Origin: Clostridiales bacterium
GTDB taxonomy: Bacteria; Bacillota; Clostridia; Christensenellales; Aristaeellaceae
DNA length: 37,880 nucleotides
Assembly: GCA_015056055.1 (NCBI GenBank)
Contig: SVHC01000027.1
Location: 1-37,880, forward strand
Direction of reading: 5' to 3'
The notes under the pieces are model-generated. The model was not told the origin of the DNA. It did not search any database and saw only the letters and a list, made by a program, of their open reading frames with translations. The translations under genes and the position numbers were made by a program. The first letter of the stretch is position 1; every line of letters starts with the position of its first letter. This document shows positions 1 through 37,880 of the stretch, piece after piece.

Positions 1-216
1 ATCGCTACATTGCAGATTTCACGCCCGAAATCTTTATGATTTCAGTGAAATCTGGTGAGGGTGGCAGTGGCGGGGGAGCTTGCTTCCCCGTCCACAAGTC
101 TGGCAAAAATACTTTTTTGACAGACTGAGCCTCCCTTTGGTGACAAAGGGAGGCTTTTTTGCTGCAATTGTTCGATTTTGTTCGATAACAACGCGGAATA
201 AGCATGCCCGAATCTA
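1..216. other. Intergenic stretch at left edge
   Basis: No convincing complete gene lies here. One plus-strand frame is open from the window edge to a stop at 126-128, directly before the terminator at 129-160, so the tail of an upstream plus-strand gene is possible; the translated 41 residues match nothing I recognise. A hairpin (GGGGGAGC / GCTTCCCC, one G-T pair) sits near 72-90. At 168-186 the 9-mer TTGTTCGAT occurs twice exactly 10 bp apart, and the second copy is part of the perfect palindrome TTGTTCGATAACAA (178-191). These repeats lie about 30-50 bp upstream of the -35 element of the next promoter. Confidence 0.5.
129..160 (+). terminator. Rho-independent terminator, also member of a repeat family
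   Basis: A perfect 11-bp stem (GCCTCCCTTTG / CAAAGGGAGGC) with a GTGA loop is followed by six T residues. It would end transcription of a plus-strand gene lying off the left edge. The stem resembles the repeat hairpins at 3404-3427 and 6904-6923. Confidence 0.85.
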
Positions 217-246
217 TTGACAAAACGGGCCTTCCTATGATATTAT
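217..246 (+). promoter_or_regulatory. Sigma-A promoter of the XRE/Cys-rich cassette
   Basis: A consensus -35 TTGACA (217-222) is followed after 18 bp by TATTAT (241-246). Transcription would start near 253, at the edge of the LexA-like palindrome at 260-273. Confidence 0.7.
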
Positions 247-259
247 TCATACACAAGAA

Positions 260-273
260 AGAACATATGTTCG
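260..273. promoter_or_regulatory. LexA-like (SOS) operator
   Basis: The perfect 12-bp palindrome GAACATATGTTC (261-272), followed by G, fits the core GAAC-N4-GTTC of the Gram-positive LexA/DinR box, including the purine/pyrimidine pattern of the central four bases; only the outermost left base departs from the symmetric form. It sits just downstream of the promoter -10, where a bound repressor would block transcription. It could instead be the operator of the XRE protein encoded downstream. Confidence 0.55.
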
Positions 274-332
274 ATTATGGATAATGCGTGCTGCTGGCGC
301 ATTGCAGCGCGAATCATATGGAGGTGACATAT

Positions 333-548
333 ATGCGCTCATGGCTTGTGAAGGCGCGGGGCGAAAAGAGCCAGCGCGAAATTGCGGCGGCGGTGGGTAT
401 CCGGCAGGGGTACTATTCCATGCTGGAAAACGGGCTGCGTGTTCCGAGTGTGCGCGTAGCTATGAAGCTCGACCAGGAGTTGGGCGTGGACTGGAGAAAA
501 TTTTTTGAAGAGAATGAGGAGGAGATCGAGAATGGGAGAGACATATAA
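333..548 (+). CDS. XRE-type helix-turn-helix regulator
   Basis: A 71-residue DNA-binding protein made almost entirely of one Cro/C1-type helix-turn-helix domain. Residues 13-38 (SQREIAAAVGI, then GYYSMLENGLRVPS) are the recognition unit, followed by the usual AMKLDQELGVDW helix. The ATG at 333 is chosen because GGAGGTG (320-326) lies 6 bases upstream; an in-frame ATG at 288 has no such site. The gene overlaps the next one by 17 nt, so the two are cotranscribed and probably translationally coupled. Proteins of this size are typical repressors of phages and integrative elements, but no integrase or structural gene is seen here. Control is probably through the LexA-like box, its own binding, or both. 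Confidence 0.85.
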   Translation: MRSWLVKARGEKSQREIAAAVGIRQGYYSMLENGLRVPSVRVAMKLDQELGVDWRKFFEENEEEIENGRDI

Positions 549-768
549 GAGCTTTGCGGATGCTGAGGTGATTTGTCCTTTTTACAAGGGGGTGGAGAAT
601 GTGGGATTCACCCTCCGGTGCGAAGGGGCAATTGGAAACAGTATTTTGACGCACAAGTTCCTCGGCGAACAGGCGAGGGACACTCACATGAGCAGGTACT
701 GCAAATCCTTCAGATACGGCAAGTGTCCCGTATCCCGCATGCTGGAAGAAAAGTATGCGGCGGGATAA
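532..768 (+). CDS. Small four-cysteine, probably zinc-binding protein
   Basis: A 78-residue protein with cysteines at 15, 30, 57 and 65 in the contexts CPFYKG, LRCEG, RYCKSF and KCPVSRM. The spacing suggests one zinc site. I recall similar small proteins next to XRE regulators in phages and conjugative elements of Clostridia, with no defined function. The ATG at 532 is preferred because a GAGGAGGAG site ends about 7 bases upstream; a start at 505 would lie deeper inside the regulator gene. It overlaps the xre gene by 17 nt. Partner or modulator of the regulator is an inference. Confidence 0.75.
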   Translation: MGETYKSFADAEVICPFYKGVENVGFTLRCEGAIGNSILTHKFLGEQARDTHMSRYCKSFRYGKCPVSRMLEEKYAAG

Positions 769-774
769 AGCACG

Positions 775-801
775 GCATATTGCAATTTCGCCGCAATATG
801 C
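775..801. promoter_or_regulatory. Perfect inverted repeat over the 839 promoter
   Basis: GCATATTGC (775-783) and GCAATATGC (793-801) form a perfect 9-bp inverted repeat with a 9-nt spacer. It covers the -35 and spacer of the promoter at 780-807. It may be an operator, or a hairpin that ends transcripts of the upstream cassette, since an A/T-rich run with six T follows. Confidence 0.5.
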
Positions 802-807
802 TATAAT
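780..807 (+). promoter_or_regulatory. Promoter of the leucine-rich-repeat exoprotein
   Basis: TTGCAA (780-785), a 16-bp spacer and TATAAT (802-807) preceded by TGC, an extended -10. It lies 31 bp before the start codon at 839. Confidence 0.75.
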
Positions 808-838
808 TTTTTCAGAAATCTGAAAGGATAAAAGGAAT

Positions 839-1879
839 ATGAAAAAGCTTATTTCCATCGCCCTGATTGCCTGTCTGCTTTTCGGATGCGCATTTTGCTG
901 TGCCGGTGCGGAAGGGGAGTTTTTGCGTGATGGGTTTACCTACCGCATTCTGAAAGACGGCTCGGCTGAAATCACCGGCTGCGAGGGATTATCCGGGGAT
1001 ATTGTCGTTTCTCAGAAAATCAATGGCCGGCGCGTGACTTCCATTGCGGAAGGTGCGTTCTACGGCTGCGGCGATTTGACCGGCGTTGTTGTGGATGAAG
1101 GCATTCAATCCATCGGCGACCGCGCGTTTTACGGCTGCGCGAGTCTGACCGGGGTGGAATTACCCGGTACGCTAGAACGCATGGGGGCGGATGTTTTCGG
1201 CGAATGCCGCGCGCTGCTTTCTGTTCGGGTAAATGCGGAGAACGCGGCTTTTGAAAGCGTGGACGGCGTACTCTACAATGTGCAGGAAAATGCGCTTGTG
1301 TGCTATCCGGCGGCAAAAGCCGAAAAGGAACTCATCGTGCAGGAAGGTACCGTTTCGATTGCGGACAAGGCGTTTTTCGGCAATATATATATTGAAAGTG
1401 TTACTCTTCCGGAAAGTATGCAGTCCATCGGCTACCGCACTTTCTACGGCTGCACAGGGCTGAAAGTGCTGGATATGAAGGGCTGTGTCAGCATTGCGGA
1501 TTATGCCTTCTGCGGCTGTCGAAACCTTTCTGAAATTCACCTTCCCGAAGGCCTTGAAACCATCGGCTACGGCGCATTTTCCGGCTGCAGCGCAATTTTG
1601 AAGCTGGAATTTAAGCCGGGACTTAAATTCATCGGTGATTCGGCGTTCTGCGAGTGCGAGGCGCTTGAAACGGTTGTTTTCCCCGAAGGATGCGAAACGA
1701 TCGATCCCTATGCATTCTACTACTGCCCGAATCTCACGGATGTATATCTGCCCGAAAGCATTGAAAGCATCGGTGAAGGCGCATTTTTCGATTGCGCGAA
1801 TGTGACTCTCCATGCAGTGGAAAATTCGTACACATGGAACTATGCGCAGGAGAACGGATTGCCTGTGACCGGGGAATAA
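839..1879 (+). CDS. Exported BspA-type leucine-rich-repeat protein
   Basis: A 346-residue secreted protein. Residues 1-24 form a signal peptide (MKK, hydrophobic core, then CAGAEG); two cysteines in the core leave a lipoprotein possible, but no clean lipobox is seen. The rest is a run of LRR_5 repeats of about 23 residues, with recurring IGDRAFYGC, IADYAFCGC, IGYGAFSGC and IGEGAFFDC units, each followed by a variable beta-strand and LPEG/LPES. Such domains are surface adhesin-like in gut and oral bacteria; the ligand is unknown. The last repeat ends in a cap, so the protein looks complete. It is monocistronic: own promoter upstream, strong hairpin downstream. The exoprotein at 24275-26827 ends in the same repeat type. 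Confidence 0.85.
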   Translation: MKKLISIALIACLLFGCAFCCAGAEGEFLRDGFTYRILKDGSAEITGCEGLSGDIVVSQKINGRRVTSIAEGAFYGCGDLTGVVVDEGIQSIGDRAFYGCASLTGVELPGTLERMGADVFGECRALLSVRVNAENAAFESVDGVLYNVQENALVCYPAAKAEKELIVQEGTVSIADKAFFGNIYIESVTLPESMQSIGYRTFYGCTGLKVLDMKGCVSIADYAFCGCRNLSEIHLPEGLETIGYGAFSGCSAILKLEFKPGLKFIGDSAFCECEALETVVFPEGCETIDPYAFYYCPNLTDVYLPESIESIGEGAFFDCANVTLHAVENSYTWNYAQENGLPVTGE

Positions 1880-1883
1880 GAAA

Positions 1884-1913
1884 CGCCCGCCGGAATTTTT
1901 GTTCCGGCGGGCG
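1884..1913. terminator. Bidirectional terminator
   Basis: CGCCCGCCGGAA / TTCCGGCGGGCG form a perfect 12-bp stem with a 6-nt loop between two convergent genes ending at 1879 (plus) and 1921 (minus). T-tracts are weak on both sides. Confidence 0.7.
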
Positions 1914-1920
1914 CTGCGCA

Positions 1921-3246
1921 TTATAACCCTTTTTCTTCCAGATGGCGAATTTTTTTCTGCTTTGATGCGAGGATGGGGAGGAAAATGATCCAGCTGAGTG
2001 CGAGCACGCCCCAGGGAATGTATTTGAGATAAGGGTTTTCTTCTTCCTTCTTTTCTTCAACTACGAAAGGCTTCTTTTCTTCGATCGTGGTGGAGAGGGG
2101 AAGCGTTTTTTCGTATGACTCGCCGTAGGCATCCTCCCAGGTGAGCGTCACGCTGCCTTCGGTGATTCCGAGCGGCGCCAGGGCATCCACGCGGAAATTT
2201 GCCGTGGCGGTTTTGGTGGCGCCGGGCTCAATGTTGCCTGCCAGCACGCTTGCACCGGAGGAAAGCCCGGGCACATGGAAGGTAAGAAGTGCATTGCGGA
2301 TTTCGCTTCTGCCCATGTTCATCAGGTCCATGGAAAAGCTCGATACGTCGCCCTGTACCACGCGGGAGGGAAGCTCCGCCTGCGAATGTTCAAGCCTCAT
2401 ATTCTGCCGGATATCGGCGGTGAACCGCTCGGTGCGGGTGAGGGTTTGGCCGTTTCCATATGCGGCGTTTACGGTGAAGGTGAGTGTGTGAGGTGCGGAG
2501 GCGGCTTTCAGCGCGATGCGGACGGGAATTTCAATATGTACCTGCTCACCTGCGATAAGGTCGCCTGCAAAAATTGTATCACTCGTTTTCGGGATTACGG
2601 AGTTCGTATTTTCCGAAAAAGCGACGGTTATATCCCGGACAGAGCGCGTCGCGCTTTCGTTTTTGAGGTCAAAGGAAATCACGGTTTCCTCGCCTGCCGG
2701 AAGGTATTCGCCGCCGATGGAAAGGTTTTCGATGGACAGGCGGGGTTCTTCGCCGTTCATGCGTCCGTCGGTGATTTCGCAGATGAAATCAAAACTTCCG
2801 TTCAACGCCCTTCCCATGGCATCCGTGCCGCGCAGATGAATGGAAAAGGGGTATTCGCCGTTCACGCGGTCGGAATACAAATCGAGCTTGAAGGTCACGA
2901 GATAGACCTCCATATCCTCGTTCGAAAATTCCACCGTCCTGCGCGTTCCTTCCCAGGTAAGGTCGTTTAGATTGTAGGGAGCGTCCTCCGGCGAAGCGGG
3001 AATCAGGTTTGCCGTGATTTTGCCAACGGCGCTGTGGGAAACAATGGGCAGCACCACGCGCATCGTTCCTGATTTTACGGTGGGTTTATATCCCTGCGAA
3101 TACGGGCGCGTCATGTTGGTGTAAATATGCTCCGTATCTATATAGAAGGAATTGGAGTAAAAATCCTCCGGATAGAGCGTTACTGTTTCTGCCTGCGCGG
3201 GCGGAAAAAGTATCAGCAGAAGGAGAATGAAAAGCAGGTGTTTCAT
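1921..3246 (-). CDS. Exported CARDB-like protein with C-terminal membrane anchor
   Basis: A 441-residue protein with a signal peptide (MKHLLFILLLLILFPPAQA), a long extracytoplasmic beta-rich region, one C-terminal transmembrane helix (about 408-427) and a short basic cytoplasmic tail. The outer part contains Ig-like stretches of the CARDB / COG1361 S-layer-domain style, for example IGGEYLPAGEETVISFDLKN and SSFSMDLMNMGRSEIRNALL. The ATG at 3246 is chosen over an in-frame GTG at 3255 because the GTG lies inside the binding site GAGGTG. It is the last gene after an ABC permease on the same strand, 214 bp away. Proteins of this type often accompany MacB-like ABC systems, so it is probably a periplasm-side partner; the substrate is unknown. 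Confidence 0.75.
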   Translation of the reverse strand: MKHLLFILLLLILFPPAQAETVTLYPEDFYSNSFYIDTEHIYTNMTRPYSQGYKPTVKSGTMRVVLPIVSHSAVGKITANLIPASPEDAPYNLNDLTWEGTRRTVEFSNEDMEVYLVTFKLDLYSDRVNGEYPFSIHLRGTDAMGRALNGSFDFICEITDGRMNGEEPRLSIENLSIGGEYLPAGEETVISFDLKNESATRSVRDITVAFSENTNSVIPKTSDTIFAGDLIAGEQVHIEIPVRIALKAASAPHTLTFTVNAAYGNGQTLTRTERFTADIRQNMRLEHSQAELPSRVVQGDVSSFSMDLMNMGRSEIRNALLTFHVPGLSSGASVLAGNIEPGATKTATANFRVDALAPLGITEGSVTLTWEDAYGESYEKTLPLSTTIEEKKPFVVEEKKEEENPYLKYIPWGVLALSWIIFLPILASKQKKIRHLEEKGL

Positions 3247-3460
3247 GGGGTTCACCTCTTTTTATTTTGCACTGCCCTGCCCTGCGCTTGGGCAGTGTTT
3301 CGGAATTGCGGAGGACTTCGTCCTGTCCTCATTCCTTCAGTCGCTTCGCTCCCTCAAAAAAATGCGCTGCGGCGCGAGGGCTGCGTCAGCCTGACGGATG
3401 ACACCTCCCCTTGTAATCAAGGGGAGGCCTTGAGCGCGTTCCCCGCCACAAGCGCCAGCT
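3247..3460. repeat. Palindrome-rich gap between permease and CARDB gene
   Basis: Several hairpins are packed here: CACTGCCC (3270-3277) with GGGCAGTG (3290-3297), GAGGAC/GTCCTC-type arms near 3311-3330, and a perfect 10-bp stem CCTCCCCTTG / CAAGGGGAGG (3404-3427). The 3391-3427 part resembles pieces of the element at 6873-6994 (a TGACACCT-type string before a C-rich/G-rich hairpin). This looks like a decayed copy of the same palindromic repeat family. It may attenuate transcription into the CARDB gene. Confidence 0.6.
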
Positions 3461-6151
3461 TTATAGTTCTCGTATATTTTCTACAATGCTTGCGCGCATA
3501 ACTGAGCGCAGCTTGGATTTGAGCTGAAGCACGCACGCGCCGAATACGATAAGAGCATACCCGATGCAGATGCAGGGAACCAGCCAGACGGATGCGGGAA
3601 CAGGGCCGTACATCATGAGCAATACCCATGCCTCGCTTGCGGCGAGTCCAAGCCCCAATCCGATGGAGAGCGAAAGCGCGACCTGTCTCCGGTAGACGGC
3701 GAGCACCGTATCCATCGATGCGCCTACGGCGCGCAGGGTACCGATGGTGCGCTTATCTGCGCGGATGCGCCCGGAAACGGCATTCCCGATCATGCTGATG
3801 GCGATGGCGGTGAAGAGGATCAGCACAACCGCGGAAATCAGCACCACCTGACGGAGATTTTCGCGCGCATTCCGCGCGATTCTGAATTGACTTCTGAACC
3901 AGCCGTTTTCCACGCGCTGGGATATGCTTTCGATGGCTTCGGAGATGCGTGCCTCCGTATCCTCTTCCGGCGTGCCGGAAAGGGCGATATCCATCCGGTA
4001 ATAGCCGCCCAGCGGTATGCCCATGGCGTTTGCGCCTGCAAAGGTGGTGTACATGGTGCCCAGCGAACCGAATCCGTTCACGCCGCTGGAGAGAATTGCG
4101 CCGACGGTCACATTGTAATCCTCACGGATATAGTCCGTGATGGGGATGTTTTCCTCTGTCGCATGATCGGTGTACAGGCGGATCAGTTCCAGATTTTGCC
4201 CGGGAGCGAACATATCGTTTTCCGACATGTGAGTATAACTGTAATGATAAACTTCGTGCGTAGCATGAGTCCAGGTCGCCCAGCCGCCGCCGTCGGGGGA
4301 TACTTCAATATAGATGGCTTCCGGGGCAACGAGCAGAATTTCGCGCCCGGCATTGATCGCGTCGATATCGATCTCGCCGTCCAGAACGTATTTCTGCAGT
4401 TCTGCGATGCGCGCTTCGGAAATCACGGCGATTCGCCCGGGAACAAGATCTTTTTCAATTCCGAGCGCTGCCTTTTCCTCAAGATATACATTCCGATAAT
4501 CTGCAGGACGCTGAAAAACTTCCACGCGCTCGGCGTCCGTCAGCAGAAAATCGTTGGGAATACCGACATAGTGGGTAACTTCGTCCATGGCAATATTGAC
4601 GGCCGTGCTTTTTATGGCTTCCACGCGCTCCACCATGGGAAGGGAAAGAATTTCCGCGCGGTCGCTTTCGGTGTACAGGGTCTGAAGCGCATTTTCTTCC
4701 GCCCAGTAATCGCGGCTGAAATTATAGTTTTCGATCTGGTAATCATAAACCGTTTCGCTCGTGAGAGTGTCCAGCGTGTCTTCTACCAGAAGCGTACCGA
4801 TGGAAATGCACAGCATGCTTGCCGTAAGCAAAAGCGCAATGCCCACGCTGTGCGCCCGCTGCATGCGCATGAAGCGGCCGGTGATCAGCTTTGCCGGGGA
4901 GTAGATTTCCTTCGAATTGAGCTTTGTCTGCCGCGATGCACGCAAAAGCGGGGTATCGCGCACAGCCTGAATGGGCGAGGTGCGTCCGGCGCGCCGGAGC
5001 GGAATGGCTGCCGCAATCAGCGTGCACAGGATGGAAAATACCGCATCGATGATAAGCATCGGCCAGGAAACATAGACGCGATATGCCCCGCTCAGAATTT
5101 TGCATACGCACCAGACCGCTCCGCCGGAAAGTATAATCGCAAGAGGCGCGATGATAACGGCGATGATCATGGCTTCTGTCATGAAAATGGAGGAGATCTG
5201 CCTGCGCGTTGCGCCTACGGCGCGCATCATGCCGATTTGCACGCTGCGGGAAGCAAGGTTCGCATTGAAGGAATTCACGATGCCGAAGCACGCCGCTGCA
5301 ACCAGCGCAAGGCCGATGATGGCGACGCTGTAGATCATGGCCATCATTTCTCTGTTTGCATTGGAATAGAGGTTGCCGCCCGAAAGCGAATAAACATCGA
5401 TGCCTTCGTCCGGGAAGGCTCTTTGCACCGTGTTATAGCTTACAAAGGGAGCTGCCTCAAAATAAATGTGCCTTGCCGGGAGCGAGCCGGGGATGATCTC
5501 CTCTTCCGTGCTCACAACGGCGGAAGGATAGGGCGTGGAATACTTTCCGCCGAAAAACGAATAGGAATTGCCCTGCACGTCCTCGCTTTTATCGGAAAGG
5601 ATGCCGGTAAGGATGTAGGTTTGTTCCACTGCTTCCTTTGCAAGGGTATCGTTTCCCATCAGGGGATACTGATAGAATGTGATCGTGTCCCCGATGGAAG
5701 CGCCGTCCAGCCGGAATTTGGCGAAAGCGGCTTTTTCCACTGCGATTTCGCCGGCTTTTTCCGGAAGTCTGCCTTCGAGGCAATTCGGCGGCGAGATTTC
5801 CATGGCGGCGGTATCGAACATGGCGACGGGAGCGCGGCTTGCATCCGCCTCGGTGGAAGATGCGATCTCGCCCAATATCCAGATTTCGCCTGCGCGCTCG
5901 GCAAGGCCGCTTTCCAGCAGGGTCGCTGCGGTTTCCTGTGAATCGAGCAGCGCCGCATCCTGCGAACCGATGCGGGCGATGTTTGCCGCCTGCATGCTCT
6001 TAAAAATACTCCAGCCCGACCAGATCATTGTGGATGCGAAAAAGATGGCAAGCAATATGCCGGAAGCAAGTGTAAAGTACCGCTTTTTCTGCGCACCGAG
6101 CGAGCCGAACGCCATGCGCAGGAAATAGCGCTTTGCGCCCGGGGTCTTCAT
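3461..6151 (-). CDS. ABC transporter permease with two FtsX (MacB-type) domains
   Basis: An 896-residue membrane protein. One helix at about 27-45 is followed by an outer domain (46-270), then three helices around 273-300, 325-350 and 365-385 with the FtsX signature (VQIGMMRAVGATRRQI). The pattern repeats: a helix near 434-455, an outer domain to about 768, and three C-terminal helices (769-795, 822-845, 855-880) with IGTLRAVGASMDTVL. This gives about eight helices and two large extracytoplasmic domains, as in MacB/LolC-like mechanotransmission permeases, but fused in one chain. The start overlaps the ATPase stop by ATGA (6148-6151), so the two are coupled. The likely job is moving or extracting a peptide or lipid at the membrane surface; the substrate is not known. 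Confidence 0.9.
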   Translation of the reverse strand: MKTPGAKRYFLRMAFGSLGAQKKRYFTLASGILLAIFFASTMIWSGWSIFKSMQAANIARIGSQDAALLDSQETAATLLESGLAERAGEIWILGEIASSTEADASRAPVAMFDTAAMEISPPNCLEGRLPEKAGEIAVEKAAFAKFRLDGASIGDTITFYQYPLMGNDTLAKEAVEQTYILTGILSDKSEDVQGNSYSFFGGKYSTPYPSAVVSTEEEIIPGSLPARHIYFEAAPFVSYNTVQRAFPDEGIDVYSLSGGNLYSNANREMMAMIYSVAIIGLALVAAACFGIVNSFNANLASRSVQIGMMRAVGATRRQISSIFMTEAMIIAVIIAPLAIILSGGAVWCVCKILSGAYRVYVSWPMLIIDAVFSILCTLIAAAIPLRRAGRTSPIQAVRDTPLLRASRQTKLNSKEIYSPAKLITGRFMRMQRAHSVGIALLLTASMLCISIGTLLVEDTLDTLTSETVYDYQIENYNFSRDYWAEENALQTLYTESDRAEILSLPMVERVEAIKSTAVNIAMDEVTHYVGIPNDFLLTDAERVEVFQRPADYRNVYLEEKAALGIEKDLVPGRIAVISEARIAELQKYVLDGEIDIDAINAGREILLVAPEAIYIEVSPDGGGWATWTHATHEVYHYSYTHMSENDMFAPGQNLELIRLYTDHATEENIPITDYIREDYNVTVGAILSSGVNGFGSLGTMYTTFAGANAMGIPLGGYYRMDIALSGTPEEDTEARISEAIESISQRVENGWFRSQFRIARNARENLRQVVLISAVVLILFTAIAISMIGNAVSGRIRADKRTIGTLRAVGASMDTVLAVYRRQVALSLSIGLGLGLAASEAWVLLMMYGPVPASVWLVPCICIGYALIVFGACVLQLKSKLRSVMRASIVENIREL

Positions 6152-6837
6152 CGCATTGCCACCTCCTGCGTATCGCGCACGATCTCGCCATCCACAATGG
6201 TAAGAATGCGCTCTGCCTGTTCCGCAATGGCCAGATCATGCGTGACCATAATGAGCGTAATGCCGAATTCACTTCCGACCTGCCTGAGGAGGGAAAGCAC
6301 CTCGCGGCCTGTCTTTCCGTCAAGGTTTCCGGTCGGTTCGTCGGCAAACAGGATGGCGGGTTTGTTTGCCAGCGCGCGGGCGATGGAGATGCGCTGCTGC
6401 TGACCGCCCGAAAGCGCGCCGGGCAGATGGTGCAGCCGGTCGCCGATTTCAAGCATCGTAACAAGCTTATCGATATACGCCTTGTCCGGCGTGCGCTTGT
6501 CGAGCATCACGGGCAGAAGGATATTCTCGTACGCCGTAAGCTCGCGCACCAGATTGTATGCCTGGAATACAAAGCCGAACCTGCGCCGCCGTAGAACGGA
6601 AAGCTGATTGTCGTTGTATTTCGAAAGATTCGCGTCCTGAAAAAAGATATTGCCCGATGTGGGCGTTTCCAGCGCGCCCAGCATGTGCAGAAGCGTGGAT
6701 TTGCCCGAGCCGCTCGGGCCTGTGATCGCGGTGAAGGTGCCAGCATCAAATGCAAGATTGGCGCCGCGCACCGCATGTACCTTCGATTCGCCGGATAAAA
6801 AGGTTTTCGTCAGATTTTCGCATGTAAGAATGGCCAT
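6148..6837 (-). CDS. ABC transporter ATPase, MacB/LolD-type
   Basis: A 229-residue ATPase with Walker A GPSGSGKST (40-48), Q-loop FQAYNL (Q92), signature LSGGQQQRI (142-150), Walker B ILFADE (162-167) and H-loop VTHD (H200). The sequence fits the MacB/LolD/BceA group that drives FtsX-type permeases. The ATG at 6837 is preferred over an upstream in-frame ATG at 6876 because AGGAGGA lies about 6 bases before it and the residues upstream are not conserved in character; the earlier start would also begin inside the repeat element. Coupled by a 4-nt overlap to the permease. It follows the two-component genes on the same strand, as in resistance modules for cell-wall antibiotics. Confidence 0.92.
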   Translation of the reverse strand: MAILTCENLTKTFLSGESKVHAVRGANLAFDAGTFTAITGPSGSGKSTLLHMLGALETPTSGNIFFQDANLSKYNDNQLSVLRRRRFGFVFQAYNLVRELTAYENILLPVMLDKRTPDKAYIDKLVTMLEIGDRLHHLPGALSGGQQQRISIARALANKPAILFADEPTGNLDGKTGREVLSLLRQVGSEFGITLIMVTHDLAIAEQAERILTIVDGEIVRDTQEVAMR

Positions 6838-6872
6838 GGTTGTGTCCTCCTGTTTGGGTTGCTTGGGGTAAA

Positions 6873-6994
6873 ACACCTCATCCGTCAGTCCGAAGGACTG
6901 ACACCTTCCCCTCGAGGGGAAGGCTTTTGGTACCGCTTTTTCCCCAGGCTTCTCCTTGAGGAGAAGCTGTCACCGAAGGTGACTGATGAGGTGT
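6873..6994. repeat. MITE-like element of nested palindromes
   Basis: A 122-bp unit bounded by the perfect terminal inverted repeats ACACCTCATC (6873-6882) and GATGAGGTGT (6985-6994). Inside are four further hairpins: CAGTCCGAAGGACTG (6886-6900), CCTTCCCCTCGAGGGGAAGG (6904-6923), CTTCTCCTTGAGGAGAAG (6949-6966) and GTCACCGAAGGTGAC (6969-6983). No coding capacity. From memory, similar strings recur many times in gut Clostridia genomes. It sits between the histidine kinase and the ABC ATPase and would form a large RNA structure if both are on one transcript. Confidence 0.8.
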
Positions 6995-7076
6995 ATTTAT
7001 AAATCATCTGTTCCCTTTCCATCCTCATTATCCCATGCGCACCTTGCAATCGGGTGAACCGAAACTTACGATTTCG

Positions 7077-7961
7077 TCATGTGTCTTTCAGATGGGAAAG
7101 CAGGGGAAGGGAGATTGTCACGCGAAGACCGTGTCCCGCATTTTCGACCCATGCTTCGCCGTGGTGACCGCGTGCAACGGCGCGCACGATGGCAAGCCCG
7201 ATACCGGCTCCGGTGCCGTCCGCACCGGCTCTGCGATAGAAGCGTTCAAACAGCTTTTCTTCCTCGCCGGGAGAAACGCCGCCGCCTTCATCCTCCACCC
7301 ACAATCGCACGGTGGATTCTGACGGTTCGATGATGATTTCGATATTTTTGCCTTCCGGCGTGTGTTCGCAGGCGTTTTTTAGGAGATTGCCGATGGCTTC
7401 ATGCATCCACTGCGCGTCGCAACGCACGGATGCGTCGCCCTTTATGGCAATGTTCCGTCCGGGATACAGCGCGGAAATATCTTCCATCGCTTCGCGTGCA
7501 ATGGCGGAAAGCTGATGCTTCTGAAATCGGAAGGGGTAGGCGCCGGCGTGCAGCTTTTCCAGCCGGAGCACGGAATAAACGAGATGCTCCATGCGATCAA
7601 TGGACGCGAGCATTTTCCCGGCATGCGCGCCGCTTTCCAGTTCGCAGTACAATCGCAGTGCGGCAAGCGGCGTTTTCAGTTGGTGCGAAAGGTCGGCAAT
7701 CAGGTTTTCCGTGTGCTCGCCTTCACGGCGCAAGCATTCCCTGGAGGCATGCAGACGCGCGGCAAGCTCGGCAGCGGAATTTTCCAGCCGGGCAAATGCA
7801 TCGTCCGCAACGCTTGCGGGGATTGTGCCTTCGCCGCGCAGGCAGGCTTCGATTTCGGCTTGGAGCTTTTCTGCCCGGGCGGAAAGTTTTCTCTCTTTGC
7901 GGATAAAGAAGATAAGCGCTGCCGAAAGCAGCAGCGCCGCAAGAATCAAAAGGATATTCAT
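7077..7961 (-). CDS. Sensor histidine kinase of the ABC-linked two-component system
   Basis: A 294-residue kinase. One hydrophobic segment (about 3-20) is the only membrane part; then a short coiled linker, the HisKA motif LSHQLKTPL (H93), N-box NLLKNACEH (192-200), G1 DEGGG (224-228), F-box FERFYR and G2 GAGIGLAI (251-258). There is no extracytoplasmic sensor domain, so the signal probably comes through the membrane or from the adjacent transporter, as known for small kinases paired with ABC permeases. The ATG at 7961 is used: GGGAGG lies 7 bases upstream and its ATGA overlaps the regulator stop. Partner: the response regulator directly upstream. Confidence 0.9.
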   Translation of the reverse strand: MNILLILAALLLSAALIFFIRKERKLSARAEKLQAEIEACLRGEGTIPASVADDAFARLENSAAELAARLHASRECLRREGEHTENLIADLSHQLKTPLAALRLYCELESGAHAGKMLASIDRMEHLVYSVLRLEKLHAGAYPFRFQKHQLSAIAREAMEDISALYPGRNIAIKGDASVRCDAQWMHEAIGNLLKNACEHTPEGKNIEIIIEPSESTVRLWVEDEGGGVSPGEEEKLFERFYRRAGADGTGAGIGLAIVRAVARGHHGEAWVENAGHGLRVTISLPLLSHLKDT

Positions 7962-8626
7962 TTCTTTTCCTCCCATCGGTAGCCTACGCCGCGGATGGTC
8001 TGTATCCGGTCAGCGTCGATTTTTTCCCGGAGACGGCTGATGTGAACGGAAAGCGTATTGTCATCAATGAATGCGCCGCCTGCATCCCAGATTTTTTCCA
8101 GCAGAATGGAGCGCGTCAGCACACAGCCGCTGTTTTGCATCAGCGCCTGCAAAATGCGCGCCTCGGTGGGCGTGATGTAGGCAGTTTTTCCGTCCGCGGT
8201 CACGGTAAGACGGTTGATATCCATGGTCACGGAGCCGCTTTTCGCCGGAGAAGTTCCCATGCTGCGCCCGCGCAGGTGCGCGCGGATGCGGCTTAAAAGT
8301 TCCTGTGTGCGGAAGGGCTTTGTCACATAGTCGCTGCCGCCTGCATCCAGCGCGCGCACGACCTGAATCTCGTCATCCAGTGCCGTCAGAAAAATGATGG
8401 GGAAATACTGGCCTTCTTCGCGCCACTTTTTGCACAGGGAAACGCCGTTTCCGTCCGGAAGCCCCACATCCATAAGGCACAGGGCAAAATCTTCCTTTGC
8501 GGCGATGGTCTCCGCTTCGCGCACGCTGCCCGCGGAAAGTACGCCGTATCCCTCGCGCGAAAGCAGTTCGCCCATTCCTTCGCGCAGGATGGTGTCATCC
8601 TCTATCAATAAAATAATGGTTTCCAT
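7958..8626 (-). CDS. OmpR/PhoB-type response regulator
   Basis: A 222-residue regulator. The receiver domain has the acidic pair D10-D11, phospho-acceptor D53 (LMDVGLPDG), T81 and K103 (VTKPF). The C-terminal half is a winged-helix DNA-binding domain ending in the typical RGVGYRW motif. The frame stays open far upstream to 9262, but that part runs antisense through the cyclophilin gene; the ATG at 8626 has GGAGG about 8 bases before it and gives the usual family length. The stop overlaps the kinase start (ATGA). It probably controls the ABC genes and its own operon. Confidence 0.93.
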   Translation of the reverse strand: METIILLIEDDTILREGMGELLSREGYGVLSAGSVREAETIAAKEDFALCLMDVGLPDGNGVSLCKKWREEGQYFPIIFLTALDDEIQVVRALDAGGSDYVTKPFRTQELLSRIRAHLRGRSMGTSPAKSGSVTMDINRLTVTADGKTAYITPTEARILQALMQNSGCVLTRSILLEKIWDAGGAFIDDNTLSVHISRLREKIDADRIQTIRGVGYRWEEKK

Positions 8627-8647
8627 TATATATACCTCCGTGTGTTC

Positions 8648-8691
8648 ATTATACCACGTTTCGCAGTGTTGTTGTCTTACAGATTCGTAAG
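8648..8691 (-). promoter_or_regulatory. Promoter region of the two-component/ABC operon
   Basis: A minus-strand TATAAT (8653-8648) lies 22 bp before the regulator start. No good -35 is seen at the right spacing, which suggests an activator. Just upstream, CTTAC AGATTC GTAAG (8676-8691) is a 5-bp inverted repeat and a candidate binding site. The 7-mer CTTACGA on the minus strand here also occurs on the plus strand at 7065-7071, before the ABC genes. Confidence 0.5.
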
Positions 8692-8709
8692 AGGCGGCAT
8701 TTTCGCCCA

Positions 8710-8738
8710 TTGCCAAGCTGCGCGGAATGTGATAAAAT
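8710..8738 (+). promoter_or_regulatory. Promoter of the cyclophilin gene
   Basis: TTGCCA (8710-8715), a 17-bp spacer and TAAAAT (8733-8738). The start codon follows at 8768 with AGGAGG at 8757-8762. Confidence 0.7.
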
Positions 8739-8767
8739 GGCTTATCAATGTAATTTAGGAGGCAGTT

Positions 8768-9430
8768 ATGTCCAAGAGCAAATCCAAGGGAAACAAGCAG
8801 AATCAGGTACAACAGCCGAGTAAGGCACCTTTCCCGGTAAAGCAGGTTTCGATCATTGTTTGCATCGCCGTCCTCGTTCTTGCTGTGGCAGGCTGGTGCA
8901 TTTGGAAGGGCTGCGATGATGCAGCTGTAGAAAACGTCCGCTATGTCGAAATCACCGTTCAGGATTACGGCACGATGGTTGCAGAACTCTATCCGGATGT
9001 TGCGCCCATCACCGTGGAAAACTTTTTGAAGCTCACCAATCAGGGCTTCTATGACGGGCTCACCTTCCACCGCATCATTTCCGGCTTCATGATTCAGGGC
9101 GGCGACCCGACGGGCACGGGCTCCGGCGGCTCCGATGAGTACATTAAGGGCGAGTTTGCCGCAAACGGCGTGAAGAACGAGCTTTCTCATGCGCGCGGCG
9201 TGCTTTCCATGGCGCGCGCACAGGCATATGACAGCGCACGTTCCCAGTTCTTCATTATGCATGAGGACAATCCGGGCCTCGATGGCCAGTATGCCGCATT
9301 CGGCAAGGTCATCTCCGGCATTGAAGTTGTTGACGCTATCTGCAAGGATACGCCCACCGGCTATAACGGCGCAGTTGAAGCCGCAGATCAGCCGGTGATC
9401 ACGTCCGTTCGCGAGATCGAAAAGCCGTAA
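8768..9430 (+). CDS. Membrane-anchored cyclophilin-type peptidyl-prolyl isomerase
   Basis: A 220-residue cis-trans prolyl isomerase. A lysine-rich cytoplasmic head (1-25) and a single membrane helix (about 26-45) precede the catalytic domain (about 57-218). Key motifs are LTFHRIISGFMIQGGDP (98-114), SARSQFFI (156-163) and LDGQYAAFGKVISG (171-184), which hold the active-site Arg102, Phe107 and Gln110/Gln160-type positions of the family. The domain faces the outside, so it probably helps fold exported proteins. AGGAGG lies 5 bases before the ATG. The gene has its own promoter and terminator and diverges from the two-component operon. The anchor replaces the lipobox seen in many Gram-positive versions. 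Confidence 0.9.
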   Translation: MSKSKSKGNKQNQVQQPSKAPFPVKQVSIIVCIAVLVLAVAGWCIWKGCDDAAVENVRYVEITVQDYGTMVAELYPDVAPITVENFLKLTNQGFYDGLTFHRIISGFMIQGGDPTGTGSGGSDEYIKGEFAANGVKNELSHARGVLSMARAQAYDSARSQFFIMHEDNPGLDGQYAAFGKVISGIEVVDAICKDTPTGYNGAVEAADQPVITSVREIEKP

Positions 9431-9463
9431 TTGAAACGAAAAGAAGGCGTTCGTAAAACAGTT

Positions 9464-9496
9464 AATCCTCCCTATGAAGTTTTCATAGGGAGGATT
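9464..9496. terminator. Bidirectional terminator
   Basis: A perfect 15-bp stem (9464-9478 with 9482-9496, core ATCCTCCCTATGAA) with a 3-nt loop and T-tracts on both strands. It separates the convergent cyclophilin and amidohydrolase genes. Confidence 0.9.
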
Positions 9497-9513
9497 TTTG
9501 CGTCCGGTAGCGT

Positions 9514-10227
9514 TTATAAATTAAAGAATTGGGCTGCGTTGTCGTAGAAAATCTTCCGGAAAGCATCTTCTTCAAGGCCGCAGGTAAGCACTTTTTGAAT
9601 TTCTACGGTTGGATGATGGAATGGAGTATCCGTGCCAAACATGATGCGGTCTGCGCCAACGGTTTCGTAGGCTTCTTTGATTTTGCCTGGCATGGGCATG
9701 CCGGACATTTCCAAATAAATATTGGGATAGCGGCGGGCCATTTTCAGCGCTGCATCGATATATACGCCATGACCGTGCCCCATGTGGATCATCATAATTT
9801 TCACATTGGGGTGACGTTCTGCCAACAGACCAATCTGCCAAGGCAGAGAGTAGGGCGGGTGGCCGCTATGAATGCAAACCGGCACATTGTATTTTGCCGC
9901 TTTTGCAAGAATCGGATCCAGAATTTCACTGTCTGCACAGTAGGCGTGCCTCAAAGGATTCAGTTTTACGGCTGTGAAGCCGCGGGCAAAATATTCATCC
10001 ATGGCGTCAACCGTGGCCGGATTGAGCGGGTTTACGTACACACAGCCGATGATCCTTCCGGGATTTTTTTGCATAACGCTGTATGTAATTTCATTGTCTT
10101 CCATGCAAAGAGCTGTTTTTTCAATACCGTACTGGTTCATCTGCGCAATCAGTTCTTCTTCCGTAATTCCGACATTGGCCCAACCGCCAATATAGCCGAT
10201 GTGGGCGTGTCCATCAATCATTTTCAT
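9514..10227 (-). CDS. TIM-barrel amidohydrolase (Amidohydro_2 type)
   Basis: A 237-residue metal-dependent hydrolase or decarboxylase of the amidohydrolase superfamily. Metal-site residues visible are H7 and H9 (DGHAHIG), H120/H123 (CIHSGH), H148 (MIHMGH) and D200 (GTDTPF). The protein is short for the family (usually 270-330) but both ends of the barrel are present. The superfamily includes carboxymuconate-semialdehyde decarboxylase and many uncharacterised enzymes; the substrate cannot be read from sequence. It starts one base after the transporter gene stop, with AGGAAAGG placed 8 bases before its ATG inside that gene, so the two are translationally coupled. The enzyme probably acts on what the transporter imports, or on a derivative. 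Confidence 0.85.
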   Translation of the reverse strand: MKMIDGHAHIGYIGGWANVGITEEELIAQMNQYGIEKTALCMEDNEITYSVMQKNPGRIIGCVYVNPLNPATVDAMDEYFARGFTAVKLNPLRHAYCADSEILDPILAKAAKYNVPVCIHSGHPPYSLPWQIGLLAERHPNVKIMMIHMGHGHGVYIDAALKMARRYPNIYLEMSGMPMPGKIKEAYETVGADRIMFGTDTPFHHPTVEIQKVLTCGLEEDAFRKIFYDNAAQFFNL

Positions 10228-10228
10228 A

Positions 10229-10744
10229 TTATATACCTTTCCTGTTCATGAATTTATTTAATGTGCCCGATAGTACCGCAGACAGGACGCCAAACAGCAC
10301 GATGCCCGTCAACGTCTGAATGGATATATTTGGTACGGAGAGCAGCGCCGTCGTAAATCCCCAAAGAAGTATTTTGACCAGGGTGTAAGCAACGATCTGA
10401 AAAAGGCCGCCAACCGCAGCGCCGGTGATCTGCAATTTTTTGCTTTCGGGCTGCGCTTTGATAATTGTACCCATTATGAAAGCCATGATATATTTGATAA
10501 TGAGTGTGGGCAAAATCCAAACCGGAGCGCCTGCAAGAAGGTCCGAAAGAGCGCCGCCAATGCTTGCAGCCAAAGAACCATTCTTGCGCCCAAGCAAAAC
10601 TACTGCCAAAAATATCATGCAGTCACCCATGTGACTATATCCGCCGGTCGCCGGATTGGGTATTTTAATCAGAAAAGTGGCAATAAAAATCAGCGCCGCC
10701 ATAAGCGCTGTGATGGCTACTTCGCGGATTTTTTTATCTTTCAT
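10229..10744 (-). CDS. ECF transporter substrate-binding (S) component
   Basis: A 171-residue membrane protein with about five to six helices. The N-terminus IREVAITALMAALIFIATF and the following NPATGGYSHMGDCMIFLAVVLLG are hallmarks of the ECF-type S components of the riboflavin-transporter-like Pfam family (PF07155). S components bind a vitamin and share a common energising module, which is not encoded here. The divergent MocR-type regulator hints at a vitamin B6-like ligand, because some MocR proteins (PdxR) sense pyridoxal phosphate and some S components of this family (PdxU) are predicted for pyridoxine; this is an inference. The ATG at 10744 has AAGGAAG upstream at long spacing (about 11). 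Confidence 0.88.
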   Translation of the reverse strand: MKDKKIREVAITALMAALIFIATFLIKIPNPATGGYSHMGDCMIFLAVVLLGRKNGSLAASIGGALSDLLAGAPVWILPTLIIKYIMAFIMGTIIKAQPESKKLQITGAAVGGLFQIVAYTLVKILLWGFTTALLSVPNISIQTLTGIVLFGVLSAVLSGTLNKFMNRKGI

Positions 10745-10814
10745 CGCGGATGAACTTCCTTTCTATATCAATAATGTGTATTTTTGTTTTACTCCTTGAT
10801 TTGAAAACGGATTT

Positions 10815-10842
10815 ATTATAAAATGCTTCTGGATATATGCAA
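10815..10842 (-). promoter_or_regulatory. Promoter of the ECF/amidohydrolase operon
   Basis: On the minus strand TTGCAT (10842-10837), a 16-bp spacer and TATAAT (10820-10815). The -35 lies between the arms of the inverted repeat at 10827-10852. Confidence 0.65.
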
Positions 10843-10852
10843 ATAACCAGAA
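10827..10852. promoter_or_regulatory. Candidate MocR-regulator operator
   Basis: TTCTGG (10827-10832) and CCAGAA (10847-10852) form a perfect 6-bp inverted repeat with a 14-bp spacer. A third half-site, ACCAGA, recurs at 10870-10875 in the same orientation as 10846-10851, 24 bp away, touching the regulator start codon. Location over the divergent promoter fits control of both genes by the regulator. Confidence 0.5.
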
Positions 10853-10874
10853 ATGGAGAAAAACATAATACCAG

Positions 10875-11963
10875 ATGAAGTACAAAATTGATAAACACAC
10901 ACATCCCATCTACCTGCAGATATACAATCAACTGAAGGATGATATTGTAAAAGGAAATTATCCCTATAACACAAAGCTGCCGTCCAAACGTTTGCTTGCA
11001 GAAGAAACGGAAACAAGCATTATAACCGTAGAACATGCCTATTCATTGCTTTGTGACGAGGGGTATGTAGAAGCGCGTGAAAGAAGCGGTTTTTTCGTTG
11101 TTTTCCGCAATTCGGATGGCTTCGTTTTGCCCTCCCGAGCGGCAAAATACTCTACCGAAATGTCAAAAAAACAGTATACAGGTCCCGACTTTCCGTTCTC
11201 TGTACTTGCAAAAACAATGCGTGCGGTCATCAGTGATTATGGTGGAGAAATCCTTAAAAAATCCCCCAATAAAGGCTGCATTGAGCTTCGTCATGCACTC
11301 CGTCAATATCTTGCCAAAAATCGCGGCATTGTGGTGGGGATTGAGCAAATCATTATTGGTTCAGGCGCAGAATATCTGTACGGACTTATAATCGAGTTGC
11401 TTGGCAGAAAATGCGTCTATGGAATCGAGTCTCCGTCCTATGAACAGATCAGGCAGGTTTATCATGCTTATGAAGTTGCATGTGAAGAACTGCCTCTGTC
11501 AGCCGATGGCATTGAAAGCGCTGCGCTTTCTCATACGGGCGCAGACATATTGCACACCACACCTTACAGGAGCTTTCCGAGCGGTGTTACGGCTTCTGCC
11601 AGTAAGAGGCACGAGTATATCAGCTGGGCAGGCACGCGAAATCGTTTTATTATTGAAGATGACTTTGAATCCGAGTTTTCGGTTTCATCAAAGCCGGAAG
11701 ATACGTTATTTGCGTTGTCAAATGCAGACAATATTATCTATCTCAACACGTTTTCGAAAACAATTTCTGCATCTCTGCGTGTTGGATATATGGTTCTTCC
11801 CGAAAAGCTCGTAGAAAAGTTTGATGCAAATCTGGGGTTCTATTCCTGTACGGTTCCCACCTTTGAACAGCTTGTTCTTACCCAATTGCTTGAAAATGGT
11901 GATTTTGAACGTCATATCAATCGGGTCAGACGTCATAAGCGAAAGGCGGAAATGCAGAATTAA
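10875..11963 (+). CDS. MocR-type (GntR plus aminotransferase-fold) regulator, C-terminally truncated
   Basis: A 362-residue transcription regulator. Residues 8-75 are a GntR winged helix (PIYLQIYNQLKDDIVKGNY, LPSKRLLAEE, DEGYVEARERSGFFV). From about 100 on it is a fold-type I aminotransferase domain with GCIELRHALRQYL (134-146), EDDFESEF (261-268) and TFSKTISASLRVGY (292-305); K295 is the expected pyridoxal-phosphate lysine. Family members are usually 440-480 residues; here the chain stops at RRHKRKAEMQN, where the C-terminal small domain of about 90 residues should follow. No continuation is found downstream; the stop falls inside a terminator arm. The start codon has no good binding site (GGAG 16 bases away). 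Codon use is more A/T-rich than in neighbours. Probably regulates the divergent ECF operon, if still functional. Confidence 0.82.
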   Translation: MKYKIDKHTHPIYLQIYNQLKDDIVKGNYPYNTKLPSKRLLAEETETSIITVEHAYSLLCDEGYVEARERSGFFVVFRNSDGFVLPSRAAKYSTEMSKKQYTGPDFPFSVLAKTMRAVISDYGGEILKKSPNKGCIELRHALRQYLAKNRGIVVGIEQIIIGSGAEYLYGLIIELLGRKCVYGIESPSYEQIRQVYHAYEVACEELPLSADGIESAALSHTGADILHTTPYRSFPSGVTASASKRHEYISWAGTRNRFIIEDDFESEFSVSSKPEDTLFALSNADNIIYLNTFSKTISASLRVGYMVLPEKLVEKFDANLGFYSCTVPTFEQLVLTQLLENGDFERHINRVRRHKRKAEMQN

Positions 11964-12018
11964 GCGTATAAAAAGACCGCCCGGCAAATGCCGGACGGTC
12001 TTTCTGTACGCTTAATTC
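11957..12018. terminator. Two-layer bidirectional terminator
   Basis: An inner hairpin (11972-11986 with 11989-12003, one mismatch) ending in TTT on the plus strand and AAAA before it for the minus strand, enclosed by a perfect 12-bp outer repeat GAATTAAGCGTA (11957-11968) / TACGCTTAATTC (12007-12018). The regulator stop codon (11961-11963) lies in the left outer arm. It serves the convergent regulator and gdhA genes. Confidence 0.85.
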
Positions 12019-12026
12019 AGTTTGAA

Positions 12027-13419
<1,393 letters not shown>

Positions 13420-13527
13420 TCAGAATTTGCAGGAATTAACGTACTTTTTTGCAGAAAATACAGTGGAAACAGAGTATTTATGCAGAGGAATGAAAGTTCG
13501 CCTTTTCTCACTCCCACGAAGGGAAAA

Positions 13528-14886
13528 TCACTCCGGACGGGTGAGCGTGCGGATCCACTTGTATCCGTTAACGCGGATAAAGGCAGGTACGCATTTGAAA
13601 ACCTGATCGGCATTCAGGCAGATAATTACGATTATGGGCGAAAGCTTCCATACAAATGCGGCCAGCACGGAAATCGGGACTACGATGCACCAGATGCTGA
13701 TCGTATCCAGAATCAGAACGTAGCGGGTATCGCCGCCGCCGCGGATGATGCCGATGTTGACGGGCATCTGATAGGACATGGTGAAGATCACGATACTCTG
13801 GATGATCATGTATGCATTGGCGAGGATGCGCGTTTCCTCCGAGATGTTATAAACTACCAGGAGCGGAATGCGGATCAGGAACAGCGCAATGCCCAGAACC
13901 ACACCGATGCCCACGAAGATCAATTGCAGCGTGCGGGTGTATTCGCGGATTCGGGGAAAATCGCCCGCGCCGATGGCCTGTCCCACAAGGATGGACGCCG
14001 CCGAGGCTGCGCCGACGGATGTGACTTTAAGCAAAAGGAACATCGTGGACGAAATGGACTGCGCGGCGATGGCGCTTTCGTTCATGTGGCCCAGGATAAT
14101 GGTCTGCACTGCGTTGGCAAAGCCCCACATCGCCGCCGAAATTACCACCGGTACGCCCACGCGGATAAAATCCTTCAGCATGGCGCGGTCAATGTGCAGG
14201 AAGTCCTTCGGCTGCATGGAAAGCTTGTCTTCCTTTTTAAAGAGGAAGAAGGCAATGATAATGCATTCGATCACGCGCGCGGTCAGCGTGCCGATGGCAG
14301 CACCGCGAACGCCCATTTCCGGCGCACCGAAGCGGCCTGTGATCAGAACAAAGTTGATGGATACGTTGATTACAAGCGATATTATCGACACGCGCAGTGC
14401 AATCTTGACCGATTCCGCAATGCGCATGGTGCCCAGCATGATTGCAGAGATGGCAAAGGGAATGTAGCTGAACCGGATGATGGAAAGGTAGTTCATGCCC
14501 TCGCGTGCAAAATCTTCGCTGGGGGTGAAAAGTGCAAGGCTTCCGTGCGGGAACAGGCTTACACCGATAAACAGTGCGACGCCGATGGCAACTGCCGACC
14601 ATGTGCCGATGGAGGAAAGACGGCGAACCTGGTCTGCGCGTTTTTGTCCCCAATACTGGCTGCCCAACACGATCATGGCATTGCTTACGCCGTACACCAG
14701 CTGCTGATATACAAACTGAATCTGGTTTACGGCTGCAACGCCGGAAAGCGCGGCTTCCGAATAAGAGCCCAGCATCATATTGTCGGCAAGGTTTACGCTC
14801 AGGATAACGGCCTGTTCCAGCATCAGCGTCACGCACAGACGGATGAAGGAACGGTAAAAGGCCTTGTCTTTGGTAAAAAACTGCAT
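13528..14886 (-). CDS. MATE-family multidrug/metabolite exporter
   Basis: A 452-residue membrane protein with about twelve helices in two homologous halves. The first half has the LADNMMLGSYSEAALSGVAA signature, the second the matching VQTIILGHMNESAIAAQSIS; both are characteristic of MATE exporters, which use a sodium or proton gradient. It closes with a short basic tail. AAGGGA lies before the ATG at 14886. The substrate is unknown. It is upstream of gdhA on the same strand, but gdhA has its own promoter 109 bp further on, so cotranscription is not needed. A possible -10 (TGATACAAT, minus strand at 14939-14931) lies upstream, without a good -35. Confidence 0.92.
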   Translation of the reverse strand: MQFFTKDKAFYRSFIRLCVTLMLEQAVILSVNLADNMMLGSYSEAALSGVAAVNQIQFVYQQLVYGVSNAMIVLGSQYWGQKRADQVRRLSSIGTWSAVAIGVALFIGVSLFPHGSLALFTPSEDFAREGMNYLSIIRFSYIPFAISAIMLGTMRIAESVKIALRVSIISLVINVSINFVLITGRFGAPEMGVRGAAIGTLTARVIECIIIAFFLFKKEDKLSMQPKDFLHIDRAMLKDFIRVGVPVVISAAMWGFANAVQTIILGHMNESAIAAQSISSTMFLLLKVTSVGAASAASILVGQAIGAGDFPRIREYTRTLQLIFVGIGVVLGIALFLIRIPLLVVYNISEETRILANAYMIIQSIVIFTMSYQMPVNIGIIRGGGDTRYVLILDTISIWCIVVPISVLAAFVWKLSPIIVIICLNADQVFKCVPAFIRVNGYKWIRTLTRPE

Positions 14887-15042
14887 GGTAAATCCCTTCT
14901 TTAATAAAACTGCATTGGATTCCGCAGGCTATTGTATCAGTTTTTTTTGCTTTCTTCATGCCGGGAAGCGTAAAAAATCTACCGCATGCCTCTTTGCGTG
15001 GCGCAGATGGCCTTCATGGCATACTATAAACAAGAATTTGAC

Positions 15043-15071
15043 TTGACCGCGGGCATGGGCAGTCGTATAAT
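15043..15071 (+). promoter_or_regulatory. Promoter of the aspartate kinase gene
   Basis: TTGACC (15043-15048), 17 bp, TATAAT (15066-15071). The leader to the start codon at 15121 is only about 40 nt, too short for a lysine riboswitch. Confidence 0.85.
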
Positions 15072-15120
15072 AGTACAATACATGATTTATGCCGCTGTCA
15101 CAGGTGGAAGGATGGGTGCA

Positions 15121-16437
15121 ATGAGCCTTAAAGCTACGAAATTCGGTGGTTCGTCTCTGGCGGACGCCGTGCATTTTGCCAAGGTACGTGATATTCTGTT
15201 CGCGGATAAAGACCGCAGATTTGCCGTTGCAAGCGCACCGGGCAAGAGATATAAGGAAGATGAGAAGGTAACCGACCTTCTTTACAAATGCTATCGCGCG
15301 GTGGAACGCAACGAATCCGCCGATGCTATTTTTGAACAGATCAGCGAACGCTATCTTGCTATCGCGAAGGATCTGGGACTGGATTTTGATATGCGTCCCG
15401 TTCTGGCGGAAACCTATGCCGAAATTCGTCGTCAGAAGTCGCCCGATTTCACCGCAAGCCGCGGCGAATATCTGAATGCGATGCTCCTGGCCGAGTATCT
15501 CGGATGGGATTTCATTGATGCAAAGGATGTTATCAAGTTTGACCGTCAGGGCATGTTTGCCGCCGAATGGACGAACGAGATCCTTGCCGAGGAACTCAAA
15601 AAGCATGAATATGCCGTCATCCCCGGTTTCTACGGTTCCCTGCCCAACGGCGAGATTCACACCTTCTCCCGCGGCGGCAGCGATATCTCCGGCGCGATCG
15701 TGGCACGCGCCGCGCAGGCTGATATTTATGAGAACTGGACCGACGTTTCCGGCTTCCTGATGGCCGATCCGCGCGTGGTTGAAAATCCCCGCCCGATCGA
15801 TACGCTTACTTATCGCGAACTGCGCGAGCTTTCCTACATGGGCGCAACCGTTCTGCATGAGGATGCAATCTTCCCCGTGCACAAGGCCGGTATCCCCACC
15901 GTGATCAAAAACACCAACGCGCCTCAGGATCCGGGCACGATGATCGTCACCAAGCCCACCGAGGCCAGCTATAAGAGCCCCATCACCGGCATTGCAGGCC
16001 ACAAGGATTTCACCCTGATCTCTATTGAAAAGGCCATGATGAACAGCGAGCTCGGCTTTGGCCGCCGCGTTCTGCAGGCTCTGGAAGATTTCGGCGTATC
16101 GTTTGAGCATCTGCCCACCGGCATCGATACGATGTGCGTGGTTATCTCCGATCGCGAACTGTCCATGACCAAGACGCAGATCATCAACCGCATTCAGGAA
16201 ACCTGCCATCCCGATTCCATCGAGATTTCCGGCGGTCTTGCACTTATCGCAACCGTTGGCTACGGCATGGTTAAGACGCGCGGTACCGCAGCAAAGCTGT
16301 TTGCCGCTCTGTCCGATGCGAATGTCAACGTTCGCATGATCGATCAGGGCTCCAGCGAGCTCAATATCATTGTCGGTGTCGATGTCGATGATTTCGAAAC
16401 CGCTCTGCGCGCAATCTACAACGCATTCGTGCAGTAA
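15121..16437 (+). CDS. lysC: Aspartate kinase
   Basis: A 438-residue enzyme phosphorylating aspartate, the first step to lysine, threonine and methionine. The kinase domain starts with ATKFGGSSLAD (5-15), and contains IPGFYGSLPNGEIHTFSRGG and SDISGAI. Two ACT domains follow (from about residue 300: FTLISIEKAMMNSELGFGRR, and ALIATVGYGMVKTRGTAAKL), typical feedback sites. ATG 15121 is chosen: AAGGA lies 8 bases upstream; an in-frame ATG at 15112 would place that site too close, and the longer frame from 14986 overlaps the promoter. It is monocistronic. Which amino acid inhibits it cannot be told from sequence; the absence of a riboswitch suggests feedback or another control. Confidence 0.93.
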   Translation: MSLKATKFGGSSLADAVHFAKVRDILFADKDRRFAVASAPGKRYKEDEKVTDLLYKCYRAVERNESADAIFEQISERYLAIAKDLGLDFDMRPVLAETYAEIRRQKSPDFTASRGEYLNAMLLAEYLGWDFIDAKDVIKFDRQGMFAAEWTNEILAEELKKHEYAVIPGFYGSLPNGEIHTFSRGGSDISGAIVARAAQADIYENWTDVSGFLMADPRVVENPRPIDTLTYRELRELSYMGATVLHEDAIFPVHKAGIPTVIKNTNAPQDPGTMIVTKPTEASYKSPITGIAGHKDFTLISIEKAMMNSELGFGRRVLQALEDFGVSFEHLPTGIDTMCVVISDRELSMTKTQIINRIQETCHPDSIEISGGLALIATVGYGMVKTRGTAAKLFAALSDANVNVRMIDQGSSELNIIVGVDVDDFETALRAIYNAFVQ

Positions 16438-16446
16438 AACAGAATT

Positions 16447-16476
16447 AAGCCCGTGAACCATCCGGTTCACGGGCTT
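16447..16476 (+). terminator. Terminator of lysC, copy 1 of a duplicated hairpin
   Basis: AAGCCCGTGAACC pairs perfectly with GGTTCACGGGCTT around an ATCC loop, ten bases after the lysC stop. The T-tract is short (TTT), so termination strength is moderate. Confidence 0.8.
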
Positions 16477-16677
16477 TCAGACCTCTGACAAACCCTGCAA
16501 ATGCAAAAATCCTTACGAATGGAAGGAAAGACGTAAGGATTTTTGCTTGCTGTGTCAGCAGCACTTGCAGGCTGCGGTCACTTACGTCTATGTAAGCTCC
16601 CTTGACTGCAAGTTTGCTTCCTTGCCTTGCAGGCTTTTTCAGGCTCTGGCAAATCGCTGACTTTGTCAACGATTTGT

Positions 16678-16707
16678 AAGCCCGTGAACCATCCGGTTCA
16701 CGGGCTT
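16678..16707. terminator. Copy 2 of the duplicated hairpin
   Basis: Identical in all 30 bases to the hairpin at 16447-16476, in the same orientation. It follows no gene directly, so it is either a backup terminator for lysC or the border of an inserted element. Confidence 0.65.
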
Positions 16708-16798
16708 TGTCTATGAACTGCAATCGCATCGGAATGCAGAAAAATTCAAATTCGCAGCGGTGGAAGTGCGGGAGTTTTTTTCACGCCACAGGTAGTCA

Positions 16799-16828
16799 AA
16801 AGGCACCTCCGAAACCGGAAGTGCCTTT
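16799..16828 (-). terminator. Terminator of rpmB
   Basis: Arms 16799-16811 and 16816-16828 pair with a single mismatch around an AAAC loop. On the minus strand the stem runs into TTTT, just after the rpmB stop. Confidence 0.8.
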
Positions 16829-16839
16829 ATGCGTACAAA

Positions 16840-17031
16840 TTACACCGCACGCTCGACCTTGCCGCTGCGCAGGCAGCGAGTGCAAACGTACATGCGCTGG
16901 GGCGTGCCATCTACGACAACGCGAACACGCTGGGTGTTCGGAGCCCAAGTACGACGGGTCTTGTGATTGGAATGGCTGACGTTGTTACCATAAGTCACGC
17001 CCTTCTTGCATACTTCACAGAATTTACCCAT
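16840..17031 (-). CDS. rpmB: 50S ribosomal protein L28
   Basis: A 63-residue ribosomal protein of the large subunit. It keeps the zinc-ribbon form with Cys5, Cys8, Cys50 and Cys53 (FCEVC and VCTRC), plus the L28 core NNVSHSNHKTRRTWAPNTQR. Many bacteria also hold a cysteine-free copy used under zinc shortage; none is visible here. GGAGG lies a few bases before the ATG. It is divergent from asp23, the usual order in Bacillota. Confidence 0.97.
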   Translation of the reverse strand: MGKFCEVCKKGVTYGNNVSHSNHKTRRTWAPNTQRVRVVVDGTPQRMYVCTRCLRSGKVERAV

Positions 17032-17075
17032 AATTACATCCTCCCTTCAGGCGGTATCACACACAAACAAAGGTT

Positions 17076-17104
17076 ATTATAGCACCTGTTTGCCCCGATT
17101 GCAA
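17076..17104 (-). promoter_or_regulatory. Promoter of rpmB
   Basis: On the minus strand TTGCAA (17104-17099), 17 bp, TATAAT (17081-17076). Confidence 0.82.
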
Positions 17105-17171
17105 GAGTTTCCCGTTAAAAGTTTATTGCACAGAAAAAATTGCGGATTTTCAGCGCTTAACGTCAATACAC

Positions 17172-17200
17172 TTGCATATTGCAAGGTTTTAACGTATAAT
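17172..17200 (+). promoter_or_regulatory. Promoter of the asp23-fakA-recG operon, with palindrome over the -35
   Basis: TTGCAT (17172-17177), 17 bp, TATAAT (17195-17200). The -35 lies within the palindrome CTTGCA TAT TGCAAG (17171-17185), a possible operator. Confidence 0.8.
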
Positions 17201-17247
17201 AAAAGAGAGTTATTATGACTAAGTGTATCCAAAAGGAGGTTTCATAT

Positions 17248-17598
17248 ATGGATTGCAAATTCAATACGGCGCTGGGTCAGGTCACGGTAGATGAAGATGT
17301 GATCACCAAAGTAGCGGGCTATGCTGCTCTGGAATGCTACGGCATTGTCGGCATGGCATCCAAGCGCTCTACGGATGGCATCGTTCAGCTGATGGGCCGT
17401 GAAAATCTGGGCCGCGGCGTTCGTATTCAGGTGGCCGAGGATTCCGTTGCAGTCGAACTGTTCATTATTGTTGAATATGGCATTTCCATCAGCGCTGTGG
17501 CCTCTACTATTATTGATCAGGTGAAATACAAGGTCGAGCATCTGACCGGCGTTAAGGTAAGCCGCGTCAATGTTTCGATTGAAGATATTCGCGTATAG
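17248..17598 (+). CDS. Asp23/Gls24 family envelope-stress protein (YloU-like)
   Basis: A 116-residue cytoplasmic protein of the Asp23/Gls24 family, whose members attach near the membrane and respond to envelope stress. Typical features are the N-terminal GQVTVDEDVITKVAGYAALE, GIVGMASK, and the C-terminal LTGVKVSRVNVSIEDIRV. AAAGGAGGT precedes the ATG at 17248 by about 7 bases; the frame open from 17215 lacks a site. It is followed 13 bp later by fakA. In Bacillus this gene (yloU) also lies between rpmB and yloV, so the call is supported by order. Its exact task is not established. Confidence 0.93.
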   Translation: MDCKFNTALGQVTVDEDVITKVAGYAALECYGIVGMASKRSTDGIVQLMGRENLGRGVRIQVAEDSVAVELFIIVEYGISISAVASTIIDQVKYKVEHLTGVKVSRVNVSIEDIRV

Positions 17599-17611
17599 TT
17601 CGGAGGACGAA

Positions 17612-19240
17612 ATGAATACAATTGATGGATTGATGCTTAAAGAGATGTTCCTGTCCGGCGCAGCGAACATCAATGCAAACCGCGAGGCGATTGACGCGCT
17701 GAACGTATTCCCCGTGCCGGATGGCGACACGGGCACCAATATGTGCCAGACGATGAACGCCGCCGTGAAGGATCTCCATAACCGCACCTTCCCCAGCGTT
17801 TACGAAGTGGCCAACTGCGCTGCCAAGGGCGCACTGCGCGGTGCGCGCGGCAACTCCGGCGTTATCCTGAGCCAGATTCTGCGCGGTTTCGCGAAGGGTC
17901 TTGAGGGCGCGGAGGAAATGGACGCGGAACTGCTTGTAAAGGCACTGCGTTCCGGCGCAGATATGGCTTACAAGGCCATCATGAAGCCCAAGGAGGGCAC
18001 CATCCTGACGGTAGCGCGCGTTACGGCGGATGACATGACCCGTGAAGCGCAGAAGACGCAGGATCTGGTTGAGCTGTTCGACGCCCTGGTTGGCTACGGC
18101 AACGCTATCCTGAAGAAGACTCCGGATATGCTCCCCGTTCTGAAGTCCGCAGGCGTTGTTGACTCCGGCGGAAAGGGTCTTGTGACGATTTTTGCCGGCT
18201 TCTATGCCGCGCTGACCGGCAAGCCCATCGAGGCAGATACGGAAGTTGCAGCGGTTTCCACCGAAATCGCGGATGAACATGCTACCTCCGTTGAGGATAT
18301 CCGCTTTGCATACTGCACGGAATTCATCGTTTCCCATCCCAAGCCCGATATGCGCGAGAGTGACGTTGTTCGTCTGCGCGAGCGTCTTGAGCGCATCGGC
18401 GACTGCGTTGTCGTTGTAAGCGACATGAGCATCGTCAAGGTTCATGTTCATACAAACGATCCGGGCCGCGCACTGCAGATGGCTCTGGAGCTGGGCGAAC
18501 TGGATTCCATAAAGATCGACAACATGCTGGAAGAGGCACGTGAGCGTCAGGCCAAGCGTCAGGCTGAAGAAGCTGCCAAGGTGAAGGAATACGGCATCGT
18601 ATCCGTTGCTCTGGGCGCAGGCTTCACGCAGATTTTCAACGATCTGATGGTCGACAAGCTGGTTGACGGCGGTCAGACGATGAACCCCAGCATCGAGGAT
18701 CTTTACGAAGCAATCGAGTCCACGCATGCGAAGAACGTTTTCGTTCTTCCCAACAATACCAATATCATCCTTGCAGCTCAGCAGGCCGGCGAACTGACCG
18801 AGAAGAACGTTGCCGTTCTTCCCACCAAGTCCGTTGCCATGGGTATTGCCGCTGCCATCGCATTCAATCCGGATGCTCCGTTTGAGGAGAACCTGGCAAC
18901 TATGACCGAAGCTGCCGAGCGCGTTCACACGGCATCCATCACTTACGCCGTGCGTGACACCGTATTCGAGGGTCTTGAGATCCACGAAGGCAACATCATG
19001 GGCCTGATCGATAACAAGGTCAAGCTGCTGGGCGACGATGTTGAGGATGTTGCAAAGCGCCTGCTGGCCGAAATGGTCACCGAGGAAAGCGAACTGATCA
19101 CCATCTATCACGGTGCAGATGTTTCCGAGGAGCGTGCAGCCGATCTGGAGGCATTTGTCAGCGATACGTACGGCGATTGCGAAGTTATGTGCTATAACGG
19201 CGGTCAGCCCCTGTACTACTACTTCATCGCTGTGGAATAA
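17612..19240 (+). CDS. fakA: DAK2-domain fatty acid kinase (FakA / YloV)
   Basis: A 542-residue kinase. The N-terminal DhaL-like (DAK2) domain carries NVFPVPDGDTGTNM (31-44), whose aspartates bind the magnesium-ATP, and GARGNSGVILSQILRGFAKG. The C-terminal half is the DegV-like/middle part seen in YloV (VFVLPNNTNIILAAQQA). In Staphylococcus FakA phosphorylates fatty acids presented by FakB proteins, feeding exogenous acids into phospholipid synthesis; no fakB is in this window. GGAGG sits 5 bases before the ATG at 17612. Between asp23 and recG, as in many Bacillota. Confidence 0.92.
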   Translation: MNTIDGLMLKEMFLSGAANINANREAIDALNVFPVPDGDTGTNMCQTMNAAVKDLHNRTFPSVYEVANCAAKGALRGARGNSGVILSQILRGFAKGLEGAEEMDAELLVKALRSGADMAYKAIMKPKEGTILTVARVTADDMTREAQKTQDLVELFDALVGYGNAILKKTPDMLPVLKSAGVVDSGGKGLVTIFAGFYAALTGKPIEADTEVAAVSTEIADEHATSVEDIRFAYCTEFIVSHPKPDMRESDVVRLRERLERIGDCVVVVSDMSIVKVHVHTNDPGRALQMALELGELDSIKIDNMLEEARERQAKRQAEEAAKVKEYGIVSVALGAGFTQIFNDLMVDKLVDGGQTMNPSIEDLYEAIESTHAKNVFVLPNNTNIILAAQQAGELTEKNVAVLPTKSVAMGIAAAIAFNPDAPFEENLATMTEAAERVHTASITYAVRDTVFEGLEIHEGNIMGLIDNKVKLLGDDVEDVAKRLLAEMVTEESELITIYHGADVSEERAADLEAFVSDTYGDCEVMCYNGGQPLYYYFIAVE

Positions 19241-19247
19241 AACCAAA

Positions 19248-21242
19248 ATGCAGAATGAAAGCATAGCCATCCTCGGCGGCGTGGGCGCGGCGCGGGCAAA
19301 ATTGCTTGCGGATGCGGGTCTTGAAACGCTGGAGGATCTGGCAAACTTCCTTCCCAAAGAATATCGCGATCTGACGCACGCAACGCCCATTGCGCAATTG
19401 CGCGTGGGCGAATCGGCGTTGGTGCGTGTAATTGTAATTGAATCAGCGCGCGACCGCAGGGCAAAAGGCCTTACGGTCACGCGCTGCGTCGTTTCCGATG
19501 GGAGCGAAACCATACCCTGCGTATGGTACAATCAGCCGTGGATGTCAAAGCAGATGCGAAGCGGCGCAGAGGTGTCCCTGTACGGAAAAGCCGTGCGCGA
19601 AAAAAGCCGCATCATCCTGCAGAATCCTTCTGTTGAAAACCGGGCAGGAATTGCTCCGGTGTACAGAACCATTCAGGGGGTTCCGGGTAAGGTGCTTACG
19701 CGCCTCATCGGTGAGGCGGTTGCCCGTCTGGACGGCGCATGGGCGGATGAATTGCCCTTGTCCGTGCGCGAGAGGCATGCGCTTTGCGAAAAAAATGTGG
19801 CCATGCGAGGCGTGCACTTTCCGGCAAACTGGGAAGAACTCAAAACGGCTCGCCGCAGATTGGCGTTTGATGAGCTGTTCCTCTATCAGGTCGCACTTTC
19901 CCTGATGCGTTCGCAGGGGAAAAAGGGAATCGTGATTCCGGCAGACGATGAGGCTGCGGATGATTTCTGGGCACATTTGCCCTTTGCGCCGACGGGTGCG
20001 CAGCGGCGGGTGCTTTCGGAAATTGTGCGCGATCTTTCCTCGGAGCATCCCATGGCGCGGCTTGTTCAGGGCGATGTCGGTTCGGGCAAAACGGCGGTCG
20101 CATTCGGTGCGCTGTATCTGGCGGTGAAAGCGGGATATCAGGGTGCGCTTATGGCTCCCACGGAAATTCTGGCCCGCCAGCATTTTGAAAGCGCGCAGGC
20201 GATTCTGGAACCGCTGGGGATTCGCTGCGGTCTGATTCTTGGCAGCATGGGGCAGAAAGCGCATCGCGAGGCGCACGAGGCTATGGCAAACGGGGATTGG
20301 CAGGTTGCCATCGGCACGCATGCGTTGATCTCGCAGAAAGTGGAATTTCAGAATCTGGGTCTTGTGGTCGTGGATGAGCAGCATCGTTTCGGTGTGCGGC
20401 AAAGGAGCGCCCTTTCGGATAAGGGCGATTCGCCGAATGTGCTCGTCATGTCCGCAACGCCGATTCCCAGAACGCTTTCTTTGATTCTCTATGGCGATCT
20501 GGATGTTTCCGTGATCGATGAACTTCCGCCCGGGCGCAGGCCTGTAGGTACGCGCATTGTGCCGGAAGCGAAGCGCGCGGATATGTACAATTTTTTGCGC
20601 AGCGAGGTGCGCGAAGGCCGCCAGGTATATGTCGTCTGTCCGCTGATCGAGGAAAGCGAGGCAATGGAAGCGCGTCCCGCAGAGGAGCTTTATGAAGATC
20701 TGCGCACGCAGGCGCTTTCGGATTTGCGCATTGCGCTTGTGCATGGCCGCATGAAGCCTGCGGATAAGGATAGCGTGATTGCACAGTTCCAGGCGGGCGA
20801 AGTGGATGTGCTTGTTTCCACCACTGTCATTGAGGTCGGCGTGAACGTACCCAATGCCAGCGTGATGGTGATAGAAAATGCGGATCGGTTCGGTCTTGCC
20901 CAGCTGCATCAGCTGCGCGGCAGAGTCGGGCGTGGCAGCGACCAGGCATGGTGTTTCCTGATGGCGGAGCCGAATGAACGGCTGCGCACCATGACAAAGA
21001 CGAACGACGGCTTTGTCATCGCGCAAAAGGATATGGAACTGCGCGGACCGGGTGAGCTTCTGGGCACGCGGCAGTCCGGCGCAATGCTGGACGGAGCCAT
21101 GGCAGATCTGGCGCTGCTTTCCGAAACGCATGAGGCGGCGCGTGAACTTCTGCACCATCCCGAAAGCGAAGAAACGCGCGCGGCGATCCGTCTTGCCGAA
21201 AAACGTTTCCGCCGCAGGATGGAAAATGCCGGCATGAATTAG
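19248..21242 (+). CDS. recG: ATP-dependent DNA helicase RecG
   Basis: A 664-residue helicase that remodels stalled replication forks and branch-migrates Holliday junctions. It shows a wedge OB-fold region, then Walker A GDVGSGKTAVAFGAL, the DEQH box VVDEQHRFGVRQR, motif III SATPIPRTLSLILYGDLDVS, and C-terminal TTVIEVGVNVPNASVMVIEN and QLRGRVGRG. The C-terminus FVIAQKDMELRGPGELLGTR is RecG-specific. Length is typical. The ATG at 19248, 7 bp after the fakA stop, is used although no clear binding site precedes it, so translation is probably coupled to fakA; the frame is open to 19113 but that part overlaps fakA. Confidence 0.96.
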   Translation: MQNESIAILGGVGAARAKLLADAGLETLEDLANFLPKEYRDLTHATPIAQLRVGESALVRVIVIESARDRRAKGLTVTRCVVSDGSETIPCVWYNQPWMSKQMRSGAEVSLYGKAVREKSRIILQNPSVENRAGIAPVYRTIQGVPGKVLTRLIGEAVARLDGAWADELPLSVRERHALCEKNVAMRGVHFPANWEELKTARRRLAFDELFLYQVALSLMRSQGKKGIVIPADDEAADDFWAHLPFAPTGAQRRVLSEIVRDLSSEHPMARLVQGDVGSGKTAVAFGALYLAVKAGYQGALMAPTEILARQHFESAQAILEPLGIRCGLILGSMGQKAHREAHEAMANGDWQVAIGTHALISQKVEFQNLGLVVVDEQHRFGVRQRSALSDKGDSPNVLVMSATPIPRTLSLILYGDLDVSVIDELPPGRRPVGTRIVPEAKRADMYNFLRSEVREGRQVYVVCPLIEESEAMEARPAEELYEDLRTQALSDLRIALVHGRMKPADKDSVIAQFQAGEVDVLVSTTVIEVGVNVPNASVMVIENADRFGLAQLHQLRGRVGRGSDQAWCFLMAEPNERLRTMTKTNDGFVIAQKDMELRGPGELLGTRQSGAMLDGAMADLALLSETHEAARELLHHPESEETRAAIRLAEKRFRRRMENAGMN

Positions 21243-21311
21243 ATACCGGAAGGAACTGTAAAGGATGCGCTTGCGTCTAAAAAACGAAAGCAATTCTTGG
21301 AGGGGTAATTT

Positions 21312-21920
21312 ATGAAAAAGATCATTTCTGTGGCACTTGCGCTGTTGTTTGTTTTCTGCTGTGCAATTGCCGAAGATGCGCCTGAAACGCGTGTTTCTGT
21401 GATCGAAGGCGAAGGCATTCGCGAGGAAATTGTGGAAACGCTGTATACCAGCGAATATGGATACAACCTCTGGTATCCGGCGGAACTGCTTGCTCCGGTC
21501 GATATGAAGGCTGTGGGCGAGAAGGATGGCGCGGTTTACATGTTCGATGTGTTCGTACCCGCCTGGTACCTTGAGGTTGAAGAGGAAGTTCCGGCAAACG
21601 AGCTTATCTATATGATGATCGTGCCCACCGATGTTCCTGTGGAATATGCGGACGATTTCCTGCTGGAGGCAACCGGCGGATTTGATCCCAGTGTTGCCGT
21701 GATCGGCGAAGCGAGAGAACTGGAAACCGACGCCGATACCGTTATCAAGACCATCGATGTTGAAGAGAACGGCGTTGTTTTCCGCTACTATCTGGTAATG
21801 AATGCGGAACGCATGCTGTGCATCACAACGACATTCCCTGCAGATGCGCTGGAAGGCTATGCCATCCACATTGAGCGCCTGGTCGCAAGCATCAATTTTG
21901 CGGAAATTACCGCAAAATAA
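21312..21920 (+). CDS. Small exported protein of unknown function
   Basis: A 202-residue protein I do not recognise. It begins with a clear signal peptide (MKKIISVALALLFVFCCAIAE) and is otherwise acidic, with mixed alpha/beta content: YGYNLWYPAELL, GAVYMFDVFVP, then a C-terminal part with VVFRYYLVMNAERMLCITTTFP and HIERLVASINF. The closing segment, a Met-rich strand followed by a helix, resembles lipid- or ligand-binding PsbP-like folds, but this is only an impression. GGAGGGG precedes the ATG. It lies 69 bp after recG and has a terminator behind it, so it may share the recG transcript. Confidence 0.8.
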   Translation: MKKIISVALALLFVFCCAIAEDAPETRVSVIEGEGIREEIVETLYTSEYGYNLWYPAELLAPVDMKAVGEKDGAVYMFDVFVPAWYLEVEEEVPANELIYMMIVPTDVPVEYADDFLLEATGGFDPSVAVIGEARELETDADTVIKTIDVEENGVVFRYYLVMNAERMLCITTTFPADALEGYAIHIERLVASINFAEITAK

Positions 21921-21933
21921 GCACTGTGCCCTG

Positions 21934-21961
21934 ACCGCCCGGTTCGTATGAGCCGGGCGGT
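21934..21961 (+). terminator. Terminator after the small exported protein
   Basis: ACCGCCCGG (21934-21942) and CCGGGCGGT (21953-21961) form a perfect 9-bp stem, extended by internal T/C-G/A pairs. A short T-rich tail follows. Confidence 0.75.
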
Positions 21962-21981
21962 TGTTAAATTTTGGCCTGTGA

Positions 21982-22010
21982 TTGCGGGATGCTATCTTTT
22001 GTTATACAAT
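21982..22010 (+). promoter_or_regulatory. Promoter of the HelD-like helicase gene
   Basis: TTGCGG (21982-21987), 17 bp, TACAAT (22005-22010). Confidence 0.6.
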
Positions 22011-22054
22011 AAACATCCGTCCAAAAAACACGCTTGCACAGGGAGGGATTTTCC

Positions 22055-24175
22055 ATGTCTATTGCACACCCGGACGCCGCATTGGAAAAACGGCATTTTG
22101 AGGAAGCGCTTGGCGTAATCGCGCAGGAACTTGAAGGGGCGCGCGAGCGCAAATCGGATGCGTATACCGCATTGGAATTGGCGCGGCGAATGGACCCGGA
22201 TAACCTTCCCGTGCGCGAAATGCAGTTTGCGCTGGCAGAGCAGAACGAGCGCAGCCTGCATCTTGCTGAGAAAAAGCCGTATTTCACCCGTGTCGACTTC
22301 CGGGAGGAAAACGCCGACCTGAAAAGCTACTATATCGGCAAAAACGGCGTCGTCCGCGCAAAAACGCTGGAGCCGTATATCATCGACTGGCGCGCACCGG
22401 TGGCAAACCTTTATTATTCCGGTCAGATTGGCCCCATGGAATATACGGCGCCGGAAGGCGTTGTCCGCGGTGAAATGACGCTCAAGCGCCAGTTTGGCGT
22501 GGATGACGGTCAGCTGAAAACCATCTTCGATTCCGGCATTGCCGCGCAGGACGAATATCTGCAATCGGTGCTTGGAGCAGTCACGGGCGAACGCCTTACC
22601 GAAATTGTCACTACCATTCAGGCGGAGCAGAACGCCATCATCCGCCATCCGCTCAAGCGTTCCCTCGTCGTGCAGGGTGTAGCCGGTTCGGGAAAGACCA
22701 GCATCGCGCTGCACCGCATTGCATTTTTGCTGTACACCTATCAGGACAGGCTCTTTGCCGAAAATACGCTGATTCTGGCTCCAAACCCGATGTTTTTGCA
22801 GTATATTGCGCCCGTTTTGCCGGATTTGGGCGTGGAACGCGTTCGGCAGACGACGTTCACCGCGCTTTTGCAGGCGCATTTGGGCAAGGGTATGCCGCCA
22901 CTAAAGCGTCCCGCAACCGGCTTTGCGCGCATAAAGGGCAGCATGGAAACCGTGCAGCTGCTTGATAAGTGGCTGGACGATTACGAAACCCGCATTCTGC
23001 CGGAGAACGGCTTTTCCTTCGGGCCGATCGTATTGTATTCCGCCGAGGAACTCAAACAGTTCATTCTGGTGGATGAAAAGCCGTTCCCCATGGAGCGGCG
23101 AATTGCGGAGCTCAAAAAGCACCTTTCCTCCCGTGTGAAAAGTGCCGAGGCAAAAATCTGCCAGTGGTACCGCATGGAAACGCAGAAGCGCGCGGCGAAG
23201 TTCAAGAATGAGCCCGAAAAGGTGAAAAAGCTCTATGACCAGCTGGATGAACGCATTCAGGCTGCGAACGAAAAGGCAAAAACCTATGTGAAAGACGCTC
23301 TGAAGGAAATGGGCGATTTTTCGCCGCTGCGGCTGTATCGCCTGTTCTGGGAGGATATGGAAAAGAGCGAGGATGAGGAACTTCGCGCCTGCGCAAAGCA
23401 GGAACTTGCGGCAAAGGGAAAAACGGCTGCCGTTGAAGATGCTGCTCTTCTTGCGCTGATTGCCTTCCGCACGGCGGAGCTTCCGCGCATGACGTTCCGC
23501 CACATCGTAGTGGATGAGGCGCAGGATATGCGCCCGGCGGATTTTTACATCCTGCGCAGGCTGAATCCGGCTGCGACTTTTACCATCGTGGGCGATATGA
23601 TGCAGGGCGTAAGTCAGGACAGCGGTCTGGAATCGTGGGACGAACTGCGCGAAGTATTCTTAGGCGATATCGACCGGAATGATCTGGTTACCAGCTACCG
23701 CAGCACCGTGGAAATTATCGAACTGGCAAAGCGCGTATGGCAGAATGCTCCCGTGCCCGTGGAGGCGGAAATTCAGCCCGTGCTCCGTCACGGAGATGCG
23801 CCCCTGATCGAGCATACAAAAAATGCCGCCGCGCGGATTGCGCAGCAGCTGGAGGAGTGGAAGCATCTTCCCAGTGTCGCCGTCATCACGCGCACCGAAA
23901 AAGAGGCCGATGCATTGGTGAAAAAGCTTCCGGACTATGTGCGCAGGATGGATATTCAAGGCGAGGAATATCACGCCGGCGTAGTGGTTGGCAGCGCCGC
24001 CTCTGTCAAGGGTCTGGAATTCGATGGTGTGATCCTCGCTGACGCTTCGGCGAATGTCTACAGCGAAACCATGGCCGATGCAAAGCTTCTGTATGTGGCG
24101 CTCACCCGCGCCCTGCACCGCATGTGCGTGTTCCATACCGGTGAAATTACGTCGCTTTTGAAAGAATGCCGGTGA
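22055..24175 (+). CDS. helD: HelD-like UvrD/Rep-family helicase (RNA polymerase recycling)
   Basis: A 706-residue superfamily-1 ATPase. An N-terminal helical arm (1-75) is followed by the HelD markers PYFTRVDF (75-82), SYYIGKNGV (91-99) and IIDWRAPVANLYY (109-121). Walker A is GVAGSGKT (208-215); Walker B VVDEAQDM lies near 484-491; the 2A part has SYRSTVEIIELAKRVW and YVALTRALHRMCVFH at the C-terminus. In Bacillus HelD strips stalled RNA polymerase from DNA. Length fits the short type without extra insertions. GGGAGGG precedes the ATG at 22055. It is monocistronic. Confidence 0.92.
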   Translation: MSIAHPDAALEKRHFEEALGVIAQELEGARERKSDAYTALELARRMDPDNLPVREMQFALAEQNERSLHLAEKKPYFTRVDFREENADLKSYYIGKNGVVRAKTLEPYIIDWRAPVANLYYSGQIGPMEYTAPEGVVRGEMTLKRQFGVDDGQLKTIFDSGIAAQDEYLQSVLGAVTGERLTEIVTTIQAEQNAIIRHPLKRSLVVQGVAGSGKTSIALHRIAFLLYTYQDRLFAENTLILAPNPMFLQYIAPVLPDLGVERVRQTTFTALLQAHLGKGMPPLKRPATGFARIKGSMETVQLLDKWLDDYETRILPENGFSFGPIVLYSAEELKQFILVDEKPFPMERRIAELKKHLSSRVKSAEAKICQWYRMETQKRAAKFKNEPEKVKKLYDQLDERIQAANEKAKTYVKDALKEMGDFSPLRLYRLFWEDMEKSEDEELRACAKQELAAKGKTAAVEDAALLALIAFRTAELPRMTFRHIVVDEAQDMRPADFYILRRLNPAATFTIVGDMMQGVSQDSGLESWDELREVFLGDIDRNDLVTSYRSTVEIIELAKRVWQNAPVPVEAEIQPVLRHGDAPLIEHTKNAAARIAQQLEEWKHLPSVAVITRTEKEADALVKKLPDYVRRMDIQGEEYHAGVVVGSAASVKGLEFDGVILADASANVYSETMADAKLLYVALTRALHRMCVFHTGEITSLLKECR

Positions 24176-24223
24176 ACTCTTTTGAACCCGTCAGTCCACT
24201 ACTCTTGTAAGCTCAATAAAAAG

Positions 24224-24251
24224 ACCCTTCGGCATTTTTCGGCCGGAGGGT
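24224..24251. terminator. Bidirectional terminator
   Basis: ACCCTTCGGC pairs with GCCGGAGGGT (one G-T pair) around an ATTTTTCG-type loop. The minus strand continues as CTTTTTATT, so it best serves the exoprotein gene; it also lies after helD. Confidence 0.8.
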
Positions 24252-24274
24252 TATTTGCTGGCGGTCAAAATGGA

Positions 24275-26827
24275 TCAGTTGGGAAAGATATACGAAATAC
24301 CGTGAGTTTCGGCATATGCGTGAGCGTAGGACTCGGGTGTTACGATCAATGTGATACCGGGACAACTCTTAAAGGAATCTTCGCCGATAAAAGTCACACT
24401 TTCTGGAACGACAACAAACTGGATTGCGCCGCAACCTTCAAATGCGCTTTGCTCCAATGACTGCAGGCCGGAGGGGAGCAGAAGTATTTTTTCTGCCGGC
24501 GGGTCATCCGGCGCGGGAGAATCGCTCTGCTTCATATCGATCACATAGGTGAAATTGGGATCTTCTTCGTCGCGCCGCACGGCAAGCACGTGATCCGCGC
24601 CTGCCTGCTGTTCAACCTGCGCCCAGTTGAACGTGATGTTTTCGGCGATGTCGAGCACTGCTTTGAGATTCGCTTCGTGATCGTCCGTGACTTCCGGCAT
24701 TATGGCCTTAAATACGACAGAGGGGCCGGGCCGAGGACCATAAGCGGGATCCCTCAGATAGTAGTCATACATCTGCGTGCCGGGACAAATGCTGCCCGAA
24801 CCTGTGAACTTGATGCGGCTGCTTGCGTCAACGCCCAGCATTACGGCATAATCGCCCCACTCGTTACCGTCGTATGCGTCGGGATCGGGCGAGGTATTGG
24901 TGATGGTGCCGTTGTTGATGAAGGTCAGGTTTGAACCGCCTTCCGCGCTGATGTCAAGTAGATGAATGGACTCGCTGTTGTTGGTAAAGGTGGCGGTGGA
25001 ATTGTTCCAGAGCCAGCACATCATGTGTATGACGTTGGTTTCGCTGACGATTTCGGCGGTGGAATGATTGTCCAGCTGAATGATCGTTCCGCCGGTTTTA
25101 CTCAGGTTGACGATCTCGGCGTGGCTGTGATCGCAGCATTCCATGCTGAGACCGCCGGTCGTGCCTTCGTTATTCAGACGGATAATGCTGTTTTTGACGG
25201 GCAGCAGGCCGATGTATCCTGTATTGCAGGCGATGTTTGCCGTAATATCGCCGTTGCCCAACGGATCTTCCCAGCCGTAGGAACCCGCTTCCAGTAAGAC
25301 TCCGTCGTCCATCGTTACGCTTTTTTCCAGATTGAGAGTAAGGGCGTGGTTTTCCATGGAGACAACGCATACATCGCCGACGATTTTTGCATTGCGGAAG
25401 GTATAGGTTCCGTCGCCCATCGTCGTTTTCGGGTCTGCATAATGAATGGTAACGCCGGAGATGGTCGTCGCATTTCCGCCGTCGATGACGTATTCACCGG
25501 CATCCTGCGTGACAGTCAGCGAGGGCGCGTAATTTGCATAATTGCCGCTTACAATCTCTTCCCAGTAAACTTTTCCGGGCATGCGGTTATTTTCCCAGTG
25601 AAGAACAAAGGGGAAAACCTCGCGAATGTTCAGTTTAAGCCCATACTCCGTGGCGGTGATGCTGCCGTCTTCGCTGGAATAGGCAATGCTTCCGTCAAGA
25701 GAGGGGTAATCCGTATGGAAGATATAGTCTTCTGCGGTTTCGAAGGTGATTCCGTCCGGATAGGGGATATACAGCTCTGCAGGACTCTGCAGCCACCAGG
25801 ATTCGCCGGTATATGTTACAAGGTCGCCGAAATACAGCGCTTTTTGGCTTTCCAGAGGATGGATTTTATGCCGCAGCACAAATGCGCTGCTGTCTTGTGC
25901 TGCTGAAACAATAATATGCATGCTGTTGGAATTTTCGGGAAGTGCCCAGCTGTTGGTCAATGCGTAAGTTTCATCAAGATCCAGGTCGAATCCTTCAAGG
26001 CTGGGTGCGTGCCGTCCGTAGAGAATGTATATCTGCGGTTTGCCGCCTGTTCCGGCAAACTGCGCAGTATCGATCTGGACATTTTCCAGCATACCGATGA
26101 TATTGGTTACCGCTGCCTGATCGCTGTCTGCCAGAGCGTTCAAATTCAGCGTCATGTGCAGGTTTCTGCTGCAATCCAGATCACGTGCAACGGCGCCTTC
26201 AGGAGGATAGACTTTTCCTGTGCCCGAAAGCGTGAAAGTGCAGTCTTCTCCATGTGAAAGATACAGCGTATCAAAATCGTATGTGCCGCGCAGTATGGTG
26301 TTGTTGACAAGCTCTACATCCGAACCTCCTTCCAGAGAGAAGTTCATGCCGAAACCGCCGTCGGTTACGATATATTTGTAGTCGTTCTGAGTGTAATTCA
26401 AACCGTTTGTTATGCGGACACCTTTTACGCTGCTTTCGAATACGATTTTGTAGTCCTCGCCCATATGCGCCCATACTTCGATATCGCCTTTGCCGTGGAT
26501 GACCACATTCTCAAAAGTATAGGTTCCGCCCTCGGTGTGCCAACCAAAATCCTGCTGCCAGTCATCGCCCCATATGGACTTATTGACAAAGCGCAAATCG
26601 GCGATTGCCCCGCCCGAGATTCGGGTGTGATCGCCGATTCGGGAGACGTTTACCTGCTGATTGCCTGTGACGATAGTATAGCTGTACGAATCCGCATTCC
26701 AGTCCATGCGCGACATGATCTGCTCCCATGATACGGGAACTGAATTGGTGGAATTTGTCGCCTCTGCCGTGGCGAAGGTGCCGAGCAGGGAAATTGCGAT
26801 TAAGAAAACAATAAAGCTTTTTCTCAC
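24275..26827 (-). CDS. Large exported beta-helix-like protein with C-terminal leucine-rich repeat
   Basis: An 850-residue secreted protein. With the GTG start at 26827 it opens with a clean signal peptide (MRKSFIVFLIAISLLGTFATAEA); GAAAGGA lies 8 bases upstream, while an ATG at 26836 directly abuts that site. The long middle is made of short strands with recurrent asparagine/glycine turns and phrases such as FENVVIHGKGDIEVWAHMG, FRNAKIVGDVCVVSMENHAL and FINNGTITNT, suggesting a right-handed beta-helix. Residues about 785-850 hold LRR_5 units (LQSLEQSAFEGCGAIQFVVV, FIGEDSFKSC), like the protein at 839-1879. No anchor motif is visible. Role unknown, probably at the cell surface or released; it is the last gene downstream of the glycosyltransferase, behind a terminator. 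Confidence 0.8.
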   Translation of the reverse strand: MRKSFIVFLIAISLLGTFATAEATNSTNSVPVSWEQIMSRMDWNADSYSYTIVTGNQQVNVSRIGDHTRISGGAIADLRFVNKSIWGDDWQQDFGWHTEGGTYTFENVVIHGKGDIEVWAHMGEDYKIVFESSVKGVRITNGLNYTQNDYKYIVTDGGFGMNFSLEGGSDVELVNNTILRGTYDFDTLYLSHGEDCTFTLSGTGKVYPPEGAVARDLDCSRNLHMTLNLNALADSDQAAVTNIIGMLENVQIDTAQFAGTGGKPQIYILYGRHAPSLEGFDLDLDETYALTNSWALPENSNSMHIIVSAAQDSSAFVLRHKIHPLESQKALYFGDLVTYTGESWWLQSPAELYIPYPDGITFETAEDYIFHTDYPSLDGSIAYSSEDGSITATEYGLKLNIREVFPFVLHWENNRMPGKVYWEEIVSGNYANYAPSLTVTQDAGEYVIDGGNATTISGVTIHYADPKTTMGDGTYTFRNAKIVGDVCVVSMENHALTLNLEKSVTMDDGVLLEAGSYGWEDPLGNGDITANIACNTGYIGLLPVKNSIIRLNNEGTTGGLSMECCDHSHAEIVNLSKTGGTIIQLDNHSTAEIVSETNVIHMMCWLWNNSTATFTNNSESIHLLDISAEGGSNLTFINNGTITNTSPDPDAYDGNEWGDYAVMLGVDASSRIKFTGSGSICPGTQMYDYYLRDPAYGPRPGPSVVFKAIMPEVTDDHEANLKAVLDIAENITFNWAQVEQQAGADHVLAVRRDEEDPNFTYVIDMKQSDSPAPDDPPAEKILLLPSGLQSLEQSAFEGCGAIQFVVVPESVTFIGEDSFKSCPGITLIVTPESYAHAYAETHGISYIFPN

Positions 26828-26876
26828 AAGTAACATCCTTTCACATGGGAACTGCGGCGGCATGTGACCGGTGCGG

Positions 26877-26926
26877 CTTTCTAAGAAAAACAGCCATATG
26901 TTTTGCTATGGCTGTCTGTTAGAAAG
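26877..26926 (-). terminator. Terminator after the glycosyltransferase gene
   Basis: Inner stem ACAGCCATA (26890-26898) / TATGGCTGT (26907-26915), enclosed by outer arms CTTTCTAA (26877-26884) / TTAGAAAG (26919-26926). It separates the glycosyltransferase from the exoprotein gene. Confidence 0.75.
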
Positions 26927-26929
26927 GTT

Positions 26930-27889
26930 TCAGGCACGTTTCGCCAGCTTCATAAAGATTCCATCCAGCCGCCAGGTGACGAGCATCATCTGGGCGCGTT
27001 TGTTTTTGGAAAGGTTCAAAGGATAGAATCTGGCCATCTGGAAAAGCGGGAACGAGCGCACCTCGCGGAACATGGCCTTCATGGTCTTTTTGTCCGCGCC
27101 TGCCTTTGCTGCGCGGGCGAGGCAGTTGAGCATGCGGTCGGCATACAGGGTATAGAAGGCGGCGAGGTTTTCGTCGCTGTTCAGATCCTTTTCCACCAGA
27201 TAGTCAAGCACCTGCGTGCGTGCGGCGTCGATTTCAAAATGGCGGTTTGCGCGGAAGGAATTGGAACGGCTGTCCATCACTGCGCGATAGCGGTACAGCG
27301 GCTTATCAATATAATAGAAGCGATCCGCCTTGTCCAGTACGGGCAGGATCATCAAAAGATCCTCCGCCACGCCGCGGTGCGAAGCATCCACGGGGCAGGA
27401 AAGGGCAAGTTCGCGGCGAACGGCCTTGTCCCACACCATGTTCATGTCCGACGTGGTGATCAGTTTGCGCGTCCATTCGTCGCGCTCAATCCAGCCGTCC
27501 TTTTCGAAGGGATGAACCTCATTTCCCGGCACACGCCGGAAGGTGAACATCACGACATCTGCACGGGAGGCGGTAAGAGCCTCGTCCACGGCATTCAGAA
27601 GCCCGTCATCCCATACGTCGTCCGCATCCAGATAGAGCACAAATTCGCCTTTGGCTGCATTCAGACCCGCAAGGCGTGCGCCCGTTGCGCCGGAATTTTC
27701 AATATTCAGGCAGCGGATGCGCGCATCTTTTTTTGCCCATGCTTCCGCTTTTTCCGGGGTGGAATCGGTGGAACCGTCATTTACAAGAATGAGTTCCATA
27801 TCGAAATAGTTCTGCGCCAGCACGCTTTTCACGCAGTCGTCAATGAACATCTGCGCATTGTATGCAGGCACGATTACCGAAAATCGCAT
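26930..27889 (-). CDS. Family-2 glycosyltransferase
   Basis: A 319-residue GT-A-fold enzyme transferring sugar from a nucleotide donor. The start FSVIVPAYNAQMFIDDCVKS, the NDGSTD motif (37-42), ENSGATGARLAGLNAAKGEF and the metal-binding DADD (88-91) are typical of GT2. It has no membrane segment, so it acts at the inner membrane face, likely on a surface glycan or teichoic-type polymer; donor and acceptor are unknown. The ATG at 27889 is chosen because GGGAGG lies 6 bases upstream; the frame continues open to 28408 only as antisense-like low-complexity. It lies 35 bp after the C39-like peptidase gene and is probably cotranscribed. Confidence 0.9.
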   Translation of the reverse strand: MRFSVIVPAYNAQMFIDDCVKSVLAQNYFDMELILVNDGSTDSTPEKAEAWAKKDARIRCLNIENSGATGARLAGLNAAKGEFVLYLDADDVWDDGLLNAVDEALTASRADVVMFTFRRVPGNEVHPFEKDGWIERDEWTRKLITTSDMNMVWDKAVRRELALSCPVDASHRGVAEDLLMILPVLDKADRFYYIDKPLYRYRAVMDSRSNSFRANRHFEIDAARTQVLDYLVEKDLNSDENLAAFYTLYADRMLNCLARAAKAGADKKTMKAMFREVRSFPLFQMARFYPLNLSKNKRAQMMLVTWRLDGIFMKLAKRA

Positions 27890-27924
27890 AAAATGCCTCC
27901 CATCCATTCGGGTAAGAGCCCGGT

Positions 27925-28575
27925 TTAGTCCACGCGGTGGAGCAGATTGAAATCGCGCGGTTGGCTGGCGTCTACCCAGTACATGGCATACTGCGTGGTT
28001 TCGCCCACGATGAGTCCGTCTGCATTGCGCACAGGGGAGGTGATGGAAGAAGCTTCGATGACCTCGCGCACGCTGTTGCGCACTTTTTCGTGAGCGCTTT
28101 CGGAATAGGAATCGATCACCAGATATTCGCGGCCGTTTTCGGTTTCGCGCGCATCGACAAGCGCAACGATGTGACCCACGCGCAGATTGCACAGCGCAGC
28201 GTTGCCGCCGTCCATGTGGTTCCACAGAAGTTCGTGGTCGTTGAGCAGACCATCGCCGTTGTAGGAAAAACCGCAGACGGAGGAATAGCCTTCCTTCATC
28301 ATTGCGGCAAGCAGTGCGGGGCGGTCGGTGCCGTCGTCGCCGCGTCCGCCGTTGGCAACGGAGAAATCGGCAAGCGATTCGGGTTTCAGCCTGCGCCCGG
28401 TCAGCCATTCCACGATATGCGCCACGCCGAATACGCCGCAGCCGGAATTGGAAAGGTTGGCATTGGGAGAGGTTTCCGGATAGGGATAAGGGTGCGTCCA
28501 GTTGCGGCTGCGCTGATTGAGCAGGCGGAACTCGCGTCCCTGATATTCAATGATTTTGATTTTTCCTTCGTACAT
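27925..28575 (-). CDS. C39-like cysteine peptidase family protein
   Basis: A 216-residue protein with a papain-like fold of the Peptidase_C39_2 kind. The likely catalytic set is C46 (NSGCGVFG, before helix VAHIVEWLTG), H135 (VGHIVALVDA) and D155 (YLVIDSY). Unlike most members it has no signal peptide or membrane helix, so it is predicted cytoplasmic unless exported otherwise. The N-terminus is basic and aromatic. The ATG at 28575 has GGAGGC 6 bases upstream; the frame to 28698 would cross the promoter. First gene of the unit that continues with the glycosyltransferase. Substrate unknown. Confidence 0.8.
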   Translation of the reverse strand: MYEGKIKIIEYQGREFRLLNQRSRNWTHPYPYPETSPNANLSNSGCGVFGVAHIVEWLTGRRLKPESLADFSVANGGRGDDGTDRPALLAAMMKEGYSSVCGFSYNGDGLLNDHELLWNHMDGGNAALCNLRVGHIVALVDARETENGREYLVIDSYSESAHEKVRNSVREVIEASSITSPVRNADGLIVGETTQYAMYWVDASQPRDFNLLHRVD

Positions 28576-28587
28576 AGTTGGCCTCCG

Positions 28588-28638
28588 GGGGTATAATGAT
28601 TGATGATTCATTATACCCCATGCAGGACGATATTGCAA
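28588..28638 (-). promoter_or_regulatory. Promoter with symmetric operator before the C39-like gene
   Basis: On the minus strand TTGCAA (28638-28633), 17 bp, TATAAT (28615-28610). A perfect 12-bp inverted repeat, GGGGTATAATGA (28588-28599) and TCATTATACCCC (28608-28619), with an 8-bp spacer, covers the -10 and the likely start site. Confidence 0.7.
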
Positions 28639-28729
28639 GCGCATGCGAACACCGGAAAATGGGAGGGGCAAAAAGAAGTTTTTACCCAAACAGCACAATA
28701 ATCCGATGTTTGAAATCGTGATTTTCTGC

Positions 28730-28735
28730 TATAAT
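28730..28735 (+). promoter_or_regulatory. Extended -10 promoter of the Nudix gene
   Basis: TGCTATAAT with the hexamer TATAAT at 28730-28735. TTGAAA at 28710-28715 is only 14 bp away, too close for a normal -35, so recognition may rely on the extended -10. Confidence 0.55.
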
Positions 28736-28755
28736 AATAGTGAGGATGTGAAAGT

Positions 28756-29268
28756 ATGCGCGTTCTGCAGGTGTTTGATAGAAAAGATTACAGCCCGCAT
28801 GCCCGGCGCACCGTTCGGCGCGCTTCACGGGCGATCATTTTGCGCGCGGGTGAAATAGCGATGGTCAAAAGCGAACGGGAAGGATTCTATAAATTCCCCG
28901 GCGGCGGAATCGAAAATGGGGAAACCCGCGAAAGTGCGCTTTGCCGCGAGGTGCGGGAGGAAACCGGTCTCATCGTTCGCGGGGATACGATTCGCCCTTT
29001 CGGAATTATCCGCGAGGTGCATAGCGATATGTTTCGCCATGGATGCGTGTTTGAGCAGGTTTCATACTATTATCGCTGCGAAGTTCTGAATGAAATCGAT
29101 CAGCCTGATTTGGATAAATATGAATCGGAACTGGGTTTTACATTGGCCTTTGTGCCGATTGCAACCGCCATTGAGGAAAACACCCGCCGCGCTGCCGGTA
29201 TGCGCACAAGCTTTTTGCGCCGCGAACTGCGCGTGCTTGAAATGCTGGAAAACGAACTGCACGCATAA
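28756..29268 (+). CDS. Nudix hydrolase
   Basis: A 170-residue hydrolase of nucleoside-diphosphate-linked compounds. The Nudix box spans residues 50-72 and fits GX5EX7REUXEEXGU: G50, E56, R64-E65, E68-E69 and G71 are all present (GGGIENGETRESALCREVRE). The region before it, AIILRAGEIAMVKSEREGFYKFPGG, is the usual first strand pair. Substrate cannot be assigned. GTGAGGA lies upstream of the ATG. It has its own promoter and a strong terminator and sits before two other nucleotide-related genes. Confidence 0.9.
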   Translation: MRVLQVFDRKDYSPHARRTVRRASRAIILRAGEIAMVKSEREGFYKFPGGGIENGETRESALCREVREETGLIVRGDTIRPFGIIREVHSDMFRHGCVFEQVSYYYRCEVLNEIDQPDLDKYESELGFTLAFVPIATAIEENTRRAAGMRTSFLRRELRVLEMLENELHA

Positions 29269-29285
29269 CGTATAAATGTAGAAGG

Positions 29286-29316
29286 ATGCTCTCTGCAAAT
29301 GCAGAGGGCATTTTTT
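29286..29316 (+). terminator. Terminator of the Nudix gene
   Basis: ATGCTCTCTGC / GCAGAGGGCAT with an AAAT loop (one G-T pair) and a run of T residues to 29316. Confidence 0.9.
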
Positions 29317-29356
29317 GTCGTTTCAGGCACGAAAAAGAGGCGTTATTAGCGAAATG

Positions 29357-29385
29357 TTTACAAATAGGGAAACTTGTGCTATACT
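29357..29385 (+). promoter_or_regulatory. Promoter of the MazG-like/guaA operon
   Basis: TTTACA (29357-29362), 17 bp, TATACT (29380-29385) preceded by TGC. The leader of about 75 nt shows no purine-riboswitch core. Confidence 0.75.
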
Positions 29386-29467
29386 ACGGGTAGACAGCGG
29401 GTGATTCTGCAGAGATGCACCGCAAATTATATTGTATTTGAATTCAGCAATGCCGGGGAGAGAATAT

Positions 29468-29845
29468 ATGGCTGACAGGGAAGTTACGATACTGGAATTG
29501 AAGGAGCGCATCATGGATCTGTGCCGCGCCAAGAAGTGGGGAAAAAACGGCGACGGAATCCAGAATCCGCAGCACATGGCTATGGCAATGTCTGTGGAGA
29601 TGGGCGAAATGCTGGAGCATTTCCAGTGGCTGGAGCGCGAGGATGTCGAAGCTATGATGAACGGCGATGACCCGGCGCGCGTGGCGCTGATTGCCGAGGA
29701 ATTTGCCGATATGATGATATATGGGCTTCAGATTATGACGGTTCTGGGTGTGGATGTGTCCGATCAAATGATCCGGAAACTGGAAATTGTTCGGAACAGA
29801 CCGCTTAAGCCGACGCCGAAGGAAGAAAGGGAGGGTCGCCGATGA
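29468..29845 (+). CDS. MazG-like nucleoside triphosphate pyrophosphohydrolase
   Basis: A 125-residue all-helical enzyme of the MazG / RS21-C6-like superfamily that cuts (d)NTPs to monophosphate and pyrophosphate. The metal-binding pattern ExxE then ExxD is seen as E44-E47 (SVEMGEMLEHFQW) and E78-D81 (AEEFADMMIYGLQI). A tail rich in Lys, Glu and Arg ends the chain. The ATG at 29468 has GGGGAGAG just upstream; the frame from 29432 lacks a site. Its stop overlaps the guaA start by ATGA, so both proteins are made together; it may cleanse or tune the nucleotide pool tied to GMP synthesis, which is an inference. Confidence 0.9.
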   Translation: MADREVTILELKERIMDLCRAKKWGKNGDGIQNPQHMAMAMSVEMGEMLEHFQWLEREDVEAMMNGDDPARVALIAEEFADMMIYGLQIMTVLGVDVSDQMIRKLEIVRNRPLKPTPKEEREGRR

Positions 29846-31356
29846 GCAAAAATATGATTCTTGTGCTGGACTTTGGCGGCTCGCAGAGCCAGCCGATCGC
29901 CCGCAAAGTACGCAAGGAGAATGTTTACTGCGAAATTTTGCCCTATGATACGCCGATAAAGGAGATCGAAGCAAGATCTCCGCGCGGCGTGATTATGGTG
30001 GGCAGCGCGAAAGAGGTAAATGCGGAAACAAAAGGCGGATCCGCGAAAGATGTTTGCTCGCTGGGCGTACCGGTGCTTGCGCTGGGCTGCCCTGCGATGA
30101 TTGTGGCGCGCGATATGGGCGCGGTGATTCAGGAAACGGTGATTGAAAAACGAACGGCGCAGGTCTGCTTCGGGGCATCTCCTTTGTTTGCCGGTCTGAG
30201 CAGCGTCGAGCGTTATTTTGAGCGCGCCGATGCGCTGGATTTGCCGGAAAATCTGGAATGCATTGCCGCCAGCGAAGTGCCCGCAGCCTTTGCGGATGAA
30301 AGACTCAGGTTTTACGGTCTGCAGTTTTTTCCGGAAAACAACGATCCGGAAGGCTTTGCGATTCTGCACAACTTCTTGCTGGATATCTGTGGCTGTACGC
30401 CGGATTGGTCGATGGAAGCATTCGTGGAGCGCGAAATTGCCCGGATTCGCGGCGTTGTGGGCGAAGGACGCGCACTGATGGCCATTTCCGGCGGTATCGA
30501 CTCCTCCGTCTGCGCGGCGCTTATGCACAGGGCGATCGGCAGGCAGCTGGTGTGCCTGCATGTGGATAACGGCCTTATGCGCAAGGGCGAAACCGCACTG
30601 GTGGAAAAAATGTTCCGTGAGCAGATGGGCATCAACCTCATCTGTGTGGATGCGGGCGAGCGCTTTCTGGCGCGGCTTTCCGGCGTTACGGACCCGGAGG
30701 AAAAGCGCCGCATCGTCGGTGAAGAATTTATCCGCGTTTTTGAGGAAGAGGCGCTGAAACTCGGACAGATTGATTTCCTTGTGCAGGGAACCATCTATTC
30801 TGATGTGATCGAAAGCTACGGTGTGGACAATGCCCCCGTGAAAACGCAGAACAATGTGGGTAATCTTCCGGAAAAAATCGGATTTAAGAGCATTATTGAG
30901 CCTGTGCGCGAACTTTTCAAGGATGAGGTTCGTTCCGTCGGTCAGGTACTGGGTCTTCCCGCGGAACTTATCAACCGTCAGCCGTTCCCGGGTCCCGGCC
31001 TTGCCGTGCGCACGCTGGGTGAGGTCACGCCCGAAAAACTTACCATTCTGCGCGAGGCGGACGCAATTTTCCGCGATGAAATCGTTGCCGCCGGGCTGGA
31101 TAAGCGCATCTGGCAGTATTTTGTCGTGATGACGGATTGCTTTTCAGGCGGCGTGAAGGACGGCAGGCGCAGCTATGAATATGCTATTGCCTTGCGCGCG
31201 GTCAACTCGGTGGATGCCATGAATGCCACTGTATACCGTTTGCCCTACGATTTACTGGAACGCGTTGTTGCCCGGATAACATCGGAAGTTCCCGGCGTGA
31301 ATCGCGTGGTATATGATATTACCCCCAAGCCGCCTGCTACGCTGGAATGGGAATGA
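29842..31356 (+). CDS. guaA: GMP synthase with degenerate glutaminase domain
   Basis: A 504-residue enzyme converting XMP to GMP. The C-terminal ATP-pyrophosphatase and dimerisation parts are intact: SGGIDSS (216-222), VLCLHVDNGL-type strand, QGTIYSDVIESYG, NRQPFPGPGLAVRTLGEVT, and ITPKPPATLEWE at the end. The N-terminal class-I amidotransferase domain (1-185) keeps the fold (ILVLDFGGSQSQPIARKVR, GVPVLAL) but not the chemistry. In the alignment by eye to PVFGVCYGMQ, the nucleophile position is G82 with a cysteine one place later (C83, LGCPAM); the usual HPE is FPE (F163-P164-E165), so the catalytic histidine is missing; the oxyanion GGP is replaced by GSA. The enzyme is therefore probably ammonia-dependent. 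Coupled to the MazG-like gene by a 4-nt overlap. Confidence 0.93.
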   Translation: MSKNMILVLDFGGSQSQPIARKVRKENVYCEILPYDTPIKEIEARSPRGVIMVGSAKEVNAETKGGSAKDVCSLGVPVLALGCPAMIVARDMGAVIQETVIEKRTAQVCFGASPLFAGLSSVERYFERADALDLPENLECIAASEVPAAFADERLRFYGLQFFPENNDPEGFAILHNFLLDICGCTPDWSMEAFVEREIARIRGVVGEGRALMAISGGIDSSVCAALMHRAIGRQLVCLHVDNGLMRKGETALVEKMFREQMGINLICVDAGERFLARLSGVTDPEEKRRIVGEEFIRVFEEEALKLGQIDFLVQGTIYSDVIESYGVDNAPVKTQNNVGNLPEKIGFKSIIEPVRELFKDEVRSVGQVLGLPAELINRQPFPGPGLAVRTLGEVTPEKLTILREADAIFRDEIVAAGLDKRIWQYFVVMTDCFSGGVKDGRRSYEYAIALRAVNSVDAMNATVYRLPYDLLERVVARITSEVPGVNRVVYDITPKPPATLEWE

Positions 31357-31383
31357 GGTTCGATTGGTTGGTAAGTTGATGTA

Positions 31384-31926
31384 ATGGCAAAACGAATTAT
31401 TTCAAGTGCACTTTTGCTGCTTATCATTTTTCTATTGTCGGCATGTAACAAAGGAGATATGATGAAATTCACATTTGAATCTTTGCAAGATGAAAATTTA
31501 ATGGGCGTAAGCGCGTATTTTATGGGTTTCGGAGATATGAACTCGCAAGAAGATGCCGCAATAGTAGAAGGGAAACTGCTTTCCGCATTCGGTCAGCCGG
31601 AATACACGAGTGAAAATTATGAAAACTCGTTCAATTATATTATTCGTGCTACTGCAGACAACGGAGAAAGTGTTGTATTGACCGTTTACGGTATGGGGGT
31701 TGTTCATATAGGCGCTGAACAACAGAATGCTTTTGCGCAAAAGGCTGCGATTGCGCTCATAGACTACGTAAATGCTTTTTCTCCTTCAGATTACAGTCGT
31801 ATCGTTTATTACTTGGATTATGCTTTACAGATTGATATTCAGGTAAAGAATGGTAAGGCCACGATCTCTCAAGCCCCAATATCTGAAGACAAAGCCAACG
31901 AATTATTTGATAAGTTCTATAAGTAA
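31384..31926 (+). CDS. Predicted lipoprotein of unknown function
   Basis: A 180-residue protein not recognised beyond its export signal. MAKRIISSALLLLIIFLLSAC is a lipoprotein signal with lipobox LSAC and modified cysteine at 21. The mature part is acidic and mixed alpha/beta (VSAYFMGFGDMNSQEDAAIV, SFNYIIRATADNGESVVLTV). Translation signal before the ATG is weak. It follows guaA by 27 bp without a terminator between, but base composition turns clearly more A/T-rich at this point, which suggests later acquisition rather than a functional link. Confidence 0.75.
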   Translation: MAKRIISSALLLLIIFLLSACNKGDMMKFTFESLQDENLMGVSAYFMGFGDMNSQEDAAIVEGKLLSAFGQPEYTSENYENSFNYIIRATADNGESVVLTVYGMGVVHIGAEQQNAFAQKAAIALIDYVNAFSPSDYSRIVYYLDYALQIDIQVKNGKATISQAPISEDKANELFDKFYK

Positions 31927-32253
31927 TTTGTTGATGCCATTATGATGCTGTTTTTGCAGACTCCATAGAAAAAGTGGGGAAATACGGTGAAATTTCCCCT
32001 AAAACTCGATCCGCTCTATATAATGCCAATTTAAGTGAGTGGGAATGATTTGGACAAAGCCAAATCATTCCCACTCAAATATGGTCGCCGACGGCGAGCA
32101 TATCATAACATTCGGCGAAGCTGAATTCATAACTCTAAACTGAAAACTAAAAAGCGGCGAATGTAAACCGTCGGCGAGTTATTAGTTATAAGCGGCTACG
32201 CCGCGTTATGAGTTGCCTTGCGGCAACGTTGAGGTTTGCGTAGGAGAAAAATT
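31927..32253. repeat. Hairpin-rich intergenic block
   Basis: A 327-bp stretch without a gene. In order it holds a stem GGGGAAAT/ATTTCCCC (31976-31999), a perfect 18-bp stem (32036-32053 with 32060-32077, core GTGGGAATGATTTGG, 6-nt loop), TCGCC GAC GGCGA (32085-32097), GCGGC TAC GCCGC (near 32191-32205) and GTTGCC/GGCAAC (near 32213-32228), separated by A/T-rich spacers of the type CATAACTC/TTATTAGTTATAA. From memory, comparable strings precede four-helix-bundle genes in several gut Bacillota, which is the case here. Confidence 0.65.
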
Positions 32254-32631
32254 ATGACAGACAGTGTTTTACGGAGCAAGTCAAAAGGGTTCGCAAAAGA
32301 AATCGTATTGTTTTGCCGCAAAATGAAGCAACAGGGTGTGGAATCAGCGCTACTCAATCAGCTTTTGCGAAGTGGAACATCTGTGGGAGCAAATATTCAT
32401 GAAGCGCAAGGGACAAAGGATTTCATTTCCAAGTTTGAGATTGCATTGAAAGAGTGCAATGAGAGCGAATACTGGATTGAACTGCTCTACGATGTTGACG
32501 GTGTAGAAAAGCAGGAGTTTGAAAGACTTACTTTTTCTCCGGGGCGCAGCCTTCTCTGCGAAAAAACAGGTTCCTTGCGACGTATACGTCGCCGCTGCGG
32601 ACTTGAAACTGTTAGAGCAGAAAAGCCCTGA
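32254..32631 (+). CDS. Four-helix-bundle protein (S23/IVS-type), altered C-terminus
   Basis: A 125-residue protein. Residues 1-92 match the four-helix-bundle family first seen in 23S rRNA intervening sequences: SKGFAKEIVLFCRKMKQQG, LLNQLLRSGTSVGANIHEAQ, ISKFEIALKECNESEYWIEL and LLYDVDGVEKQEFERL. In the family the last helix continues with a CEEL-like segment; here residues 93-125 are arginine-rich and unlike it, and the DNA there contains hairpins, including the 16-bp perfect palindrome GCGACGTATACGTCGC (32577-32592). The stop lies in a terminator arm. AGGAGA precedes the ATG at 32254. Function of the family is not settled. Probably a repeat insertion or deletion changed the end. Confidence 0.75.
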   Translation: MTDSVLRSKSKGFAKEIVLFCRKMKQQGVESALLNQLLRSGTSVGANIHEAQGTKDFISKFEIALKECNESEYWIELLYDVDGVEKQEFERLTFSPGRSLLCEKTGSLRRIRRRCGLETVRAEKP

Positions 32632-32665
32632 CCGAAATCACAAAATGATTTCGGTCAGGGCTTTT
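32621..32665. terminator. Bidirectional terminator
   Basis: A perfect 20-bp stem, 32621-32640 with 32646-32665, core GCCCTGACCGAAATCA, CAAAA loop, with T runs on the plus strand and A runs on the other side. It overlaps the last codons of the four-helix-bundle gene and ends the convergent HerA-like gene. Confidence 0.9.
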
Positions 32666-32673
32666 TGCTTCCT

Positions 32674-34140
32674 TTATCTTCTTCTTGTTCCGAAAATGCC
32701 GCGCACGATCTGTTTTCCCAGTTCGCGGCCGATGGAAGTTACCGTGGAATTGATGGCTTTTTCAAAGGTGCTCTGGCGGGAGGATGATTTTTTCTCCTTT
32801 TCCTTTGCCTTTTCGCGCCCGGTTTCTTCGGCATTTTGTTCTTCGGCTTTTCGCGCCTCGTCCAGCATTTCGTAAGCGCTTCGGCGGTCAACGGTCTGCG
32901 TGTATTTATCGAAGAGCGGGCTTTCGCGGATAACGGACTGCACAACGGCATCATCTGCCGCATTCATGGAGCTGCGCGGCGGCAGGATATTTGCCCGTTC
33001 CACAATGGTGGGAGCGCCCTTTTTGTCCAGAACAGATACCAGCGCTTCGCCGGTGCCAAGCGCCTGCAGAACTTCTTCCGTATCAAATGCGGGATTTTCG
33101 CGGAAGGAACGCGCTGCGGCTCTGAGTCCTTTCTGATCGTTGGGCGTATAGGCGCGCAGAGCATGCTGCACGCGGTTGCCGATCTGGCCCAGAACACTGT
33201 CGGGAATGTCGGCAGGATTCTGTGTGATGAACCAGACGCTTACGCCTTTGGAGCGGATCAGGCGCACGACCTGTTCCACCTTTTCGACAAGCGCCTTGGG
33301 CGCATCCTTGAAAAGCAGATGTGCTTCGTCAAAGAAGAACGCCAGCTTGGGCTTGTCAAGGTCGCCGGCTTCGGGCAGCAGTTCATAAAGCTCGGTCAGC
33401 ATCCACAGAAGGAAAGTGCCGTACAAAAGCGGATGCTGGAAAAGTTCCTGACATTCGAGGATATTCATTGCGCCGCGTCCGTCTTCGGTATGGGCGATCC
33501 AGTCGGAAAGCTCCAGATCGGGTTCGCCGAAGAAAATGTCGCCGCCCTCGTCCTCCAGCTTCAGAAGCGCGCGCTGAATTGCGCCCACGGATTGCGGAGC
33601 GATATTGCCGTAGGTAAGTTTGTATTCCTTTGCATTGTCGCCCACATACTGAACAAGGCTGCGCAGATCCTTGAGGTCGATCAGAAGCAGACCCTTTTCG
33701 TCCGCAATACGGAAGACGATGTTCAGAACGCCGCTCTGGGTATCGTTGAGTCCCAATAGGCGGCTTAAAAGATCGGGGCCCATTTCGGAAATGGTGGTGC
33801 GCACGCCGTGACCCTTTTTGCCGTAAACATCCCAGAAACGCACGGGATAGGCGGCATAGTCGTAGCCCATCATATCAAGACCCATATTGTCGATGCTGCG
33901 GCGGATATGCTTGGTTTCGGCGCCTTTTTCGCACATGCCGGTCAGATCACCCTTGATGTCGGCCAGAAATACCGGTACGCCCATATCGCTGAAAGATTCG
34001 GCCAGCACCTTGAGAGTAACGGTTTTGCCCGTGCCGGTTGCGCCTGCGATCAGTCCGTGGCGATTTGCCATGGACGGATACAGATACAGCGCCTTTTCGC
34101 CGGTTGCCAGCCAGATTTTATGAAACTCGGAAAGATACAT
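32674..34140 (-). CDS. HerA-like ATPase of the DUF853 family (YjgR-type)
   Basis: A 488-residue P-loop ATPase. Walker A is ATGTGKT in [20 protein letters not shown] (about 29-48), a conserved [12 protein letters not shown] follows, Walker B is [12 protein letters not shown], and [20 protein letters not shown] is a family signature, then the arginine-rich [21 protein letters not shown] charged linker (about 430-455) leads to a short C-terminal helix. DUF853 proteins resemble HerA/FtsK translocases, with no proven cellular role. GGGAGG lies about 8 bases before the ATG. It has its own promoter and appears monocistronic. Confidence 0.9.
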
Positions 34141-34172
34141 GCAATCAGCCTCCCGAAAATATGCATTGCCTT

Positions 34173-34202
34173 ATTGTATCACAGAAAAAGCCGGATTGTC
34201 TA
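34173..34202 (-). promoter_or_regulatory. Promoter of the HerA-like gene
   Basis: On the minus strand TAGACA (34202-34197), 18 bp, TACAAT (34178-34173). The -35 overlaps the stop codon of the upstream glycosidase gene. Confidence 0.55.
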
Positions 34203-36125
34203 TACGCGGATAACGGTCACGCTGTGAGCAGGCATATTTTTGACGGTGACGGCATCCGAATCCGCAATTTTTTCACCGTCTGCCGAATAGATACCGCGCA
34301 GGGGAGAAGCAGCATTTTCAAGCTCCGCTTTGGTGATGCACACATCCATATCGGCATCTTCCCAGTTGTACACGAGCAGAGCCGGTTTTCCGCAGCGCTC
34401 CGCTGCAACGGCGGCGATTTGCCAATCCCTGAGGATGAGATAGCTTTCTGCTTTGGTATCTTCGGCGGTGCCGTTCCAGTATCGGCGGACAAAGTCCTTG
34501 TCATCCTCCGTCCACTGCGAGGGGATATCCGACGTCTGGAAACAGCCGCCCGTTTCGCCGATGGTGGCGGTCATCACGCGGCGCTCAATGGGGGAAAGCT
34601 GAATGCGTTCTCCGCGCATGAAATATACATCCGGGTCGCACTGCCACCATTCCTTGGTGCACAGGCCCAGAAAATAGTCCCACATGTTTGCGCGGGCGGA
34701 GGCAAATTCCTCGCCGGAATCGCCGCCCGAGCGCGTGGAATCTGCATATCCCATGGCAAAGCGGGAAAGTCTGCCGGTGCAGGAGCAGATCCATATATCG
34801 TCGCCTGCGGCTTCGCGCATCACGGCGAACATATCGCGCAGGAGTTCAAAGGTGGTCTTTTCGCGGTTCCAGACGCGATTTGTGCTGATGCCGTAAAGAA
34901 AATCCAGTTTCAGATATTTCCAGCCGTCCGCAACCGTGCTGCGAATGAGATTTGCTACATATTCCTTCACTTCGGGCAGAGCGGGGTCGAGGTATGCAGT
35001 GCCCTGCGGATACTGGCGAGTGTCGTCCAGCGCCCAGTTCCAGTTGGAAAAGCGAACGCAGGGTTCTCCGTTTTTGTTTCGCTGGATGCAGTGCGAAAGT
35101 TTGATATAAGGTTCGGAGCCTTCCGTCACGGCAAAAGGCGCAAGCCACAGACCGGGAATCAGGTTTTTTTCTGCAAGGCGCTGCGGAAGGCCTTTCCAGC
35201 AGTTTTCAAAGCGCTCGTTTGCGCCCCAGTCGCCGCATTTTTTCTGGAACCCGTCGTCCAATTGCACAAGCACCTTGCTGTTCCCGGCCCAGGGGGCAAA
35301 TTCCACGCCCGCCTGCTCGAACTGTTCTCCGGTGATGAAGCAGTAGTGCTGATACCAGGAGCAGTATCCCGTCAGGCGGAAGTCTTTTTCGCGCTTTTTG
35401 AGATCGCCGCCTTCCATATAAAGGGTGCACAGCTTTGCCCATGTATGACGCGCACGCTGCCAGTCGCCGGGAATGGCGGCCATGGTTTCAAGGGTGCGCT
35501 TTTCATGCGCCTTCATGCGGATGCCGTCCAGCTGAGGGCCTACCATGATGCGGCCATCGCCGTCCGCAAAGAAAGAAACCTCGCCATAGGACTTGCCCGG
35601 GCCGACAAAGCCGATGGTCACGGTATCACCGGTTTTTTCATCAATCAGCGAAGCAAGATCTTCGCAGGGTACGCAGTTGGGCGTGGAATATATCACATCT
35701 TCCATGCGCTCCCAATATACTCCGGCTTTTACCCAGTCAAGATTCCGCTCTTTTTGGGAAGGGAAAGTGTCGCCCAGGCGAATAATGTGTTTTTTCAGCG
35801 GCCTGCATTCGGTGGGCGGGATGATGCTGAAAGCCTGCGCAAGCGGCGCATCAAAATACTGCACACGTGCGATTTCATATTCCGCACAGGTGGTATTTTC
35901 AATTCCGGCATGCAGGATATAAATGCCGTTTTTTTCTTCTTCCTGCATGGTAAGAATAAAGCTTGAAAATTTGGCTGCCAGCGTATTTTCTTCGCGTATG
36001 AATTCGGTACACGATTCATACGTCCAGCCTTCTTCGCCTGCTGTGCGGTAATAAATGGACGGGCGGCTTTCGCGGGTCGCCTGAATGCCGCCTGCATACA
36101 GATCAAAGAAATTGATTTTTTCCAT
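34200..36125 (-). CDS. GH36-like alpha-galactosidase family glycosidase
   Basis: A 641-residue predicted cytoplasmic glycosidase, as there is no signal peptide. The N-terminal beta-sandwich (about 1-240) is followed by a TIM barrel with VLVQLDDGFQKKCGDW, IPGLWLAPFAVT, WKYLKLDFLYG and ICSCTGRLSRFAMGYADSTR. D408 in KLD is the expected nucleophile of clan GH-D, and D469 (RSGGDS) is a candidate acid/base. A C-terminal beta domain ends the chain. Family members release alpha-linked galactose or N-acetylgalactosamine; the sugar here is not certain. AGGAGGAG lies 7 bases before the ATG at 36125; the frame open to 36197 crosses the intergenic operator. Divergent from the GH172 gene. Confidence 0.85.
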   Translation of the reverse strand: MEKINFFDLYAGGIQATRESRPSIYYRTAGEEGWTYESCTEFIREENTLAAKFSSFILTMQEEEKNGIYILHAGIENTTCAEYEIARVQYFDAPLAQAFSIIPPTECRPLKKHIIRLGDTFPSQKERNLDWVKAGVYWERMEDVIYSTPNCVPCEDLASLIDEKTGDTVTIGFVGPGKSYGEVSFFADGDGRIMVGPQLDGIRMKAHEKRTLETMAAIPGDWQRARHTWAKLCTLYMEGGDLKKREKDFRLTGYCSWYQHYCFITGEQFEQAGVEFAPWAGNSKVLVQLDDGFQKKCGDWGANERFENCWKGLPQRLAEKNLIPGLWLAPFAVTEGSEPYIKLSHCIQRNKNGEPCVRFSNWNWALDDTRQYPQGTAYLDPALPEVKEYVANLIRSTVADGWKYLKLDFLYGISTNRVWNREKTTFELLRDMFAVMREAAGDDIWICSCTGRLSRFAMGYADSTRSGGDSGEEFASARANMWDYFLGLCTKEWWQCDPDVYFMRGERIQLSPIERRVMTATIGETGGCFQTSDIPSQWTEDDKDFVRRYWNGTAEDTKAESYLILRDWQIAAVAAERCGKPALLVYNWEDADMDVCITKAELENAASPLRGIYSADGEKIADSDAVTVKNMPAHSVTVIRV

Positions 36126-36162
36126 TGCGTACTCCTCCTGCAGTCTGTTACTGGTATAATAA

Positions 36163-36176
36163 CACATTTTAATGTG
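36163..36176. promoter_or_regulatory. Palindrome between divergent glycosidase genes
   Basis: CACATT TT AATGTG is a perfect 6-bp-arm palindrome, 37 bp before the GH36-like start and about 47 bp upstream of the GH172 -35. It is a candidate operator for a regulator encoded elsewhere. No clean promoter for the GH36-like gene is seen. Confidence 0.4.
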
Positions 36177-36222
36177 AAAGAACAGTGCAAAACACAAAGT
36201 CTCTTATTTGAAAAAACAGTAT

Positions 36223-36251
36223 TTGACAATACGCCCCGGGAATGCTACTAT
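36223..36251 (+). promoter_or_regulatory. Promoter of the GH172 gene
   Basis: TTGACA (36223-36228), 17 bp, TACTAT (36246-36251) preceded by TGC. Confidence 0.8.
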
Positions 36252-36284
36252 GTAATCAGAAAATTCTTCCGAAAGGAATGGTTT

Positions 36285-37433
36285 ATGATGCTTTATAATT
36301 ATAACCCCAATGCCCATACCCGTTGGTCTTCCTTTGAAAATCTTTCCGGCGCGAAGGGCGCAGCAGCCATGGAAAACAATGGCGCAAAGGGTCATGCTTT
36401 TGACGCAATTCCCGCGCACGGCAAAGTTACCATGATGGAGACCGAGGGAAGCGGCGTGGTTCGCCGTATATGGATCACCACCAATGAAAGGGATGCATAT
36501 ATCCTGCGTGCACTGGTTCTGCGCATGTACTGGGACGGTGCGGAAAAGCCCGCCGTCGAGTGCCCGCTGGGCGATTTCTTTGCCTTCAATCTGGGAAAAA
36601 TGCAGGCGTTTGATTCTGCGCTGGTTTCCTCTCCGGAGGGCAAGTCCTTCCACTGCACGATTCCCATGCCGTTCCGCAAGGGCGCACGCATTGAAATCTG
36701 CAACGAGAGTGACAGAACGGTATCGCACCTGTTCTTTGATGTGGACTATACGCTGGAACCTGTTGCCGATGATACCCTCTACTTCCATGCATGGTGGAAT
36801 CGCGAAAATCCCACTGCGCTGTGCGAAGATTACACCATTCTGCCCAAACTGTCCGGACATGGCCGCTTCCTCGGCACCAGCATTGGAATTCACTGCGATC
36901 CGGAATACAAGCCCACCTGGTTCGGCGAGGGTGAAGTGAAATTCTTCCTTGATGGCGACGGCAAGTATCCCACCCTTTCCGGTACCGGTCTTGAGGATTA
37001 CACCGGCACCGCATGGTGCCTGGGTACCTTCACCAACCGCACGCAGGGCTGTATGGAAGCGGACGAAGGCAACCGCTATTGCTTCTATCGCTGGCACATT
37101 GATGACCCCGTATGGTTCCATGAGGATATCCGCATGACGCTTCAGCAAATCGGCGGCGGCGGCGCGAACGATGTGGCCGATGTGCAGAAGAAGGGCTGCT
37201 CCATGCATGTTGTTTCTGCCGACTGGATGGGCGATCTGAAACCTCTCTATGATCCGGAGAAGCCTTCCTACATTATCAATCCCGAATCCGAGGAGGACAA
37301 GGGCCGCTATTTCAACTATTATCGTCAGGACGACTATTCTTCCGTCGCGTATTTCTATTACGGCGCACCGGCAAGCGATCTTCCTGCCATTCAAGATCTT
37401 GAAAAACGCACTGCGCGAACCGAAAACTGTTGA
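36285..37433 (+). CDS. GH172 (DUF2961) family glycoside hydrolase
   Basis: A 382-residue protein of the DUF2961 family, now glycoside hydrolase family 172, which includes alpha-D-fructofuranosidase/difructose-anhydride and D-arabinofuranosidase activities. Family marks are SFENLSGAKGAAAMENNGAKG, EGSGVVRRIWIT, ECPLGDFFAF, FFDVDYTLEP and GTGLEDYTGTAW, with glutamates in GLEDY and MEADEGNRYCFYRWH as likely catalytic candidates. It has no signal peptide, so it acts in the cytoplasm. GAAAGGA lies 7 bases before the ATG at 36285; a second ATG follows at once. Divergent from the GH36-like gene, which suggests a shared furanoside- or galactoside-containing glycan. No transporter for it is in the window. 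Confidence 0.9.
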   Translation: MMLYNYNPNAHTRWSSFENLSGAKGAAAMENNGAKGHAFDAIPAHGKVTMMETEGSGVVRRIWITTNERDAYILRALVLRMYWDGAEKPAVECPLGDFFAFNLGKMQAFDSALVSSPEGKSFHCTIPMPFRKGARIEICNESDRTVSHLFFDVDYTLEPVADDTLYFHAWWNRENPTALCEDYTILPKLSGHGRFLGTSIGIHCDPEYKPTWFGEGEVKFFLDGDGKYPTLSGTGLEDYTGTAWCLGTFTNRTQGCMEADEGNRYCFYRWHIDDPVWFHEDIRMTLQQIGGGGANDVADVQKKGCSMHVVSADWMGDLKPLYDPEKPSYIINPESEEDKGRYFNYYRQDDYSSVAYFYYGAPASDLPAIQDLEKRTARTENC

Positions 37434-37458
37434 AAGGGCACGAAAAACGTGCTATAAT
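37430..37458 (+). promoter_or_regulatory. Promoter of the sulfhydrylase gene
   Basis: TTGAAA (37430-37435), 17 bp, TATAAT (37453-37458) preceded by TGC. The -35 overlaps the GH172 stop codon. The leader of about 50 nt is too short for a SAM riboswitch or T-box; it can form a small GGCTG/CAGCC hairpin. Confidence 0.85.
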
Positions 37459-37516
37459 ATCCCGAAAGAAATTGCAATTCGGCTGTCTTCACGGGCAGCC
37501 TTGGGAGGAATATACC

Positions 37517-37880
37517 ATGAAAGACGCAACCAAATGCCTGCATGCGGGCTATACCCCGAAAAATTCCGAACCTCGCGTAGTCCCGATCGTGCAGAGCACG
37601 ACCTATGTTTATGATTCCACGCTGGAGGTTGCCTCCGTATTTGACGAGCCGACCAAGTCCCTGATTTATTCCCGCTTTGCAAACCCCACGGTTATGGCCG
37701 TGGAAAACAAGATTGCCGAGCTGGAAGGCGGCGTGGGCGCAATGTGCACCACTTCCGGTCAGGCGGCAAACCTGCTCGCCATTCTGAACATCTGCCAGGC
37801 GGGCGACAGCTTCATCAGCACCACCGCAATCTACGGCGGCACCGTGAACCTCTTCACGCACACGCTGCGCAAGCTGGGCA
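37517..37880 (+). CDS. metY: O-acetylhomoserine sulfhydrylase-like PLP enzyme, partial at window end
   Basis: The first 121 residues of a Cys/Met-metabolism pyridoxal-phosphate enzyme; the gene runs off the right edge. KCLHAGYTPKNSEPRVVPIV, QSTTYVYDST, YSRFANPTVMAVENKIAELE and TSGQAANLLAILNICQAGD match O-acetylhomoserine aminocarboxypropyltransferases, which make homocysteine from O-acetylhomoserine and sulfide. A methionine gamma-lyase cannot be excluded without the rest. GGGAGG lies before the ATG at 37517. With lysC elsewhere in the window it belongs to the aspartate-methionine route. Confidence 0.88.
   Translation, partial: MKDATKCLHAGYTPKNSEPRVVPIVQSTTYVYDSTLEVASVFDEPTKSLIYSRFANPTVMAVENKIAELEGGVGAMCTTSGQAANLLAILNICQAGDSFISTTAIYGGTVNLFTHTLRKLG

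Follow-up and report, generated by a model that had tools for sequence, protein, structure and literature searches.

On balance, the guaA gene described here probably encodes a conserved pseudo-GMP-synthase, a re-purposed relative of GuaA and not a simple ammonia-fed enzyme. The gene lies in a window of 37,880 nucleotides (the whole stretch of DNA analysed) and belongs to a group of GuaA paralogues that we call class II; it is referred to below as the window paralogue. The features concerned are as follows.

29357–29385, forward strand: promoter-like sequence TTTACA-17-TATACT preceded by TG, upstream of the mazG-like gene and the window paralogue (consensus scan only)
29468–29845, forward strand: mazG-like gene (PF12643, E 6e-7; start picked by eye), its TGA stop overlapping the start of the window paralogue (ATGA)
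29842–31356, forward strand: window paralogue, a class II GuaA paralogue of 504 aa in a single open frame
29857–30396, forward strand: former glutaminase (class I GATase) domain, residues 6–185, with the triad lost (TIGR00888 under cut-off, PF00117 over)
30085–30090, forward strand: G82-C83, glycine at the position of the nucleophilic cysteine and a cysteine one residue on (alignments and codons)
30328–30354, forward strand: F163-P-E-N-N-D-P-E-G171, the class II loop E-xNDPDG in place of HPEVxHTxxG (alignment)
30421–31353, forward strand: ATP-pyrophosphatase and dimerisation domain (TIGR00884, 447.9 bits, over the cut-off of 338.75)
30838–30867, forward strand: lid motif VKTQNNVGNL (canonical IKSHHNVGGL), both lid histidines lost (alignment)

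The whole protein scored 575 bits against the NCBIfam model NF000848 for glutamine-hydrolysing GMP synthase (cut-off 400), and the closest solved structures were ordinary GMP synthases (5tw7, 7sbc, 3tqi and 1gpm). The C-terminal half exceeded the cut-off of its own model, guaA_Cterm, with 446–447.9 bits. Residues 6–185 gave 92–96 bits against guaA_Nterm (TIGR00888), under the cut-off of 172, which was passed in 14 of 14 control genomes; the N-terminal half passed PF00117 with 51.5 bits (cut-off 22.8). The TIGR00888 and PF00117 matches thus bear out the amidotransferase fold of about 185 residues given in a preliminary description of this DNA.

To read individual residues we used an alignment of 102 rows, made from the GuaA genes of 61 genomes including the window's own. 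Forty-four canonical rows served as intact relatives; L102, two pieces of L070, the relic L039 and 24 loci of a further group, class III, were left out of this set. The nucleophilic cysteine (column 82), the tyrosine after it (column 83) and the histidine of the HPE motif (column 163) are each present in 44 of 44 intact relatives, and are replaced by Gly, Cys and Phe respectively in the window paralogue. Only E165 of the triad is retained, and the domain reads G82, F163 and E165 in place of Cys-His-Glu. In class I GATases the GGP motif serves the oxyanion and the MSHGD-type motif binds glutamine; these read GSA (P56 to A) and FERAD (M126/H128 to F/R). Among columns at least 95% conserved in the intact relatives, the glutaminase half keeps 23 of 40. 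The dead glutaminase proposed in the preliminary description (Cys to G82, His to F163, GGP to GSA) therefore stands against the 44 intact relatives, and the loss of glutamine use, as predicted from these alignments, is well supported. The idea that C83 is the nucleophile moved by one place was rejected: in the alignment C83 falls on the tyrosine that follows the cysteine, no histidine is present at 163, and other class II proteins are variable at the position of C83 and seldom have cysteine there.

The synthetase half had been described as fully conserved. This did not hold: the lid HHN reads QNN, and 85 of 100 columns at least 95% conserved in the 44 intact relatives are kept. The lid motif IK(T/S)HHN has become VKTQNN (H336Q and H337N), and further departures include V436G, D441G, P320S and G326Y. 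The P-loop SGGIDS, K334, D321 and E324 are retained, and the C-terminal XMP loop KPPATIEWE is present as KPPATLEWE. A review calls the lid motif invariant and needed, and reports that in Plasmodium GMP synthase H388A and H389A greatly impaired activity with NH4Cl as well as with glutamine, acting through impaired adenyl-XMP formation (PMC10526850). The window paralogue, its lid histidines being lost, does not combine a complete synthetase active site with a non-working glutaminase. Its sister protein L040 (G001:C203), 71% identical, retains the lid HHN.

The same replacements recur throughout class II. Cysteine is absent from its column in all 49 class II proteins read, which have Gly (48) or Ser (one); the serine is among the first 30 rows (Gly 29/30), and the 19 further members all have Gly. 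These 19 came from 20 extra loci picked for spread of genera. One candidate, L180 (G460, E 8e-45), proved canonical on reading (Cys, His and HHN); locus counts are therefore given out of 49, and the threshold of 1e-44 was dropped. D168 is found in every class II protein (30/30, then 19/19) and R124 in 48 of 49 (29/30, then 19/19), and the group has its own loop, E-xNDPDG, where canonical GuaA has HPEVxHTxxG. One row of the first 30, L056, still has His at 163. The lid HHN is intact only in L040, and is missing from the other 48: L048 reads HHK with the preceding residues missing, and in the remaining rows the motif is deleted or altered. The C-terminal K496 is retained in 5 of 30 rows. The P-loop pattern [ST]GGxDS is kept in 42 of 49 proteins, being broken in 5 of the first 30 and 2 of the 19 (altered forms include DGTPES, TGGLHA, TGGLGS and SGGLLS), and at position 243, where 95% of canonical proteins have H, 80% of class II have T.

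In a maximum likelihood tree of the synthetase half (100 of the 102 rows, 312 columns) the 30 class II rows were split from canonical and class III rows with UFBoot 100. Because the tree has no root and long branches draw its midpoint into class II, a single loss is the simplest account of class II but is not proven. The shortest class II branches are those of the window paralogue and L040, and these two are the least derived members. Between them, dN/dS was 0.185 in the glutaminase half and 0.124 in the synthetase half, rough values since dS was 1.2–1.8 and near saturation; they indicate purifying selection on the window paralogue relative to its sister. With cysteine missing from 49 of 49 proteins and such selection acting, the loss of cysteine is not a chance event. 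Class II appears graded, its members running from near-enzyme to pseudoenzyme.

A class II glutaminase-domain profile was run over 309 genomes of the family and gave two score groups. It matched 187, 184 and 180 genomes at E ≤ 1e-46, 1e-48 and 1e-50, in 40 genera at each threshold, and 23 genomes gave none even at 1e-5. Class II is missing from some large genera; in g27, none of the 34 genomes with a match reached 1e-46. Among 396 genomes drawn from the order, 25 passed 1e-44, 21 of them in the same family and four in family f23; on reading, the f23 matches in G058, G437 and G482 were class II and that in G460 was canonical. The lowest-scoring match confirmed as class II by its residues is G058 (7e-50), and the counts from 1e-44 to 1e-50 are profile scores. 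No relative was found in a search of viral contigs, and a search of genome contigs returned one, L008, the canonical GuaA of another Clostridia MAG. In the available parts of open-licence papers on GuaA paralogues, dead glutaminases and ammonia-only GMP synthase, class II is undescribed.

The stop codon of the mazG-like gene lies inside the start of the window paralogue, which suggests translational coupling. The promoter-like site upstream of the pair was one of 10 found by the consensus scan in 3.8 kb, where 4.2 were expected. By eye, a hairpin followed by a T run can be seen at 29288–29319, between a NUDIX gene and mazG; it was absent from the consensus scan, and an Rfam scan of the window gave nothing over threshold. 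Neighbours were called with a simple codon-score script and profile matches. Of the 49 class II loci, 17 have a MazG-like gene upstream (immediately in 16, and about 0.8 kb away in L168); such a gene was found beside no canonical or class III locus within the available flanks, about half of the canonical loci having no more than about 1.5 kb upstream. Neighbours vary between subclades: a GNAT acetyltransferase lies within 4.5 kb in 21 of 49 loci, a CHAP/peptidoglycan-binding protein upstream in 10, IMP dehydrogenase upstream in two (L053 in G026 and L164 in G111) and a LarC-like gene in two. The IMP dehydrogenase of G026 is of the PRK07107 type. A link with nickel-pincer (Lar) genes may exist at the two LarC-like loci: class II locus L065 (G058:C3) follows a run of LarE-like, LarB-like and LarC1 genes (LarC1 identified by model, the other two by eye), and L054 (G028:C108) follows a diverged LarC-like gene. 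No GNAT gene adjoins the window paralogue within the window; a homologue with 36% identity is present at G000:C70. The preliminary description also set a gdhA of the same organism beside its prediction. The gene is real (12027–13388, reverse strand), but at 16 kb from the window paralogue there is no sign of linkage.

Thirty-seven genomes of the family, the window's included, were examined closely, and 29 of them hold class II. An intact Cys-His-Glu GuaA accompanies it in 19 of the 29, the sister species G001 among them, and also in G058, a class II genome of the other family. Four more of the 29 have class III and six have neither (G000, which is the window's genome, G020, G030, G033, G035 and G036). 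IMP dehydrogenase exceeds the cut-off in all six, by TIGR01302 in five and by NF005493 in G000 (900 bits), so XMP would be left without an outlet in these genomes unless it is handled by class II, by salvage or by a gene that escaped notice. G020, G030, G033 and G036 (90–99% complete) have IMP dehydrogenase, yet their only GuaA is a distal class II protein under the guaA_Cterm cut-off. L102 (G035:C167) is canonical in the tree, with G-H-D in the triad columns and a synthetase half over the cut-off, and is apparently a separate loss of glutaminase. L070 (G010:C32) is a second guaA of canonical type in two broken frames, with an intact copy elsewhere in G010. No GuaA was found in G016 and G054 (90% and 97% complete), which gave only matches of 19–22 bits.

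Searches of the window's assembly (2.83 Mb, 95% complete) by PF00958, guaA_Cterm and protein search found no second intact guaA, only the window paralogue and a broken scrap, L039:93-287. The scrap (G000:C80), near a contig end, is a guaA synthetase half of 62 residues with one stop and the sequence SGFVDS, and by eye is most like class III. The pyrG gene was not found in this assembly either (best match 19.7 bits, cut-off 463), although all 14 control genomes possess it. The one further species examined in the genus, G001, has its intact guaA beside pyrG, and because that neighbour is also missing from G000 it is unsafe to call the window paralogue the sole GuaA. pyrG adjoins canonical guaA at 5 of 44 loci (G001, G006, G021, G050 and G019), about half of the 44 having no more than about 1.5 kb of upstream sequence, and at 3 of 7 rows of the nearest canonical subclade. 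argS precedes pyrG-guaA in G001 and has other neighbours in G000. An assembly gap is the likely reason for the missing guaA, but with argS differently placed and the pyrG-guaA pair so infrequent it is not proven. A two-subunit GMP synthase in G000 was rejected, since no GuaA-type glutaminase subunit exceeded the cut-off there; four weaker amidotransferase matches gave 35–49 bits.

Class III comprises 24 loci (L071–L094) in 23 of the 61 genomes, with the glutaminase cut short or absent. The lid HHN and the C-terminal KPxxTIE(W/Y)E are intact in 24 of 24 rows, and the P-loop in all 23 rows that cover it. In 10 of the 61 genomes class III occurs without canonical GuaA, and four of these 10 also hold class II. 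None of the 10 has a GuaA-type glutaminase over the cut-off; nine have weaker amidotransferase matches. Class III is the sole GuaA found in four genomes that are 94–98% complete (G025, G044, G045 and G047). One of them, G045 (98% complete), has no IMP dehydrogenase over the cut-off (best 8.7e-7) and no guaA_Nterm match, and for want of that dehydrogenase is a poor fit to de novo GMP synthesis.

Several known systems can be compared. With E. coli GuaA (1gpm, 5tw7) the window paralogue has in common domain order, length, dimerisation domain, P-loop and KPPATLEWE, but it lacks the Cys-His pair, the oxyanion GGP, the glutamine-binding motif and the lid histidines. The archaeal two-subunit GMP synthase (6jp9, 2dpl) is an example of a synthetase part that stands alone, with no glutaminase fused to it; in the window paralogue, by contrast, the dead glutaminase is still fused, and no separate glutaminase passes the cut-off. 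Class III is of the same synthetase family and likewise has no working glutaminase that we could see, but differs in its truncated or absent glutaminase and its intact lid and C-terminal loop. PurF' belongs to a different amidotransferase class, Ntn. In crenarchaea it is a paralogue of a glutamine amidotransferase without the nucleophilic cysteine, kept beside an active copy, and its ammonia-dependent role is put forward only as a proposal (PMC3261824). NAD synthetases of one and two domains use the same adenylation logic while the presence of the glutaminase varies, and a table in the 2012 survey that covers them has guaA fused to glutaminase in 100% of 730 genomes and unfused in none (PMC3376133). 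Bacterial GMP synthase is portrayed as an enzyme of two domains, one of them a fused glutaminase (PMC10526850, PMC9312489).

The reading that we favour for the window paralogue, a re-purposed pseudo-GMP-synthase, would run as follows. Class II proteins lack the residues that would hydrolyse glutamine, and most also lack the lid and C-terminal residues that would serve XMP adenylation; they keep the dimerisation helices and, in 42 of 49, the pattern of an ATP P-loop. The window paralogue would then be a pseudoenzyme that forms dimers and binds nucleotides, its former glutaminase pocket now serving as a contact site for a ligand or protein. It may work with MazG, as other members may with the GNAT acetyltransferase, in control or clean-up of the nucleotide pool, a role other than glutamine-dependent GMP synthesis. 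A putative role as nucleotide-binding partner of MazG is our best guess. More specifically, and tentatively, it is possible that the pocket has been rebuilt (G82, R124 and NDPDG) as a nucleotide or effector site and that the dimer, produced along with a MazG pyrophosphohydrolase, senses or clears nucleotides, GMP synthesis being left to intact or glutaminase-free GuaA. That the new residues of the former pocket are conserved speaks for a gained role, and of the two options offered in the preliminary description, a glutaminase half that has gained another role fits best (G82, R124 and D168 conserved). Taken together, the lid, the trend in the group and the intact copies in relatives speak against GMP synthesis as the main job of the protein. 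Against a pseudoenzyme, the window paralogue, with 447.9 bits on guaA_Cterm, keeps SGGIDS, K334, D321, E324 and KPPATLEWE; for these reasons it could still be an enzyme. The six genomes with class II and IMP dehydrogenase but neither intact GuaA nor class III also count against the favoured reading, as do the differing neighbours of the subclades and the lack of a GNAT gene beside the window paralogue.

The other option in that description, an ammonia-only GMP synthase, would make GMP from XMP, ATP and free ammonia and carry the glutaminase half as a passive remnant. Its dead glutaminase was confirmed, but ammonia-only synthesis was not, given the lost lid histidines and the intact GuaA in 19 of 29 genomes, and we think it unlikely. 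A precedent exists in Plasmodium GMP synthase, where C89A abolished use of glutamine and left ammonia-dependent activity (PMC4673825). The 447.9-bit synthetase half with its P-loop, D321/E324, K334 and KPPATLEWE is in keeping with such an enzyme, as are the 10 genomes with class III, no canonical GuaA and no GuaA-type glutaminase over the cut-off. HHN is present in all 24 class III rows, however, and missing from 48 of 49 class II proteins, and both lid histidines of the window paralogue are replaced (QN), residues whose counterparts, mutated as H388A and H389A in Plasmodium GMP synthase, impair ammonia-dependent activity (PMC10526850). That the window paralogue is the only whole guaA seen in its assembly would also favour an ammonia-fed enzyme, but the missing pyrG makes that observation unsafe, and an intact GuaA is also present in the sister species. 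Some residual ammonia-dependent activity may persist in the window paralogue; strong activity is disfavoured because the lid histidines are lost. To judge by their residues, class III proteins look like a better fit to ammonia-only synthesis.

A quite improbable alternative is new chemistry, in which the ATP-pyrophosphatase half would adenylate a different substrate (MazG might supply, for instance, a non-canonical nucleotide in monophosphate form) and something other than ammonia would act as nucleophile. Retention of [ST]GGxDS in 42 of 49 proteins although the lid and XMP loops change, the change from H243 to T in most of class II, and the upstream MazG (17/49) and IMP dehydrogenase (G026 and G111) are consistent with it; the strongly altered P-loops of some members, such as DGTPES, are not. 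A decaying redundant gene (a pseudogene in progress) or an assembly error is very improbable: the long branches and scattered losses of distal members might suggest it, but conservation largely contradicts it, with single open frames in all of the first 30 members, purifying selection between the window paralogue and its sister, the same replacements in nearly all 49 proteins and a profile match in about 180–187 of 309 family genomes.

These results bear on annotation, since the whole-protein GuaA model takes the window paralogue as glutamine-hydrolysing on its score of 575 bits. They also indicate that one bacterial order has two ways out of the GMP synthase with a fused glutaminase, class II and class III. 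Class III makes ammonia-only GMP synthesis directly testable. Class II, a paralogue emptied of its catalytic residues, occurs by profile match in well above a hundred species; its members form a natural gradation between near-enzyme and pseudoenzyme, in which the purpose of a dead amidotransferase domain could be studied.
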